A stretch of 64,000 nt of DNA, taken from contig CP091278.1 of NCBI GenBank assembly GCA_021650895.1, positions 2,571,659-2,635,658 on the forward strand, written 5' to 3'. This stretch comes from Candidatus Jettenia sp. (lineage in GTDB: Bacteria; Planctomycetota; Brocadiia; Brocadiales; Brocadiaceae). The notes under the pieces are model-generated. The model saw only the letters and a list, made by a program, of their open reading frames with translations, was not told where the DNA came from and made no database searches. This document shows positions 1 to 64,000 of this stretch, piece by piece (position 1 is the first letter of the stretch; each line of letters begins with the position of its first letter). The translations under genes were made by a program, and so were the position numbers.

Positions 1-1896
<1,896 letters not shown>

Positions 1897-1911
1897 ACTA
1901 AGATCTCCCAG

Positions 1912-3012
1912 CTACTTTAACTCAACGGGCATAATAACATTTAACTGCTCATAGCCAGTCTTAAGTATTGCAGCATCACTAGCGTCTTTTAATTCCATAG
2001 TAACTATATCATTATCAGAAACCTTTAAGACATCTAAAACATAATCAGGATTAAAACTTATCTCTAACTCCGGTCCGTCATAGTTAGCAGCAATCTCTAG
2101 TTCGGTTTCTCCAATGTCCATAGCCTTTGACAGGAGTATTAATTTATCTTTCCGGTAAACAAATTTCACAACACGGTACCCCTCACTTGTCATAAACGAT
2201 GCCATTCTTACGGTGGATAGCAATTCATCCCTATTTATTTCAGCCCTCTTATCATTCCCTTTAGGAATAACTTCTTCGTACTTTGGATATTGACCATCTA
2301 TCAGTTGAGATATTACCTCACCGCCTTCGCCTTTAAATCTTATCTGCGACTCACCTATCCCAACCTTTAAAGCTCCTTTACACTCTGATGTGAAACGTTG
2401 TAAAAATGTCAAACATTTCACGGTAACTATTCCCTCCATCGAGATTTCATCAGGATTGCTCACTTTGCGTTTTATCGTAGACAACCTATTCCCATCTGCT
2501 GCAGCCATAGTAATGTCATCTTTATCTATTCTGATAAAAATACCACAAAGAGTACTTCTTGCCCTTACTGTTGACACCGCATGAGCAACCTTTCCTACCA
2601 TGTCAGCAAAAACTTCACCATCTATCTCAACAAAACCCTTAATATCATTTGCGTGAATCTCAGGAAATTGTCCAAAATCTTCTCCCACTACTTTAAAATA
2701 TCCACCCTTTGACTTTATTGTACAGTTACTCCCTTCTACTATTATGGATATCTCATCGTTGCCAGACCATTCTCTGAGAATATTATTAACACGGACCGCA
2801 GGCAAAACGATACCACCTTCACCTGTATAATCTTTTACCGGCAGCGTATATTTGACCAACACCTCCAAATCGGTCGATGTCAATTCTGCTTTTCCATCTC
2901 TAACCTCTAACCTCACTCCCTGTAACACATTCTTCACAGTTGAAGACGGAACTATACTGGTTACTAAATTAAAACCCCTGTATAAATCAACACCAACAAA
3001 ATTTAAATTCAT
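1912..3012 (-). CDS. dnaN: DNA polymerase III beta subunit (sliding clamp)
   Basis: Ring-shaped processivity clamp of the replicative polymerase. Length (366 residues) is normal for the family. Recognisable segments are GIVLPAVRVNNILREW near residue 66, the middle-domain pattern KVAHAVSTVRARSTLCGI near 140, ADGNRLSTIKRKV near 172, GQYPKYEEVIP near 240 and the C-terminal VIMPVELK, close to the classic LIMPMRL ending. It is read leftward in line with dnaA (224 bp upstream) and the DUF721 gene (15 bp downstream), the standard planctomycete/bacterial origin-proximal order except for the missing recF. Confidence 0.96.
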   Translation of the reverse strand: MNLNFVGVDLYRGFNLVTSIVPSSTVKNVLQGVRLEVRDGKAELTSTDLEVLVKYTLPVKDYTGEGGIVLPAVRVNNILREWSGNDEISIIVEGSNCTIKSKGGYFKVVGEDFGQFPEIHANDIKGFVEIDGEVFADMVGKVAHAVSTVRARSTLCGIFIRIDKDDITMAAADGNRLSTIKRKVSNPDEISMEGIVTVKCLTFLQRFTSECKGALKVGIGESQIRFKGEGGEVISQLIDGQYPKYEEVIPKGNDKRAEINRDELLSTVRMASFMTSEGYRVVKFVYRKDKLILLSKAMDIGETELEIAANYDGPELEISFNPDYVLDVLKVSDNDIVTMELKDASDAAILKTGYEQLNVIMPVELK

Positions 3013-3235
3013 CTGTCATTCCTATCTTTATATATTAAATAAATTTTTAATCAGTCGTATTACTCTATGACGATAAACCATAATAAAAGGCATAAATAGC
3101 TATAACAACTAATGATACATTAGATAAAACAATGTAAAAAACATGTAGATAGTTATTCCAAAAAACAAGGGATATCCTACCGATCTGCCCGAAAAACCTG
3201 TTTATAAACAAGAATATCTTACATAAAATGAACAT

Positions 3236-4642
3236 TCACTTTTGTAATTCACTTTCCAGTTTTTGTAAAATAAAGAGGAGGTTTTTATCCTTTTTCAGCA
3301 TTTTTACTATCTTCTCATCTGCATGAATCACCGTTGAATGATCCCTTCCACCGATGTATCCTCCAATCTCCTTTAACGACATACTCGTTAGCTTTCTCGA
3401 CAAATACATTGCTATCTGACGTGGCAACGTAAGATTCCTTGCTCTACACTTAGACTGAAGCTGTGATACACTTACATTAAATCTATTCGAAACAGCCTTA
3501 AGAACAATCTCAATATTAACTGTTTTCTTATCCCCTAATATTTCCCGGGAAATCTTTTTAACCAGATCTAACGTAATACAATTCTTTGTTATCTTCGATT
3601 CCTTGCTAAGCCTTGCTATTGCACCCTCGAGTTCTCTGATATTACCAGGTACATTTTCCGCAAGATACAGGGCAGATTCATGAGACAAGCCGATACCCCA
3701 CAAAAATGCTTTTTTTTCGACGATAGCAGTTCGTGTTTCTATAGCCGGATTGTCTATGCCGCATAAAAGTCCCCATTTAAATCGGGAAACAAGTCTATCT
3801 TCTAAGGAATTTATAGACTCCGGGGGACAATCGCTCGTAATAACAATCTGCTTTCTCGCATTATAAAGTGCGTTAAATGTATGAAAAAATTCCTCCCTGC
3901 ACCCTTGAGAATTCTCGAAAAAATGTATATCATCAATTAAAAGCACATCCACGTTTCTGTACAATCTTCTAAACGAATCCCAGCTATTCGAACGTATTGT
4001 AGAAATGTAATGGTTTACAAAATGCTCGCAAGACAGGTAAAGCGTCTTTAACGTGCGCTTCGACAGTAATACATTATTTATTGCATGCAAAAGATGCGTT
4101 TTACCGAGACCTGACATCCCATGTATAAAAAGGGGATTATATGCATGCCCTGGGGATTCAGAGACAGCAATGGCTGCCGCATGCGCCAATCTGTTACATG
4201 ATCCTACAACAAAATTCTCAAAACTGTAATACTTATTTAGCGGTATAGCACAATACTCTTCAGAAACAGCAGTATTCGATGAAGTAAAATTTTCATTATA
4301 AGGAAGAGCTAATGTCCGCCCATAAATTTCATTTTCCGTAGAAAAAATTACTTCTCTCAGGGAATTCAGCACTTTGTAGATAGCGCCTGAAAATAAATCT
4401 GTATAATTGCTATACAGCCACTCCCTGATAAAATCATTCGGCGCGATAAACGTAATACTGTTATCCGTAACAGTATGTATCTTAAGACAGGAAAACCATA
4501 TATCAAATTGCTGTGCAGTAACTACCTTCTTTATCTCAGATAACATACTTTTTAGTATGAAATCTTTTTCGATTTCAGAAATAGTCCCCCCTTTGGCGGA
4601 TATTTCCAGTGTTATATCAGATTGTTCAAAACTGTTAGGCAT
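3236..4642 (-). CDS. dnaA: Chromosomal replication initiator DnaA
   Basis: AAA+ initiator that binds the origin and loads the helicase. From the chosen start the protein has 468 residues. Domain I shows the FDIWFSCLKIH and FIREWLYSNY pattern (near residues 46 and 70). Domain III carries Walker A GMSGLGKT (near 175), Walker B VLLIDDIHFF and the sensor region ITSDCPPESI. Domain IV has the DNA-binding signature GGRDHSTVIHA near the C-terminus. An in-frame TTG at 4708 would add 22 residues unlike other DnaA proteins; I prefer the ATG at 4642, though neither has a clear ribosome-binding site, and an ATG 27 codons further in is also possible. I could not find convincing DnaA boxes on either side of the gene. 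Confidence 0.95.
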   Translation of the reverse strand: MPNSFEQSDITLEISAKGGTISEIEKDFILKSMLSEIKKVVTAQQFDIWFSCLKIHTVTDNSITFIAPNDFIREWLYSNYTDLFSGAIYKVLNSLREVIFSTENEIYGRTLALPYNENFTSSNTAVSEEYCAIPLNKYYSFENFVVGSCNRLAHAAAIAVSESPGHAYNPLFIHGMSGLGKTHLLHAINNVLLSKRTLKTLYLSCEHFVNHYISTIRSNSWDSFRRLYRNVDVLLIDDIHFFENSQGCREEFFHTFNALYNARKQIVITSDCPPESINSLEDRLVSRFKWGLLCGIDNPAIETRTAIVEKKAFLWGIGLSHESALYLAENVPGNIRELEGAIARLSKESKITKNCITLDLVKKISREILGDKKTVNIEIVLKAVSNRFNVSVSQLQSKCRARNLTLPRQIAMYLSRKLTSMSLKEIGGYIGGRDHSTVIHADEKIVKMLKKDKNLLFILQKLESELQK

Positions 4643-4930
4643 GTGTACAAGCAAGAAAGTATAATGAGTAAGAATTACTCTTAATTCAATATTGCCTAAA
4701 CCCTGCAAATAAGCTAAAGTTTTATTACAGGATCAGACAAAAAAGGTAGAATCTCCAGAGGATTTGAGAATTGAAAACAATTTCAAGGAATTTTACCTTT
4801 TCGATGGAAAATATACCACAAAGAGAGACAAGAAAGCAATCGAAAATCAAGACGGAGGAAAAGGGGTGAACGATACAAGCAGAGCTGGAAAAATTGTTTG
4901 TTGTTAAAACTATTATACAAACATAAACTT

Positions 4931-5812
4931 ATGAACCTTAAAAATTTTGTAGAAATTATTCTCCGTGGAATTAGTCAGGTATTTTTGCTCAATAATACAA
5001 TAACGGGAATTTTATTCTTGGTAGGAATTTTTTATAATTCCTGGATAATGGGTACTGGAGCTATCATAGGGGTCTTTATAGGCACACTTACTGCATTATT
5101 CCTTAAATATTGCAAAAACGATGTTAACCAGGGTCTCTACGGCTATAACGGTACCCTGGTTGGCCTGGCAATTGTTTATTTCTTCGGATTCAACACACCA
5201 TCGGTAATTGCCATATTCTTTGGTTCTATCCTATCATCAATTCTTATGAAGATGATGAGTATACGGGGAATGCCTCCCTATACAGCACCATTCATTATCT
5301 CAACCTGGATAGCATTGTCCTTGCTCGTAAAACTATCTATTATTCCCCTGCAAATGACGCAGTTACCAGATGCAGATGCTTTGAAAATTATTCCTGCTGT
5401 AAGTAAGGGCATTGGACAGGTAATGTTTCAGGGGGATACGGTTACCGGTATTGTATTTTTTATTGGGTTATTAATAAGCTCAAGAATATCTGCACTATAT
5501 GCGCTCTTAGGGTCAGTGCTTGGCGTTGTGGTAGCTTTTGTATTCTCATTTCCACTCACTATGATAAACATCGGATTGTTCAGCTTTAATGGCGTTTTAT
5601 GCGGTATAGCATTTTCACATAAAAAATGGAATTCTATTATCCCGGCAATAGTATCCATTGTTATTTCTATTTTTATGACTTATGGAATAATAAATTTAGG
5701 TATTATTAGCCTCACTTCGCCCTTTGTAATATCTACCTGGCTCGTTTTGCTGTTTAATACTAAGATCAAATCAATTTTCTATCGGAGATTTGAAGAAAGA
5801 AAATATCTATAA
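4931..5812 (+). CDS. Urea transporter family membrane protein
   Basis: Inner-membrane channel of the bacterial/eukaryotic urea transporter family (PF03253), which passes urea down its gradient. The family has two homologous halves, and both are visible: LRGISQVFLLNN near residue 9, QGLYGYNGTLVGLA near 72 with MPPYTAPFIISTW near 118, then a second copy with KGIGQVMFQGDTVTG near 162, NIGLFSFNGVLCGIAF near 220 and LTSPFVISTW near 266. About ten hydrophobic segments fill the 293 residues. A TTG at 4898 is the furthest in-frame start; I chose the ATG at 4931 because family members begin just before this point. The gene sits directly before the modE-like gene, and no urease genes are in the window. 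Family call is strong; the substrate is inferred. Confidence 0.85.
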   Translation: MNLKNFVEIILRGISQVFLLNNTITGILFLVGIFYNSWIMGTGAIIGVFIGTLTALFLKYCKNDVNQGLYGYNGTLVGLAIVYFFGFNTPSVIAIFFGSILSSILMKMMSIRGMPPYTAPFIISTWIALSLLVKLSIIPLQMTQLPDADALKIIPAVSKGIGQVMFQGDTVTGIVFFIGLLISSRISALYALLGSVLGVVVAFVFSFPLTMINIGLFSFNGVLCGIAFSHKKWNSIIPAIVSIVISIFMTYGIINLGIISLTSPFVISTWLVLLFNTKIKSIFYRRFEERKYL

Positions 5813-5858
5813 AGAAACTTGAGAAGCTTTTTAACCTCATCGGGTTTTTATTTGACAC

Positions 5859-5882
5859 CGCTATATCAAATAAGGCATAATG
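5859..5882 (+). promoter_or_regulatory. Candidate ModE operator before the modE-like gene
   Basis: The half-site CGCTATAT is followed by 8 bases and GCATAATG. This has the 8+8+8 layout of the known enterobacterial ModE site (CGNTATAT, 8 bases, then the near inverse). The left half is an exact match, the right half is partial. It ends 11 bases before the ATG of the ModE-type gene, so it would fit self-regulation. Inferred from pattern only. Confidence 0.4.
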
Positions 5883-5893
5883 GTAAAATATTT

Positions 5894-6235
5894 ATGAAAG
5901 TAAAATTCAAGATATGGTTAGAAGAGAATGATGGAGTAGCCTTTGCTGAAGGACGAAGGATGCTTCTGGAGGCTGTAAATCGCCTGGGATCATTACATGC
6001 AGCAGCGAAAGAACTCGGCATGTCATATCGGGCGGCATGGGGAAAGATCAAGGCCACGGAGAAGGTGTTGGGTGTAAAATTATTGGAGGTTACTACCGGG
6101 GGAAAGGGTGGGGGTGGGGCTATCCTGACATCAGAAGCAAAGGAACTAATTCTGAAATATAAAAAGTACACAGATAGGGTGACTCCATTGATGGAAAAGG
6201 AATTCAAACGTATTTTTGGAAACCAAAAATCATAA
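5894..6235 (+). CDS. ModE-type winged-helix regulator without sensor domain
   Basis: A 113-residue protein matching the N-terminal LysR-like winged helix of ModE, the molybdate-dependent repressor of molybdate uptake. Seen: FAEGRRMLLEAVNRLGSLHA near residue 19, the helix-turn-helix AAAKELGMSYRAAWGKIK near 39-56, a wing rich in Gly (TGGKGGGGA near 70) and LTSEAKELILKYKKY near 82. It stops where ModE would continue into its di-Mop molybdate-binding part; that part is encoded by the next gene 57 bp downstream. A TTG at 5819 would extend it by 25 unlikely residues; the ATG at 5894 fits the family start. Alone it may dimerise and bind DNA, with molybdate sensing by the partner. Confidence 0.85.
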   Translation: MKVKFKIWLEENDGVAFAEGRRMLLEAVNRLGSLHAAAKELGMSYRAAWGKIKATEKVLGVKLLEVTTGGKGGGGAILTSEAKELILKYKKYTDRVTPLMEKEFKRIFGNQKS

Positions 6236-6292
6236 TTGTTCAATATCAGGTTGAATTCTGTACTCTATTTTAAAATTTTATGATAATGGTAC

Positions 6293-6700
6293 ATGGCGAA
6301 TAGACTGTGCGGAACAATTGTTAATATAACACAGGGGCAGATCCATGCCCATGTCCAAATCCTATGGAAGGACATACCGCTCAGCGTCATCATTACAAGG
6401 GCTTCCTGTGAGGACATGCACCTTTCGGTGGGTGATATTATTTCTGTGCTCATCAAGGGCACTGATATTATGCTTGCAAAATCCTTATCGGGGATGCTGA
6501 GTGCAAGGAATAGGGCGAGGGGAATTGTACGACAGGTTATTCAGGGGGATGTATTATCAAAGGTTTTTGTGGAGTCTCAGGGTGATATGTTCCATGCCAT
6601 TATTACCAATACCTCTCTCAGAGAAATGAACCTTCAGGAGGGGGAGGAGGTAACAGCTATTGTAAAATCAACGGAACTGATATTATCGAAGGAAATATAG
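6293..6700 (+). CDS. Tandem Mop-domain (di-Mop) molybdate-binding protein
   Basis: 135 residues made of two ~66-residue Mop/TOBE repeats. Each repeat begins with a strand of the type N-x-hydrophobic-G-x-hydrophobic and ends in a V-K-xx-hydrophobic strand: MANRLCGTIVNITQG to VLIKGTDIMLAK, and SARNRARGIVRQVIQGD to AIVKSTELILSK. Mop domains bind molybdate or tungstate oxyanions at subunit interfaces; ModG and the C-terminal half of ModE have this same architecture. Placed just after the ModE-type DNA-binding gene, it may act as the detached sensor half or as a cytoplasmic molybdate store. An ATG at 6293 opens it; no strong ribosome-binding site precedes it. Confidence 0.85.
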   Translation: MANRLCGTIVNITQGQIHAHVQILWKDIPLSVIITRASCEDMHLSVGDIISVLIKGTDIMLAKSLSGMLSARNRARGIVRQVIQGDVLSKVFVESQGDMFHAIITNTSLREMNLQEGEEVTAIVKSTELILSKEI

Positions 6701-6818
6701 CATGAAGAGATTGAAAGGAAGTGTACGGTCGAGAATAAGTTGTTTTCGGGTATATCGTTTGAAATATCTTGTAGGGGCTGGTTGCTTTAAAATCAGAGAT
6801 CTATATTTTATTTACATG

Positions 6819-6842
6819 CGTTATATCATTAATGACATAACA
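6819..6842 (+). promoter_or_regulatory. Candidate ModE operator before the porin-modA genes
   Basis: CGTTATAT, 8 bases, ACATAACA. The 22 bp from 6820 to 6841 form a near-perfect palindrome (GTTAT at one end, ATAAC at the other, centre CATTAATG symmetric, one mismatched pair). From memory the E. coli modA operator has the same half-sites CGTTATAT and ACATAACG at the same 8-base spacing. It lies 20 bp upstream of the porin start and would control the porin-modA pair. Confidence 0.6.
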
Positions 6843-6861
6843 ACAACAAAAGGAGGGGTGC

Positions 6862-8361
6862 GTGAGAAATAAATGGTTTCAATATGGCTTATCGCTGGCT
6901 ATGGTATTCTGTACTGTATATGCCGATAGCGCGGCGCAGAATGTAGAAGCCCGGGATGTTATTCAAAACAAGGATGCATATGAAGGCGGAATGGAGGACT
7001 TGAAAAAGCAGTTAAATGAAATGGAAGAGGCGTTTTTAGTCCAGCAGAAAATGATGAAACAGATGGAGGCAATGGCGTTAAGTCAACAAGAGCAAATCAA
7101 GGAATTGAAAAACCGCATTGAGACGGCAAGTGAGAAACCAATGACCGTTGCAAAAGAAGAGATCAAAGAAGAGGTAAAGCAAGAAATGAAACAAGAGGTA
7201 CAACAAGAGGTGGGAAACTATCTTGCATCGAATGAGGCGCGGGAAAAACTGGGGTTAGGCTTACCCGGCAAAAATGAACCTGTTAACAGCTACTATCTGC
7301 CCGATAAGGAAAAGGCTTCAATAGGTTTTCAAACAAGGGATGGAAAATACTCCTTAAATGTGGGTTTCAGATTCCAGACACGCTTTACCTACAAGGATAA
7401 AGATGAGGATTTTGACGAAGATGATACAACCGATATTGATGTGCGCAGGGCAAGGCTTTGCTTTGGCGGTAATATCTATAGCAAGGATCTGTTTTATAAT
7501 GTGGAAATCGACGCAGATAGCTTTGAGGTAAATCTGAGGGATTATTATATCTGGTGGACGCCCGCGGCAGCCGAGGAAGCGCTCAGTATAAAGGGAGGAT
7601 ATTTTAAGGTGCCGGCTAACCGCCAATGGAATTCATCGGGTTTTAAACTCTTACTCCAGGACAGGTCCATTGCCAGCGATAACTTTAAACAGGACCGTGA
7701 TTACGGTCTGGATATCTTTGGAAAACCGTTTGATGGCCACATGGAATACCACGCAGCCGTTTTCCGCGGCGTCGGCCAGAATCCCACAAAGACATTTGGG
7801 AGGGATGAAAATATCGATAATGAACTCATGTATGTGTTTACCACACGATATTATCCCTTTGGATGGTACAATTCCTATAATTTAGCAACGGGTTGGGATG
7901 AGACTGATCTGAAATACGAAGAGAATTTTAAGGCCGTAATTGGTGCATCAGTAATCTATAATGGAAAGCAGAAAGACACGAAGCTAGCGGATACCAATTC
8001 TATCATTGGTAACGTAGATCTGGGTATGAGATACCGAGGGTTTACCTGGGATAGTGAATATTATATAAGGGAAAATGACCCTGAAGATAATGGCGATTCA
8101 ATAACCTCCGACGGTTTTTATACTCAGGCAGGGTATTTTGTACTGCCCAAAAAACTGGAAGTTGCTGCCCGGTACTCAATGCTTGACCCTAATGAGGATG
8201 TGCGGAATGATGTTCAGACAGAATATACGGTTGGCATCAATTATTACATGCGTGGGCATCGTCAACAGATACAGGCCGATGTGGGTCACTTCGTAACTGA
8301 GACCACAGAGACAGATAAAAACGAAAACAGATTCAGATTACAATATCAAATGATATTTTAG
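6862..8361 (+). CDS. OprO/OprP-type outer-membrane porin
   Basis: A 499-residue secreted beta-barrel protein of the Porin_O_P type. The N-terminus has a hydrophobic signal segment (WFQYGLSLAMVFCTVYADSA), then a long alpha-helical coiled coil (residues ~35-120, rich in E, K, Q and M, with repeated KEEIKEEVKQEMKQEVQQEV-like heptads), which probably trimerises or spans toward the peptidoglycan. The rest alternates aromatic and charged residues in amphipathic strands (VGFRFQTRFTYKD, DVRRARLCFGGNIYSKD, YNVEIDADSF) and ends in a terminal Phe (QYQMIF), the usual BAM-recognised ending. The GTG start has an AGGAGG site 5 bases upstream. Its place 11 bp before modA and behind a ModE-like site suggests uptake of molybdate or another oxyanion across the outer membrane; the substrate is inferred. 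Confidence 0.85.
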   Translation: MRNKWFQYGLSLAMVFCTVYADSAAQNVEARDVIQNKDAYEGGMEDLKKQLNEMEEAFLVQQKMMKQMEAMALSQQEQIKELKNRIETASEKPMTVAKEEIKEEVKQEMKQEVQQEVGNYLASNEAREKLGLGLPGKNEPVNSYYLPDKEKASIGFQTRDGKYSLNVGFRFQTRFTYKDKDEDFDEDDTTDIDVRRARLCFGGNIYSKDLFYNVEIDADSFEVNLRDYYIWWTPAAAEEALSIKGGYFKVPANRQWNSSGFKLLLQDRSIASDNFKQDRDYGLDIFGKPFDGHMEYHAAVFRGVGQNPTKTFGRDENIDNELMYVFTTRYYPFGWYNSYNLATGWDETDLKYEENFKAVIGASVIYNGKQKDTKLADTNSIIGNVDLGMRYRGFTWDSEYYIRENDPEDNGDSITSDGFYTQAGYFVLPKKLEVAARYSMLDPNEDVRNDVQTEYTVGINYYMRGHRQQIQADVGHFVTETTETDKNENRFRLQYQMIF

Positions 8362-8372
8362 AGGGGAACACA

Positions 8373-9182
8373 ATGCGTTTGAAAATACCTAAAAGACGGG
8401 TTACGAGTTTTATACCGATAGCATGTGCAACTTGGTTACTATTTTTATTTGCAGCTTTTCACCATACAGTCCGTGCAGATGAAAAAATCCTTATTGCAGC
8501 AGCAGCCAACCTGAACCCTGCTATGAACGATATCTGCAAAGGATTTGAGAAGACATACCCCACCATCGATGTGGAGGTGTCGTACGGTTCTTCCGGCAAT
8601 TTCTTTGCCCAGATTAAACAGGGGGCGCCTTTTGATATATTTTTCTCAGCCGATACAACCTATCCTGCGCGCCTGGAGGAGGAAGGATTAACGGTAAAGG
8701 GGGAAAGAAGAATTTACGCCTTTGGAAGTATTGTGCTCTGGATACCGAAGAAATCTGCATTAAATCCCCGAAAGGGATTGCATATCGTTTTAGACCCAAA
8801 AGTAAAAAAGCTTGCCATTGCAAACCAAAGACTCGCACCGTATGGCATGGCAGCAGAGGAGGCGCTTCGACACTATGGATTATGGGACAAGGTTCAGGAT
8901 AAACTGGTCTTCGGAGAAAATATCTCGCAAACGGCACAATTCGTCCAGTCAGGCGCAGCCGATGTAGGAATTATCGCCCTGTCTCAAGCTATTTCACCAA
9001 AAATGGAAAGTGACGGAGACTATTGGGTCATACCCGCCGAATCGTATAATAAACTTGGACAAGCCTATGTCGTCCTGCAAAGAGGCAAGGACAAGCCCGG
9101 TGTCAGGAAATTCCTGGAATTTGTGCAAGAGAAAAAAGGGGAGAAAATATTTTCTCAATATGGTTATTCACTTCCAAAATAG
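8373..9182 (+). CDS. modA: Molybdate ABC transporter substrate-binding protein
   Basis: Periplasmic receptor of the ModABC molybdate importer, 269 residues. A signal peptide with a hydrophobic core (IACATWLLFLFAAFHHTVRA) precedes the mature start ADEKILIAAAANL. Family motifs: AAAANLNPAMNDI near residue 43, the SYGSSGNFFAQIKQGAPFDIFFSAD block near 70-95 (ligand-contacting Ser and the PxDxFxSAD signature), and APYGMAAEEAL near 150. It follows the porin by 11 bp with an AGAGGGG site, so both are co-transcribed. modB and modC are 0.85 kb downstream, interrupted by a Mop gene and a permease remnant. Molybdate would be needed for molybdoenzymes such as the nitrite/nitrate oxidoreductase of anammox bacteria. 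Confidence 0.94.
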   Translation: MRLKIPKRRVTSFIPIACATWLLFLFAAFHHTVRADEKILIAAAANLNPAMNDICKGFEKTYPTIDVEVSYGSSGNFFAQIKQGAPFDIFFSADTTYPARLEEEGLTVKGERRIYAFGSIVLWIPKKSALNPRKGLHIVLDPKVKKLAIANQRLAPYGMAAEEALRHYGLWDKVQDKLVFGENISQTAQFVQSGAADVGIIALSQAISPKMESDGDYWVIPAESYNKLGQAYVVLQRGKDKPGVRKFLEFVQEKKGEKIFSQYGYSLPK

Positions 9183-9316
9183 ATTAAGGATACTTACAAT
9201 AAAAATTAATCAAACTACCTATGACGAGGAAACGGTTTCCCCTTAGGATCCAGATATCATAAAATTTATTATAGGGATCAGTGATCTGGAACTGACTCAT
9301 AAGAAAGGAGAAAGGC

Positions 9317-9526
9317 ATGAAGATCAGCGCTCGTAATATTTTGAAAGGTAAAGTCAAAGAGGTGAAGCATGGTATGGTGGATACGGAAGTAGATATAGAA
9401 TTGCCGGGAGGGGCTGAAATTGTATCGGTAATTACTAAACACTCCGCAGAAACTCTGAAACTAGCCAAAGACAAAGAGGTTTATGCGGTTATCAAAGCTT
9501 CCAATGTGATGATTATGGTAGACTAA
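9317..9526 (+). CDS. Single Mop-domain molbindin
   Basis: A 69-residue protein that is one complete Mop domain: KISARNILKGKVKEVKHGMV at the N-terminus, VSVITKHSAETLKL in the middle and VYAVIKASNVMIMVD at the end. Molbindins of this size form hexamers that bind several molybdate or tungstate ions in the cytoplasm. AAGAAAGGAG gives a good ribosome-binding site just before the ATG. Lying between modA and modB it supports a molybdate storage or homeostasis role. It is the third Mop-type repeat in this cluster. Confidence 0.9.
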   Translation: MKISARNILKGKVKEVKHGMVDTEVDIELPGGAEIVSVITKHSAETLKLAKDKEVYAVIKASNVMIMVD

Positions 9527-9576
9527 CGAGAAGGAAGCAAGATTTCGTATCAAACGCAGGAGAAACGACAATTTAA

Positions 9577-9910
9577 ATACAGCTTACCGTGGCAGGTGGG
9601 GAGTTAACCATCCCCACCACCATCTTAGTTGTTTTCGGTTGATGTCAAAATCACCGGAAGTCCTGGTCTGGCCATCAGTATCCCAACTATAGCAATGGGA
9701 CTTGTGAAGTATAAAGATCAACAACTTCTTCATGGGATACGCCCTCAATTTACTTTTATCATCTTTTTATCTTTAGGTTCAATTGCTAAGGCATTGATAG
9801 GGAGTTATCTTTTGCGTTTTATCTCCGGACCTGTTTTGTATGCGGTACTTGGAGCAATTCTGCTAATTTTGGCAATTAAAACGGCTATGAGAAAACAACA
9901 GAGGTCTTGA
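9577..9910 (+). pseudogene. Remnant of a TauE/SafE-family permease
   Basis: C-terminal half of a TauE/SafE-type anion permease, broken. One frame (9577-9639) reads TVAGGELTIPTTILVVFG, the conserved GGEL-IPT segment of the family, then hits TGA at 9640. The next frame picks up without a gap as FSVDVKITGSPGLAISIPTI, then AMGLVKYKD, SLGSIAKALIGSYLLRFISG and a final membrane helix, ending at 9910. An in-frame TAA lies just upstream (9574), and no N-terminal half is present. So there is at least one frameshift plus loss of the first half. It separates modA/mop from modB. Confidence 0.75.
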
Positions 9911-9942
9911 AAGTGTATGGCAGAATAAATTATATTAACTAC

Positions 9943-9969
9943 TTACATACGAATCGTTATATTATGTAA
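9943..9969. promoter_or_regulatory. Inverted repeat with a ModE-like half-site before modB
   Basis: TTACATA (9943-9949) and TATGTAA (9963-9969) are perfect inverse copies 13 bases apart. Inside lies ATCGTTATAT, identical to one half of the ModE consensus; the second ModE half is not recognisable. It is 60 bp before modB, so modBC may have its own molybdate-responsive promoter. Tentative. Confidence 0.35.
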
Positions 9970-10030
9970 GATACCCGTATGCACAGGTGTATACAGATTA
10001 CATACTTTTAAACTACAGGATTATTTTAAC

Positions 10031-10702
10031 GTGGATTTTACGACTCCTCTTCTTTTAACCTTAAAGCTTTCTATCATTACAACACTTTTATTATTTATCA
10101 TAGGCATCCCTTTCGCCTACTGGCTTGCTTTTTCAAGATTTCGCTGGAAGTTTTTCGTTGAGTCTGTGGTAGCCTTACCCCTTGTCCTTCCACCAACCGT
10201 CCTGGGTTTTTATCTTCTCATGGCCATTGGGGGGAACAGTTTTATTGGGCGCTGGTACGAGAATATTTTTAATAAGGCCCTTGCATTTTCCTTCCAAGGG
10301 CTTGTTGTGGGTTCATTCATCTATAGCCTGCCCTTTGCTATACGACCCTTTCAGTCAGCTTTTATAGGGGTAGATAAAAAATTACTCGAAGCCTCATGGA
10401 GTTTGGGTCGATCCAAATTACATACCTTCCTTTTCATTATTTTTCCCCTCTCCCGACAAGGTATCATTACCGGTTGTGTGCTCTCGTTTGCTCACACGGT
10501 AGGTGAATTTGGAGTTATCCTTATGATTGGAGGAAACATTCCGGGAATTACGAAAGTTGCATCGGTAGCTATCTATGATGAAGTACAGGCATTAAACTAT
10601 GGAACAGCCAATATCTATGCTGCAATTCTTTTATTGTTCTCATTTCTTATACTCACCATAGTCTATTTCATAAATAGACGGTTTGTTGCACATACATTCT
10701 AA
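10031..10702 (+). CDS. modB: Molybdate ABC transporter permease
   Basis: Inner-membrane permease of the molybdate importer, 223 residues with five to six hydrophobic segments. Family marks: PLVLPPTVLGFYLL near residue 52, and the ABC-permease EAA loop DKKLLEASWSLGRSKLHTFLFIIFPLSRQGI near 115-145 with the conserved Gly (LGRS), then HTVGEFGVILMIGGNIPG near 160, characteristic of ModB. GTG start at 10031. modC begins 130 bp downstream. Confidence 0.94.
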   Translation: MDFTTPLLLTLKLSIITTLLLFIIGIPFAYWLAFSRFRWKFFVESVVALPLVLPPTVLGFYLLMAIGGNSFIGRWYENIFNKALAFSFQGLVVGSFIYSLPFAIRPFQSAFIGVDKKLLEASWSLGRSKLHTFLFIIFPLSRQGIITGCVLSFAHTVGEFGVILMIGGNIPGITKVASVAIYDEVQALNYGTANIYAAILLLFSFLILTIVYFINRRFVAHTF

Positions 10703-10832
10703 ATAATGTCGGATAACAATTTTGTTCTCTATAGGGACGAAGCATTTGCCGATGAAATATGAGACTTGATGATGTATTATTTTGCCGTTGACGATAACAA
10801 CCTTTTATGCTGGTAGTAGGGAGGTCCTGTTT

Positions 10833-11711
10833 TTGCTAAGAATTTGCATTAAGAAAACATGGAAAGAATTCGGACTAGATGTAAGCTTTGAAATTCCTCA
10901 TAAAAAAATAACCGCCTTATTTGGTCCTTCTGGGTCGGGTAAGACAAGCACCCTACGTATTATTGCGGGTTTAGAAATGGCCGATGATGGCATAATTAAA
11001 TATGGAGAAGAGATATGGTTCCATAAAAAGGAAAGGATTAATCTTCTTCCTCAGCAGCGTTCTGTAGGGTTTTTATTCCAGGATTATGCCTTATTTCCTC
11101 ATATGACCGTGGAAAAAAACGTAGCGTATGGGATGAAAGGAAAAGAGAAATTAAAAGAAGTAAAAGAACTCATATCACTGGTAGGTCTATCCGGCTACGA
11201 ACGTTATTACCCCAGACAATTATCAGGGGGGCAAAAACAGAGGATTGCCCTGATCAGGGCCTTGGCAAGAAAACCAAAAATCCTTCTCCTGGATGAACCG
11301 CTTTCGGCCTTGGATTTAGAGACGAGATTGCGATTGCAGGAAGATTTAAAACGGATTATTCAACAATTTCATACAACGACACTGTTTGTAACTCACGATG
11401 TAACGGAGGTATATAAACTAGCCGACTATGTAATCGTGCTGGAATCAGGCATGGTGGTTAAACAGGGAACGCCGGAAGAGATATTTATGGGAAAGAGGCT
11501 AAGCACCCGTATCCAGATCGCAGGAAAGGTAGTTGGTATAGAATCCGACCCTATCATGGCTGCTGTTACTATTCTCCATGGAGACCAGTATTTTAAGGCC
11601 CTCGTAGATACGGAAGAAGTACACCACCTGAACTTAATGATAGGAGATAATGTTGTAATCGGAGCCAAATCTTCTGACGTGATCTTATTTAAAGTCTTAA
11701 CAAAATCTTAA
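10833..11711 (+). CDS. modC: Molybdate ABC transporter ATP-binding protein
   Basis: ATPase of the ModABC importer, 292 residues from the chosen start. Walker A GPSGSGKTS (near residue 30), Q-loop FLFQDYALFPHMTV, ABC signature LSGGQKQR, Walker B LLLDEPLSALD and the switch His (FVTHD) are all intact. The C-terminal ~75 residues form a single Mop/TOBE regulatory domain (STRIQIAGKVVGIESD to VVIGAKSSDVILFK), as in other ModC proteins. The TTG at 10833 is preferred because AGGGAGGT lies 7 bases upstream, and translation from there gives the usual ModC N-terminus (LRICIKKTWKEFGLDVSFE). The TTG at 10782 lacks such a site. Confidence 0.93.
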   Translation: MLRICIKKTWKEFGLDVSFEIPHKKITALFGPSGSGKTSTLRIIAGLEMADDGIIKYGEEIWFHKKERINLLPQQRSVGFLFQDYALFPHMTVEKNVAYGMKGKEKLKEVKELISLVGLSGYERYYPRQLSGGQKQRIALIRALARKPKILLLDEPLSALDLETRLRLQEDLKRIIQQFHTTTLFVTHDVTEVYKLADYVIVLESGMVVKQGTPEEIFMGKRLSTRIQIAGKVVGIESDPIMAAVTILHGDQYFKALVDTEEVHHLNLMIGDNVVIGAKSSDVILFKVLTKS

Positions 11712-11735
11712 TACAATCTTAACATATTCTTAACA
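11697..11735 (+). promoter_or_regulatory. Pho-box-like tandem repeats before pstB
   Basis: Four hexamers TTAACA, TTAATA, TTAACA, TTAACA begin at 11697, 11708, 11719 and 11730, an exact 11-bp period. PhoP/PhoB-type response regulators bind such direct repeats (TTAACA-N5 in Bacillus, 11-bp units in E. coli). A possible -10 element (TATACA, 11745-11750) follows 9 bases after the last repeat. The first repeat overlaps the end of modC. The array would place pstB-phoU under phosphate control. Confidence 0.7.
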
Positions 11736-11815
11736 ATTCTATGATATACATTACACAAATCATGTAAGGCAAAAGTTTATAAAAACCATCCATAGGGATT
11801 TATTTTCTCATAAGT

Positions 11816-12601
11816 ATGGAATACGATACAGATATAAAAGGACAGCAAAAAATAAAGATAAAGCTGGAAAACGTATCCTTTTATTATGGAGAATCGCAGG
11901 TGATAGATGCTATCTCAATGGATTTTTTTGAGCGCAAGGTCACCGCCATTATAGGACCTTCAGGGTGTGGAAAATCAACCTTAATTAAGTCGGTCAATCG
12001 TATTTCCGAAATTACTACTAAGGTAAAAATCGAAGGAAAGGTCTTGTTGGACTATAAAAATGTTTATGACAGGGATATTGATCTCGTAGATCTGAGGCGG
12101 CGTGTTGGCATGGTATTCCAGAGGCCTAATCCCTTTCCTAAATCTATTTATGATAATGTGGCCTTTGGTCCGCGCCTTCGTGGAATAGGCAAAAGGAAAC
12201 AGTTAGATGAGATCGTAGAATATAGTTTAACCAAGGCAGCCCTTTGGAATGAAGTTAAAGACCGGCTTAATCAGAGTGCAATTGGACTTTCCGGAGGGCA
12301 ACAGCAACGACTATGCATTGCACGGGCATTGGCAGTTGATCCAGAAGTCTTGTTAATGGATGAACCGTGTTCTGCTCTTGATCCAATAGCAACAGCAAGG
12401 ATTGAAGAACTTATTGAGGATTTGAAAAAGTTCTATACCATAGTAATCGTTACCCATAGCATGCAACAGGCAGCGCGCATATCTGATTATACGGGATTTT
12501 TATTGCAAGGACAATTAATAGAGTATAATATAACCACTGAAATATTTACCAACCCTGACAAGAGGGCCACTGAAGACTATATCACAGGAAGATTCGGATA
12601 A
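11816..12601 (+). CDS. pstB: Phosphate ABC transporter ATP-binding protein
   Basis: ATPase of the high-affinity phosphate importer PstSCAB, 261 residues, a normal length. Walker [10 protein letters not shown] near residue 53, the PstB-specific [22 protein letters not shown] block near 103, signature [16 protein letters not shown], Walker [14 protein letters not shown], switch His in IVTHSMQQA, and the terminal EDYITGRFG. The signature FPKSIYDNV distinguishes PstB from other ABC ATPases. phoU follows after 84 bp, but pstS, pstC and pstA are not in the window, so the transporter is split in this genome. A Pho-box-like array lies 80 bp upstream. Confidence 0.95.
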
Positions 12602-12685
12602 TGTATCATTCAATGTAAAAATTGCTATTTTTCTGTAACTCGGAGTTCTCTATGCTCTCTGTAGTGAATTTTTGCACATATTTAT

Positions 12686-13357
12686 ATGGAAAGACATTTC
12701 GATCAACAATTAGGGGCATTGAGAAAGAACCTCATTCAGATGGCATCCTGCGTGGAGACTGCTATTGCCAACGCCGTGAAATCCCTGATTGAAAGGAATA
12801 GCGAGCTGGCTAGCCTTGTTGTGCAGAACGATGAACAGATAGATATCTTAGAATTAGAGATTGATAAACAATGTGTGGATTTACTTGCATTGCGGCAGCC
12901 TCTGGCTATTGATCTCCGGTTTATTACCTCATCAATTAAGATTACCAATAATCTCGAACGTATGGGTGATCTTGCTGTCAATATTGCAGAACGCGTAATT
13001 CCTCTCAACCAGGAACCACAATTAAAACCGCTCATCGATATTCCAAGAATGGCTACTATTACCCAGACGATGGTTAAGGATAGTATCGATGCCTTTGTAA
13101 ACCGGGATACAGAACTAGCGCGATCAGTATACGAGCGGGATTCTACGGTAGATGCCCTGAATGATCAGATTTTCCGTGAATTATTAACCTATATGATACA
13201 AGATCCTGCAAATATAACACGTGCCGTTCATTTAATGCTGATTTCCCGTCATCTCGAAAGAATTGCCGATCACTCTACCAATATTGCCGAAGAGGTAGTG
13301 TATATTGTTAAGGCAAAAGTTGTCAAACATCGGGCGCACGCCTTTGAAGAACCATAA
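12686..13357 (+). CDS. phoU: Phosphate signalling regulator PhoU
   Basis: 223-residue all-helical protein made of two PhoU three-helix bundles. It modulates the PhoR/PhoB two-component system and Pst transport. Each bundle keeps the E/DxxxD metal-binding pattern: NNLERMGDLAVNIAERV near residue 91 and SRHLERIADHSTNIAEEVVYI near 191, both textbook PhoU signatures. The N-terminus MERHFDQQLGALRKNLIQMA is likewise typical. It follows pstB and presumably shares the Pho-regulated transcript. Confidence 0.95.
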   Translation: MERHFDQQLGALRKNLIQMASCVETAIANAVKSLIERNSELASLVVQNDEQIDILELEIDKQCVDLLALRQPLAIDLRFITSSIKITNNLERMGDLAVNIAERVIPLNQEPQLKPLIDIPRMATITQTMVKDSIDAFVNRDTELARSVYERDSTVDALNDQIFRELLTYMIQDPANITRAVHLMLISRHLERIADHSTNIAEEVVYIVKAKVVKHRAHAFEEP

Positions 13358-13521
13358 AATAGCTATAAAAGATAGGCTATGCAGGTTTTTTGTGCCCGTA
13401 AATCTTTTTGCAAAATAAGAAAAACATACACGCTTTTTCTGTTGGCAATAGAGACTTACTATGATAGACTAAACACCGATTTAGGCTCGTTTTAAAGAGA
13501 AAACTTTAGAATACAGTTACT

Positions 13522-14421
13522 ATGGAAACGAACGAAAAGAATTTAGTAGAAATATCTGTTGTCGGCGAAATCACAAGCCCGATTGTCGGCTCGCAACCTT
13601 ATAGCATAACGCCTGAAGGAAAACCTGTTATACTTCCAAGCGTAGGTGGAATTACCTACAATGTGAAGGTAGGTGATAGTGCCATTCAGTGGGAGGCAGA
13701 TCATGTAGAACCTTGTGTATCTGTTAAAAATAAGGACCGGGATGAGAACGGAGCGCTTAATTTACTATCCTGTATTGGAAACACTGCCAAAGTTATAACG
13801 GGTGATGCAAAAGGGAGCACAGGTATTGTAACAGGAAAACACGGTGGTATTGAGAACGTATTGGTTGATTTTGAAGATAAAATCCTGGAAAAGCTCACCA
13901 TTGGGGATAAAATACTTATTCGCGGCGTTGGATTAGGTTTATCTTTTATAGAATATCCACATATTAAACCGATCAATATATCTCCAAATCTTCTCAAGGT
14001 GTTACCCATCCGTCAGGATAAAACAAAAGGTATACTACATATTCCCGTAACACATGCTATTCCTGCTGCCATTATGGGTTCAGGTTTGGGATCTCAACAT
14101 TGTTACCGTGGAGATTATGATATACAACTCTTTGATAAAGAACATAGGGAAAAGTACCTTCTTCAAACACTGCGTTTCGGTGATATAGTAGCAATCATGG
14201 ATGCTGACCATACGTATGGAAGAATCTATAAAACTGGAGCAATAAGTATAGGGGTAATTGTACACAGTAATTGCGTAACTGCAGGGCATGGCCCGGGAGT
14301 AACAACATTACTTACATCCGCCGAAGGCAAAATTATCCCGTACATAGATGCTAAAGCAAACATATCTTTTTATTTAAATATAGGGCGATTTAGGAAAAGA
14401 TCAAACAGAAAAGACATGTAA
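13522..14421 (+). CDS. DUF4438-family protein
   Basis: 299-residue soluble protein with the strongly conserved pattern of DUF4438: a middle GNTAKVITGDAKGSTGIVTGKHGG segment (SH3/KOW-like strands near residue 93), MGSGLGSQHCYRGDYDIQLFD near 188, LRFGDIVAIMDADHTYGR near 215 and the C-terminal IGVIVHSNCVTAGHGPGVTTLLTS near 243. The clusters of His, Asp and Cys in the last third suggest metal or ligand binding, but no function is established that I know of. It stands alone, 164 bp after phoU and ahead of the rpsB promoter. Family call is firm; role unknown. Confidence 0.75.
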   Translation: METNEKNLVEISVVGEITSPIVGSQPYSITPEGKPVILPSVGGITYNVKVGDSAIQWEADHVEPCVSVKNKDRDENGALNLLSCIGNTAKVITGDAKGSTGIVTGKHGGIENVLVDFEDKILEKLTIGDKILIRGVGLGLSFIEYPHIKPINISPNLLKVLPIRQDKTKGILHIPVTHAIPAAIMGSGLGSQHCYRGDYDIQLFDKEHREKYLLQTLRFGDIVAIMDADHTYGRIYKTGAISIGVIVHSNCVTAGHGPGVTTLLTSAEGKIIPYIDAKANISFYLNIGRFRKRSNRKDM

Positions 14422-14455
14422 CTTTTTATATTAATCTACGATACATAAAATGTAC

Positions 14456-14483
14456 TTGACTTTTATTGCTAAAATAATATAAT
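14456..14483 (+). promoter_or_regulatory. Sigma70-type promoter of the rpsB operon
   Basis: TTGACT (14456-14461), 16-base spacer, TATAAT (14478-14483): near-consensus -35 and perfect -10. It lies 53 bp upstream of the rpsB start, leaving a 5' leader of about 45 bases that ends in a strong AGGAGAGGAG ribosome-binding site. Confidence 0.8.
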
Positions 14484-14536
14484 TTAAATCTTTTAAACCT
14501 TCGTATCTTAACCTAATTTTATAGGAGAGGAGATAT

Positions 14537-15241
14537 TTGTCTATTGTGAGTGTTCAGGAATTGATTGATGCAGGATTTCATTTTGGCCATCGGACGAGCA
14601 GGTGGAATCCAAAAATGAAGCCGTATATTTATGGCAAGCGAAATTTGATCCATATTATTAATTTACGTGAAACAGTAAGAGGGCTTGTTATAGCACAGAA
14701 GTTTTTAACAAATCTTGCCCAGACAAATAAAGATATATTATTTGTAGGCACCAAATGGCAGGCGCGTGACATCGTTATACGCGAAGCCCAGCGCTCCGGA
14801 ATGCACTATGTAAGCGAACGTTGGTTAGGTGGTACACTAACAAATTTCGATACCATTCGGAAACGGTTAGAACGGCTGGATGAATTAGAGAGTATGGAAC
14901 AAACGGGAGCTATTAATCAATTTAGCAAAAAGGCAATTTCTTCTCTTAATAGAGAACGTAAAAAAATACTATCGAACCTGGAAGGTATTCGCAAAATGAC
15001 CTCACTTCCCAGTGCTCTTATAATAGTTGATCCAAAACACGAGCATAATGCCGTGAGCGAAGCAAGAAAGTTGGGAATTCCAACAGTATGCCTTGCTGAT
15101 ACAGATTGCGATCCTGATATGATAGATGTTTGTGTACCGGGAAATGATGATGCTATACGATCTATTAATCTCTTTTTAACTAAGACAGCAGACGCTATCT
15201 TGGCTGGCAAAGAGATGGCGACCACGATAGCGAAAGTTTAA
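14537..15241 (+). CDS. rpsB: 30S ribosomal protein S2
   Basis: Small-subunit ribosomal protein, 234 residues. Family signature at the N-terminus: VQELIDAGFHFGHRTSRWNPKMKPYIYG; also DILFVGTKWQARDIV near residue 75, ERWLGGTLTNFDTI near 98 and the second S2 signature DPKHEHNAVSEARKLGIPTV near 165. The TTG at 14537 is placed 4 bases after GGAGAGGAG; a GTG three codons later (14546) is an alternative start. First gene of rpsB-tsf-pyrH-frr, an order conserved in most bacteria. Confidence 0.96.
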   Translation: MSIVSVQELIDAGFHFGHRTSRWNPKMKPYIYGKRNLIHIINLRETVRGLVIAQKFLTNLAQTNKDILFVGTKWQARDIVIREAQRSGMHYVSERWLGGTLTNFDTIRKRLERLDELESMEQTGAINQFSKKAISSLNRERKKILSNLEGIRKMTSLPSALIIVDPKHEHNAVSEARKLGIPTVCLADTDCDPDMIDVCVPGNDDAIRSINLFLTKTADAILAGKEMATTIAKV

Positions 15242-15448
15242 TAAGGATATTGAATATTCAGAATAAAACCCTGCCATTTTCTATAAAAGATAGAGTATAT
15301 TTACCTATAATAAATAGTTAGCAAGTCTGACTACTGCCTTCAAAGAGCATTTCATAGGGATTTCCAATCTTGAATGTTTCTCTCCAGAGAATGGTATTTT
15401 GGTATAGGGAAACAATAGCAGTTTTTATTATATTAACGGAGGATGTCC

Positions 15449-16036
15449 ATGGCGGATATATCGAGTATTACAAAATTAAGAGAGCTGACCGGTGCCGGCA
15501 TATTAGAATGCAAAGGCGCCCTGGATGAAGTAAAAGGAGATTTCGAAAAAGCTCTCGAGATTATCAAAAAGAAAGGGTTTGCTAAAGCTGCGAAAAAAGA
15601 GCAACGGGCAACTGCCGAAGGCAGAATTGGCTCATATATCCATACAAACGGGAAATTAGGTGTGCTTGTAGAACTGAATTGCGAAACGGATTTTGTGGCA
15701 AAGAATGATGTCTTCCAGCAATTCCTGAAAGATCTCTGCATGCAGGTGGCTGCAACCAGACCGATTGCCGTTAAAAGGGAAGATATTCCTGCCCATATTA
15801 TAGAAGAACAAAAAAAGATATTTATGGAAGAGGCGAAGGAAAAACCCGCGAATATCGCTGAGAAGATTACTCTCGGAAAGATAGAAAATTTCTATAAAGA
15901 GAAATGTCTTTTAGAACAGACATTTATAAAAGACACTACGAAAACTATTAAGGATTTATTGATTGCAAATATCGCAAAAATAGGTGAAAATATTAAAATA
16001 AATCGTTTTGCTCGGTTCGAAGTAGGTGAAGGTTAA
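15449..16036 (+). CDS. tsf: Translation elongation factor Ts
   Basis: Nucleotide exchange factor for EF-Tu, 195 residues. This is the short type that lacks part of the second core subdomain, as in Thermus and many non-enteric bacteria. Seen: ITKLRELTGAGILECKGALDE near residue 6, KGFAKAAKKEQRATAEG near 40 and the TDFVAKND signature near 80 that inserts at the EF-Tu nucleotide site. Two ATG codons lie close together (15443 and 15449); ACGGAGG ends directly before the first, so the second, 6 bases away, has proper spacing. The 207 bp between rpsB and tsf hold no gene. Confidence 0.95.
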   Translation: MADISSITKLRELTGAGILECKGALDEVKGDFEKALEIIKKKGFAKAAKKEQRATAEGRIGSYIHTNGKLGVLVELNCETDFVAKNDVFQQFLKDLCMQVAATRPIAVKREDIPAHIIEEQKKIFMEEAKEKPANIAEKITLGKIENFYKEKCLLEQTFIKDTTKTIKDLLIANIAKIGENIKINRFARFEVGEG

Positions 16037-16069
16037 CTCACGAAAAGACGTTCTTATACATCCATTTCA

Positions 16070-16789
16070 ATGCAAAGCAATATTAAATATAAACGGGCAT
16101 TATTAAAGGTAAGCGGTGAAGGTTTTGGTAATGAAAATGGGAAAGGTATTGAGACAGAACGGTTTATCACTTTAGCGAAAGAAATACAAAAAGTCTCTGA
16201 GATAGGAGCAGAACTAGCAGTTGTTGTTGGCGGTGGTAATATACTTCGGGGTGCAAGGTTAGGAAGTGTAGGAAAATCGAGAGTACAGGCAGATCAAGTA
16301 GGAATGATTGCTACCGTAGTTAATGCGCTATTTTTGCAGGATATTCTGGAGGGTTTTAATGTAAAGGTTCATGTCGTAAGCGCTATTGAGATTAAAGATA
16401 TTACAGAACCTTTTAAGATCCGAGCTTGTTTACAGTATTTAAAAGAAAAAGATATCATCATTTTTGCGGGTGGGACAGGAAACCCTTATTTTACAACAGA
16501 TACTGCAGCAGCTTTACGTGCAATTGAAATCAGCGCAGATGTGATGTTAAAGGCAACACAGGTTGATGGGGTATATACCGACGATCCCATAAAGAATGCG
16601 TCTGCGAAGCGATACGAGAAGTTAACGTATATGGATGTTTTAAGTAATCGGCTAGGCGTAATGGATTTAACAGCAATTTCCTTAAGTATGGAAAATAAAT
16701 TGCCAATTATCGTTTTTAACATGAATAAGCGGGAAAATATCAAAAAGGCAATTATAGGCGAATCGATTGGCACATATATTGGGGAATAA
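16070..16789 (+). CDS. pyrH: Uridylate kinase
   Basis: UMP kinase that phosphorylates UMP to UDP in pyrimidine synthesis; 239 residues, amino-acid-kinase fold. Seen: KYKRALLKVSGEGFG at the N-terminus (ATP phosphate loop), AVVVGGGNILRGA near residue 51 (UMP site), RVQADQVGMIATVVNALF near 78, FAGGTGNPYFTTDTAAALRA near 141 and LKATQVDGVYTDDP near 170. All are standard PyrH signatures. It starts 33 bp after tsf and ends 5 bp before frr, the usual operon layout. Confidence 0.96.
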   Translation: MQSNIKYKRALLKVSGEGFGNENGKGIETERFITLAKEIQKVSEIGAELAVVVGGGNILRGARLGSVGKSRVQADQVGMIATVVNALFLQDILEGFNVKVHVVSAIEIKDITEPFKIRACLQYLKEKDIIIFAGGTGNPYFTTDTAAALRAIEISADVMLKATQVDGVYTDDPIKNASAKRYEKLTYMDVLSNRLGVMDLTAISLSMENKLPIIVFNMNKRENIKKAIIGESIGTYIGE

Positions 16790-16794
16790 AAAAT

Positions 16795-17355
16795 ATGGGT
16801 AAAGAATCGATATGTAAAGAAGCAAGGGTTAAAATGGAAAAAGCCATTACACACCTGCAAGAGGAATTAAGAGGTTTAAGGACAGGCAGAGCCAATACGG
16901 GACTGGTAGAAAATATAAAAGTAGAATGTTATGGAGATATATCGCCATTAAAACAATTAGCGGCTATCTCAACACCCGATGCCCAATCGATAGTGATTAA
17001 ACCTTACGACCCTTCTGTTATTTCAAATATCGAAAAGGGTATATTAAAATCGGATCTCGGTCTAACTCCTGCAGTTGAGGGAAAGATGCTGCGTATCGTC
17101 ATTCCACCGCTTAACGAAGAACGGCGAAAGAAACTCTCTGCACATGCAAAGGATTTCGGTGAGACTGCGAAGGTGGTCTTGCGGAATATAAGACATGAGG
17201 CCATTAAGCATGCCGAGAAAGAAGAAAAAGAGGGAATTCTGACTGAGGATGATGCCAAACGCACTAAGGATGATATACAAAAGATCATCCATGAGTTCGA
17301 AGGAAAAGCAAACGATTTCGTTAAGAAAAAAACAGAAGAGATACTTAAAGTATAA
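16795..17355 (+). CDS. frr: Ribosome recycling factor
   Basis: Splits post-termination ribosomes with EF-G. 186 residues, the usual length. N-terminal helix with the conserved LRGLRTGRANTGLVENIKVECYG (near 24-47), the hinge/beta domain PLKQLAAISTPDAQSIVIKPYD, and the C-terminal helices IPPLNEERRKKLSAHAKDFGE and VVLRNIRHEAIKH. It is the last protein gene of the rpsB operon; tRNA-Lys and tRNA-Glu follow 70-160 bp downstream and could be read through up to the terminator at 17605. Confidence 0.96.
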   Translation: MGKESICKEARVKMEKAITHLQEELRGLRTGRANTGLVENIKVECYGDISPLKQLAAISTPDAQSIVIKPYDPSVISNIEKGILKSDLGLTPAVEGKMLRIVIPPLNEERRKKLSAHAKDFGETAKVVLRNIRHEAIKHAEKEEKEGILTEDDAKRTKDDIQKIIHEFEGKANDFVKKKTEEILKV

Positions 17356-17427
17356 AACCGCAGAGCAGTACTATTCATTAGGTAAAGATATTTTTATATG
17401 TACAAATAAAAATAGAGGATGTATAAT

Positions 17428-17500
17428 GGGGGCATAGCTCAGTTGGTAGAGCACCGCCCTTTTAAGGCGGGCGTCGATGGTTCGAGTCCATCTGCCCTCA
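17428..17500 (+). tRNA. tRNA-Lys (TTT)
   Basis: A complete 73-nt cloverleaf. The acceptor arm GGGGGCA pairs with TGCCCTC; the D-arm is TAGCTCAGTTGGTAGAGCA; the anticodon stem is CCGCC/GGCGG with loop CTTTTAA, giving anticodon TTT; the T-arm has the invariant GGTTCGAGTCC. The discriminator base is A, and CCA is not encoded. Confidence 0.97.
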
Positions 17501-17516
17501 TAATTAGCCAATGTAT

Positions 17517-17591
17517 GGCCCCATCGTCTAGCCTGGTCTAGGACAACAGATTTTCGATCTGTGAACTGGGGTTCAAATCCCCATGGGGTCA
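17517..17591 (+). tRNA. tRNA-Glu (TTC)
   Basis: 75-nt cloverleaf. The acceptor GGCCCCA pairs with TGGGGTC; the D-arm has CGTCTAGCCTGGTCTAGGA; the anticodon stem ACAGA/TCTGT encloses the loop TTTTCGA with anticodon TTC; the T-arm is GGGGTTCAAATCCCC. CCA is not encoded. It lies 16 bp after tRNA-Lys, so the two are one transcript. Confidence 0.97.
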
Positions 17592-17604
17592 TTTCTCTAA
17601 AAAC

Positions 17605-17641
17605 AAAAAAGCCGTGAGAAATTGAGTCTCACGGCTTTTTT
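17605..17641. terminator. Bidirectional intrinsic terminator (tRNAs / htpG)
   Basis: The stem GCCGTGAGA / TCTCACGGC encloses a 7-base loop. It is preceded by six A and followed by six T, so it has a U-tract on both strands. It closes the rightward tRNA transcript and the leftward htpG gene, which ends 32 bp away. Confidence 0.92.
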
Positions 17642-17672
17642 GTTTTTATTGGTTTTCAAAATGCACAATGTG

Positions 17673-19583
17673 CTAGATAATAATCTTTTTTCCTTCTCCA
17701 AGCGTTGCTTTTGTCAATTCTTCCATAAGATCATTCAATCGAGGAACCATAGAAAGAGGATCAAAGATAACCCCGTCCTGCATTAGTGCGTTTTCAAATA
17801 ACTGTTGGACTATTTTTTCAACTAACGGCTGATAACCAGGATTCTCATTCATCCGGGCAAGATTCTGGATCATCTGATTTTTCCTGTTGATCTCCATAAT
17901 CTTCTTGGATGCCTTATACTTGTTATCTACCATTTGTATAAGTTTTTGGACATGTACGCTTGGTCCTCCCTCCGGGTTTACCAGGCAACACGGACTATCA
18001 CTCAATCTGTGTGATTCCTTTACATCAATCACCTTATCTGCCAAAACTATCCTCATTGTTTTCAAAAGATGTTTAAATGTCTCTTCATAATTTTGAGGCT
18101 CTTTCGAGATGTCTATAATTTTGCTCTCGGCATCCTTGAGTAAATCAAGATCAGCCTGGTCTACCGAACGAATGGATTTCTTCTCAAATTCCATAAGGCC
18201 GGAAAGGAGAAATTCATCATGAGGATCCACTAAATATAGCACCTCTACACCTTTTTTACGGAATATCTCAAGGTAAGGACTTTTTTCTATCGTTTCCCGG
18301 TTTACCGCCGTTATATAGTAAATCTCTTTTTGGTCCGGCTTCATTCTGTCCACATATTCTTTCAGAGAAATCAGGCCGTTTGAATCTGTACATACCGAAG
18401 AATTAAATCTTAACAGGTTTGCTAAAATATCCCGATTATCAAAATCGAGATGCACTCCCTCCTTTAAAATTTTTCCGAATTGCCTCCAGAAGGTTTCGTA
18501 TTTCTCCTTCTCATTTTTCGCCATGTCTTGTAAAAGTAATAGTATTTGTTTACTAAGAATACCCTTAATTTTATGGATGATCCTATTATCCTGAAACGTT
18601 TCCCTTGAAATATTCAGAGGGATGTCTGCAGAGTCTACTACTCCCCGAACAAACCTCAAATATTCAGGCAAAAGCATTTTGCAATCAGATTGGATCAGAA
18701 CCTTATTTGAGTAAAGTTGAACTCCATGTTCTAGTTTTTTAAATCCGTAGACTTCGTAATTAGTAGCAGGGCAATATAATATACTGTAAAACTGAATAGG
18801 TGCTTCGGCAGAGGTATGAAGCCGGAACAGAGGCGTCTCTTCAGTGTTTGAAATAAACTTGTAGAATTCATTGTACTGTTCGTCTTTAATATCTTTTTTA
18901 GGTTCTTTCCAGATAGCCGTAATTTGGTTGGCCTTTTCACCACAAACTATGATAGGAAAGCTTACAAAATTGGAATATTTTTTAATAATGGATTCTATTC
19001 TGGATTTTTCCGTATATTCCTTTCCATCCTCTTTAAGATGAATGATAATATCGGTGCCCCGATTTTCCTTCTCAATAGGATGTAAGAAATATTTCCCAGT
19101 GCCATCTGAATGCCATTCAAATGCGGGTTCGTTCTTCTTACAAGATTTTGTTCTCACCCTGACTTCATCTGCCACCATAAATACGGAATAGAATCCTACC
19201 CCAAATTGCCCTATGATATTTGAATCCTTCTTCGCCTGCTCAGATAAATTTGCTATAAACTCCAATGAACCTGATTTTGCAATGGTACCGATGTTTTGAA
19301 TAATCTCATCCCTGGTCATTCCAACACCGGTATCACTAATTGTTAAGGTTCTGTTTTTTTCATCTGTACTTATAGTAATCTCAAGAGGCAGATCTTTCCC
19401 TTCATATTCCTGATTTGTGAGAGAAATAAACCGCATCTTAGTCAATGCATCTGATGCGTTTGAAATAAGTTCTCTGAGAAAGACCTCTTTATGGGTATAT
19501 AAGGAGTGGGAAAGGATGTTCAATAGCTTCTTAATTTCCGCTTGAAACTCAAAACTCTCTTCACGTTTAATTTCTTCGCTCAT
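17673..19583 (-). CDS. htpG: Molecular chaperone HtpG (Hsp90)
   Basis: Bacterial Hsp90, an ATP-driven dimeric chaperone; 636 residues from the chosen start. GHKL ATPase motifs: ELISNASDALTKMRF near residue 34 (Mg-binding Asn), SDTGVGMTRDEI near 82, and GQFGVGFYSVFMVAD near 122 (lid). The middle domain has GVVDSADIPLNISRETFQ near 330 with the catalytic Arg; the C-terminal dimerisation part follows. Two ATGs lie close together; AGGAG directly abuts the first (19589), so the second (19583, six bases further) is better spaced. Single gene, terminated by the shared hairpin. Confidence 0.96.
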   Translation of the reverse strand: MSEEIKREESFEFQAEIKKLLNILSHSLYTHKEVFLRELISNASDALTKMRFISLTNQEYEGKDLPLEITISTDEKNRTLTISDTGVGMTRDEIIQNIGTIAKSGSLEFIANLSEQAKKDSNIIGQFGVGFYSVFMVADEVRVRTKSCKKNEPAFEWHSDGTGKYFLHPIEKENRGTDIIIHLKEDGKEYTEKSRIESIIKKYSNFVSFPIIVCGEKANQITAIWKEPKKDIKDEQYNEFYKFISNTEETPLFRLHTSAEAPIQFYSILYCPATNYEVYGFKKLEHGVQLYSNKVLIQSDCKMLLPEYLRFVRGVVDSADIPLNISRETFQDNRIIHKIKGILSKQILLLLQDMAKNEKEKYETFWRQFGKILKEGVHLDFDNRDILANLLRFNSSVCTDSNGLISLKEYVDRMKPDQKEIYYITAVNRETIEKSPYLEIFRKKGVEVLYLVDPHDEFLLSGLMEFEKKSIRSVDQADLDLLKDAESKIIDISKEPQNYEETFKHLLKTMRIVLADKVIDVKESHRLSDSPCCLVNPEGGPSVHVQKLIQMVDNKYKASKKIMEINRKNQMIQNLARMNENPGYQPLVEKIVQQLFENALMQDGVIFDPLSMVPRLNDLMEELTKATLGEGKKIII

Positions 19584-20203
19584 GCACATCTCCTAAATAA
19601 ATCTTTTATTACAATAGTGGTAATCTGAAACATCTCTGTTAAGTTTTTAAAGTAACAAATCCAAAGGAAATTGTCAATACAATCGAAATTCTAGCTTTCC
19701 TCAGTTGAAACTTCATGAATTCCTCTCTGATTCATGCTTGACACAATAAACGTATCTTGATAAACTCCAGCACATTTCCCCCTTTTCTAAAGCTTATCCT
19801 TACCCACTAGTTAGGTAGAGAGCGAAGGTAGAAGCAAGGTAAACCCGAAGTACACGAAGAAAGAAGAACGTAGAGACGCAAGATTTTGCGCCTTTACAAT
19901 TGAGGTAGGGGTGTGTTGCTTCGCCTCAAGAAGGGATCGATCATAAAAAGAATTTATTGAGATGTGGAACTCTCCTATTCTTCGTGTACTTCGTGTTCTT
20001 TGTGGTATTAAAGATGTGGGTAAGGACAAGTTTCTAAAGGGGGATCAAGGGGGATTACTTCTCCTTTGTTTTACTCTGATATTCAACTTGCTTGCAATGA
20101 GGCTATTAAAAAATAACCTTTTTTCGGCAGCTTCCAGATTAGGTTTGCACCTAATTGTGAGTAATTACGAAACTCTTGTACATTAAATTGGGACAAAATT
20201 ATT
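19584..20203. other. Gene-free stretch between htpG and glyQ
   Basis: No gene is visible in 620 bp. It holds one degenerate copy of the GTAGAGACGCAAGATTTTGCG palindrome family (19870-19897), a CTTCGTGTACTTCGTGT motif (near 19980) that recurs near 28413, and a GGGGGATCAAGGGGGATTA tract (near 20038) that recurs inverted near 45430. htpG and glyQ diverge here, so both promoters should lie inside. Confidence 0.6.
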
Positions 20204-21118
20204 ATGACATTTCAAGAAATTATACTGAAACTACAAAACTATTGGGCAGATTATGGTTGTGTGATATGGCAACCTTATGATATCGAAAAAGGAGCCGGCA
20301 CCTTTAATCCTGCGACATTTCTTAAAGCATTAGGCCCGGAGCCATGGAAATGTGCCTATGTTGAACCCTCGCGGCGGCCAACTGATGGTAGGTATGGTGA
20401 AAACCCAAACAGGTTGCAACACTATTATCAATTTCAAGTGGTAGTTAAACCTGCGCCTGATGACTCGCAGAATATCTACCTGAACAGTTTAAGATCTTTA
20501 GGTATCGATCTTGTCAAACATGATGTACGGTTTGTTGAAGATGACTGGGAATCGCCAACTCTTGGGGCTACCGGCCTTGGTTGGGAAGTATGGCTGGATG
20601 GAATGGAAGTTACGCAGTTTACGTATTTTCAACAAGTAGGCGGGATCGAACTTGAGCCTATCACGCTTGAACTTACATACGGGCTTGAACGCATTGCCAT
20701 GTTTATTCAGGGAAAAGAATCTGTTTTTGATCTCGAATGGGTCAAGGGTTACACATACGGAGACATCCACAAACAGGATGAGATTCAGTTCTCCGCATAT
20801 AATTTCAAGGTAGCAGACACGGCGATGCTCTTCCAGCTCTTTGATATGTATGAAAAAGAGTGTCGGAAGCTCTTAAAAGAAGATTTGGTACTGCCGGCGT
20901 ATGACTACGTTCTCAAATGCTCACATGCCTTTAATATGCTGGATGCACGGGGAGTTATCGGAGTAACACAACGCACTGGCTATATCGGAAGGGTGCGAAA
21001 CCTTGCCAGGTGCTGTGCAGAGAGCTATGTTCGGCTACGTGAGATACTGCATTGGCCACTCCTAAAAGATAACCCTGTGGTAACAGCTCATCATGGAAAA
21101 ATACAGATAGAGTATTGA
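20204..21118 (+). CDS. glyQ: Glycyl-tRNA synthetase alpha subunit
   Basis: Catalytic subunit of the bacterial alpha2beta2 glycyl-tRNA synthetase; 304 residues. Diagnostic segments: the N-terminal [44 protein letters not shown] near residue 31, [28 protein letters not shown] near 53, [22 protein letters not shown] near 126 and [13 protein letters not shown] near 158. glyS, which normally follows, is not here; a convergent regulator gene begins 37 bp downstream. The beta subunit must be encoded elsewhere. Confidence 0.96.
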
Positions 21119-21154
21119 TAGTACAGAACAAAGGAGGATAATCAATTATCTCGC

Positions 21155-22414
21155 TTATAAACCCTGAGCTATGTTCTCGCTGGTAATAAGCCCATCTACG
21201 ATATTAAGATATTTCCACTTCTCTAATATCATCTTAAGAGGTACTGCCTTTTGACTCTCACCTCCTACTACAAGGAGGATATAAGGTTTTTTACTTTGTT
21301 TTTGTATACTGTTTTCAATCTCGCAAAAATTTATCGTAAATATAGAACTAAAGAAGTTTGCTGCATCAATAAGATCTTGTCTGGATACTGCTATGTTGTT
21401 AGGAGCAAATTTTTTTAGCCTCTCTATTTGCTCATATTCGTTATAGAGAAATTTTCCATCCTCCTGCTCAAAAACCTGTGTTACTAAATGATGAAACAAG
21501 AATCCGTTTTTATTAAATGGAGCGAATGCTATCTCGCCCATAATATCAAAATTTTTTATGAATGATTGTAAACGCAGATTATAAACATGATGCATAAATC
21601 CTGTTACAGGGAAATTCCATTTTATACTACCTAAGCCAAAAATAACTATATCGCTTTGAAGTATCCGATCACTAAATCCAAGCATTTTTTGAGTCCTGAT
21701 ACGTTGATTGACAATTTCGTACAGGGATTCCCTGCTATATAAATTAGATGTTTCTGGAAGTTGATATGCGTGGGCAATATCAATGTTTAATTTTCTGTTT
21801 AATAATTGAGATACAATATGAAGTGGAGTCAATTCTATTAAACTGCTTGATCTTAAAGCTACGCAACCTGAGAAAAGCACCTTTATATCCGTGTTCTCTA
21901 GTTCATCCGCTAAACTCATTACGGTAGCAAAAACACTGTTTCCGCCTGATGCGGATATCTTAACTTCTATCTTATTAATCTCCTCTGTTCCTTTGGTTCC
22001 GCTATTTACCATTTCAGTTTTTTTCTCAAGTATATCATTTATCTTTCTTACTAAAACGTCAGAAGCATACTTGCCTATTTGATCGAAATAGTTCCTGGTG
22101 GAAACAAAATAATCTGGATTTTTAAAGATTACTATATCATCGAGATTGTAAGTACTCTTCAGCTTCTCTTCCAGTACTGCGCTCCTCTCATCATAGAACA
22201 TCTTTAATGGGGCAGTTTTCTTTTTTTCCCAACGTGCTAACCGTTTAGAAACTAATGATTGTGAAATATCTAATTCGTTAGCAATTTCCTTTTGTGTTAC
22301 AAACCGGGGCCATTTATTATAAATGACTTTTGCAATTTTATTGTCCAGCTCAAGCTGACTAGAGATAGTCCTGGGTCTAGAGTTTTTACGTTTCATATTT
22401 TTTTTTATTGCCAT
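21155..22414 (-). CDS. SorC-family-like transcriptional regulator
   Basis: 419-residue protein with an N-terminal helix-turn-helix (FVTQKEIANELDISQSLVSKRLARWEKK near residues 38-65) and a long C-terminal part that resembles the SorC/CggR effector domain. That domain shows VKISASGGNSVFATVMSLADEL near 150, VLFSGCVALRSSSLIELTPLHIVSQLLNRK near 178 and SDIVIFGLGSIKWN near 253. SorC regulators bind phosphosugars or related small ligands and usually act on their divergent neighbour. Here the divergent neighbour, 763 bp away, is hydrazine dehydrogenase, which makes this a candidate regulator of it or of itself. The family match is moderate, as the protein is longer and more diverged than typical SorC members. 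Function beyond DNA binding is inferred. Confidence 0.65.
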   Translation of the reverse strand: MAIKKNMKRKNSRPRTISSQLELDNKIAKVIYNKWPRFVTQKEIANELDISQSLVSKRLARWEKKKTAPLKMFYDERSAVLEEKLKSTYNLDDIVIFKNPDYFVSTRNYFDQIGKYASDVLVRKINDILEKKTEMVNSGTKGTEEINKIEVKISASGGNSVFATVMSLADELENTDIKVLFSGCVALRSSSLIELTPLHIVSQLLNRKLNIDIAHAYQLPETSNLYSRESLYEIVNQRIRTQKMLGFSDRILQSDIVIFGLGSIKWNFPVTGFMHHVYNLRLQSFIKNFDIMGEIAFAPFNKNGFLFHHLVTQVFEQEDGKFLYNEYEQIERLKKFAPNNIAVSRQDLIDAANFFSSIFTINFCEIENSIQKQSKKPYILLVVGGESQKAVPLKMILEKWKYLNIVDGLITSENIAQGL

Positions 22415-22525
22415 AATAATTCCTTAAGAAACGATCGGCAGGCATTAATTTCTATAAGCAGAAGTATAGTACCAAACGGGATCAAATGAAGTTTGGAATA
22501 TTAATAATAGTAATAGTATAAATGG

Positions 22526-22604
22526 TAAGTATTTATATAAGTAATTATCATAAAATATTATTTAATAATAATTTATCATAAAATGTTATGTATGTAAATA
22601 CTTA
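22526..22604. promoter_or_regulatory. Repeat-rich candidate operator between the SorC-like gene and hydrazine dehydrogenase
   Basis: TAAGTATTTA (22526-22535) and its exact inverse TAAATACTTA (22595-22604) bracket two direct copies of the pattern TTATCATAAAATNTTA (near 22546 and 22573, about 27 bp apart). The surrounding 340 bp is extremely AT-rich. Such an array could be an operator for the adjacent SorC-like protein, which would resemble the paired operators of CggR/SorC systems. Pattern seen in sequence; role inferred. Confidence 0.4.
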
Positions 22605-22757
22605 TTATTTAAATTGTTACAATTATTAGTAATATTTATGTCTATATAATAGCGTATTTTAACATATATATTATCGTAGTAATAACTTGCCGATATAGTA
22701 TAATATTGTGCAATTTTAGTATAACCTTAAAGCCTTTCTTAATATAGCTAGAGAGCA

Positions 22758-22951
22758 ACTAGTACACTGTCAATATAATTCATGATAATACGATTTGTAT
22801 CGGTTCAACTGCATATGGCTGTGTCATTGCGAGGGTATTGTCCGAAGCAATCCCCTGGATATTTCAAAAGAGATTGCTTCGGGAAAATACCCCTCGCAAT
22901 GACACATACGAGAGAGTCTATTATGATAAATTAAGTTGACAGTGTACTAGT
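22758..22951. mobile_element. MITE with CTAG ends in the hydrazine dehydrogenase upstream region
   Basis: 194-bp element with perfect 16-bp terminal inverted repeats (ACTAGTACACTGTCAA at the left, its inverse at the right); similarity continues inward for ~16 more bases with a few mismatches. A second, internal long inverted repeat (TGTCATTGCGAGGG... and CCGAAGCAATC...) makes the whole unit fold into one hairpin. The CTAG at both ends matches the target used by IS630-type transposases. No ORF inside, so it would be mobilised in trans. It lies 227 bp before the enzyme gene. Confidence 0.75.
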
Positions 22952-23177
22952 ACCTTTATATTAAACGAGAAAGGTTTATTTCTTCAACCCTGACAATAGA
23001 AAGGAGGTGTAAATCAGATCTTTGTATAAGGCCTGAAATACTTTTTTGTTATTTTTGAAGATGTTTATAAAAAAGTATTTATGCTGAAAAAGGAATGTTT
23101 GTTATATCTATAGAAAACTTTGTTTTATTGTTGCGTAATGTTAATCATGGTATAAAAAGGTAAAAAAGGAGAGCATT

Positions 23178-24926
23178 ATGTATAACTTTTTAAAAGTAAC
23201 GTTAGTGTCAGCATTAATAGGTTGCGGGGCGATGGGAGCCGCATCCAGTCTCATGCTGAAAGAAGCAAAGGCAGTAGAAATTATTACCCACTGGGTACCT
23301 CATGAAGTATATGGACAGATCGGTGAACCGGATAACAACGGTAAGGTGTTCTTCTCTGGTTTAGGTGCAAAATATATGGGATATCCAAAACATGAGAATC
23401 CACCACCCTATCCTGGCAAATACAGCAAATTCTGGAGAACCTTGCCAGCATACCGTTACTATATCCCTGACTTTATGTACAACAGGGATGAAGTAAGACC
23501 TTCAAACCCGATAAAGGGTACCTTCCAACTCGAGCAGTGTATTGCGTGTCACTCAGTTATGACTCCCGGTATCGTAAGGGATTATAAGAAGAGTGCTCAC
23601 TCCAGGGCAGAACCAAACCCAACAGGCTGTGATACCTGTCATGGTAATAACCATCAGAAGCTTACCATGCCATCATCAAAGGCTTGTGGTACCAGTGAAT
23701 GCCATGAGACCCAATATAGCGAACAGGGTCAGGGCGGTATCGGTTCGCATGCATCATGTTCAAGCTTTGCTCAGATTGAATGTGCATGGTCAATTGAAAG
23801 ACCACCAGGCGACACTGCCGGTTGCACTTTCTGCCATACCAGTTCAGAAGAAAGATGCAGCACATGTCATCAGAGACATCAGTTTGATCCAAAGGTTGCA
23901 AGACGTGCAGAGCAGTGCAAGACATGCCATTGGGGTAAGGATCACAGAGACTGGGAAGCATATGATATTGGTTTGCATGGGGTAGTCTATCAGGTAAACA
24001 AATGGGATCCAAAGCAGTTCGATTGGGATAAGAAGTTGGCCGATGCAGATTATGTTGGTCCGACATGTCAGTATTGCCATATGAGGGGTGGTCATCACAA
24101 CGTACAGAGATTTAGCACCGTATATACCAGTATGGGTATGTCGATGGCTGATCGTGGAGCACCGATATGGAAAGAGAAGAGAGACCGTTGGGCATCGGTG
24201 TGTGACGATTGTCATTCGCCAAGGTTTGCGAAAGAAAACTTGCAAGCGTTGGATGAATCGGTTAAGGATGCTGGTCTGAAGTATCGTGAGACCTTTAAAG
24301 TTGCAGAAGACCTCCTGAAGGATGGAGTAGCTGATCCGATGCCAAAAGATCTTGCACCTGACTGGTCAGGTCAGCATATCTGGAGTTTGAAGATCGGTGC
24401 CTATCATGATGGTCCAGAATATGGTGGCAAGACGGGTGAGTCTGGAGAGTTCAGGATGTCGAACTGTTCAGATATAGAAAGGCTCTGCTTTGAGAGCGTA
24501 GGGTATTTCCAGACGTATATCTATAAGGGTATGGCACATGGTTCATGGAACGATGCGACGTACTCAGATGGTTCATTCGGTATGGATCGTTGGTTAGTGA
24601 ACGTAAAGCAGAATGCTTCTCAGGCAAGGAGACTTGCAGCATTGGAGAAGAAGGTTGGCATCAGTTGGGTTCCGGAGAGTTTCTGGAAGACAGGTGAATG
24701 GCTTGATCAGTTAACGGGTCCGTACATCGTGAAGAATCATCCGGGGAAGACCATCTTCGATCTGTGTCCTGATCCAGGTTGGTTAGATACTCATCATGCA
24801 CCTGCTGAAGAGGTTGAGTATATCAACAGGAAGCTCGATGAACTCGGTATGAAACATTCAGGCGGCGCTCATCACGGTGAAGGTCAAGATGACAGGGGTG
24901 CCAGGTCAATGAAAGAGATGCACTAA
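23178..24926 (+). CDS. hdh: Hydrazine dehydrogenase (octaheme HAO-family cytochrome c)
   Basis: Oxidises hydrazine to N2 in the anammoxosome, yielding four low-potential electrons; the last step of anammox catabolism. 582 residues: signal peptide (~1-32, hydrophobic then ALKEAKA-like cleavage region) and eight c-type heme motifs at residues 121, 151, 170, 216, 227, 247, 297 and 342. Seven are CxxCH; the third is CX4CH (CGTSECH). The fourth should carry the P460 catalytic heme. Tyr462 in NDATYSDGSFGMDRW fits the tyrosine known to cross-link P460 in the neighbouring subunit. The segments CKTCHWG, GQHIWSLKIGAYHDG and the C-terminal PGWLDTHHAPAEEVEYI match the hydrazine-oxidising clade (formerly HZO) rather than the hydroxylamine-oxidising paralogue; this split is from memory of the family. 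AAAGGAG precedes the ATG. A plausible promoter (TTGTTG, 17 bases, TATAAA) lies just upstream. Paralogues are expected elsewhere in the genome. Confidence 0.92.
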   Translation: MYNFLKVTLVSALIGCGAMGAASSLMLKEAKAVEIITHWVPHEVYGQIGEPDNNGKVFFSGLGAKYMGYPKHENPPPYPGKYSKFWRTLPAYRYYIPDFMYNRDEVRPSNPIKGTFQLEQCIACHSVMTPGIVRDYKKSAHSRAEPNPTGCDTCHGNNHQKLTMPSSKACGTSECHETQYSEQGQGGIGSHASCSSFAQIECAWSIERPPGDTAGCTFCHTSSEERCSTCHQRHQFDPKVARRAEQCKTCHWGKDHRDWEAYDIGLHGVVYQVNKWDPKQFDWDKKLADADYVGPTCQYCHMRGGHHNVQRFSTVYTSMGMSMADRGAPIWKEKRDRWASVCDDCHSPRFAKENLQALDESVKDAGLKYRETFKVAEDLLKDGVADPMPKDLAPDWSGQHIWSLKIGAYHDGPEYGGKTGESGEFRMSNCSDIERLCFESVGYFQTYIYKGMAHGSWNDATYSDGSFGMDRWLVNVKQNASQARRLAALEKKVGISWVPESFWKTGEWLDQLTGPYIVKNHPGKTIFDLCPDPGWLDTHHAPAEEVEYINRKLDELGMKHSGGAHHGEGQDDRGARSMKEMH

Positions 24927-24955
24927 TTTGTCCTCTTGTATGGTACATGAAGTTT

Positions 24956-24984
24956 GTAGAGACGACCCTATGGGTCGTCTCTAC
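24956..24984. terminator. Hairpin terminator after hydrazine dehydrogenase
   Basis: Perfect 13-bp stem GTAGAGACGACCC / GGGTCGTCTCTAC with a 3-base loop, followed by CTTTTG. It lies 30 bp after the stop codon and also faces the end of the leftward mnmE-like gene. The outer GTAGAGACG half matches the dispersed palindrome family found at 19870, 28196, 39993 and 51693. Confidence 0.75.
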
Positions 24985-25045
24985 CTTTTGTCCATGCCAC
25001 GCATGGAATTGGCCTCTATGTAATTTTTCAAATCCTTTCTTTATA

Positions 25046-26518
25046 CTAAGTGTACCCGTGTCCTTCCAAACATGCTGTAAAAATCTTTTTTAGCTTATTA
25101 AGCAGTCTAGGTATCTGGCAGGTCTCATTTCCTGTATTCAAACAATTTCTCATTTGTTCCACTATAGCATCAGCTTTTGCCAGCAAATGGTACTGTCTTC
25201 TATTAAATACTATCGGCCTCATAGGCTTATAAGTAGTGTCTAATTCGCCTACAAGCCTTTCTTTTAAATCTTCAAGTCTATCCCTATTCTTGGCAGATAG
25301 AGAACATAAAGGCTGAGTCACTGCAGACTCAATCTTTTTTCTGTCTAACATTGGAGCCAAATCGCATTTATTGACTACGGGTATAATCTTGTACGTATTC
25401 ACGTTTTGGTGTAAATCATCAGAATTCTTTTTCGTCGACCAGGAACTTAATGCACTCAAGATCTCCGCATCTTCCTGGTCAAAAGGCCTGGAATTATCAA
25501 ATACTACCATCACCTTATCTGCGCGTTGGAGTTGTTCAAGCGCCATCTCTATGCCCATAGATTCGAGGATGTCTTCAGTATCTCTGATACCCGCGGTATC
25601 CACAATTTCAAATGGAACTCCATGAACAGAAATCAATTCGTTTACGTAATCTCGCGTAGTCCCCGGCTCATGATGCACCAGCATTCGCTCCTCACCAAGG
25701 ATAGCGTTGATGATAGTAGATTTGCCAACATTAGGCTTACCCAGGATCACTAATACTTGTGGTGTAGTCAGCGCCATACCAAGTGAAGCCGTTTCCAATA
25801 AGCATCTGATATGATTCTCCAGGGAAGAAAGTATCTTTTGCTCATCCAGTAATGCTTCTCTGCCTTCTCTTGCCAAATTGGGAATTAAGGAATTTTCTTC
25901 TCCCTTGTGCTGATCTGTATAGATAATTGCCCCATGATACCATGATTCTTTATGGAAAGCCCGCTCGATTCCTTCAATAATTTCCAGTCCTTGCCTTAAT
26001 GCGCTTGATAATGCCCCTGCATGCTGATCCAGCAACACCTTTACACCTAACTTTGTATTCGCCTGAACGATTGCCTGAAGTGCCTCTTTCTGAACAAAAT
26101 CCATTTTGTTATTTTCAAAAGATTGCTGTAACAAGGCGTCCCACGGAACTCCTTCTGCGCCTGAAGATTGCAGACATTCATAAATCCTCATTACAACACG
26201 GATTCCACCGTGACAGTTTATTTCTACAATATCTTCACCAGTAAAACTACCCTCTTTCTTGATTATGTGCAAGATAACTTCGTCAAGCCTTTGTCCCTTA
26301 TCATTTATATACCCATAGTAAAGCTTTTGGTTTGCAGCATTTTGAAGATCAGCAATCCCTTTTCCTTCAAATATCTTATTAACAATAGTAAAAGCGTTTG
26401 AGCCGGACACTATAATCTTACCAATACCACCTTCACCTAACGGTGTTACGATCGATGCTATGGCTTTATGTTTTACAAGCTTATCTTTTTTTGTTCTTTT
26501 ATCATTTTTATTTTGCAT
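25046..26518 (-). CDS. mnmE: MnmE-like tRNA-modification GTPase with altered C-terminus
   Basis: MnmE with MnmG modifies the wobble uridine of several tRNAs. This 490-residue protein has the N-terminal folate-binding-type domain (AIASIVTPLGEGGIGKIIVSG near residue 19; FTGEDIVEINCHGG near 92), a helical region and an inserted G domain with G1 GKPNVGKS, G2 GTTRDYV, G3 DTAGIRDTED and G4 NKCD. Unlike standard MnmE, the last residues read FTACLEGHGYT instead of the catalytic CxGK ending (FCIGK), and the helical segment near 130-160 is diverged. It may be a working variant, a paralogue or a decaying copy. It starts from ATG at 26518 with a Lys-rich extra N-terminus of about 17 residues. No mnmG neighbour is visible. 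Confidence 0.8.
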   Translation of the reverse strand: MQNKNDKRTKKDKLVKHKAIASIVTPLGEGGIGKIIVSGSNAFTIVNKIFEGKGIADLQNAANQKLYYGYINDKGQRLDEVILHIIKKEGSFTGEDIVEINCHGGIRVVMRIYECLQSSGAEGVPWDALLQQSFENNKMDFVQKEALQAIVQANTKLGVKVLLDQHAGALSSALRQGLEIIEGIERAFHKESWYHGAIIYTDQHKGEENSLIPNLAREGREALLDEQKILSSLENHIRCLLETASLGMALTTPQVLVILGKPNVGKSTIINAILGEERMLVHHEPGTTRDYVNELISVHGVPFEIVDTAGIRDTEDILESMGIEMALEQLQRADKVMVVFDNSRPFDQEDAEILSALSSWSTKKNSDDLHQNVNTYKIIPVVNKCDLAPMLDRKKIESAVTQPLCSLSAKNRDRLEDLKERLVGELDTTYKPMRPIVFNRRQYHLLAKADAIVEQMRNCLNTGNETCQIPRLLNKLKKIFTACLEGHGYT

Positions 26519-26737
26519 GTATTTTAATCGCTACAAACAGATCGCTCACATAGGACTACAGGATTATTTTTATTATTTATCCCTGATTTTAAGTAAATAC
26601 TTTTATTATTTTACTCCTTACTTTAGCCAAAAGCAATTATACTCAATTAGCCAAAGTTTATCCTCATGGTCATTTCGTATTTATTTTAATTATGGAATAT
26701 CCTTTCAGGAAAAACCTTTCCTGTTTTCTTCCATCGG

Positions 26738-26771
26738 CTGGATTCCCGATAAAGACATTCGGGAATGACAG
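26738..26771. repeat. Short dispersed palindrome
   Basis: GGATTCCCGATAAAGACATT followed by CGGGAATGACAG forms an inverted repeat (ATTCCCG / CGGGAAT). Simple hairpins of this kind are scattered in many environmental genomes. The 297 bp between the mnmE-like gene and the insertion sequence hold nothing else. Confidence 0.5.
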
Positions 26772-26831
26772 AAAGAACCATCGTATAGATAAATTCATCA
26801 GAATTATGGTATATCCTAGTCCTGCTTCTAT

Positions 26832-27617
26832 TTAATTTTTCAACATATGGTATTTGCTTTTAAGCTTTTCACGAGCAGTGTCTTTCGTAAATTTCCAGGT
26901 TACCGTTGTGCATTTTCTATTACGATTTTCAGCCCATGCAAGAACCTCTTTTTCTAAGGTCTCCTTATCGGCAATACGTCGGTCGAGGCATTGCCGAGAA
27001 AGAGCAGAAAACTCTATTTCGGCCATATTCAGCCAACTCCCCTTTTTGGGCGTATAGTGTACCTGAAATTTTTCAGCAAGATCAAAAGCTTCTTCAGGTG
27101 GAAATACTTCATAAAAAGAACCAGGTGTATGGGTATTCAAATTGTCTTGAACAAGACGAATACATTCTACCCCAGGATAATATACCTGAACGAATTGTTT
27201 CACAAATTCGGCATAGTCAACTGCAGTACGCCTTTCTCTTACTTGAACATAACGAAAGCCAGTATGGGGTTCAAAAGCGAGTAAAACACAACAACTACCA
27301 TTGCGCTCGTACTCATAATCTTCCCGTTTGAGTTTTCCCGGCTTCATGGGTATTGGAACAATACTATCACCAAGAAGCTGACACGGCCGTTCATCAAAAC
27401 AGATCAGAGGACGCAAAGGATCATAGGGTTGAGCATACTGATGGAGAACATCTTCCATATGCCAGATATAATCGCCCGTTATTTTCCCTATACACCATCG
27501 CTTCTTCAGCCACGGTTTCAGTTCGTTTTTTTTAAAGCCTTTCTTACACTTTCTAAACAAAGGGATTCTACTACTTTTAACTCTACCAGTTTCTCCCCTA
27601 TTAACTCCAGTGTCCAT
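26832..27617 (-). CDS. IS630 transposase, catalytic DDE frame
   Basis: Encodes the RNase-H-like DDE domain. The part after the frameshift (from NELKPWLKKRWCIGKI) contains the first Asp in PLICFDERPCQLL, the second in IRLVQDNLNTHT and the Glu in KGSWLNMAEIEFSALSRQ, the complete IS630 triad. The residues before the shift are only the out-of-frame reading of the first frame, so the true protein is a fusion of both frames made by -1 ribosomal slippage. The last codons overlap the left terminal repeat. Confidence 0.9.
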   Translation of the reverse strand: MDTGVNRGETGRVKSSRIPLFRKCKKGFKKNELKPWLKKRWCIGKITGDYIWHMEDVLHQYAQPYDPLRPLICFDERPCQLLGDSIVPIPMKPGKLKREDYEYERNGSCCVLLAFEPHTGFRYVQVRERRTAVDYAEFVKQFVQVYYPGVECIRLVQDNLNTHTPGSFYEVFPPEEAFDLAEKFQVHYTPKKGSWLNMAEIEFSALSRQCLDRRIADKETLEKEVLAWAENRNRKCTTVTWKFTKDTAREKLKSKYHMLKN

Positions 27618-27958
27618 CGTACAGCCCCTTGGGGAGGCTCTGAACAGGCTATCATGGAAACAGCAGATTCCACCCTCTTATCTACTTTGAGAGGCTGGCC
27701 GCTTCGAGGCTTCTCTTGTAGCAATTCCACGATAGTATCAAACTTGCTTTGCGTGAACTTCTTCCGCATTTTATATATGGCTGTTCTACAAACCCCTAAT
27801 ACACTGATTATTTCGTCATCGATCTTACCCTCATTTGACAGTAATAAAATACGTGCTCGATTTATTGCTCTGGCTGATTTTTTCCCTTGTTTTACATACG
27901 TTTCTAACTCTTCTCGTTCTCTTTCGCTTAATTGAACATTATATATTTTTTTTGGCAT
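27518..27958 (-). CDS. IS630 transposase, N-terminal (helix-turn-helix) frame
   Basis: 146 residues. Begins PKKIYNVQLSEREREELETY, with helix-turn-helix segments KSARAINRARILLLSNEGKIDDEII and ISVLGVCRTAIYKMRKKF that bind the terminal repeats, then a linker RSGQPLKVDKRVESAVS. It ends in TGA just after the slippery run TTTAAAAAAAAC (minus strand; the eight A are the complement of 27526-27533). A -1 shift there joins it to the DDE frame, since both frames encode the FKKNEL/LKKTN overlap. ATG at 27958. Confidence 0.9.
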   Translation of the reverse strand: MPKKIYNVQLSEREREELETYVKQGKKSARAINRARILLLSNEGKIDDEIISVLGVCRTAIYKMRKKFTQSKFDTIVELLQEKPRSGQPLKVDKRVESAVSMIACSEPPQGAVRWTLELIGEKLVELKVVESLCLESVRKALKKTN

Positions 27959-28030
27959 AATCGCATCCTTCCTTGGAAGAAGTATACCAAAATATATTTA
28001 TAGGTGCAATTTAAATAGAAGCAGGACTAG

Positions 28031-28430
28031 TTTACAATCTCATGGAATGTATAGGAATCTCAAAACGATTCTATAGTGGCAAGGCGCGCCTTGCCACTAC
28101 ACGTCTTTATGATCTGAAAGTTGCCGAAGACCTAATTAAATATTTAGGAAATTTAAAGTTTTTTATCATGCCGGTAACACACCTCTAACCCAATTGTAGA
28201 GACGCAAGGTGTTGCGTCTCTATTGATATTGAATAGATAAAAATCAAATAGAGAAAATATAAGAAACCATAATCATTGAGTTTTCAGAAAGAACCGTCCA
28301 GTAATATAAGCATTCCAGGAGAAGCGAGCATATGGCAGTATCAGCAAAATTCTTTAGCTCTCTAAAAATTAGTACACCCTAATTTTTATTGAGATGTGGC
28401 ACTCTTTCATGCTTCGTGTACTTCGTATCT
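28031..28430. repeat. Gene-free stretch with composite palindromic repeat
   Basis: No gene is visible. At 28074-28099 lies TAGTGGCAAGGCGCGCC and its inverse; at 28196-28222 a GTAGAGACGCAAGG...GCGTCTCTA palindrome. The sequence between them (CCGAAGACCTAATTAAAT, TTTAGGAAATTTAAAG, CCGGTAACACACC) recurs in the same order at 39900-39995, so the two palindromes and the spacer travel as one composite unit of about 150 bp. Confidence 0.65.
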
Positions 28431-28738
28431 TCTGTGTATGTGTTTGCCTACACAGAGTATGTTTTTGCCAATATACAAGCTATAAAATATATCTATATGC
28501 AGCATAACCACTTAGCTAAGGTATTAATAACTTTTGTATCTATATACATACAGAGAACAAGGTCAGGCTTTACCAATAAAAATAAAATAATGAATATCGA
28601 AGTGTGTGTAACGGCTAGTTATTTATATAGTTATATATTCGCTTTGTTCTGATAAAAAATTTTTATACAAATAACTTCTTTTGTAGGCATGCTGTTTGTG
28701 ATCTACGAGAGGAACTTTATTAAGCGTACTTTTCAATA
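28431..28738 (+). promoter_or_regulatory. Conserved 308-bp leader, copy 1, with sigma54-like element
   Basis: This stretch is homologous over its whole length to 52021-52338. At its left end the palindrome CTGTGTA-N10-TACACAG (28432-28455) is kept while its 10-base core differs between copies. Near the right end GGCATG and TTTGT give GG-N10-GT (28686-28699) inside a fully conserved TAGGCATGCTGTTTGTGAT, which resembles a sigma54 -24/-12 promoter (TGGCAC-N5-TTGC) with GT instead of GC. The predicted start lies ~56 bp before the Wzz/kinase gene. The palindrome about 230 bp upstream would suit an enhancer-binding protein. Inferred; no gene is encoded. Confidence 0.65.
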
Positions 28739-28766
28739 AATTAAAATGTTGAGAATATTATTATAG

Positions 28767-30455
28767 ATGAATTCAAACTCTTCTAAAAGTACTCCACGAG
28801 ATTATCTGAGAATTTTATTCAGACACAAGATCGTTATTATCATTACACTCATTGCTATCATGGCGACTACGTATATCGGGCTTGAACTCAAAACCCCGGT
28901 TTACGAGGCGCATGTTAAGATGCTCATTTCCGCACAGAAGCAAATAGATTCACCTTATTACAAGGATTTGAGTAGCGCTTATAGGGATACCAAAATAGCG
29001 CTCACTCAAGCTGAGATTGTAACTTCTACTCATGTATTAGAACGTGCCGTCAAGGCGCTTAAACTCCAGGAGCGTCCATTCGACTATGAAAAGAATTTCT
29101 ATTCTCCGCTAAAAGCACAGTTAACAGATCTTAAAACTAAATGGCTGGCAAATCTAAAAACGATATGGCCTGTAAATTCAGAACCTAAAGAATCAGAACC
29201 CCAAAAAGAATCAGAAACACAGCAAGAACCACAGGATATGGTATCTGAACAAGAACAGGAACAGGAGCAGAAACGAGAGCAAGAATATCGTTTATGGGTA
29301 GCAACAGAAAATCTAAGAAGAGCTATAAATGTTGAGCCTATAAGAGACACTGATTTATTTACAATAACCGTCAATGACTTTAGTCCGGACGAAGCGGCTA
29401 TGATTGCCAACGCGGTAAGTCGTTCGTATATTATTTGCGATCTTGAACAGCAACTTGCAGAACTTCAACTCCAGTATGAAGACAAACATCAGCTTGTATT
29501 ACAATTGAAGGACAATATCGACAAGATGAATGATAATCTTAGCGGTGTGTCACTTTCCTACATTGAATCAATTGGTCCGGCGACAATCAAGATCATTGAG
29601 CAAGCGAAAAAACCGTTTGTACCAATAGGAATTAATAAACATCTTACTCTTACTCTGGCATCCTTTATGGGCATATTTTTAGGTATTATGTTTGCCTTTG
29701 GACTGGACTATGTTGACCATACATTTAAGTCATCGCAAGATGTGGAGTTATTTCTCAACTTGCCATTTTTAGGATCAATCCCGAAGGGAAGGTTAAATGG
29801 AAAGACATTAATTAAGGATATAAATCAGATAAATCCTTATACCCAGTTCTATAAACATCTTGCAGACCAAATATATTTCTCAATGAAAAATAAAAAATTA
29901 AAATCCATTATGATAACTGCTGCTTCACCCTTAGAAGGATCTACAGGCATTACTGCCAATCTTTGCCATTATTTATCAAAAAAAGCAGGTCGTAAGGCAA
30001 TTATTATCGATACTAATTTAAAATCCCCGGCAATACACAAAATCTTTAATATCCCGGAAAATCCCGGTCTTTCGAATGTACTGGAAGGCGAAATTTCATT
30101 TGAAGAAGCGGTTCATAACTTAGGTCATAATTTATCCGTATTGCCTGCTGGTAAAACCTCCCTCGACTCGACATTACTTTTAGATTCTACTTCTATGATT
30201 AATGTAATCAAGGCTGCAAAAGAAAAGTACGAATTCGTCTTTGTTGACTACGCAGACTTAAAAGATTTTCAGGATGCTTACGTACTTTCCTCATATTTAG
30301 ACGGAGTTGTTCTTGTTGTAAATGAGGGTAAAACCCGGCGCCATGCTGTGAAGACGTTAATTGCTCCCTTCGAGGAAGGGAAATCCAATATGATTGGTGT
30401 TATCTTGAACAATCGTACATTTGTGATTCCAAAAATAATTTATAAGAGGATTTAA
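28767..30455 (+). CDS. Wzz/BY-kinase-like polysaccharide co-polymerase
   Basis: 562-residue inner-membrane protein of the Wzc type that sets chain length in Wzy-dependent polysaccharide export. Two membrane helices (near 24-42, IVIIITLIAIMATTYIG; near 296-318, LTLASFMGIFLGIMFAFGLDY) enclose a periplasmic domain. That domain has a low-complexity Glu/Gln/Pro insert near 135-175 and a coiled coil near 225-260. The cytoplasmic part (from ~379) has the tyrosine-kinase fold: AIIIDTNLKSP (A' motif), GLSNVLEG, FVFVDYADL (Walker B). The Walker A region reads ASPLEGSTGITANL where the family has PGEGKST, so the catalytic Lys is missing. The Tyr-rich tail is also absent (ends KIIYKRI). It is probably a structural, non-kinase version. 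First gene of the polysaccharide locus, directly behind the sigma54-like leader. Confidence 0.85.
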   Translation: MNSNSSKSTPRDYLRILFRHKIVIIITLIAIMATTYIGLELKTPVYEAHVKMLISAQKQIDSPYYKDLSSAYRDTKIALTQAEIVTSTHVLERAVKALKLQERPFDYEKNFYSPLKAQLTDLKTKWLANLKTIWPVNSEPKESEPQKESETQQEPQDMVSEQEQEQEQKREQEYRLWVATENLRRAINVEPIRDTDLFTITVNDFSPDEAAMIANAVSRSYIICDLEQQLAELQLQYEDKHQLVLQLKDNIDKMNDNLSGVSLSYIESIGPATIKIIEQAKKPFVPIGINKHLTLTLASFMGIFLGIMFAFGLDYVDHTFKSSQDVELFLNLPFLGSIPKGRLNGKTLIKDINQINPYTQFYKHLADQIYFSMKNKKLKSIMITAASPLEGSTGITANLCHYLSKKAGRKAIIIDTNLKSPAIHKIFNIPENPGLSNVLEGEISFEEAVHNLGHNLSVLPAGKTSLDSTLLLDSTSMINVIKAAKEKYEFVFVDYADLKDFQDAYVLSSYLDGVVLVVNEGKTRRHAVKTLIAPFEEGKSNMIGVILNNRTFVIPKIIYKRI

Positions 30456-30566
30456 TAAGATCAGAAAAGGTGAAGAATAAAGGGGAGATACTTGTTCATT
30501 ATTCAAACGTGTAGCAGGTATGAATGTGGTTATGTTGGTTTTTGTTAAGGCGAATAAGGTTAATGC

Positions 30567-31865
30567 ATGAATGAATTGCTAAAAAAAATAAAAACAAAGC
30601 ATGCTAAGGTAGGTATCGTAGGTCTTGGTTATGTTGGATTACCACTTGCCCTTGAATTTTTAAGAAGTGGGTATTGTGTAACAGGTATCGATAAAAGTAG
30701 GGAACGTGTTGAGTCTCTTACCAGAGGTAGATCGTATGTGATAGATATAAAGGACGAAGATATCTCAGGGTTTATTCAAAAGGGTCTCTTTCGCGTAACT
30801 GATGACGCCGGCGTCTTGTCAGCTCTCGATGCCATAAGCATCTGTGTGCCAACGCCGCTGACTAAGACGAAGGACCCTGATATGTCTTACATCATCAATG
30901 TGGGTCAAGAGATTAAGAAGTATATGCATAATGAACAAATTTTTATTTTAGAAAGCACTACCTATCCGGGAACTACTGAGGAATTGATGCAACCGATATT
31001 AGAGGAGAGCGGGTTGAGGGTGGGGAAAGATTTTTACCTTGCCTTTTCTCCGGAACGTATTGATCCGGGAAATAAGCGGTATTCAGTTAAGAATGTACCG
31101 AAAGTAGTGGGAGGTGTAACTCAACAATGCACAGAATTGGCATGCTGTTTATACAATCAGATTATTGATACGATTATACCTGTTTCATCTCCAAAAGTAG
31201 CTGAGATGGTAAAATTGCTGGAGAATACATTCCGTAGTATCAATATTGCCTTAGTGAATGAGATTGCCATCGTGGCGGAAAGACTGGGCATTAATGTATG
31301 GGAAGTTATAGATGCTGCAAAGACAAAACCCTTTGGTTTTATGTCATTTTATCCTGGGCCCGGTCTGGGAGGACATTGCATCCCCATCGACCCGCTCTAT
31401 CTTTCCTGGGTTGCTAAAAAAAATGGGTTTGAGTTACGCTTTATTGCCCTTGCAGATCAGATTAATAGCGCTATGCCTGAGTTTGTTGTGGAAAAGATCA
31501 TCGATGTGCTGAACAATGCTGAAAAAAGCGTAAAAGGCTCAAACATTCATATCCTGGGCGTTGCGTATAAGAAGGATGTCGATGATGTCCGGGAATCGCC
31601 TGCACTTGAGATTATGAGTATCTTAAAATCGAAAGGCGCAAAGATATCGTATACAGACCCTCATATCCCGGAAGTTAATTGCCACAAGTTGAGTATTAAA
31701 TCAGAACCGCTTTCTCAGGAGATCTTATCTAAAGCAGATTGCTCTGTTATCGTGACAGACCATAGTAACTTTGATTATGGCTTAATTGTGTCCAACTCTA
31801 AACTGATCGTTGATACCCGGAATGCCTTGAAGGGTGTTAAAAAGAAATGTATCGTGCGACTCTAG
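30567..31865 (+). CDS. UDP-N-acetylglucosamine/UDP-glucose 6-dehydrogenase family
   Basis: NAD-dependent four-electron oxidation of a UDP-hexose to the uronic acid; 432 residues. Rossmann motif VGIVGLGYVGLPLALEF near residue 17, the FLIESTTYPGTT-like ESTTYPGTTEE near 131, the catalytic-Cys segment GPGLGGHCIPIDPLYLSW near 265 and the C-terminal LGVAYKKDVDDVRESPALEIM near 330. The phrase ISICVPTPLTKTKDPDMSYI near 91 is typical of the WbpA/WecC branch (UDP-GlcNAc or UDP-ManNAc) rather than UDP-glucose dehydrogenase, but the exact sugar is not certain. It would supply an acidic sugar to the polysaccharide. Confidence 0.9.
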   Translation: MNELLKKIKTKHAKVGIVGLGYVGLPLALEFLRSGYCVTGIDKSRERVESLTRGRSYVIDIKDEDISGFIQKGLFRVTDDAGVLSALDAISICVPTPLTKTKDPDMSYIINVGQEIKKYMHNEQIFILESTTYPGTTEELMQPILEESGLRVGKDFYLAFSPERIDPGNKRYSVKNVPKVVGGVTQQCTELACCLYNQIIDTIIPVSSPKVAEMVKLLENTFRSINIALVNEIAIVAERLGINVWEVIDAAKTKPFGFMSFYPGPGLGGHCIPIDPLYLSWVAKKNGFELRFIALADQINSAMPEFVVEKIIDVLNNAEKSVKGSNIHILGVAYKKDVDDVRESPALEIMSILKSKGAKISYTDPHIPEVNCHKLSIKSEPLSQEILSKADCSVIVTDHSNFDYGLIVSNSKLIVDTRNALKGVKKKCIVRL

Positions 31866-31927
31866 GTATGAGTAAGGAGTTTTTTGAACTCATAAAAAGC
31901 TCTTGTTTTTAATAACGGGAGGTAGTA

Positions 31928-32917
31928 TTGGTTTCTGTATTTAATAATCCTGTCAAGTGGGATGAAGCTGTAGAAAGTTCTTATTATCCGTATATCTCGT
32001 ATAAATATGGCTGGCTTGAATCTATAGGTTCGTGCTTTTTACACATGGAGCCTTTGCCTCTTGCAAAGGTTACAGAAGATGGCGGTATTGAATATGTTTG
32101 CCCGTGTTTTATAGACAGGGATAAAAAAGAGATTACGAGTTCCGCATTTCTTGCCCCAGGTTTTATTAATAAAAATGCAGATCCTGTTGAAATGATAGAA
32201 GCACTTATTTCTTATGCAAAAAAAGAAAATTATAAAAAAATCTCGTTACAAATTCCTCCGGGTTTTATGTATTCCAATATCTTATTAAATGGAAGATTTA
32301 AACTCATAAGAAAAATCTGTTTTTTTGCTGTAGAGATATGTGCGATGAGCTCTTTCGATTATTACCTGAACAAGTGTGTTTCCAGTGGAAGAAAGAGCGA
32401 CATGAAGGCCGCGTGGCGAAAAGGGGTAACGGTGGAAACCCTTTACCCTTCCCGGGAAGCATTAGAGAGGTTCTATCCTTTTTATCAGGAAATGGTACAA
32501 AGAAATAACGCCCAAATGTTAGAAAAAACCTTTATGTTGAAATTAAGTCAATCCCTTAACCAGAATACCCGTTATTGGATTGCGATGGTACATGGGAAGG
32601 ATATCGGTTCTGCGCTTACGTATGAATTTATGGGAAGACTCTGGGTTTGGTTGCTTCAGGGCGGCGGTGATTTTAGAGATTATAAAACAGACGCTTTTCT
32701 GTATGCTGAAATTATTCGGTATGGCTTTGAGAAACATTTTAGAGTAATAGATTTAGGGACATCTCCCTTGGATAATTCGCAAGGAGATTTTAAAAAACGA
32801 TTGGGTGCTAATCCTGTATTCCATGAATTGTACGAATTGGATCTTTCGTACTTCGGGAATCTAAGAAGTACCTGTATTGAAATGAAAAAGGTGATTAAAA
32901 GACGATGGGCAAACTAA
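31928..32917 (+). CDS. FemAB-like GNAT-fold protein of polysaccharide loci
   Basis: 329 residues with the two GNAT-like halves of the FemAB family, which transfers aminoacyl or acyl groups. Seen: SYKYGWLESIGSCF near residue 23 (in place of the common W-x-x-hydrophobic start), the central SSGRKSDMKAAWRKGVTVE near 155 and the C-terminal HGKDIGSALTYEFMGRLWVWLLQGG near 222 with YAEIIRYGFEKHFRVIDLGTSP near 258, a close match to FemAB proteins encoded with exosortase/EPS loci. TTG start at 31928, preceded by a GGGAGG site. Overlaps the following gene by 13 bp. The substrate is unknown; modification of a sugar amino group is a reasonable guess. Confidence 0.75.
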   Translation: MVSVFNNPVKWDEAVESSYYPYISYKYGWLESIGSCFLHMEPLPLAKVTEDGGIEYVCPCFIDRDKKEITSSAFLAPGFINKNADPVEMIEALISYAKKENYKKISLQIPPGFMYSNILLNGRFKLIRKICFFAVEICAMSSFDYYLNKCVSSGRKSDMKAAWRKGVTVETLYPSREALERFYPFYQEMVQRNNAQMLEKTFMLKLSQSLNQNTRYWIAMVHGKDIGSALTYEFMGRLWVWLLQGGGDFRDYKTDAFLYAEIIRYGFEKHFRVIDLGTSPLDNSQGDFKKRLGANPVFHELYELDLSYFGNLRSTCIEMKKVIKRRWAN

Positions 32918-34038
32918 AGAAACGTATTATTAATAAACTCCTCAAAGAAACATCTCCTTTTTTTGACTCTTATAGTCTTTATTTCAACATGCCTTCTTCT
33001 AAAAAGAAACTCGAACGACTTTCAGATTTTGCTGAAGTAGGCATCGGAGTTAATATTGAAGGAAAGATTACGACCCTGACACCTCGCTATTTAGAAATAG
33101 GCAAAAACACAACGATACAATCTATTCATATAGCACCTGAAAAATTTGTACTCATCGAAAAAGATGTAATAACAGGGAATATCTCCTGCCGGAAGCACTC
33201 GATTATAACCCCTCAAAAGAGCTATGAGGGTGAAGCAATAGACGAAAGGTGCATAACTATTTCAGTAGATTTTGAGGCTGGTGTCGCTCTTTCGCATGCA
33301 TCAAAAGAAAGATGGGGCCATTACCGAAAGTTTTGGGATAGCAGAAAAGCCGTAGAAAAACTTTCTCAACTATTTAAGAAATATGAAATACCTGTGACGT
33401 GGGCTATATGCGGACACCTCTTCCTTAGAGAGTGTAATGGTAATCATAACATTGCTGAAGATGATTGGAGTGGCCACTGGTTTATGCATGATCCCGCAAC
33501 GAATTATAAAAATAATTCCGAATGGTACATGCCTGAAACAATAAAGACTTTAGCGAAAGAGCCTCTTTTTGAAATAGGGTACCATTCTTTTGGGCATTTC
33601 TTATATCAGCAATGCTCGGAAGATACGGTTAAAAAAGATATCTTGATGGCAAAAAAAATACGATCGGAGTGGGGACTGAAGCTCGATAGTTTTGTGTTTC
33701 CTTATAATCAGTGTGGTTATTTTGATTTACTCGTGGAAGAGGGAGGGTTTCGTAATTTCAGAGGCAAAATAGGTGTTATTTGTCCATCATATGGTGCTAT
33801 CAATTTTAAAGAATTTTGCTACATACATACTACACAAGTATTCGCGCCAAGCACTATGGACAAATGTAATTTACAGATTCAGCAATTAACCAGGCAAAAC
33901 TTTAACTATTATACGCATTGTTATCAATGGATTGAGAATGATGGTTGGAAAGAGTTAGAGCAATGGTTGAAAAAGTTAAGCAGATTAATGTCTTTAAACA
34001 AAATTAAAATTAAAAAATTTGGAGAGTTATATGGTTAG
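32905..34038 (+). CDS. Polysaccharide deacetylase family protein
   Basis: 377 residues. The NodB/CE4-type core starts near residue 114 with CITISVDFEAG (first catalytic Asp), followed by VTWAICGHLF near 162 and the metal-binding H-x3-H in FEIGYHSFGHFLY near 215, then SFVFPYNQCGY near 257. An N-terminal region (to ~105) contains short beta repeats (GIGVNIEGKITT, LEIGKNTTIQS, VLIEKDVITGN) like a left-handed helix fragment, an unusual addition. It probably removes N-acetyl groups from a lipid-linked or nascent sugar. Overlaps both neighbours, consistent with translational coupling. Confidence 0.8.
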   Translation: MGKLKKRIINKLLKETSPFFDSYSLYFNMPSSKKKLERLSDFAEVGIGVNIEGKITTLTPRYLEIGKNTTIQSIHIAPEKFVLIEKDVITGNISCRKHSIITPQKSYEGEAIDERCITISVDFEAGVALSHASKERWGHYRKFWDSRKAVEKLSQLFKKYEIPVTWAICGHLFLRECNGNHNIAEDDWSGHWFMHDPATNYKNNSEWYMPETIKTLAKEPLFEIGYHSFGHFLYQQCSEDTVKKDILMAKKIRSEWGLKLDSFVFPYNQCGYFDLLVEEGGFRNFRGKIGVICPSYGAINFKEFCYIHTTQVFAPSTMDKCNLQIQQLTRQNFNYYTHCYQWIENDGWKELEQWLKKLSRLMSLNKIKIKKFGELYG

Positions 34039-34909
34039 ATTTTTAAGAAAATTACGGAATTATATATTTTACAAGATATATAAAATAACTTCTAAAGTAG
34101 TTCTTTATTGTAAAGCCGTGGTAAATCTCGTTAACAATAAGTCGATATCCAATAAGAATACTTTTGAATCATATTTTATAGTAAAAAGTTACGGTTACAC
34201 CAATGATTTAACAATCCCGGAGAAAACGGTATTGGATATTTTGAAGAATGATTTAAGGAATATGAGGATGCTTGATATTGGTGTTGGCACGGGTCGTACA
34301 ACTCTCCACTTTGCAGATTTAGTAAAAGAGTATATTGGCATTGATTATTCAACGAATATGGTGAATGCTTGTAAAACGAGATTTCCAGAAACATCCAGGA
34401 TGAATTTTTTGAGATGTGATGTAAGGTCTATGGAAGTATTTGACGATAAATACTTTGATTTCATATTGTTTAGTTTCAATGGTATAGATTGTATTTCTTA
34501 TAATGATAGATTAATAGCGTTTGAGCAAATCAAACGCATAGGTAAACATAATGCCCTTTTTTGCTTTTCAACACATAATATACAGTTTATCCATAAGCTT
34601 TTTACGATTCATTATTCAGCAAATATAATTCGAACAACACAAAATATATTTAAAAGCTTTTTATTGAGGTCTATCAATAAAAATATTAAAGGAAATGAGA
34701 AATATGCGGTTATTAATGATGGTGCGCATATGTTTGGACTGAATTTATTTTACATTAAACCTCATGAGCAAATAAGGCAATTATACGAATCCGGATTTAA
34801 TAATATACGGGTTTTTTCGTCAGAAAACGGTGAGGAAATAAAAGATTTCTTTACCTTAGAAAATAATACAGAAATGTATCTTTATTACTTATGTAATATT
34901 AACAATTAA
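34031..34909 (+). CDS. SAM-dependent class I methyltransferase
   Basis: 292 residues. SAM-binding motif I reads MRMLDIGVGTGRTTLHFADL near residue 76, motif II YIGIDYSTNMV near 101 and motif IV FDFILFSFNGIDCI near 144. An N-terminal basic segment with a short hydrophobic stretch (FLRKLRNYIFYKIYK) could bind the membrane. The start is the ATG at 34031, with GGAGAG 4 bases upstream, inside the end of the deacetylase gene. Likely methylates a sugar or lipid-linked intermediate; the substrate cannot be told. Confidence 0.8.
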   Translation: MVRFLRKLRNYIFYKIYKITSKVVLYCKAVVNLVNNKSISNKNTFESYFIVKSYGYTNDLTIPEKTVLDILKNDLRNMRMLDIGVGTGRTTLHFADLVKEYIGIDYSTNMVNACKTRFPETSRMNFLRCDVRSMEVFDDKYFDFILFSFNGIDCISYNDRLIAFEQIKRIGKHNALFCFSTHNIQFIHKLFTIHYSANIIRTTQNIFKSFLLRSINKNIKGNEKYAVINDGAHMFGLNLFYIKPHEQIRQLYESGFNNIRVFSSENGEEIKDFFTLENNTEMYLYYLCNINN

Positions 34910-34923
34910 AAATAAAACCGATA

Positions 34924-36429
34924 ATGAATAACGATAATAAAACAAAAAGAAACGATACTATTTTTAGTTTTACCGTTGACAGGAAAACAATCTTCAAAAG
35001 TTCAATAAATAGTTTTTTGATTCAGATTATTTTCAGGCTTAAAGGTTTTATTACAGCTCCTATTCTTACGTATCTTATGCTTCCCTCTGAAATGGGGGTA
35101 TTGAATCTCATTGTGGTAACATCGTCTGTTTTTGCTCCTTTCGTTAATCTGAATTTGCCAGATGGATCTGCAATATATTTTTCGCGTGAAAGGGCTATTG
35201 AAAAAATTCGCACCATGTATTTAACCATTGTAAATACTATAGGTATTTCTGCAATACTCGTTACCCTGATTGCCAGTCTGCTGATATATTTCTTAAGGCC
35301 TGATCTCTATAAATATGCTTTTTGGGCGGCTCTTTTGCTGTATGCAAATATTTTTTATCAGATATCTTCGTTTTTACTCAGTACATACCAGAAGACGGGT
35401 CTTGTTGTAAAGAATGCTTTTGTAAGAGATTCAAGTGCTACGGTTATGTCAATATTTTTTGTCTATTTGGGATATTCCTATAAGGGAATGGTTATTGCCA
35501 ATGTTATTGCATTTCTCGTTTCTTCTTTTTTGCTTTTGCGGATCGTTACAAAGAATATGCCTTATGCTTTTACTATCGATACTTCTTACCTCCGGGCTTT
35601 TTTAAAACTCTCTATTCCTTTACTTCCTGTTTTTTTCTTTTCCTGGATAATCCAGTCATCGGATTCTTATTTTCTTGCATACTATAAAGGCGAGGGAATG
35701 GTGGGTAAGTATTCCGTAATTTATGGTATTACCAATGTTATTTTAACTATTACGTATGCCTTGAATTTTTTCTGGGTACCTGTTTCTGCCAGGCTTTGGG
35801 TTGAAAACAGGGGGAAATTTACTCAGGCATTTCGATTGTTATTTACCCTATTTTTAACAATACTCCTGATGGTAGTTCTTCTCTTTGAGCTTAATTCTAA
35901 AATGATAATACACCTCCTTATAAGGCGGGAGGAATATTACGATGCCTATGCAATTATGGGAATACTTGCATTTTCCTTTGCAATGCAAGTGTTAATAACC
36001 CTGCTTACTGCTCCTCTTTATTCTAATAAGAATACCAGAACAATATTCTTTGCCCACTTAATCGGAGGTCTAACGAATACCATCCTTAATTTTTTGATTA
36101 TTCCTTCTACCGGGATATTTGGAGCTGCTATTAGTACTGCTGTTTCATATTTAACAGTCGTTCTCGTTATGTCCTATATGAGTTATAAGCTCGCGGATTT
36201 TGCATTCCTTAATAAACATGTGTTTTACATAATAGGTCTGTTTATCTTTGCATGGGGTGGAATCTTTTCTACACGAGAATATTTTGAAATGTACCAAAGT
36301 ATTCTTGCGAGTATTCTGGTGATTCTCGTAATCGGGGCCATTGTTTATTTTAAGGTTCTGGAAAAAAAAGAGAGAGAATATTTGTTCTTATTTCTTAAAG
36401 AATTTAATATAAAAAGAGTAATAGCATGA
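34924..36429 (+). CDS. Wzx-type oligosaccharide flippase
   Basis: 501-residue polytopic membrane protein of the polysaccharide-transporter (MOP) superfamily, about 12-14 hydrophobic segments. Family features: KSSINSFLIQIIFRLKGFITAPILTYLMLPSEMGVLNL at the N-terminus, IQSSDSYFLAYYKGEGMVGKYSVIYGITNV near residue 238 and LIGGLTNTILNFLIIPSTGIFGAAISTAVSY near 379. It should move undecaprenyl-linked repeat units across the inner membrane, for a polymerase such as the one encoded at 42879. Overlaps the next gene by 4 bp (ATGA). Confidence 0.9.
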   Translation: MNNDNKTKRNDTIFSFTVDRKTIFKSSINSFLIQIIFRLKGFITAPILTYLMLPSEMGVLNLIVVTSSVFAPFVNLNLPDGSAIYFSRERAIEKIRTMYLTIVNTIGISAILVTLIASLLIYFLRPDLYKYAFWAALLLYANIFYQISSFLLSTYQKTGLVVKNAFVRDSSATVMSIFFVYLGYSYKGMVIANVIAFLVSSFLLLRIVTKNMPYAFTIDTSYLRAFLKLSIPLLPVFFFSWIIQSSDSYFLAYYKGEGMVGKYSVIYGITNVILTITYALNFFWVPVSARLWVENRGKFTQAFRLLFTLFLTILLMVVLLFELNSKMIIHLLIRREEYYDAYAIMGILAFSFAMQVLITLLTAPLYSNKNTRTIFFAHLIGGLTNTILNFLIIPSTGIFGAAISTAVSYLTVVLVMSYMSYKLADFAFLNKHVFYIIGLFIFAWGGIFSTREYFEMYQSILASILVILVIGAIVYFKVLEKKEREYLFLFLKEFNIKRVIA

Positions 36430-37724
36430 GGAAGACAGTGATCATTGGGGCTGGGCTTGCTGGTTTGAGTGCAGGCTATTATGCCCAAAAGAAAAAAATA
36501 GATTATGAAATTTATGAGAAGGATGACGGCGTGGGAGGTCTATGCCGAACCCGTAAGAAAGAGCGCTTTTCTTTTGATTATTCAGGACATCTCCTCCACC
36601 TGAAAGATCCTTACTCTCAATCGTTGATTAAAAGCCTTCTTGGCCATAATCTCAACATCATACAGAGAAATTCCTTCATTTACTCACATAAGGTATTTAC
36701 CCGTTATCCCTTTCAGGCAAACCTCTATGGCCTTCCTCCGGATGTGGTAAAAGAATGTCTCATGGAATTTGTCAGAGCATATTATGAGAATGAAGATTTA
36801 CCAACAGAAGCATACAAAACGTTCCATGAATGGATCGTGGGAAAGCTCGGCAAGGGGATAGGAAAATATTTTATGTTTCCCTATAATGAAAAACTTTGGA
36901 CAATTCCCCCCGAAGAACTTACCTGCGGATGGATGTCAGAATATGTACCTAAGCCTACTCTTGAAGATGTCTTTAATGGTACATTTTCTGATCAGAGGAA
37001 GGGTTTTGGTTATAATGCAACTTTCTGGTATCCAAAGAAAGGCGGAATACAGGCTCTTTGTGACGCACTTGCTGATAAAGTAAGAAACATAAGGCTACGG
37101 GAAAAGGTTGAGAGGATTTTTCATAAAAAAAAGATTATCGAATTTGATTCAGGCAAAACTACTGCATATGAAAAGCTTATTTCTACCATACCTCTTAAAA
37201 AGCTCGTAGAAAGATTAGAAGGTGATATTCCCCAGGAAGTAAGAGATGCTGCCAAAAGACTCAAGCATAATTCAGTCCTTATTATAAATTTGGGAGTAAA
37301 AGGCGAAGGTCTTACCGATAAACACTGGATTTATCTCCCTGAGAAGAAATACACAGTATACAGAATCGGGGTCTATTCCAATTTTTCAGAGTCTATGGCG
37401 CCGCCTGGTACAACATCCTACTATATAGAGATAGCTTACCAGGAAGATTGGAATATAGATAAAGAAAAAATAGTAGAGAATGCCCTGGATGAAATAGTAG
37501 AGATTGGTTTTGTTCCTCACAGGAAGGATATTCTTGTGAAGGAGATAATGGATATTGAATGCGCATATGTTATTTACGACAGGTATTATTCAGAGAGCAA
37601 AAAAATAATCATGGATTACCTGAATAGTGTTAACATTTATAGTATTGGCAGATACGGTAATTGGGAATATTCAGGCATGGAAGAGGCCATGCATCAGGGA
37701 AAGGAGTCGATTGATGAAGGTTAG
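36426..37724 (+). CDS. FAD-dependent oxidoreductase, UDP-galactopyranose-mutase-like
   Basis: 432-residue flavoprotein. N-terminal dinucleotide fold VIIGAGLAGLSAGYYAQKK...YEIYEKDDGVGGLCRT (GxGxxG and the distal Glu), then FSFDYSGHLLHLKDPYS near residue 48, which resembles the GxGxHxFH segment of UDP-galactopyranose mutases. C-terminal IYSIGRYGNWEYSGMEEAMHQGKES is the FAD-contacting GRYGxWxYxxM motif found in such polysaccharide-locus amine-oxidase/UGM-like enzymes. It may ring-contract or oxidise a nucleotide sugar; the exact reaction is unclear. It overlaps the flippase stop and the following methyltransferase start. Confidence 0.8.
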   Translation: MRKTVIIGAGLAGLSAGYYAQKKKIDYEIYEKDDGVGGLCRTRKKERFSFDYSGHLLHLKDPYSQSLIKSLLGHNLNIIQRNSFIYSHKVFTRYPFQANLYGLPPDVVKECLMEFVRAYYENEDLPTEAYKTFHEWIVGKLGKGIGKYFMFPYNEKLWTIPPEELTCGWMSEYVPKPTLEDVFNGTFSDQRKGFGYNATFWYPKKGGIQALCDALADKVRNIRLREKVERIFHKKKIIEFDSGKTTAYEKLISTIPLKKLVERLEGDIPQEVRDAAKRLKHNSVLIINLGVKGEGLTDKHWIYLPEKKYTVYRIGVYSNFSESMAPPGTTSYYIEIAYQEDWNIDKEKIVENALDEIVEIGFVPHRKDILVKEIMDIECAYVIYDRYYSESKKIIMDYLNSVNIYSIGRYGNWEYSGMEEAMHQGKESIDEG

Positions 37725-38754
37725 GTCGTTAAAAAGCAAGAGAATAGATTTTATTGCGCACGAGTATTCTCATGTGCCTGTTGTGGCCTTTGTGAAAGCA
37801 GTGAATGATGGTTACTATAATTACAATGCGTGTGAATATGACTCTACACATCCCGACATCACTTATGATGCAATCATAGCATGGAACAAGATTATAGACC
37901 TTTTAAGGGTAAAAATGACAAATTTGCAAGAATATACTATCGTAGATATTGGCTCCGGAACCGGGTTTGTTGCAGCACGATTTCTTGAGAAATGTTTATC
38001 TTTTAAAAACTACATCGGCCTTGAGCCTTCTGCGAGTATGAGAAAAGTAGCAACAAGGAAATTCAGAGAATCACGGTTATCTTTTCAATCCATTGACATT
38101 TTAAAAAAGGAAGCAGTTTTTGATGTTCTGAAAAAAATAAAGGGGAAAAGGATAATTACGCTCAATTCAGTACTCCATCATATCGTTTGGTGGGAGGATT
38201 TTTTGACTATTATCAAAAATGCTCTTAATACAGGTGATCTTTTTATCCTTTGCCATGAACCTAACAGCCGCTTCTGGGAAAATAATAAGCTCGTGAGCCT
38301 TTTTGATAATATCCAAGAAGAAAAGGCAAGCATGAACCGAAGGGCCTTTTATTTGAACCCTATCAAATATATGAAAAAAGTTAATAGGCTTGTAAGGAAA
38401 GACACACATCAAACTCCATCTAAGTATGATTTAATAAATCAGGAACTCAGAAAATCTGGTGCTATCAAAAATAGCCTTTCTCCTGGCCTGATCGGTGCAA
38501 TAATAGATTATAGTGTGCCTTTGTGCTGGCGAGGAATTACTATCGGAAAAGACTGCAATGAAGGGTTCTTAGACATTGAAGGTTTGATGGAAAATTATTT
38601 TAAGGATATGGAACTCTTACTTTCTTTTACCTATCAACATCTGGCTTTTTCTTCAATGGCTCTATCGACTCCATGGAGACATAAAGAGAAGATTCTTGAG
38701 AAGGAATATCCACTGGATGGAGCACAATTTTGCTTAATTCTTCAGAAGAATTAA
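37714..38754 (+). CDS. SAM-dependent methyltransferase
   Basis: 346 residues. Motif I TIVDIGSGTGFVAARFLEK near residue 70, motif II YIGLEPSASMRKVA near 96, and RIITLNSVLHHIVWWEDFL near 144, the post-I/IV region of class I methyltransferases. The C-terminal half is long and without a motif I recognise. AAGGAG precedes the ATG at 37714 by 7 bases, inside the end of the flavoprotein gene. An upstream TTG in the same frame would overlap that gene much more and is unlikely. Confidence 0.8.
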   Translation: MKVRSLKSKRIDFIAHEYSHVPVVAFVKAVNDGYYNYNACEYDSTHPDITYDAIIAWNKIIDLLRVKMTNLQEYTIVDIGSGTGFVAARFLEKCLSFKNYIGLEPSASMRKVATRKFRESRLSFQSIDILKKEAVFDVLKKIKGKRIITLNSVLHHIVWWEDFLTIIKNALNTGDLFILCHEPNSRFWENNKLVSLFDNIQEEKASMNRRAFYLNPIKYMKKVNRLVRKDTHQTPSKYDLINQELRKSGAIKNSLSPGLIGAIIDYSVPLCWRGITIGKDCNEGFLDIEGLMENYFKDMELLLSFTYQHLAFSSMALSTPWRHKEKILEKEYPLDGAQFCLILQKN

Positions 38755-38763
38755 AGGATTTAT

Positions 38764-39507
38764 ATGGTAATCAAATTTTTAAATGCTGATTATTATCACG
38801 CAAAAGTAAAATCTAAGCTCATTATTGATTTTTTAAAATCGATACGTGTTGGTGAAAGCATTTTGGATATGGGTGCAGGAGAAATGCCATTTAAGAAATA
38901 CTGCGAGCATCTTGACTATACGAGTCAAGATTTCTGCCAATACGAGGGAAAAGGAGATGGCAGAGGTCTGCAGACTAATACATTTGACGTAAAAGGAATA
39001 GATATAGTATGCGATATCAAGCAAATACCTGTACCTGACGAGAGGTATGATAATATCTTATGCTCTGAAGTGTTGGAGCATATAGAAAATCCTCTTGAAG
39101 GTATTAAAGAAATGAAGCGAATATTAAAACCTGGCGGCAAGGTTATTATAACAGTACCAGGTACATCTCTTTTGCATTTTTCTCCATATCATTATTATAC
39201 CGGATTTAAAGATAATTTTTTTAACTTGCTCTTAGGAAAGTCAGGGTTTGACATTGATAAGATTATAAGAGTAGGAACAATTTATTCAGTTACAGCTCTT
39301 TACCTTTGGTATATTGCGGATAAGTTCTCAAAAGTAATCTTTCCATGGAGATCGTCACTATTCTTTAAGATGTTTATTCTTGGATTTTCACCATTTATAT
39401 CTCTGTTTTTGATCCTTGATTCCATAAGGATATTGGACACCATGACCATAGAAGCTGGTCTTTTAGTTGTAGCAACAAAAAGACATGAGAATTCGCATGG
39501 TACGTAA
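38764..39507 (+). CDS. SAM-dependent methyltransferase with membrane-associated C-terminus
   Basis: 247 residues. Class I methyltransferase (Methyltransf_11 type): SILDMGAGEMPFKKYCEHL near residue 33, the acidic DIVCDIKQIPVPDERYDNILCSEVLEHIENP block near 80-110 and LKPGGKVIITVPGTSLLHFSPYHYY near 122. The C-terminal ~60 residues hold one or two hydrophobic segments (FKMFILGFSPFISLFLIL), so it may sit on the inner membrane and act on lipid-linked sugars. It ends at 39507; a glycosyltransferase remnant overlaps its last codons. Confidence 0.8.
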   Translation: MVIKFLNADYYHAKVKSKLIIDFLKSIRVGESILDMGAGEMPFKKYCEHLDYTSQDFCQYEGKGDGRGLQTNTFDVKGIDIVCDIKQIPVPDERYDNILCSEVLEHIENPLEGIKEMKRILKPGGKVIITVPGTSLLHFSPYHYYTGFKDNFFNLLLGKSGFDIDKIIRVGTIYSVTALYLWYIADKFSKVIFPWRSSLFFKMFILGFSPFISLFLILDSIRILDTMTIEAGLLVVATKRHENSHGT

Positions 39508-39735
39508 CAATTCTTACGATATTAGTGGAGTAATAAACTATACTCGTCCCTTGGCAATAAAATTTACTAAACTGGGATATCACGTATCCTATTTATATTT
39601 TGGTGGTGCATCAAAGAGAAAATATAACTGATTTTAATACCTTATCTTAGAATTAACAGAAGAGATTTTCCTTTTAAATGCGCAGAACCGATGAATTCTC
39701 CTAACTGGATTTATTATGTATTAGGAATTTCAAAC
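39486..39735 (+). pseudogene. Remnant of a glycosyltransferase N-terminus
   Basis: Reads MRIRMVRNNSYDISGVINYTRPLAIKFTKLGYHVSYLYFGG, then stops (KRKYN followed by TGA). The following bases, in part frameshifted, still match the CLFRPYLRIHRRDFSFECAE and LMNSPNW segment of the intact glycosyltransferase at 41457. DNA identity to the first ~250 bp of that gene is clearly visible. So it is a broken partial duplicate that lost everything after about 80 codons; a composite palindromic repeat begins where the match ends. Confidence 0.8.
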
Positions 39736-39742
39736 TAATTAT

Positions 39743-40138
39743 GTAGTGGTAAGGTGCGCCTTGCTATTACTGTTACAAAAGTCGCTGAAGGCATAATTAA
39801 ATGTATGGGGATTTCAATTCTGTAGAACAACCCTTTCGGGTTGCTATCCTCGTGTATATATTCAGGCGGGGGAGCAAGGCTAAAGCCTTGCCCTACATCT
39901 GACGAAGAGATAAAAGCCGCCGAAGGTCTAATTAAATGTTTAGGAAATTCAAAGTTTTTCATTATGCTGTTAACACACCCCTAACCACAATTGTACAGAC
40001 GCAAGATTTTGCGTCTGTACAGGGGAATGAACCCACCCCTAGCCCCTCCCAAGAGGGGAATAAAAAGTCCCCTCTCGGGAGGGGATTTAGGGGTGGGTAA
40101 AAGCCGTTGGGTTTTGCCTTTTAAAACCCAACCTAATT
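39743..40138. repeat. Cluster of palindromic repeats in a gene-free stretch
   Basis: No gene is visible from 39736 to 40317. 39743-39770: the TAGTGG...CCTTG palindrome, also at 28074 and 49575. 39880-39895: a GCAAGGCTAAAGCCTTGC hairpin. 39993-40020: a perfect GTACAGACGCAAG... palindrome. 40021-40138: a long hairpin of CCCACCCCTAGCCCCTCCC against its inverse, with an inner AGAGGGGA/TCCCCTCT, followed by a second one (TTGGGTTTT / AAAACCCAA). The last unit is repeated almost exactly at 47247-47368. Confidence 0.75.
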
Positions 40139-40317
40139 TATAACTATGGCGCTCCTTTGTTTGATATAAATGCCCATTAAACATGGAATGTACCTTAATG
40201 TTGTGAGGGCATGATGAAGAAAGAGGAGTAGGAGGATCGCTATTTAATGTGTGAGCATCTCTGGGCTATTACAGGTAAGATTCTTGCCAGTTCGTATGGA
40301 AAGCGAAAGGAAGGAAT

Positions 40318-41400
40318 ATGAAGAAAATAGTAAACATGTGGAAAAGCACGACAAAAGAATTTCTTGAAAGTCGGCTTCCCATACCTGTAATGGCAATGTT
40401 AAAGCTCAGAAGTCATCTTAGGCATTATAAACCTTTCACCACACACGTTCGGGAACGGAATTTTATTATTGCACAACAAGATTATATGGCCAATAAGATT
40501 TTTGTCAAATCTTTGCCCTATTTAGCATTTGTCGACACAGGAAATATTTGTAATCTTAAATGTCCATTTTGCCCTACGAATAATGGTGAGTATTCTTTCT
40601 CAAGCCCAAAATTTCCAAGTGTACTCAAGAGAGAACGCTGTTTCCTTGATTTGGAAAAATATGCTTTAGTGCTTGAAGCATTTGGAGAAACTCTTTTTTC
40701 TCTATCTCTTTTTGACTGGGGCGAACCTTTTCTTAATAAAAATATTTTTGAAATGGTATTCATGGCTAAAGAGTTCAATATAGAGGTTTGTTTGAGCACA
40801 AATTTGAATATCAAAGACCCTGACCTTGCACAAAAGATCTGTGAATGTTATCCAGATTCTCTTATTCTTAGCATCGATGGTCTTTGCTCAGAAACCTATC
40901 GAAAATACCGCCGTGGTGGAGATTTTGAACTTGTCATGGAAAACGTGCAAAAAATCGCTGCCTATAAGAGAAAATATAGTCTTAAAAAGCCAGAATTAAT
41001 CTGGCAATTCTTAGTTTTTAAACATAACGAACATGAAATTCCTTTTGTTGACACATTTGCCCGTTCTCATGGCGCTGACATTGTCAAAATTTCCAATGCA
41101 TATATTTATCATGAAGATTGGATACCGGTAAACAAGAAATATCATCCTTTAGAAGCTCGTAAGAATAGTTGTGATTTTCTTTGGACGACAGCAACAATTG
41201 AAGCCACAGGTTCATTAAGCCCGTGTTGTGTTAATCGTGACTCCCGATATGATTTTGGAGAATTTACAACAGCACAGGAATTAAGAGAGCTCTGGAATTG
41301 CGAGAAGATTCGTGCTTCAAGAAGTTTTTTTCATAAGAAGAAGCCTGATAGTAAAATTTTGTGCGATATGTGCACATTAATAAAACAAGATGCTGAGTAA
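40318..41400 (+). CDS. Radical SAM protein with SPASM-type C-terminus
   Basis: 360 residues. The radical SAM 4Fe-4S motif CNLKCPFC (Cys78, Cys82, Cys85) follows LAFVDTGNI; further on come FDWGEPFLNKNIFEM near 134 (the GGEP-like SAM-contacting motif, here WGEP) and LILSIDGLCSETYRKYRRGGDFE near 181. The C-terminus has Cys residues in GSLSPCCVNRD and ILCDMCTL that suit an auxiliary cluster (SPASM). Proteins of this kind in glycan loci have been linked to sugar dehydration, epimerisation or other radical chemistry; the substrate here is unknown. ATG at 40318 with AAAGGAAGG upstream. Confidence 0.85.
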   Translation: MKKIVNMWKSTTKEFLESRLPIPVMAMLKLRSHLRHYKPFTTHVRERNFIIAQQDYMANKIFVKSLPYLAFVDTGNICNLKCPFCPTNNGEYSFSSPKFPSVLKRERCFLDLEKYALVLEAFGETLFSLSLFDWGEPFLNKNIFEMVFMAKEFNIEVCLSTNLNIKDPDLAQKICECYPDSLILSIDGLCSETYRKYRRGGDFELVMENVQKIAAYKRKYSLKKPELIWQFLVFKHNEHEIPFVDTFARSHGADIVKISNAYIYHEDWIPVNKKYHPLEARKNSCDFLWTTATIEATGSLSPCCVNRDSRYDFGEFTTAQELRELWNCEKIRASRSFFHKKKPDSKILCDMCTLIKQDAE

Positions 41401-41456
41401 GGCGCTGAAATGCTGAGATCAAAGAAAATGGTTTTTTCGCTATAGGGATAAAAGAT

Positions 41457-42872
41457 ATGAGAATTCTCATGGTAGGTAATGACCCTCATGATATAGGTGG
41501 GGTTGTAAATTATACTCATCCCCTTGCCTTGAAATTTGTTGAAATGGGACATAAGGTTTTTTATTTCTATTCCGGCGCATGGAATAGAAGGTATAACTGT
41601 CTCTTCAGGCCATATCTCAGGATTCATAGAAGAGACTTTTCCTTTGAGTGTGCAGAACTGATGAACTCTCCAAACTGGACATATAATTATGGTAATCCCT
41701 TGCTTGATATACACGCTCATCAAACAGAAAAATTGTTTGTAAAATACATGGAAAAAATAAAACCTGATATAGTACACGTTCATAGCCGCTGTGGGCTTCC
41801 GGCATCACTTATCGAGATTGCTTCAAATCATGGAACGAGGGTCTTCAATACCATCCATGTATACGGTTTCTTATGCCAGAAAAGAGTAATGATTGACCAT
41901 CATGGACTGCCCTGCAAAGGACCCTCTGATGCAGACAAATGTGCTCAATGCACAGGGTACGTAGATATAAAAAGATTAAAGCATACCGTACGAATAGAAA
42001 ATACCAGCAAACAATTGTTTGCATTGGCTAAATTGCTCCTTGGCATAATAAGGAAATGCAGCAGATCCAAAAGATCTAATCAGAGGAATAGTAACGATCC
42101 TGCACCATGTAAAGGTATTGCACATTATGAGAAAACAAAGGTAAGCTTGAAGGAAAGACTTGATTATATGATTCATGTAATGAATACGTATACGGTTACA
42201 AACTTGTGTGTATCTACTGACGTAAAAAGAACCCTTATGAGATATGGTGTTCATGAAGATAAGCTCTTCGTCCAGCATATAGGTTCATCAATTGCCGAAA
42301 ATCAGAAGTTAAACAGGAGAACATTCCATACGCCTATTGTAATAGGGAATATCGGAGGAGTGCACCATTATAAAGGAACGCACGTTTTAGTGGAAGCAGT
42401 AAAGAATATCAAAAATAAAAATTTCATAGTAAAAATATTCGGCAAATATGATCAGGCCTATGTAGAAAGCGTAATGCAGGGAAAAGAAGACTTACCGATA
42501 GAGTTTTTGGGAAAATATCAGCCAACTGATTTGTTTGAAATATTAAAGCAGATAGATATCATGGTGCTTCCTTCTATCTGTAATGACACAGCGCCACAGA
42601 CTATTTTTGAGAGTTACAGTGCAGGCATCCCTATTATTGCCTCTGATATAGGCGGGTTTCCAGATTTTATAAAAGATGGGATTAGTGGATATCTTTTTAG
42701 GCCGGGAGATAGTCAGGATCTGGCTGATAAATTGGATAAGGTATTAACAGATCCTCAAAAAATAGAATCATTTTCATGGAAGGTGCCAAAACTTAAGACA
42801 ATTACCGATAATGCTCTGGAGTTAGTAGCTTTGTACAAAAAATGTATTGAGGATAATTTGATAACAGCTTAA
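41457..42872 (+). CDS. Glycosyltransferase family 4
   Basis: 471-residue GT-B fold enzyme. N-terminal MRILMVGNDPHDIGGVVNYTHPLALKF is the usual GT4 acceptor-domain start. An insert with five Cys (CQKRVMIDHHGLPCKG, DKCAQCTG near residues 142-165) is typical of a GT4 subgroup with a Cys-rich loop. The nucleotide-sugar site is seen in IGGVHHYKGTHVLVEAV near 299 and PQTIFESYSAGIPIIASDIGGFPDFI near 380 (E-x7-E type region). Transfers a sugar from an activated donor to the lipid-linked glycan. A truncated copy of its first 250 bp lies at 39486. Confidence 0.88.
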   Translation: MRILMVGNDPHDIGGVVNYTHPLALKFVEMGHKVFYFYSGAWNRRYNCLFRPYLRIHRRDFSFECAELMNSPNWTYNYGNPLLDIHAHQTEKLFVKYMEKIKPDIVHVHSRCGLPASLIEIASNHGTRVFNTIHVYGFLCQKRVMIDHHGLPCKGPSDADKCAQCTGYVDIKRLKHTVRIENTSKQLFALAKLLLGIIRKCSRSKRSNQRNSNDPAPCKGIAHYEKTKVSLKERLDYMIHVMNTYTVTNLCVSTDVKRTLMRYGVHEDKLFVQHIGSSIAENQKLNRRTFHTPIVIGNIGGVHHYKGTHVLVEAVKNIKNKNFIVKIFGKYDQAYVESVMQGKEDLPIEFLGKYQPTDLFEILKQIDIMVLPSICNDTAPQTIFESYSAGIPIIASDIGGFPDFIKDGISGYLFRPGDSQDLADKLDKVLTDPQKIESFSWKVPKLKTITDNALELVALYKKCIEDNLITA

Positions 42873-42878
42873 TACCCT

Positions 42879-44267
42879 ATGCATAAGAATGGACAGATAA
42901 CACAGATAAAAACCCAGGGCATAAAGAATGCTGCTGCAATCGTATTTGCCCTGGTTTTATCGATACTGGCCGGATACATTCTTGTTTTTGGTTCTTATAA
43001 ATTGCTGTTTCCTTTTTTATTTGCAGGGGTAATTCTGGTTTTATATTTTAAACAGTTTGAGATTCTCATAGTACTTATATTCGTCATCAACCATGAATTG
43101 TTTTACCTTCTTCCCGGTGGCACTCTGGGCAGAGATGCTTTTCAGGACTTACTCTTTGTTATTATTTTACTCCTGTTAGGAGCCAGATATTTTCTGGATA
43201 AAAAGGCCCGTAACTACACGAAGAGGCATTTCGGATTATTTATATTCTTTTTTTTGTTTCTTGTTTTTGTGGGTATTTTCAAATCATATTATCAGGGACA
43301 GCCTCTCATTTACGGGATAAAGGCTGCTAAAGGTTACTATCTCATTCTGTTTTATTTTGTTTTTATGTCAAAAGAGATTAATACACAAAAACTTTTCCGG
43401 TTAATCATAATAGCAGGGATCCTGTTATTCATTCTTAATAATATCAAGTATGCCTTCTTTGATAGCGTAGGTATGTTCTATATTGATGAGAGTGAGATAT
43501 CCGAACGGGCAGATAACCTGAGATTCATTGTGGGAGATTTTTTCATTAATTTTGCGCCTATCGTTACCTTTGGGGAATATCTGAGGACCAGGAAAAAACT
43601 GTACCTCCTGATTTTTCTGTACATGATTGCTACGGTTATTATACAAGGGCAGACAAGGGCAGTTATAATTGGCATTACAGTGAGTATACTTTTCATGCTG
43701 TACTTCTCACGTTGCATAAGCTTTAGTAAGATTGCATGTATAATACCGCTATTGATTATTCTGTCGATATGGGTTATCCCCATGCTCGAAGCAACGTTTT
43801 TAGGCAGATTATATGAAATTACTAAATCAGAAATAGAAGGAAATACAGGGAATGTCGGAATCAGAGTAGTGGGGTATAAATATTATTTCAGCGAGATTGT
43901 GAAGTCCCCAATAATAGGTAAAGGCATATGGAATATTCTTCAAACAAAGAATAATCCTGAGGATATGAGATATACAAGAATATATCTGGCAGATATAGGA
44001 TTAACCAAACTCCTATTCCATTTCGGTATATTTGGGGTTGTATGGTTATTCATGTTGCTATCAAAGGTTTATAAAATATCATTTCAAAGTCTCGGAAGGT
44101 TAAAAGAAAATGTGCATTATAGTCTTCTCGGATATTTTATATTCTCAATTGCAACAATGGCAACTTTAGATTGCTTCGTGGATAGATTTACTATAATTTA
44201 TCTGGCGCTCGCGCTAGCCTTGTTAAGTCAATCTGATTATTCAATGAAAGATCAGCAGAGAGGTTGA
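42879..44267 (+). CDS. O-antigen polymerase/ligase-like membrane protein (Wzy/WaaL candidate)
   Basis: 462 residues with about 11 hydrophobic segments and a long extracytoplasmic loop (residues ~195-350). The loop holds the WaaL/Wzy-type pattern: a short hydrophobic run with QGQTRAVIIGITVSILF near 258 and GNVGIRVVGYKYYFSEIVKSPIIGKGIWNILQ near 326, matching the R...F..SPI.G.G signature of the O-antigen ligase superfamily. It would polymerise repeat units delivered by the flippase, or ligate glycans. It follows the GT4 gene by 6 bp. Confidence 0.85.
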   Translation: MHKNGQITQIKTQGIKNAAAIVFALVLSILAGYILVFGSYKLLFPFLFAGVILVLYFKQFEILIVLIFVINHELFYLLPGGTLGRDAFQDLLFVIILLLLGARYFLDKKARNYTKRHFGLFIFFFLFLVFVGIFKSYYQGQPLIYGIKAAKGYYLILFYFVFMSKEINTQKLFRLIIIAGILLFILNNIKYAFFDSVGMFYIDESEISERADNLRFIVGDFFINFAPIVTFGEYLRTRKKLYLLIFLYMIATVIIQGQTRAVIIGITVSILFMLYFSRCISFSKIACIIPLLIILSIWVIPMLEATFLGRLYEITKSEIEGNTGNVGIRVVGYKYYFSEIVKSPIIGKGIWNILQTKNNPEDMRYTRIYLADIGLTKLLFHFGIFGVVWLFMLLSKVYKISFQSLGRLKENVHYSLLGYFIFSIATMATLDCFVDRFTIIYLALALALLSQSDYSMKDQQRG

Positions 44268-44275
44268 AATACGGT

Positions 44276-45205
44276 ATGGATGTTACGATTGTAATAGTAA
44301 GTTATAATGTGGCTGACTTATTAAATGAATGCATTATCTCAATAAAAAAAGAGACATCCTGCGAATACGAGATTATTGTTGTTGACAATAATTCTGTAGA
44401 TAATTCCATGGAGATACTTAAGGCGAATCATCCCGACGTAAAACGAATACAGAACGTGAGCAATGTAGGTTTTGCAAAGGCAAATAATCAGGCCTTCGAA
44501 AAGGCTCAAGGCCGCTACATTTTTATGCTTAATCCCGATACCGTTGTTTTAGATAGAGCTATTGATAAGCTGGTTCAATTTATGGACGAACACCCGGAAG
44601 CAGGAGCTTGTGGGCCAAAAGTTTTAAACTATGATATGTCTCTTCAGCCTAGTTGCCATCATTTCCCGACAATTGCGATGAGGTTCATAGAGCATTCTCA
44701 ACTTGAGAGGATTTTTCCAAAAAGCAAAATTTTCGGTCGCCACTATATGACTTACTGGAATTATGATGAGGTAAAAGAGGTGGACTGGATTCGGGGTTGT
44801 TCCTTGCTGCTTAGAAAGACAACCTTAGAGCTTGTAGGAACTCTTGATGAGAATTATTTTATGTATACAGAAGAAACAGATATTTGTTATCGCATGAATA
44901 AGAGTGGATGGAAAGTGCTGTTTTTCCCGGGAGCGGAGATTGTGCATTACTGGGGTAAAAGTTCCGAAGTCTCAAAGAAGGAAAAAGGATATTCTCCTAC
45001 AGCGATAAAATACTTATTTAATACGAAATACTATTTTTTTAAAAAACATTACGGCTATGTTCATTTTATTTTTATAAAAGGAATTGACTTTGTATTTTAT
45101 TTATTGGTCTTTATAAAAAATATATTTAGAAAGGATGCAGAGGTACGGAGATTAAAACTATCGTATGCTTCTTATGTGCTTTCTCTGATCTTATTTGGCA
45201 AGTAG
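44276..45205 (+). CDS. Glycosyltransferase family 2 (rhamnosyltransferase-like)
   Basis: 309 residues, GT-A fold. MDVTIVIVSYNVADLLNECI begins the nucleotide domain; EIIVVDNNSVDNSMEIL near residue 36, NVGFAKANNQAFEKAQGRYIFMLNPDTVVLD near 63 (the acceptor/metal DxD region reads NPDT), and DWIRGCSLLLRKTTLELVGTLDENYFMYTEETDICYRM near 167, the ED-type catalytic segment of WbbL-like enzymes. A C-terminal hydrophobic segment may anchor it. The ATG at 44276 is chosen because it begins the fold cleanly; a TTG at 44264 overlapping the previous stop is possible. Confidence 0.88.
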   Translation: MDVTIVIVSYNVADLLNECIISIKKETSCEYEIIVVDNNSVDNSMEILKANHPDVKRIQNVSNVGFAKANNQAFEKAQGRYIFMLNPDTVVLDRAIDKLVQFMDEHPEAGACGPKVLNYDMSLQPSCHHFPTIAMRFIEHSQLERIFPKSKIFGRHYMTYWNYDEVKEVDWIRGCSLLLRKTTLELVGTLDENYFMYTEETDICYRMNKSGWKVLFFPGAEIVHYWGKSSEVSKKEKGYSPTAIKYLFNTKYYFFKKHYGYVHFIFIKGIDFVFYLLVFIKNIFRKDAEVRRLKLSYASYVLSLILFGK

Positions 45206-45857
45206 ATGTACCGCAAGGAAAAGACATAGATACCTTAAAGAGAAATACTCCTGGCTATTGTTTTCTTACTCTTGTAGTTACAGAGATCATACATGAGGCT
45301 ATCTTTGGCAGGAAAGATGTAAAATCTTACAATCTCTATTCATGAAAAATAGAGACGATGTAGGGTGAAGCTTTAGCCTCATATGCATCAAGCTAACATA
45401 TGGAAACGGTGAAGAATAACAAACCACCCGTAATCCCCCTTGATCCTCTTTTAAAAAAGGGGGAAATGGTGAATGCTTTAGAAAAGGGGGAAAAGTTTGA
45501 TATATTTGATCAGGCAAGCTTTTCTCAAGAGAAAATCCTTCCTTACTTTCCCCCCCTTTTTTAAAGGGAGGTTAGGAGGATTAAAGGGAAACATGGACAC
45601 ACATTGCTCTTTTCCCAGGGGGATACCTCCTTTTTCATGGAACACTATTCTTAGCTTGACGCATATGAGCTTTAGCCTTGCCAAGCAACCCTAAAGGGTT
45701 GTCCTACATACTTGAAATTCCTAAACAGTAAATCAGGATATACTATAACTTATAACACGGTATTCTTTTGAACTCGTAACACTTTAGTTTTTTGAAAAAT
45801 AACCCCATAGGGGTGAAACGTTTATAGAATGATAAAGTTATCTATAGAGGTGTATTT
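45206..45857. other. Gene-free stretch with purine/pyrimidine hairpins
   Basis: 650 bp with no gene visible. Near 45428-45475 and 45545-45590 run AAAGGGGG / CCCCCTTTTTT tracts (TCCCCCTTGATCCTC and its partial inverse) that can pair over ~120 bp. Near 45675 is TTTAGCCTTGCCAAGCAACC with AACCCTAAAGGGTT, related to the hairpins at 39820-39895. The surrounding DNA gives a likely break between two transcription units, and the next gene starts with GTG at 45858. Confidence 0.55.
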
Positions 45858-47090
45858 GTGAATGCGAAAAAAATACTCATTATTTCTCCTTGTCCTCTTT
45901 TCCCCACAGTGATGGGAAATCAGGTCAGGATAAAGTTTCTTATAGAAGAGCTAAACAAACGGCATTGTGTAGACTTGATAACCCTTGAAGATAGAAAAAA
46001 TTATAGTGTGCACGATGCGCACTATAAAAAAATATGCCGTAAACATTATCCCATAATAATTCCGAATAATAAAGACAATGTGATTGGCAGGGTTTTTTAT
46101 AGTTTAGGGCGACGGCTTGTGTACTTGCTTTTTGGAATTCCTTCGCAATATTATTATTCTTCGTTGCCACAGATCCAGCGAGAGATATATGACATAATAA
46201 GCAGGAATGATTATGATGTTATCCAATTTGAATATTGGTTTATGGGAAAATTTATAAAGAAGTTAAAACAAAAATTATATTTAACAGTTGATACCCATGA
46301 TGTATGTCATGAAAAAACAGAGAAAGAATTTCAAGCTATATATGGAAATTCTCATAAGCAAAGATTTATTCAAAGAGAACTTTCAAAGATAAAAGAATTG
46401 GAGCATTATTACCTTAATCAATGTGACACAATCATTTCAATCTCCAGTTCTGATCATATATATTTTGAAAATAATTTTCCCGGAAGAAAGATCCTGTATA
46501 TACCAATAGGAATAGATTTAAAGGATTTCCTTAGTTACCCGACAATCAAAAATAATAAACCAACAGTCCTTTTTTATGGAAATTTAGGAACACTTCAGAA
46601 TATACATGCTTTTTTTGAATTATGGAATAAAATCTTCCCGCGTATAAAAAAAGAAATTCCTGAGGCACAGTTGAAGGTTGTTGGGGCTAATCCTCCCGAT
46701 ACTATCAAAAAGCTGGCAAGTTTAGGGTATGTAGAAGTGACAGGTTTCATGAATTGTTTACCTGACACTTTATCATCATGTCACCTGAAAATATTGCCAA
46801 TGAAAATCGGAGGTGGTTTCCGTACCCGCCTTATTGAAGTAATGGCTAGTGGAGTGCCAGTTATTGGTACTTATATTGGGGTGGACAGTTTAGCATTTGA
46901 AAATGACGTTCATGGGTATATTAGTGATGACTATAATGTATTAACTCATAAAGCTGTAGAATTATTAAGAAATGATGAAAAAAGACAACACATGGGTATC
47001 GAATGTAAAAAATTTGTTGAAAGTCACTATACAACGGAAAAGGTTTATGGAAAGCTTTCTCAATATTATTTTGATTTAGAATTATCGTGA
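45858..47090 (+). CDS. Glycosyltransferase family 4
   Basis: 410 residues. N-terminal KKILIISPCPLFPTVMGNQVRIKFLIEELNKRH is the GT-B start seen in GT4 enzymes with the PxPxxGG-like loop (here PTVMGNQ). Central DVIQFEYWFMGKFIKKLKQ near residue 115 and C-terminal FYGNLGTLQNIHAFFELW near 235, ILPMKIGGGFRTRLIEVMASGVPVIGTYIG near 312 (donor-site region with Arg and Glu). GTG start at 45858, with AGAGG upstream. Adds a sugar to the glycan; donor unknown. Confidence 0.87.
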   Translation: MNAKKILIISPCPLFPTVMGNQVRIKFLIEELNKRHCVDLITLEDRKNYSVHDAHYKKICRKHYPIIIPNNKDNVIGRVFYSLGRRLVYLLFGIPSQYYYSSLPQIQREIYDIISRNDYDVIQFEYWFMGKFIKKLKQKLYLTVDTHDVCHEKTEKEFQAIYGNSHKQRFIQRELSKIKELEHYYLNQCDTIISISSSDHIYFENNFPGRKILYIPIGIDLKDFLSYPTIKNNKPTVLFYGNLGTLQNIHAFFELWNKIFPRIKKEIPEAQLKVVGANPPDTIKKLASLGYVEVTGFMNCLPDTLSSCHLKILPMKIGGGFRTRLIEVMASGVPVIGTYIGVDSLAFENDVHGYISDDYNVLTHKAVELLRNDEKRQHMGIECKKFVESHYTTEKVYGKLSQYYFDLELS

Positions 47091-47246
47091 ACAGTAATTG
47101 AGATAAGAATAGATTCTGTGAATATGTTAGTTTCGATCGTTCAAGTCCGAAGGGCTGTTATGATTATAGATAATGTACAACTTATAAATTACAAATAAAC
47201 AACCCCGAAGGAGTGGCATGATTGTTTAGAATTTTTGTGTCTCTTC

Positions 47247-47368
47247 AGGGGAATGAACCCACCCCTACCCCCTCCCAAGAGGGGAATAAAAAAGTCCCCT
47301 CTTGGGAGGGGGTTGAGGGGGTGGGTAAAAAATCGTTGGGTTTTGTCTTTTAAAACCCAACCTATTTA
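47247..47368. repeat. Long hairpin repeat, second copy
   Basis: Nearly identical to 40021-40138: CCCACCCCTACCCCCTCCC against its inverse around an inner AGAGGGGA/TCCCCTCT, followed by TTGGGTTTTGTCTTTTAAAA and CCCAACCT. About 120 bp, few substitutions and one or two indels between copies. It fills most of the 312-bp gap between two genes; nothing else is visible there. Confidence 0.85.
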
Positions 47369-47402
47369 ATTTATTTTATTACACAACTGAGGAAATAGTA
47401 CA

Positions 47403-48392
47403 TTGTTAATAATTCTTAGGCATCCTGATGGATTAGTCCATATTAAGCAATCATGGAATACAGACAAGAATATTATATCGGTTGAACTTCACAATAAAAG
47501 ATCATTTATGCCGATAAGTACATTCGAGACCACATATCCATGGGAATTAATAAAAAGTATTTTACATAGTAAAGGACCAGCATGTTTATGTAATGAAATA
47601 ATGAGAGATGAAGATCCTCGTTATATTCAACATCAATTAAAATACAATTTGCTGAGTTATGTCAGCGAGAAAGACTTTGAAAATAAGAGAATACTAGACT
47701 TTGGTTGTGATGCAGGCGCATCCTCAATAGTATTATCGCGCATGTTGCCGAATACGGAGATAGTTGGAGTAGAATTAGACGAAAAATTGCTATACACAGC
47801 CAGATTGAGGGCAGAGCATTATCAAGCTCATAATATACGTTTTATCCCTTCTCCCGACGGCAACAATATTCCTGATAAGCTGGGAAAATTTGATTACATA
47901 ATTTTAAGTGCGGTATATGAACATCTTCTTCCCCATGAGAGGAAAAATTTATTACCTAAATTATGGGCACATTTAGATTCTGGAGGTGTTATGTTTATTA
48001 ACCAGACACCAAACAAATTATTCCCTATAGAATTGCACACAACACATCTGCCATTGATCAATTACTTACCGGATAAGCTGGCGTTGCTTTTTGCGAGGAC
48101 GTTCTCGAAAAGAGTTATCTTTGGTGATGATTGGGAAACATTATTGCGCAGAGGGATACGGGGAGGGACGATAAGTGAAATAACAGGTTTTTTATACGGA
48201 GATCAAAAACTATTACTGTTAGAACCTGCGATGATAGGGGTACATGACAGTATTGATATTTGGTATCGGCTAACAAATACCAAAAGATTAGTAACTTTCA
48301 AGAAATTGTTAAAGTTTGGTATGAAATTTTTTAAGTTTGTTACAGGCATACAATTAACACCTTGCCTGTCTTTGGCGTTAAAGAAATTATAG
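47403..48392 (+). CDS. SAM-dependent class I methyltransferase
   Basis: 329 residues. Motif I RILDFGCDAGASSIVLSRML near residue 97 and motif II EIVGVELDEKLLYTARLR near 120, then KFDYIILSAVYEHLLPHERKNLLP near 161 and LDSGGVMFINQTPN near 190, all standard for the family. The N-terminal 95 residues are not recognised. The TTG at 47403 is the first in-frame start; an ATG at residue 36 (MPISTFETTYPW) could be the true beginning, as no clear ribosome-binding site marks either. Acts presumably on a sugar. Confidence 0.72.
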   Translation: MLIILRHPDGLVHIKQSWNTDKNIISVELHNKRSFMPISTFETTYPWELIKSILHSKGPACLCNEIMRDEDPRYIQHQLKYNLLSYVSEKDFENKRILDFGCDAGASSIVLSRMLPNTEIVGVELDEKLLYTARLRAEHYQAHNIRFIPSPDGNNIPDKLGKFDYIILSAVYEHLLPHERKNLLPKLWAHLDSGGVMFINQTPNKLFPIELHTTHLPLINYLPDKLALLFARTFSKRVIFGDDWETLLRRGIRGGTISEITGFLYGDQKLLLLEPAMIGVHDSIDIWYRLTNTKRLVTFKKLLKFGMKFFKFVTGIQLTPCLSLALKKL

Positions 48393-48421
48393 GTATTCGA
48401 TAATTTAAAAGGCTTGTAAAT

Positions 48422-49546
48422 ATGCAGAATATTCTCTATATTATCCCATCCTTAAGACTTGCCGGAGCTGAGAAGCAAATCATTAGTTTAGTAAATGGTT
48501 TATCAGAAAAAAGATTCAATATCCATCTTTTTACCTTCGAAAGTCCGCTTGATCAGCTGGGTAGCCTGAACAAACAGAAAGTTAAGTTCTATAATTATCC
48601 CAGGAGGTATAAGTTTGATTTTTCTCCCTCGAAAAAGATTGCCGAAATAATTAATAGAGAAAACATAGATATTGTAGACTGCAGATTGCAGATTGCTCTT
48701 TTGTATGGATTTCTTGGAAGGATATTGGCAAAAAAGAAGATAAAATTCACAACCTCGGTACATACAACAATAAATAGAAATAGAAAAGATGAACTGTTAG
48801 ATCGTCTTCTCTATGTTCAATTAATGAAATACTGTGATAGGGTTGTAACCGTTTGCGAAAATCAACGGAAATACTGGATAAGAAAATATCCCTTCCTTGA
48901 AGAAAAATGTATCACTATACATAACGGCGTAGATATTAATGAATTTAAGGATGACGTATCCGAGGATGAAAAGAAGATTTTAAGGGCTTCCTTAAAGATA
49001 GAAGATGATGAGTTGCTTGTAGGGACGGTTGCAGGCTTCAGGCCGGAAAAAGGTCACGAATATATATTGAGGGCATTAAAACTTCTTTTGAACTCAGGTG
49101 TGAAGATCAAACTCATCCTTATAGGGGATGGGGAGAGAAGAGATTACCTGCAGTCTCTTGCTCATAAACTTGGAATTTGGAGAAATATCATCTGGCTGGG
49201 TTTGCAGAAAGAACCAAAAAAATATATCAGCATCTTCGATATATTCCTTATGGCATCTTATAGGGTAGAGACATTCTCTAATGCAATTATTGAGGCACTT
49301 TCTATGTCTAAGCCTGTTATCGCAACAGATGTAGGAGGAACCTCTGAGATGGTTAAAGACGGTGTAAATGGCTTTCTTGTAAGGCCAAAAAATCCGGAAG
49401 ATATTTCGGAAAAGATTACATATTTCATTGAAAATCCTCAGTGTTTTAGACGCTTCTCTCAAAACGCGAGATCATGCGCTGTAGAAGGGTTAAGCAAAGA
49501 ACGGACGATAATGAAGACAGAAGAACTTCTTATGACATTAGCTTAA
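48422..49546 (+). CDS. Glycosyltransferase family 4
   Basis: 374 residues, GT-B fold. N-terminal ILYIIPSLRLAGAEKQIISLVNGLSEKRFNIHLFTFE has the GGAEK-type loop (LAGAEKQI). Donor side: VGTVAGFRPEKGHEYILRALKLL near residue 200, KLILIGDGERRDYLQSLAHKLG near 224, and FSNAIIEALSMSKPVIATDVGGTSEMVKDGVNGFLV near 282, the E-x7-E region with the conserved Gly-Gly. Typical capsule or EPS glycosyltransferase. Next to it lies a palindromic repeat, then the lyase gene. Confidence 0.9.
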   Translation: MQNILYIIPSLRLAGAEKQIISLVNGLSEKRFNIHLFTFESPLDQLGSLNKQKVKFYNYPRRYKFDFSPSKKIAEIINRENIDIVDCRLQIALLYGFLGRILAKKKIKFTTSVHTTINRNRKDELLDRLLYVQLMKYCDRVVTVCENQRKYWIRKYPFLEEKCITIHNGVDINEFKDDVSEDEKKILRASLKIEDDELLVGTVAGFRPEKGHEYILRALKLLLNSGVKIKLILIGDGERRDYLQSLAHKLGIWRNIIWLGLQKEPKKYISIFDIFLMASYRVETFSNAIIEALSMSKPVIATDVGGTSEMVKDGVNGFLVRPKNPEDISEKITYFIENPQCFRRFSQNARSCAVEGLSKERTIMKTEELLMTLA

Positions 49547-49574
49547 AATAGGCATTCGGTGACTTTAGTGACGT

Positions 49575-49602
49575 GTAGTGGCAAGGCACGCCTTGCCACT
49601 AC
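49575..49602. repeat. Palindromic repeat, third copy
   Basis: GTAGTGGCAAGGCACGCC followed by the inverse TTGCCACTAC. It is the same element as at 28074-28099 and 39743-39770, with a near-perfect inverted repeat. In this 194-bp gap it could also act as a transcription terminator after the glycosyltransferase. Confidence 0.75.
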
Positions 49603-49740
49603 GTAGTTTGTTTGAATTCCCTGTGCATTTAAATTAAGCGGGCAATATCTCAAAAAATTTGAGATGCGTAATTATTTTTATATACTCATACCCTTTCCTG
49701 AAGATTGAAAAGGTATGAGATTATTTGGGGGGCAAACGAA

Positions 49741-51576
49741 ATGATATCCACGATAAAAATCAGACCGATCCTTTTCCTTTTAGTATCAATGAGCGTGCTA
49801 AATTTTTTTTATGGTAAAAATGGATCGTTTATGAAAGAAGCTTTCGCTTTTCCGGGAGGAAACAGACTTTTTCCTAACAGGAGTGTATCTGCTGAAGCAA
49901 AAAAATTTATCACCCGATATGATGAAGAACTGAAAGGGTGGTACAACCCTGTTTATTTTAAAGATTGGTTTGATACCGATCAACGTTTTGTAGGAAACAT
50001 AATCTTAGACTTCTCGATTCTTTGTTGGATAAACAATACCTCTACCAATCGGGATTATTTAAAAGGATGGTGTAGTCAGGCGATGCAAATCCAGCAATGG
50101 GGCGATAATAATGATCTTCAGATTTCTCATTTATTATTTGGGCTTTCCACGGTTTACGATTGGCATAGAGATAAGTTTGATAAAGAATTTCAAAATAGAT
50201 TAAGAATATTTATTTATGATCATGCTAAATATCTCTATGAATTTGCAAGAGAAACTCAAGATAGGTTTTGGGGAGGATCTTATTGGCAAAATCATAGCTG
50301 GGTAAATTATACCGCTATACTTGCTTCAGGCATGGCTCTTTCAGACGATTATGCTCGTGAGGCATCGGAATGGATAACTTTAGCAAGAAATAAGATTGAG
50401 ATGATAATCTCCCTCTTACCTGCCGATGGCTCTAACCATGAAGGTTTGAATTATTCCGTTTACGGGAATACGTGGTTAGTAAGAGGGCTTACTTTACTTG
50501 AAGTATTCGATGAGAATATTTTTAACAAATCTGATTATCTCAAAAATTATTATAAGTTTTTTAATGCCCTTAATCCCGATAACATGCTAAAGACTTTTTC
50601 CGATATAGGCGATTCACCTCAATATTTATGGTTCAACCCTTGCGAATTTTTCTTAAAGCTCTACAACGAATACCAATTAGATGAATACAGGGATTTGTAT
50701 CTGTTTTACCTGGATGAATATGAATATATAAAACCAGGCCTTATTTCAACGGTATACGGCTTAATAGAAAACGCTTCTTTTGAAAATATGCCTGTTCCAG
50801 TACGATCATATTTTTCGGAAGATTTGGGCGTTTTTGCTGATAAAATGACTGTGCAGGAAGAATTAGATGTATCGTTTTTCTTTAAATCAGGAGTCCCGGG
50901 CGGGAGAATGGGCCATGCTATAGCAAACCAGAATCCAACCTATCAGCTAAACCGTAGTCATGAGCACCCTGATCAGAATCATTTCGTAATTTGGAATAAG
51001 AACGGATTTCTTATTTCAGATACAGGGTACACCAATCTGAAACTTACGGTAGACCACAATAGTTTACTAATCAATGATGTTGGACAATTGGGAGAAGGAG
51101 ATTGGTGGTTTAAAGATGCGGATGTAAAGAATAAAGTTTTTAGCGAATCAGCGGGATTAACTGATAGAGGAGTCTATTCGAGAAAGGATGTATCCGTTAT
51201 CAGAGCAGACGCTGCTGAGTTTTATCCTCCAGAAGTAGGTCTTAAGAAATTTAACAGGACTATTGTGTGGCTTAAACCAATGGGTTTTATTATTCATGAT
51301 TCTATTGAAACAGAAGAACCGGAAGTTTTAAAACTAATATTTCATTCTAGTTTCGACATTGAGAAGTCCGGAGAAAATGAGTGTGTTTTTAAAGATAAAT
51401 CATCAATATGTGGTAAGTTTATATCTTTATCTCCTCAAGGAGCCACCATAGATGTTTCAGACCATTATATTATTTCTCACTCGAACAACGTAGAAATGAT
51501 TGGAGAAAAAATAACTATAGAAAGACATATGCAGAGTAATCAAGAAGAATTTCTAACTTTAATTTTACCACAATAA
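49741..51576 (+). CDS. Secreted heparinase II/III-family polysaccharide lyase
   Basis: 611 residues from the chosen ATG. A signal peptide (RPILFLLVSMSVLNFFYG) leads to the periplasm. An alpha/alpha toroid domain follows (STNRDYLKGWCSQAMQIQQWG near 100, YWQNHSWVNYTAILASGMALS near 182, PADGSNHEGLNYSVYGNTWL near 228), then the heparinase II/III beta-sandwich with HEHPDQNHFVIWNKNGFLISDTGYT near 410-435, where His and Asp are the conserved catalytic/metal residues. The GGGGGG site lies 8 bases before the ATG; the first in-frame ATG at 49705 would add 12 residues before the signal peptide. A lyase inside a polysaccharide locus usually trims or clears periplasmic polymer containing uronic acids, which fits the UDP-sugar dehydrogenase at 30567. 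Confidence 0.85.
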   Translation: MISTIKIRPILFLLVSMSVLNFFYGKNGSFMKEAFAFPGGNRLFPNRSVSAEAKKFITRYDEELKGWYNPVYFKDWFDTDQRFVGNIILDFSILCWINNTSTNRDYLKGWCSQAMQIQQWGDNNDLQISHLLFGLSTVYDWHRDKFDKEFQNRLRIFIYDHAKYLYEFARETQDRFWGGSYWQNHSWVNYTAILASGMALSDDYAREASEWITLARNKIEMIISLLPADGSNHEGLNYSVYGNTWLVRGLTLLEVFDENIFNKSDYLKNYYKFFNALNPDNMLKTFSDIGDSPQYLWFNPCEFFLKLYNEYQLDEYRDLYLFYLDEYEYIKPGLISTVYGLIENASFENMPVPVRSYFSEDLGVFADKMTVQEELDVSFFFKSGVPGGRMGHAIANQNPTYQLNRSHEHPDQNHFVIWNKNGFLISDTGYTNLKLTVDHNSLLINDVGQLGEGDWWFKDADVKNKVFSESAGLTDRGVYSRKDVSVIRADAAEFYPPEVGLKKFNRTIVWLKPMGFIIHDSIETEEPEVLKLIFHSSFDIEKSGENECVFKDKSSICGKFISLSPQGATIDVSDHYIISHSNNVEMIGEKITIERHMQSNQEEFLTLILPQ

Positions 51577-52020
51577 ATAGAGAAATTGTTGAATCATAGG
51601 GGGCGAACCTTGTGTTCGCCCACCCTTTATATAAATCCAAAATCTGTGTGTTTCTCCATAGCCAGGGCAAACACAAGGTTTTCCCCTACCACGGAGAGAC
51701 GCAAGATTTTGCGTCTCTACCCCTCGCTCAACGTATCGATTCAATCGGTGGAAGATTGAGCCAGCCGTATTATCATGAATTATCTTAACACTGTACTGTT
51801 CGGTTTTATACAGGAGATACTATAATTATAATTGGTTTCACATCTTCAACCCCTTACAAAAGGCAAAAGCCATTTTTTCGAAAAGATGCCATAATTTAGA
51901 GCTGTTCTCAACTTTTTCTTCCAGACCATTTTAATCTTAATTATCCTATTTCCCTTATATTCCGCTACTTAGCATACCTTTGTGTCTTTTTCGAACAATG
52001 TAGTGTAACTCTAGATTTTT
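51577..52020. repeat. Gene-free stretch with hairpins and a MITE remnant
   Basis: No gene is visible. 51599-51626: GGGGGCGAACCTTGTGTTCG followed by CCC, a hairpin repeat. 51693-51720: the GAGAGACGCAAGATTTTGCG palindrome. 51765-51803: read on the minus strand, CAGTACAGTGTTAAGATAAT and TCATGATAATACG are clearly related to the left end of the MITE at 22758 (CTAGTACACTGTCAATATAA, TCATGATAATACG), so this is a solitary, decayed end of the same element family. Confidence 0.6.
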
Positions 52021-52338
52021 TCTGTGTATACATTTACCTACACAGGGTATGTTTTTGCCACTATATAAACCATAACAAATATGTGTATACGGGATAATCA
52101 CTTAGCTATGATACTAGTAAATTTTGTATTCATATACATACAAAAAATAAGATCAGATTTTATCAATAAAAATAAAATTAATGTATACCAAAAGGTGTGT
52201 AACAAGTAGTTATTTAAACAGTTACATGTTTGTTTTATTTCCGATAAAAAATTTTTATACAAGTAGCTCTTTTTATAGGCATGCTGTTTGTGATTTACGT
52301 GCTACCGTATTAGACTTTATTGAGTACGCCTTATAAAT
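52021..52338 (+). promoter_or_regulatory. Conserved 308-bp leader, copy 2, with sigma54-like element
   Basis: Second copy of the region at 28431-28738. Both share CTGTGTA-N10-TACACAG (here 52022-52045), GGTATGTTTTTGCCA, CACTTAGCTA, CATATACATACA, GATCAGATTTTATCAATAAA, GATAAAAAATTTTTATACAA and TAGGCATGCTGTTTGTGAT (52276-52294). The GG-N10-GT of the latter (52278-52291) resembles a sigma54 -24/-12 promoter. The glycosyltransferase ATG at 52388 would be ~85 bp downstream of the transcription start. No ORF is conserved between the copies, so this is a regulatory rather than a coding duplicate. Confidence 0.65.
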
Positions 52339-52387
52339 AAGTGTTTTCCTTCATGTTTAGATAGATCTTATTTTTTAATAAATTACT

Positions 52388-53473
52388 ATGAGAGTCTTAA
52401 TTATTCATCCAGAATTTAAAAATACCGGTGGAGTAGCAGGTTATTATTCAGCGCTCAAGGACAAATTTTGTGTTGAAATTAAACATTTTACTATTGGAAA
52501 AAGGGCAGAAGGGAAAGGAATTTTTATAAATATTTTTAGGATTTTTAAAGATTATCTTCTCTTCATAAGAGAGTTAAAACGTAGTAAGTACGATGTTGTA
52601 CATATAAATCCCTCTTTGGATTTTAAGAGTGTTGTGCGTGATGGGGTTTTTATCTTGTTATCCAAATGTTACAAAATAAAGGTAATAGTGAATTTTCATG
52701 GTTGGTGTAAATCATTTGAACAAAAAATAAACCGGAGTGCTTTATGGTTATTCTTGAATATTTACGGGAAAGCAGATGTATTTATTCTCCTAGCTATGGA
52801 ATTTAGAAACAAACTCCTTGATTGGGGATTTAAGCAACCTGTTTATTTAGAAACAACCGCAGTTGATGACGAGTTAATCAAAGATGTCGACATGCAAACA
52901 ATTATAAGGACGAGGCTGGATAATACTCAATGTAAAGTTCTTTTCCTTTCACGGATTGTAAAAGAAAAAGGTATATATGAAACAGTAGATGCTGTAAATT
53001 TGCTTCATAGGAAATATTCCAATATTGAACTTATTGTTGCCGGAAACGGAGAAGAAATACAACGAGTTAAAGATTATGTGAAAGCAAACGCTATTTCAAA
53101 TGTTTCTTTTACCGGATATGTTAAGGGAGAGTTGAAAAAAAAATCTTTTGAAGGATCTTATATGTATTGTTTTCCCACGTATTACGGGGAAGGAATACCC
53201 ATTTCTGTTCTTGAGGCAATAGCATTTGGTTTACCTGTCATTACAAGACCAGTAGGAGGCATTGCAGATTTTTTTGAACAGGATAATCATGGTTTTATTA
53301 CTGAAAGCAAAGACCCTCGTGTTATTGCAAGTTATATTGAAAAGCTATACCTGGATAAGGAATTATACAAAAAAATTTCCCTCTATAACTACCACTATGC
53401 TACAGAATTATTTTTAGCATCAAAGGTTACAAAAAGATTAGAAAAGATATACAGGGAAGTACTACAGCTTTAA
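52388..53473 (+). CDS. Glycosyltransferase family 4
   Basis: 361 residues, GT-B fold. N-terminal MRVLIIHPEFKNTGGVAGYYSALKDKF with the GGV loop; donor domain with VLFLSRIVKEKGIYETVDAVNLL near residue 181, ELIVAGNGEEIQRVKDYV near 214, and YGEGIPISVLEAIAFGLPVITRPVGGIADFFEQDNHGFI near 266 (E-x7-E region). It opens the second gene set, directly behind the duplicated leader. Adds a hexose to the growing glycan; donor unknown. Confidence 0.88.
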   Translation: MRVLIIHPEFKNTGGVAGYYSALKDKFCVEIKHFTIGKRAEGKGIFINIFRIFKDYLLFIRELKRSKYDVVHINPSLDFKSVVRDGVFILLSKCYKIKVIVNFHGWCKSFEQKINRSALWLFLNIYGKADVFILLAMEFRNKLLDWGFKQPVYLETTAVDDELIKDVDMQTIIRTRLDNTQCKVLFLSRIVKEKGIYETVDAVNLLHRKYSNIELIVAGNGEEIQRVKDYVKANAISNVSFTGYVKGELKKKSFEGSYMYCFPTYYGEGIPISVLEAIAFGLPVITRPVGGIADFFEQDNHGFITESKDPRVIASYIEKLYLDKELYKKISLYNYHYATELFLASKVTKRLEKIYREVLQL

Positions 53474-53525
53474 TTTTGGCCATATCATTGCAAGACAAGC
53501 AATTCTTCCGGTAGGAGAAAAAGTG

Positions 53526-54479
53526 ATGAAAAAAAGTTTATTAGATATTATATGTTGTCCCGAATGCCTTGAGACATTTAGCTTATTACATGCTATCGAG
53601 AAAGGCAATGAGGTCATTTCCGGGTCGCTTTTTTGCCGGAAATGTAATTTTCAATATCCTGTTTTAGACGGACTGCCGGTTATTATGAAAAATCCTGGTA
53701 TGATGAATCGCACTAAAAAATCATTCGGGAAGCAATGGGAATGGCAAAATGAGAATTTTTTCGAAACTGATACAATTTATGGTTTAGACGAAAAGGATGA
53801 ATTACACGATTTTGAGAATATATTTAACATAAAATTACATAACTTACCAGGAAAATTCATTCTGGATGCCGGCTGTGGTTGCGGCCGATTAACAAAAAAT
53901 ATCGGCAAAGTTGCCAGGAATTCAACTGTTATTGGTGTTGATATTGGTAATGGCGCCAGGATTGCTTACAATAAGTGCAAGGATATTGAGAACATTCATA
54001 TTCTTCAGTGTAGTCTGTTAAATCCCCCCTTCCGGCCTACTTTATTTCATTATATCTGGTCTGAGGGTGTTATCCACCATACCCCGGATAGCTTTTATAC
54101 TTTTAAAAAACTTGATAGCTTATTGGTAGAAGGGGGGAACCTTTACTTGTGGCTATATCCAAAATATAAGTTTAGTCCATATCGGCTTGCAAGAGATTTA
54201 CTTTGGAAACCTTACCTGCTTCCTCTTCCCCTTCTTTACAGTCTATCATGGCTTTTTGCAATCTCATCGTATGGTGTTTTCAAGGTGCATGGGCTATTGG
54301 AAGGGAAAGAACATAGGCAAAAACTCAAAACTATTGTCTTTGGTTTTTTTGATAATTTGAGTCCAGAATTTCAACACCGCCATTCAAAAGAGGAGGTAGT
54401 AAATTGGTTTATTTCACGTAAATACCGTGAGATCAAAATTACTGGTGATTTAGGGATAGTTGGCAGAAAAGAAAAATAA
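53526..54479 (+). CDS. Methyltransferase with N-terminal Trm112-like zinc ribbon
   Basis: 317 residues. The N-terminus (3-60) is a zinc ribbon of the Trm112/UPF0434 type: LLDIICCPECLETF and LFCRKCNFQYPVLDGLPVIM, with Cys pairs spaced for zinc. The class I methyltransferase follows: KFILDAGCGCGRLTKNIGK near residue 112, TVIGVDIGNGARIAY near 136 and FHYIWSEGVIHHTPDSFYTF near 174. The fused zinc ribbon plus methyltransferase is common in sugar O-methyltransferases of EPS loci. AGGAG lies 8 bases before the ATG at 53526; a GTG one codon earlier is equally placed. Confidence 0.8.
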   Translation: MKKSLLDIICCPECLETFSLLHAIEKGNEVISGSLFCRKCNFQYPVLDGLPVIMKNPGMMNRTKKSFGKQWEWQNENFFETDTIYGLDEKDELHDFENIFNIKLHNLPGKFILDAGCGCGRLTKNIGKVARNSTVIGVDIGNGARIAYNKCKDIENIHILQCSLLNPPFRPTLFHYIWSEGVIHHTPDSFYTFKKLDSLLVEGGNLYLWLYPKYKFSPYRLARDLLWKPYLLPLPLLYSLSWLFAISSYGVFKVHGLLEGKEHRQKLKTIVFGFFDNLSPEFQHRHSKEEVVNWFISRKYREIKITGDLGIVGRKEK

Positions 54480-54500
54480 AGGTAAGAAGTTTCCTAACTA

Positions 54501-55715
54501 TTGATCAAAAAATATAAAGCGAAAGTATTACATTTTTTAATAAAGATGATAGGTAACTATAAATCAATAATTGAAAAGGCGCTGAATTTTATAGAGAAAG
54601 AAAAGTATTCTTCCTTTGATCCATTTGATGTTCTCTTAAGTTCCTTCGTTGACAAATTAACACAACAAAACATTTTGGCGCGTAGATTGGCTATTCAGAT
54701 AAATCGTAAACTGCTCTTTAATGTTCGCCCTCTTTTAGGAATTCCAAAGAAAGTACACACGAAAATACTGTCAGATATGCTTTCTGTTTATTCATTATTG
54801 TATGGTAATGGTAATCAAAAGATGTATCTGGAAAAAGCCCAGGGTATGTATACCTGGTTAATGGAAAGGAAAATAATCCTGGATGAAAGTATAGCATGGG
54901 GAGCAGATTTTCCGTACACAACAAGGTTTACGAATATCGGTTATGAAACGCCTAATTTATTTAATACCTTGAACTCGGCAAATTCTTTGTTGGATTACTA
55001 TGATATATCACGAGACGTCTCGGTCAAAAAGAACATTGTCAGGATTATAAGTTCTCTGTATAAAGATTTAGGTATCGTGTATCCGGAAGATAACATTGCA
55101 TGGATTCGGTATTATCCAAAACAAACTATTCCTGTTTTGAATGTTAATGCTTCGGCGGCAAGTATCTTTATAAGGGTCAATGAGACCATCAAAGAAGATA
55201 TTGTTCCTCAAACAGATATAACAAAGATATTAGCTCTCTTGAAGTCACATCAAAATCCCGATGGTTCCTGGTATTACACTTCTTCAAAAGATGGACAATG
55301 GATTGATGGGTTCCATTCGGGCTATATCATAGAATCTCTTGCCTATATTAAATCAGTATCTCATACATATGATATTGACGAAATGCTAACAAAAGGCGTA
55401 AATTTTTATATGAACAATCTGTTTTCTTTTGAAGGGATTCCTAAATATTATCATGATAAGCTTTACCCGATAGAATCACAAAATTGTGCACAAGCTATAC
55501 AAACATTGGCAAAACTTTCTTTGTACTTAAAAATAGATACGAAAAATTTATTGAACAAAGTAATCTCCCGTACTCTTTATTATTTGTATAACCCTGATGG
55601 ATATTTTTATTACAAAAGGGAAAAGTATTTTACCAACAAGCAATTTTACATAAGGTGGTCTCAGACTCCCATGATTTTAGCATTATTGTATGCACAAAAA
55701 TGTTGTAATACATAA
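54501..55715 (+). CDS. Alpha/alpha-toroid protein of unknown function
   Basis: 404 residues, predicted all-helical and soluble. It contains the QNPDGSWYYTS segment near residue 251 (QxxDGSW, the QW-like motif of prenyltransferase/squalene-cyclase toroids), with EDNIAWIRYYP near 191, GQWIDGFHSGYIIESLAYI near 268 and NPDGYFYYKREKYFTNKQFYIRWSQTPMILALLYA near 365. The pattern resembles (alpha/alpha)6 toroids of glycan-active enzymes rather than terpene cyclases, as no DxDD motif is seen. I do not recognise a specific family. TTG start at 54501, 21 bp after the methyltransferase, so it is co-transcribed with it. It may be a glycan-processing or uronate-acting protein. Confidence 0.65.
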   Translation: MIKKYKAKVLHFLIKMIGNYKSIIEKALNFIEKEKYSSFDPFDVLLSSFVDKLTQQNILARRLAIQINRKLLFNVRPLLGIPKKVHTKILSDMLSVYSLLYGNGNQKMYLEKAQGMYTWLMERKIILDESIAWGADFPYTTRFTNIGYETPNLFNTLNSANSLLDYYDISRDVSVKKNIVRIISSLYKDLGIVYPEDNIAWIRYYPKQTIPVLNVNASAASIFIRVNETIKEDIVPQTDITKILALLKSHQNPDGSWYYTSSKDGQWIDGFHSGYIIESLAYIKSVSHTYDIDEMLTKGVNFYMNNLFSFEGIPKYYHDKLYPIESQNCAQAIQTLAKLSLYLKIDTKNLLNKVISRTLYYLYNPDGYFYYKREKYFTNKQFYIRWSQTPMILALLYAQKCCNT

Positions 55716-56035
55716 TTTACCTGTGTATGAATTTTCGTAAACAAATTATCCGGAGACTACAAGGACTGTAGTAAAACACTTCCTTGTATTCTCTGTATTT
55801 CTGTGTTTAAAAAATGAAGTAAGGTTGCCAGCAGACCGGCAAATAAGTATAGCTGGCAATCTTAGGGACCCTGATAAGGAAGATATAATATCTCTCTTTG
55901 CTTAGGCCTTTTTTGTTTTATCAGGTTTATTGTTTCAATCAATTCAGGAGGTGTTTAACGGGGAAGCAATACGAAAGCTATATCATAACCATAATCTTAA
56001 CAAGATAAAATATTTTAAATAACGGAGTGTACTAC
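55716..56035 (+). other. Structured gene-free leader before the carbamoyltransferase gene
   Basis: AAGGTTGCCAGC (55821-55832) pairs with GCTGGCAATCTT (55852-55863), 12 bp with one wobble. CCTGATAA (55870-55877) pairs with TTATCAGG (55918-55925) around a loop with a T-rich run (CCTTTTTTGTTTTA). The first may be a transcript-end hairpin or part of an RNA switch; I cannot match it to a known riboswitch. Nothing else is seen in the 320 bp. Confidence 0.35.
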
Positions 56036-57742
56036 ATGAAGATATTAGGAATTCACGATGGCCATAATGCTTCTGTATGTTTATATGATAAGGGCAAAAT
56101 ATTAGCGGCTCTTCAGGAAGAAAGGATAAAAAGGATAAAAAATTGGTTTGGAATTCCAACGGAAGCGATTGAATGGGTATTAAAATATGCAAACGTTAAG
56201 AAGGACAATATTGACATAGTCGCAGTTCACAGTGAGTATATGCCTTCTCCAAAGACAAAAGATGAGATGCTCCATGAATATGAGAATGTGAGTACCTTAA
56301 AATATAAGGTGAAAAAGTATTTAAGGCACACTTTTTTAAAAAATATTGTGGTGAAAAAAAGAAAGATTGAAAGGATGAAAGAAATTAATAATCTGGGTTT
56401 TGATAAATCTAAAATTCGTTTTGTAAATCATCATCAATGTCATGCTGCAGCCGCCTATTATGGTTACGGAAACTTTGATGAACCTATTTTAATATTAACA
56501 AATGATGGCGCAGGAGACAATATCTGCGCAAGTGTTAATATAGGAGAGAAAGGGAAAATACGAACCATAGAAACCATTGTTGATTCTGAATCGATAGGCA
56601 ATCTTTACGCAGTGATTACTTTTATGATGGGGATGGTTCCCCTGGAGCATGAGTATAAAATAATGGGCATGGCGCCTTATGCTGATGCAAAAGGTGTAGA
56701 AAAAGTTTTTACCATGTTAATGGATAGATTTGAGTTTGATAAAAATAACCCTTTAAAGTGGCATCGGAAGGGAGATGTTCCTGAGATATTTTTTGCTTAT
56801 CCATATCTTAAGAGACTTTTCGAGTTAGAACGATTTGATGGAGTGATGGGAGGTATTCAAAAATTTACCGAGGTGATGTTAACACAATGGGTCAAGAACT
56901 GTATTATGAAAACCGATTTGCATAAGGTTGTGCTCAGTGGCGGGGTCTTTATGAATGTGAAAGCGAATAAACTTATCATGGAATTGCCAGAGGTTGACGA
57001 TTTATTTATTTATCCATCATGTGGGGATGAAACGAATGCTATAGGCGCTTGTTATAAAATGTATGCTGATGAAGTAGGTATCGAGGATATTAAAACCCTC
57101 GAAGATTTTTATTTCGGTCCACGTTATTCTGATTATGAGGTGTTGAATACCATCAGTAATTATAAATTCGAAAACTGCCGGATTGTGTTTAAAAAATCAG
57201 ATGCTATTGAAAAAGAAGTGGCGACACTTCTCAAAAATGGAGAAGTTGTTGCGAGGTTTGCCGGAAGAGAAGAATTTGGCGCACGAAGTCTGGGGAATCG
57301 GGCAATTTTAGCAGATCCGTCAAGAACGGATATTATAAAAGTTATTAACGAAATGATAAAAAACCGTGACTTCTGGATGCCATTTGCGTGTTCAGTATTA
57401 GAAGAATACGCGAGTCATTATGTAATAAATCAAAAAAGTGTTAAGGCTCCCTATATGATTTTAACATTTGATACTACGGAAAGGGTTGCTGATATCAAAG
57501 CCGGGACTCATCCGTATGATAATACGATACGTCCACAGATAGTCTCAAAAATACATAACAAGCGATACCACAGATTAATTAGCGAGTTTAAAGATATGAC
57601 AGGTATCGGTGCAGTTTTAAATACATCATTCAATCTCCATGGCTATCCCATTGTGCATAGTCCAAAAGATGCTTTAGAAGTTCTGGATAAATCTGGATTA
57701 AAATATCTTGCGATTGAAAATTATCTGATTTGGAAAAAATAA
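56036..57742 (+). CDS. NodU/CmcH-family carbamoyltransferase
   Basis: 568 residues. Transfers a carbamoyl group from carbamoyl phosphate to a sugar or antibiotic hydroxyl through an adenylate. N-terminal Kae1-like domain: MKILGIHDGHNASVCLYDKGKILAALQEERIKRIKNW, NHHQCHAAAAYYGYGNFDEPILILTNDGAGDN near residue 133 (ATP/metal-binding His residues). The C-terminal TobZ-type domain has FAGREEFGARSLGNRAILADPS near 415 and GIGAVLNTSFNLHGYPIVHSPKDALEVL near 524. The ATG at 56036 (GGAG about 9 bases upstream) begins the family fold; a GTG three codons earlier is less likely. It ends directly at the asnB-type gene (start at 57743), so the two are coupled and probably modify the same sugar. Confidence 0.92.
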   Translation: MKILGIHDGHNASVCLYDKGKILAALQEERIKRIKNWFGIPTEAIEWVLKYANVKKDNIDIVAVHSEYMPSPKTKDEMLHEYENVSTLKYKVKKYLRHTFLKNIVVKKRKIERMKEINNLGFDKSKIRFVNHHQCHAAAAYYGYGNFDEPILILTNDGAGDNICASVNIGEKGKIRTIETIVDSESIGNLYAVITFMMGMVPLEHEYKIMGMAPYADAKGVEKVFTMLMDRFEFDKNNPLKWHRKGDVPEIFFAYPYLKRLFELERFDGVMGGIQKFTEVMLTQWVKNCIMKTDLHKVVLSGGVFMNVKANKLIMELPEVDDLFIYPSCGDETNAIGACYKMYADEVGIEDIKTLEDFYFGPRYSDYEVLNTISNYKFENCRIVFKKSDAIEKEVATLLKNGEVVARFAGREEFGARSLGNRAILADPSRTDIIKVINEMIKNRDFWMPFACSVLEEYASHYVINQKSVKAPYMILTFDTTERVADIKAGTHPYDNTIRPQIVSKIHNKRYHRLISEFKDMTGIGAVLNTSFNLHGYPIVHSPKDALEVLDKSGLKYLAIENYLIWKK

Positions 57743-59659
57743 ATGTGCGGAATTGCAGGTATATTCAACTATAAAAATACCCATTCATTAAATCCCTCAC
57801 TCCTCAGACGGATGTGTAAGACTATTGCTCATCGGGGCCCCGATGACGAAGGCTTTTATATGAATCAGAGAGACAGATTAGGTATCGGGCACAGGCGATT
57901 GAGTATTATTGATCTTAAACTAGGAAAACAGCCCATGTCGAATTCTCATGAGGATATTTGGATTGTATTTAATGGTGAGATTTATAATTACATTGAATTG
58001 AAGAAAGAATTGCAAGCAAAGGGATATCGTTTTCGCACAACCTCTGATACCGAAGTTATCATTTTGCTCTATGAAGAGTATGGAGAAAAAGGATTCGAAC
58101 GGCTGAATGGAATATTTGCGTTTGCGATTTATGATAAGAATAAACGATCTCTCATTCTTGTTCGTGATCATTTTGGGGTGAAGCCCCTGTACTATTGGAT
58201 AAGGAATGGAAGGGTGCTGTTTGCCTCAGAAATGAAAGCCATTTTTCAGGATGATTCAGTAGAAAAGGAATTAGATTTTGAAGCACTCAATTCTTTTCTG
58301 ACATTTCGCTACAATCCTTCGCCGCAGACATTATTTAAGCATATTAAGAAATTGTATCCTGGCCATTATCTGAAGATTACCTTTGAAGGTGGCTGGGAAA
58401 TGAAAAGCTACTGGGAAAATATTCCCAAAATTAATACCCGCATTACTGAAGATGATGCTGCTGAAGAGTATCGTCGCTTGCTTACAAATGCTGTTAAACG
58501 GCAAATGATGAGCGATGTCCCCGTAGGGTTGCTCTTAAGCGGAGGCGTAGACTCAGCGGTCCTGGGCTATTTAATGCAAAAGAATTATTCTGAAAAGGTA
58601 AAGACTTTCACCATCGGATTCCCGGGAAGTGGAGATTACAACGAGCTACATGATGCGCGGTCCTCTGCGCAATTCATTGAGTCAGAACATCACGATATCA
58701 CTATCTCATATAAGGATTATTTAGATTTTTTCTACAGATCCTTTTCCATCATTGAAGAGCCAATTGCTGAGACAGCAATTCCGGCTCTTTACTATGTTTC
58801 AAAATTCGCTTCAAATCATTTAAAAGTGGTACTGGCAGGGCAGGGGGCAGATGAGCCTATGGCTGGCTATCACCGTTATTTAGGCGCTCATTTCATAAGC
58901 AAATATGCAGACATTTTGAGAAATTTACCGCTCACAATGATTACAAAATTTCTGTCAAGAAACGAGCGATTAAAGAGGGCTGCTTACGTAAGTCAGTTTT
59001 CTGGCGAGTTGGAAAGAATATTGGCAGTCTATACAATCTTTACTCCTGTTCAGCAGGAGTTGCTGTATAACAATTACACGAAATCATTGAATAAAAGTAT
59101 GGATGAAGAATTGATTTACCGCCTGTATTCTCAAACGAAAGAGTTACCGGATATGTTATCGAAGATTTTATACATCGATACCAGGATGAGTTTATCTGAT
59201 GATCTGTTGCTTTTTAATGATAAAGTTACTATGGCTAATTCTCTTGAAATGCGTGTTCCTTTTTTAGACATCGAATTAGTTCAGTTTTTAGAATCACTTC
59301 CACGGTCGTTGAAATTAAAAGGAACTCAACGCAAATATATTCATAAAAGGGCTGTAGAATGCTGGCTACCGAAAGAAATTATTTATCGCAGGAAAAGAGG
59401 CTTTATGACACCCATGGATGAATGGCTCCAGGATGACCTGGCAATTATCGTAAAAGAAATTCTCATGCATAAGGACTCTGCTTGTAAAAGGTATTTTAAT
59501 CTGGAATATATTAACCAATTGATCGAACTTCATAAAAGCAGGAGAGAAAATTATCAGAAGCATATATTTGTGCTTTTATCCTTTGAGATGTGGCACAAAA
59601 CGTTTTTGGAAAATCAAGAAATGGATAGAGGAACAGGTAAGATAGCTGATAACCATTAA
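57743..59659 (+). CDS. asnB: Asparagine synthase (glutamine-hydrolysing) family amidotransferase
   Basis: 638 residues. N-terminal glutaminase: MCGIAGIF (nucleophile Cys2), HRGPDDEG near residue 31, NGEIYNYIELK near 75; then the ATP-pyrophosphatase synthetase domain with LLLSGGVDSAVLGYL near 265 (PP-loop SGGVDS), VLAGQGADEPMAGYHRYLG near 367 and MRVPFLDIELVQFLESLP near 504. In polysaccharide loci such proteins often amidate a uronic acid or a surface component rather than making free asparagine. Directly next to the carbamoyltransferase gene, which supports that use. Family call strong; substrate inferred. Confidence 0.92.
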   Translation: MCGIAGIFNYKNTHSLNPSLLRRMCKTIAHRGPDDEGFYMNQRDRLGIGHRRLSIIDLKLGKQPMSNSHEDIWIVFNGEIYNYIELKKELQAKGYRFRTTSDTEVIILLYEEYGEKGFERLNGIFAFAIYDKNKRSLILVRDHFGVKPLYYWIRNGRVLFASEMKAIFQDDSVEKELDFEALNSFLTFRYNPSPQTLFKHIKKLYPGHYLKITFEGGWEMKSYWENIPKINTRITEDDAAEEYRRLLTNAVKRQMMSDVPVGLLLSGGVDSAVLGYLMQKNYSEKVKTFTIGFPGSGDYNELHDARSSAQFIESEHHDITISYKDYLDFFYRSFSIIEEPIAETAIPALYYVSKFASNHLKVVLAGQGADEPMAGYHRYLGAHFISKYADILRNLPLTMITKFLSRNERLKRAAYVSQFSGELERILAVYTIFTPVQQELLYNNYTKSLNKSMDEELIYRLYSQTKELPDMLSKILYIDTRMSLSDDLLLFNDKVTMANSLEMRVPFLDIELVQFLESLPRSLKLKGTQRKYIHKRAVECWLPKEIIYRRKRGFMTPMDEWLQDDLAIIVKEILMHKDSACKRYFNLEYINQLIELHKSRRENYQKHIFVLLSFEMWHKTFLENQEMDRGTGKIADNH

Positions 59660-59707
59660 ACTCTATTCGGTAGGCGCAGTTTTATCTTTGATAGAAGGAT
59701 ATTTGGT

Positions 59708-60733
59708 ATGGGCTTAGAAAGAGATTTGATCTCTTATTTAAAAGGATTTTCTATTATTATGATAATTCTTCATCATTACATAATAGATTATTTGCCGGGT
59801 CGTTTTAATTTTTTTGGTAATCATTTTGTCGCTATATTCTTCATCCTAAGTGGCTATGGTATTTATTATTCATTGAATAAAAATTCTCATAACAATGGAA
59901 ACTTACTATCTTTTCTAGGTAAGTTTTATTGGAAAAGGGCAATACGAATATACCCCTTGTATTGGTTATGGTTTTTTCTTAATCAAGCGGGTGACAAAAA
60001 TTCCCATGTCAGTTTAAGTTCCTTATTTGATTTTTTCTTACTGAGAATAACCGATCCTCCCGATCATTGGTTTCTGCATGCCCTCATCCCATGTTACATT
60101 ATTTCCCCAGCGTTTTTTTTTCTGTTGAAAAAATATAATAAAGCTTATCTACCAATAATTATTGGAACATTTATACTGCTAAACCCCATATTATATTATA
60201 TAGGTGTTCCTGAAGTCAGAACCTGGAAATATATAAATTTGTATCTTACCCATGTCTTGCTTTTTTCTTTAGGAATGTATATTCCTTCATTTCAATATCT
60301 CAAACAGCTTAGACAAAATCGTATCTTTTTATTCGGATTGTTTCTTTGTATGATTTTTTCATTTTTTCAGACATCTGCAAATGCTTTTTCTTACAGCAGC
60401 AAAAACTATGAGTATCTATTTATTATGTTATTTATAGCATCTACATTTAGTTTTACATTCTATTTTATACATTCAAATATTAATCCTCCGCTCTATAGTT
60501 TTATGAAAAAAATCGGTATATATACGTATTCACTATACATATTCCACGGCATGTATTTTACCGTCTTATGCCTTCTGCATATAATAAAAAACGATAGTTA
60601 TGCGAGTCTTATATTGACAATTGTATTATTCCCGCTCTTTTTTGTGTGTTGTGGTTTTCTTGAAGAACTATTTTATAATAGATTAAAATTCTGGCAGGCC
60701 TACAAAAAATGTAAAAATAAAGTAATGTATTAA
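59708..60733 (+). CDS. Acyltransferase family 3 (OafA/YrhL-like) membrane protein
   Basis: 341 residues with about ten hydrophobic segments. N-terminal LISYLKGFSIIMIILHHYIIDYLPG with the catalytic His (HH), FVAIFFILSGYGIYYSLN near residue 40 and KFYWKRAIRIYPLYWLW near 74 (the R-x-x-R-hydrophobic-P-Y segment) are the standard Acyl_transf_3 motifs. It should O-acetylate or otherwise acylate the polysaccharide or its lipid-linked repeat across the membrane. The 260 bp after the gene hold no feature I can support. Confidence 0.9.
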   Translation: MGLERDLISYLKGFSIIMIILHHYIIDYLPGRFNFFGNHFVAIFFILSGYGIYYSLNKNSHNNGNLLSFLGKFYWKRAIRIYPLYWLWFFLNQAGDKNSHVSLSSLFDFFLLRITDPPDHWFLHALIPCYIISPAFFFLLKKYNKAYLPIIIGTFILLNPILYYIGVPEVRTWKYINLYLTHVLLFSLGMYIPSFQYLKQLRQNRIFLFGLFLCMIFSFFQTSANAFSYSSKNYEYLFIMLFIASTFSFTFYFIHSNINPPLYSFMKKIGIYTYSLYIFHGMYFTVLCLLHIIKNDSYASLILTIVLFPLFFVCCGFLEELFYNRLKFWQAYKKCKNKVMY

Positions 60734-60994
60734 AAAAAGAAGAAAAGCAGTCTTGCCAAGGTTTATCTATCTTGCCTCTTCCACGTTTTACCCACACTCG
60801 CAGTGATTAGTTGCCTTATATACCTGTTTATACTCAGACTCATAAATCATAAGTAATGCTTACCCGGAATATCCCTGTTTACCTCCAAGATTTGTGTTCA
60901 CTTCTTTGGTGTGTATTTCTCGCGTGGGCTTATTTTGAGTAGTTACAAAATTTTTAACGTACTTATAGTAATAATTTTGAGGAGTAAATCACAT

Positions 60995-61310
60995 ATGTGG
61001 AATTGTTGGATACATTGGGTGTAAAGAAGCAGTCAAGGTCCTATTGGATGGCATCAAAAGACTTGAATATCGTGGTTACAATTTCTCCGGAATAGCATTT
61101 ATTGAAGATGGCGCCTTAAAATATGAAAAAACTGTAGGCAGAATTGCTGAGTTAGAAAAGAAACTTCTCGGAAACAATTTCCATCCGCTTGAAGTTGAAT
61201 ATGCTTCTGAATTTCGGTATCCACGCCGAAGGTTGTTACCCCGCAGCAGAGACGAGCATGGCCTATTGCCCTCATAAACAAAGATATGTCCGTAAATGGC
61301 GCTTGCCTGT
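60995..61310 (+). pseudogene. glmS: Collapsed glmS (glucosamine-6-phosphate synthase) remnant
   Basis: After GAGGAG (60979-60984) the bases read as glmS with lesions. The start has lost two bases (ATGTGG where ATGTGTGG is expected), after which the frame gives [35 protein letters not shown] and [20 protein letters not shown], the glutaminase N-terminus. The sequence then jumps to [11 protein letters not shown] and, with a further single-base loss, [12 protein letters not shown], the sequence near the C-terminal end of the isomerase domain (IHAEGYPAAEMKHGPIAL). About 500 internal codons are gone. The intact glmS is presumably elsewhere. Confidence 0.85.
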
Positions 61311-61407
61311 TACCTTATTTCCGAACCTGTTAGAGCTTTCTCCGGTGAAAATAAGGAAACAGATTTGTGGTATTAATTATGTTTTGAGTAGTGTGGAGGA
61401 TTGAATA

Positions 61408-62157
61408 ATGAATACAACGAAAAATCGAATCAATTTTTTTGATACAAGCATTGATCTTTTAACTATGGATGAGACATTACAGTATATAGAAAAGATTATT
61501 GAAGAGCGTATTGTTACTCAACATGTAGTGGTTAATGTTGCAAAACTAGTGATGATGCAACGGGATGCTGAATTAAGGAATGTTGTGAACTCATGTGACC
61601 TTATTAATGCCGATGGCCAGGGCGTTGTTTGGGGGGCAAGGGTGTTAGGATTGAATATTCCCGAACGTGTTGCTGGAATCGATCTTTTCCTGAAGGTTGT
61701 GGAACTTGCGGCGAAGAAAGGCTACCGATTGTATTTTTTAGGGGCTAGACAAGAAATTATAGAGAGGGTTGTTATAAGATTTTTATTGAAATACCCGAAA
61801 TTACAAATTGCAGGGTATCGGAATGGATACTTTAGCAAAGCAGAGGAAGCAAAAATTGTAGAAATTATCCAGAATTCACGGCCACATGTGCTGTTTGTTG
61901 CCATGAGTAGTCCGCAAAAAGAAATTTTTTTAAATCAATATATAGAAAGCCTGCAAATTCCTTTTATGATGGGAGTAGGAGGGAGCTTCGATGTTGTTGC
62001 AGGATATACAAACCGCGCTCCTCTTTGGGCGCAAAAAGCAGGTCTCGAATGGTTTTTTCGTCTTATGTGCGAACCACGCCGAATGTGGAAAAGATATCTT
62101 ATATCAAATACAGTTTTTGCTTGGATGATTTTAAAGGCTTTATTCAGGAAAGTCTAA
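61408..62157 (+). CDS. WecG/TagA/CpsF-family glycosyltransferase
   Basis: 249 residues, GT26 family, which adds N-acetylmannosaminuronate or ManNAc to an undecaprenyl-PP-GlcNAc acceptor in enterobacterial common antigen or teichoic acid synthesis. Seen: LINADGQGVVWGARVLGLNIPERVAGIDLF near residue 69 (catalytic Asp and substrate motif), YRLYFLGARQEIIERVV near 108, PHVLFVAMSSPQKEIFLNQYI near 160 and the C-terminal MMGVGGSFDVVAGYTNRAPLWAQKAGLEWFFRLMCEP near 192, the most conserved block. ATG at 61408 with GGAGG 8 bases upstream. It likely adds the second sugar and so acts early on the lipid carrier. Confidence 0.92.
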   Translation: MNTTKNRINFFDTSIDLLTMDETLQYIEKIIEERIVTQHVVVNVAKLVMMQRDAELRNVVNSCDLINADGQGVVWGARVLGLNIPERVAGIDLFLKVVELAAKKGYRLYFLGARQEIIERVVIRFLLKYPKLQIAGYRNGYFSKAEEAKIVEIIQNSRPHVLFVAMSSPQKEIFLNQYIESLQIPFMMGVGGSFDVVAGYTNRAPLWAQKAGLEWFFRLMCEPRRMWKRYLISNTVFAWMILKALFRKV

Positions 62158-62317
62158 GCTTTGCGTGGATAAAATTTCATAATTCTGGTAAAGATAAGGT
62201 TCCTTTTTAGCAAAGAACCGTTCGGTATTATTGATAGTTGTGTAATCCCAGTGCTTATCAAATGATGCTTTCAAGAGGTAATTTTTGTAGGTATGTTTTT
62301 TTTGTCTTAAAAAAGAG

Positions 62318-62524
62318 ATGGAAAGAATGAAAAAGTTAACGATAAAATTGTTCATGATATTTTTGCTATCTACAATGTTTCTCTGTAATGTAGTTGTGGT
62401 GTTTAGTGGCAGGGAGCTTCCCTTTGGTGCCGCAGATCCTCTAAATTATCTGGTTTCTCTTGCTAGCAGTACTGCGTATTTAGGTATACGACTTTGGAGA
62501 TCAAAAAGAAGCTCAAATACTTAG
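62318..62524 (+). CDS. Small single-pass membrane protein, hypothetical
   Basis: 68 residues: positive N-terminus MERMKKLTIK, a hydrophobic helix LFMIFLLSTMFLCNVVVVF, then a short region with a second, weaker hydrophobic stretch (LNYLVSLASSTAYLGIRLW) and a basic end. ATG at 62318; an ATG at 62327 is also possible. The gene lies between the WecG-type gene and the hairpin at 62592. No family is recognised. It may be a real small membrane protein, but it could be chance. Confidence 0.45.
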   Translation: MERMKKLTIKLFMIFLLSTMFLCNVVVVFSGRELPFGAADPLNYLVSLASSTAYLGIRLWRSKRSSNT

Positions 62525-62591
62525 AGGTTATCTGAAAAATTAAACTACATTCTTAATGAAGTAGCGGTCTTTGCCTTACGTACAGAAAGCC

Positions 62592-62625
62592 GAAAGCCCT
62601 TCAACAATCGTGTTGAAGGGCTTTC
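62592..62625. terminator. Hairpin closing the polysaccharide locus
   Basis: Perfect 15-bp stem GAAAGCCCTTCAACA / TGTTGAAGGGCTTTC with a 4-base loop ATCG. There is no long T run on either side (TGTATAAG follows), so it may be a weak two-sided terminator between the rightward polysaccharide genes and the leftward tRNA-Asn. Confidence 0.65.
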
Positions 62626-62637
62626 TGTATAAGTTGG

Positions 62638-62709
62638 CTCCCCTGGTAGGATTCGAACCTACAACCAACCGGTTAACAGCCGGCTACTCTACCATTGAGC
62701 TACAGGGGA
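62638..62709 (-). tRNA. tRNA-Asn (GTT)
   Basis: 72-nt cloverleaf on the minus strand: acceptor TCCCCTG / CAGGGGA, D-arm TAGCTCAATGGTAGAGTA, anticodon stem GCCGG / CCGGT-like with loop CTGTTAA (anticodon GTT), T-arm TAGGTTCGAATCCTA and discriminator G. The bases after it read CCA (62635-62637), so CCA appears to be encoded, unlike the Lys and Glu tRNAs in this window. Confidence 0.95.
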
Positions 62710-62719
62710 ACTTTTTATT

Positions 62720-63532
62720 TTATTGTAAATAGCCAATTAATCTCGATAATTCTTTTTTCATATCCTGACGATGGATAATCAGGTCTAAAAAACCATGTTC
62801 TAACAGGAATTCAGCAGTCTGAAAACCTTTTGGGAGAGAACGCTTTATGGTTTCCTGTATGACTCTGGGACCTGCAAAACCTATTAATGCCTTTGGTTCT
62901 GATAGGGTAATATCTGCGAGGGAGGCAAAACTCGCCATTACACCACCTAAAGATGGGTCTGTTAAAACCGATATATAAAGACCGCCTGCCTCTTTAAACC
63001 GGGCGATAGCAGCGCTTGTCTTTGCCATTTGCATTAAGGAGAAAACCCCTTCCTGCATCCGGGCTCCACCCCCTGATCCTGAAATAATTACCAGAGGTAA
63101 TTTCAATTCCGTGGCCTTTTCCGCAAGGCGACTAATCTTTTCTCCAACCACAGAACCCATACTTCCCATGATGAAACTATGATCTGTGACCCCGATCATT
63201 ACCTCTTTGCCATGGATCTGTCCTTTTCCTGCAATTATCGCCTCTTTTAATCCTGTTTTTTTCTGTTCCGAGATGATTCTTTCCGGATAGGTTATCCTAT
63301 CCTGAAAATTGAGTGGATCGCATGGCAACATATTACTCCACATTTCTTCGAAACTGTTTTCGTCAAGCAGTAATCTTAGCCTATCTTTGCCTGATATCCG
63401 AAAATGATAATTGCATTCAGGACAAACAAACATTTTTTCTTCAGCGGTTTTTCTATATACCATGCCCTTACAACCATCGCACCGAGTCCATAAACCATCG
63501 GGCATATCCTTTTTTTTTCTAAAAAAGACCAT
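62720..63532 (-). CDS. accD: Acetyl-CoA carboxylase carboxyltransferase beta subunit
   Basis: 270 residues. N-terminal zinc ribbon with Cys pairs CDGC and CPEC (residues ~18-40), then the crotonase-fold carboxyltransferase: LPLVIISGSGGGARMQEGVFSLMQMAKT near residue 145 (acyl-CoA oxyanion hole Gly-Gly), LYISVLTDPSLGGVMASFASLADI near 187 and EPKALIGFAGPRVIQETI near 213. Together with accA (not seen here) it makes malonyl-CoA. ATG at 63532 (window plus strand CAT at 63530-63532). Confidence 0.96.
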   Translation of the reverse strand: MVFFRKKKDMPDGLWTRCDGCKGMVYRKTAEEKMFVCPECNYHFRISGKDRLRLLLDENSFEEMWSNMLPCDPLNFQDRITYPERIISEQKKTGLKEAIIAGKGQIHGKEVMIGVTDHSFIMGSMGSVVGEKISRLAEKATELKLPLVIISGSGGGARMQEGVFSLMQMAKTSAAIARFKEAGGLYISVLTDPSLGGVMASFASLADITLSEPKALIGFAGPRVIQETIKRSLPKGFQTAEFLLEHGFLDLIIHRQDMKKELSRLIGYLQ

Positions 63533-63708
63533 GTAACGCTATTTCTTTGTTTGTAAATTGTCCGTGTATTCCAGAAAACTGCTGAGCATTAGTAATACGT
63601 ATCAAATATTTTAAAACTTCTCAATAATTGAAGTTTATTTTTGTATATATCAATTTGCAATAAATAAAAAGATGCAAATAGTTTATAATTTTTTAATAAA
63701 AAAACAAG

Positions 63709-64000
63709 TTATTTTTTAGATAAAATATATTTCTTTCTTGGCGTTTGTTCTGCTATTTGCCGGAGAGTTTTAATTGCATTACCTGGGTTATCTGTTTTAA
63801 AAATTGCAGATGCTGCAACAATTACATTTGCTCCCTGTTGAACTGCCTGAGAAATTGTTTCTGTTGTAATACCACCATCTATTTCTATATCCATCTCATC
63901 TGGAGAAATAGAGCGTAGTCTTGCAATCTTAGGCAAAACATCCGATATAAATTTTTGTCCGGCAAAACCAGGATTTACTGACATAACAAGCACCATATCA
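63709..64000 (-). CDS. rpe: Ribulose-phosphate 3-epimerase, C-terminal part (cut by window edge)
   Basis: The visible ~97 residues are the C-terminal half of a TIM-barrel epimerase of the pentose phosphate pathway: DMVLVMSVNPGFAGQKFI (second metal-phosphate motif MSVNPGFxGQxFI), MDIEIDGGITTETISQAVQQGANVIVAASAIF near the end (VDGG-like catalytic Asp and the phosphate-binding GAN-V-AASAIF). The reading frame runs open to the window edge, so the N-terminus lies outside. The gap before accD is 176 bp without features. Confidence 0.93.
   Translation of the reverse strand, partial: DMVLVMSVNPGFAGQKFISDVLPKIARLRSISPDEMDIEIDGGITTETISQAVQQGANVIVAASAIFKTDNPGNAIKTLRQIAEQTPRKKYILSKK

Follow-up and report, generated by a model that had tools for sequence, protein, structure and literature searches.

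The nearest published parallel to the locus described here is the PrsR-linked sequence found before PEP-CTERM genes. In the PrsK-PrsR/PEP-CTERM system of Proteobacteria, promoters share an activator motif which is followed, after about 63 nt, by a sigma54 motif (Haft et al. 2006, PMC1569441). A comparable arrangement was encountered in Candidatus Jettenia sp., in a window of 64,000 nucleotides (the whole stretch of DNA analysed, from contig CP091278.1) and in the genome around it. As in the PEP-CTERM/PrsR case, many promoters per genome associate a putative activator motif with a -24(GG)/-12(GC) element, and there is a tie to exopolysaccharide-associated genes and to a candidate response regulator of the REC-AAA-Fis type. 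However, the putative activator dyads of Jettenia are situated about 150-250 bp ahead of the -24 GG instead of about 63 nt, and the genes downstream are not single PEP-CTERM genes (compare PMC1569441). Three candidate enhancer-binding proteins (EBPs) scored 357-363 bits against the PrsR model TIGR02915, below its cut-off of 502.6. Because spacing, regulator and targets differ, the Jettenia module was not classed as a member of the PrsR/PEP-CTERM system. The PEP-CTERM/XrtA system was likewise discarded, the window proteins being far below the XrtA model cut-offs and the three candidate EBPs below that of PrsR.

Desulfovibrio vulgaris offers a second comparison, with its many EBPs, its short dyads upstream of sigma54 promoters and some regulons controlling exopolysaccharide/biofilm or envelope stress. 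Most EBP regulons of this organism comprise one to four operons (PMC4641369), whereas about 23 promoters of near-constant 270-bp layout were found in Jettenia, which is unusual. The exopolysaccharide and envelope theme also matches the view of sigma54 as a controller of the bacterial exterior (Francke et al. 2011, PMC3162934), a text which mentions neither anammox, Kuenenia nor Planctomycetes and describes no such module. The mechanism is thus a known one, that of any sigma54/EBP promoter. No published description of the module or its regulon was found in the literature searched (subscription literature excluded), where the regulon is apparently undescribed.

Members and distribution of the module

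Two non-coding stretches of the window, copies A (28431-28738) and B (52021-52338), had been described in the first-pass annotation as homologous across their full length, about 23 kb apart, and as each preceding polysaccharide genes. Both statements were upheld: the copies align from end to end (80% over query 1-277, E 1.3e-66, blastn), and they precede a Wzz/tyrosine-autokinase gene and a glycosyltransferase gene, respectively. Their features are the following.

28432-28455, + strand: outer palindrome CTGTGTA-N10-TACACAG of copy A, concentric with dyad 0 and lost in the other copies of the family
28436-28451, + strand: dyad 0 of copy A, GTATGTGTTTGCCTAC, proposed activator site, kept in nearly all copies
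28457-28476, + strand: dyad 1 of copy A, GTATGTTTTTGCCAATATAC, 21 bp after dyad 0
28535-28552, + strand: dyad 2 of copy A, TGTATCTATATACATACA
28685-28699, + strand: putative -24/-12 sigma54 element of copy A, AGGCATGCTGTTTGT, with a predicted +1 near 28711
28767-30455, + strand: Wzz/tyrosine-autokinase gene, head of the EPS gene set behind copy A
52022-52045, + strand: outer palindrome of copy B
52026-52041, + strand: dyad 0 of copy B, GTATACATTTACCTAC
52047-52066, + strand: dyad 1 of copy B, GTATGTTTTTGCCACTATAT
52125-52142, + strand: dyad 2 of copy B, TGTATTCATATACATACA
52277-52291, + strand: putative -24/-12 sigma54 element of copy B, AGGCATGCTGTTTGT, with a predicted +1 near 52303
52388-53473, + strand: glycosyltransferase gene, head of the second gene set behind copy B

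The pair also shares, as had been claimed, the exact palindrome listed above and an identical string near the start, TAGGCATGCTGTTTGTGAT, for which no third exact match was found in the whole genome. The palindrome itself behaved similarly: its only exact matches in the 3.82 Mb genome were those of copies A and B, accompanied by one match with one mismatch and seven with two, against four matches at up to two mismatches for the backwards control. It was consequently abandoned as a defining motif. The CTGTGTA/TACACAG arms, confined to the two window copies and their orthologs, can hardly be the recognition element, and the genome search proposed for the palindrome near TAGGCATG-N4-TTGT would yield just the two known copies. 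Conservation of the arms around a drifted core holds for the A/B pair and is reversed in the family at large, whose other copies retain the inner GYATG-N6-CMTAC and lack the outer arms. What had been taken for a drifted core, the 16-bp dyad 0 concentric with the outer palindrome, is therefore the part conserved across the family.

Several other elements were observed in the surroundings of the pair. A short dispersed inverted repeat (GAGACGCAA..TTGCGTCTC) is present in intergenic positions upstream of both copies (window 28200-28230 and 51700-51725), and a DDE_3 transposase gene (26832-27617, - strand) adjoins the EPS locus, with a TrmE/MnmE-like gene on one side and copy A on the other. The window also contains a hydrazine dehydrogenase gene (23178-24926, + strand; NCBIfam hydrazine_HDH, 1237 bits), by which the genome is recognized as that of an anammox organism. 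In genome G002, two contigs (C2 and C3) both carry the EPS region and its copies A and B, probably as a result of assembly overlap.

Beyond the pair, blastn detected two more copies in the genome, a third at 73% and an incomplete fourth at 71%, and each of the four has an ortholog in a sister species. A first profile (R1), based on sequence only and trained on these four copies and their orthologs, retrieved 15 copies of nearly full length in the genome. Two other Jettenia species each have a similar number, a genome from another genus (G005) has several, and two further genomes have a single one apiece. A second profile (R2), trained on 22 copies, retrieved 23 copies in the 3.82 Mb genome with E values of about 1e-6 or better, eight of which were outside the training set. 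Copy number was similar in the two other Jettenia species, reached 10-12 in one genome from a sister genus (G005) and four in G012, and was down to one or two in several further genera of this family; no convincing copy was found by R2 in other families of the order. With a profile built from the same alignment, real copies scored 18-171 bits, and Markov shuffling of the same 232 kb, repeated ten times, gave no more than 8.8 bits. Scanning of a genome collection with a rare DNA pattern recovered a genuine orthologous copy D in Ca. Jettenia ecosi, from which the genus was taken to be Jettenia; a further match in a Helicobacteraceae contig, situated within a coding ORF that directly precedes ribosomal protein genes, was rejected as a chance occurrence. 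The module is thus real, beyond chance and larger than the two copies first noticed. Copies A and B are best read as two of about 23 copies of a putative sigma54 promoter-plus-enhancer module of some 270 bases, and these promoters apparently form one regulon, which the word 'small' in the first-pass annotation does not fit.

Dyads, spacing and the -24/-12 element

The layout common to the copies consists of three dyads followed by a -24/-12 element at the gene-proximal end. Dyad 0 has the family sequence GYATGYAATTACCTAC and dyad 1 the family sequence GTATGTTTTTACAAACATAY; of the 25 aligned copies, 24 have dyad 1 beginning 21 bp past dyad 0. Dyad 2 (TGTATG-N6-CATACA) lies about 76 bp past dyad 1. 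Half-sites of all three are of the GTATG/CATAC type (GYATG/CATAC). These common half-sites, repeated upstream with a 21-bp phasing, are what is expected from the upstream activating sequence of an EBP. The distance from the start of dyad 1 to the -24/-12 element is about 222-235 bp in most copies, with exceptions of 215 bp in two copies of another genus and of 207-241 bp in a few divergent ones. In copy X it amounts to 313 bp for a usual 229, the additional 84 bp or so between enhancer and promoter being close to eight helical turns.

Most copies carry the canonical sigma54 element TTGGCAAGCATRTTGC, with the GG-N10-GC core (TGGCA-N7-TTGC); the window copies display GG-N10-GT. Profile R1 had been trained only on AGGCATG..TTTGT copies, and most of the further copies carry canonical TGGCA-N7-TTGC at the matching place. 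Since R1 knew the variant class only, this canonical motif constitutes independent support for the sigma54 reading. Genome-wide, TTGGCANRN4TTGC gave 19 matches (six for the backwards control), 11 of them at the gene-proximal end of a module. Further TTGGCAAGYATRTTGC sites were seen outside full modules (G000:C1:1067068, 2308336, 2310192 and 2331930), which may be partial modules or other sigma54 promoters. The genome encodes RpoN, as judged from one Sigma54_DBD match (E 7.6e-60) with an intact RpoN box (ARRTVTKYRR), together with 22 full-length EBPs. The earlier proposal of a -24/-12 sigma54 element with upstream activator sites, common to several units, is therefore well founded in the canonical motif of the other copies, in RpoN and in the 22 EBPs, and it is very probable that the module is a sigma54 enhancer-promoter module.

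From this arrangement, we infer a conventional path of protein binding and activation. RNA polymerase containing RpoN would occupy the -24/-12 element at the gene-proximal end, and an EBP would bind the three palindromic sites through their GTATG/CATAC half-sites. The first two sites would be 21 bp, or two helical turns, apart and about 225-250 bp upstream of the -24 GG, with the third about 75 bp nearer to the promoter. The bound EBP oligomer would then loop back, and ATP hydrolysis would open the promoter. In the window, the -24/-12 reading places the predicted +1 positions about 12 bp past the -12 element, so that nearly the whole conserved stretch would be upstream DNA and not transcript, which would make the original designation 'leader' a misnomer.

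Genes behind the module

Genes located behind copies other than A and B belonged to varied categories.

Copies C and N: operons of DUF883-like glycine-zipper membrane (envelope) proteins
Copy D: SRPBCC protein
Copy F: methyltransferase
Copy H: MscL
Copy K: Fe/Mn superoxide dismutase with a TAT-type signal
Copy M: polysaccharide deacetylase
Copy Q: PAS-GGDEF diguanylate cyclase
Copy S: NosD-like beta-helix protein
Copies G, N, P and T, and counterparts in other genera: small exported-looking proteins starting with MLKKFG or MLKKLG

The association of the module with a small exported protein of the MLKKFG type recurs in six genera. For copies I, L, O and V, the nearest convincing gene is several hundred bases downstream. 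The idea of a regulon dedicated to surface glycans held for copies A and B, which stand before polysaccharide genes, but not for the whole list, which also includes MscL, superoxide dismutase, DUF883-like, GGDEF and small exported proteins. The list as a whole fits the published theme of sigma54 and the bacterial exterior (PMC3162934). A single regulon would thereby join exopolysaccharide synthesis, envelope, osmotic and oxidative stress, c-di-GMP signalling and small exported proteins.

Small, exported-looking repeat proteins of the GHLIQL/TEE type were also seen behind modules in two anammox genera (L173, L186 and L177). An odd member of the regulon, behind a module in two genera (L124:4417-5700, - strand, and L185, + strand), is a gene whose start is of helix-turn-helix, transposase-like type (MIKLTGKEQEKIF..).

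Candidate activators and alternative readings

The likeliest EBPs for these sites would be those of a REC-PAS-AAA+-Fis family, of which every Jettenia genome has four members and G005 three, other genomes usually having one. Growth of this family coincides with the module-rich genomes (Jettenia and G005), and two members are found in one cluster with an HD-GYP-like protein and with copy Q and its PAS-GGDEF gene. The helix SRRTIYRKIH is common to the three members whose DNA-binding domain was read in this genome, a helix which is frequent among EBPs. Named NCBIfam equivalog cut-offs were reached by none of the three candidate EBPs scanned. On the grounds of co-expansion and linkage, the four-paralog family is the best candidate regulator, with a roughly even chance of being the right one.

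It is also quite conceivable, at slightly less than even chances, that the sigma54 regulon is real and that its dyads are bound by another of the 22 EBPs. Eighteen further EBPs are encoded in the genome, and most g11 genomes possess one REC-PAS-AAA-Fis EBP and show no clear module. In G012 and G003, modules are present and no homolog of the candidate EBPs was found at E 1e-100, which suggests that another EBP may serve there. The joint expansion of paralogs and modules in Jettenia and G005, and the linkage of two paralogs to a module-driven GGDEF gene, speak in favour of the REC-PAS-AAA-Fis family instead.

One member of this family, located 0.6 kb behind copy R (L169:2060-3778, + strand), has GAFTDA for GAFTGA in all three Jettenia species. 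Judging from this substitution, the paralog has perhaps lost sigma54 activation, and it may modulate its paralogs. The gap between module R and this gene (L169:1700-1860, + strand; also L188 and L190) contains a decayed small-protein frame, in which a TEEKKEEKKEDGHLIQ-type repeat occurs, and a hairpin that would form a strong terminator (-23.5 kcal/mol over 70 nt). Autoregulation through copy R was therefore downgraded as doubtful, given GAFTDA and the terminator and decayed gene intervening between module and EBP.

Another question concerns the promoters of the window pair themselves. Nine or ten copies, both window copies included, carry a variant element, AGGCATRYTRTTTGT, which keeps GG-N10-G with a T at -12; in the window copies, a weaker GT stands in place of the -12 GC, and the -24 GG is preceded by A instead of T. 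These departures could mean that the AGGCATGYTGTTTGT element is not a working sigma54 promoter, being decayed or read by another sigma factor. This appears improbable: the element is strictly conserved in four paralogous copies, in their orthologs and in another genus, and variation would be expected of a decayed site.

More than 20 copies per genome, in numbers very different between genera, could also evoke a dispersed mobile or repetitive MITE-like element lying between genes by chance. Such an origin is very unlikely, since the copies are old (mostly well under 80% alike) and occupy orthologous places in sister species, face the gene that follows, and have in common short blocks at set distances, not their full sequence or terminal repeats; a MITE would also not be expected to carry a canonical sigma54 site at one end. 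Less credible still is a structured RNA transcribed from the stretch, either a leader or a small RNA of riboswitch-like or attenuator type, an idea suggested by a long non-coding stretch conserved before many genes and called a leader, because Rfam gave no match even at a permissive threshold, the consensus fold of 22 copies reached just -2.5 kcal/mol over 302 columns, and the conserved blocks are DNA dyads with a canonical sigma54 element at the downstream end.

If the sigma54 module is retained, a broader scenario can be sketched, although we consider it rather unlikely in its entirety. The whole 270-bp module would have been copied as a unit before new genes in Jettenia, and the activators would have expanded to four paralogs, including the one in which the loop that contacts sigma54 is altered (GAFTDA). 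The outcome would be a layered global stress and matrix regulon of anammox bacteria: paralogous EBPs would compete for the three-dyad enhancer or occupy it in mixture, and the promoters would fall into two subclasses, TGGCA..TTGC and AGGCAT..TTTGT.

Anammox bacteria are difficult to manipulate genetically, and no regulator of anammox exopolysaccharide or granule formation was described in the literature searched. The promoter list obtained here also provides a short list of candidate activators for the control of the anammox matrix. About 23 promoters with a precisely defined enhancer would tie matrix synthesis to osmotic and oxidative defence and to c-di-GMP signalling.
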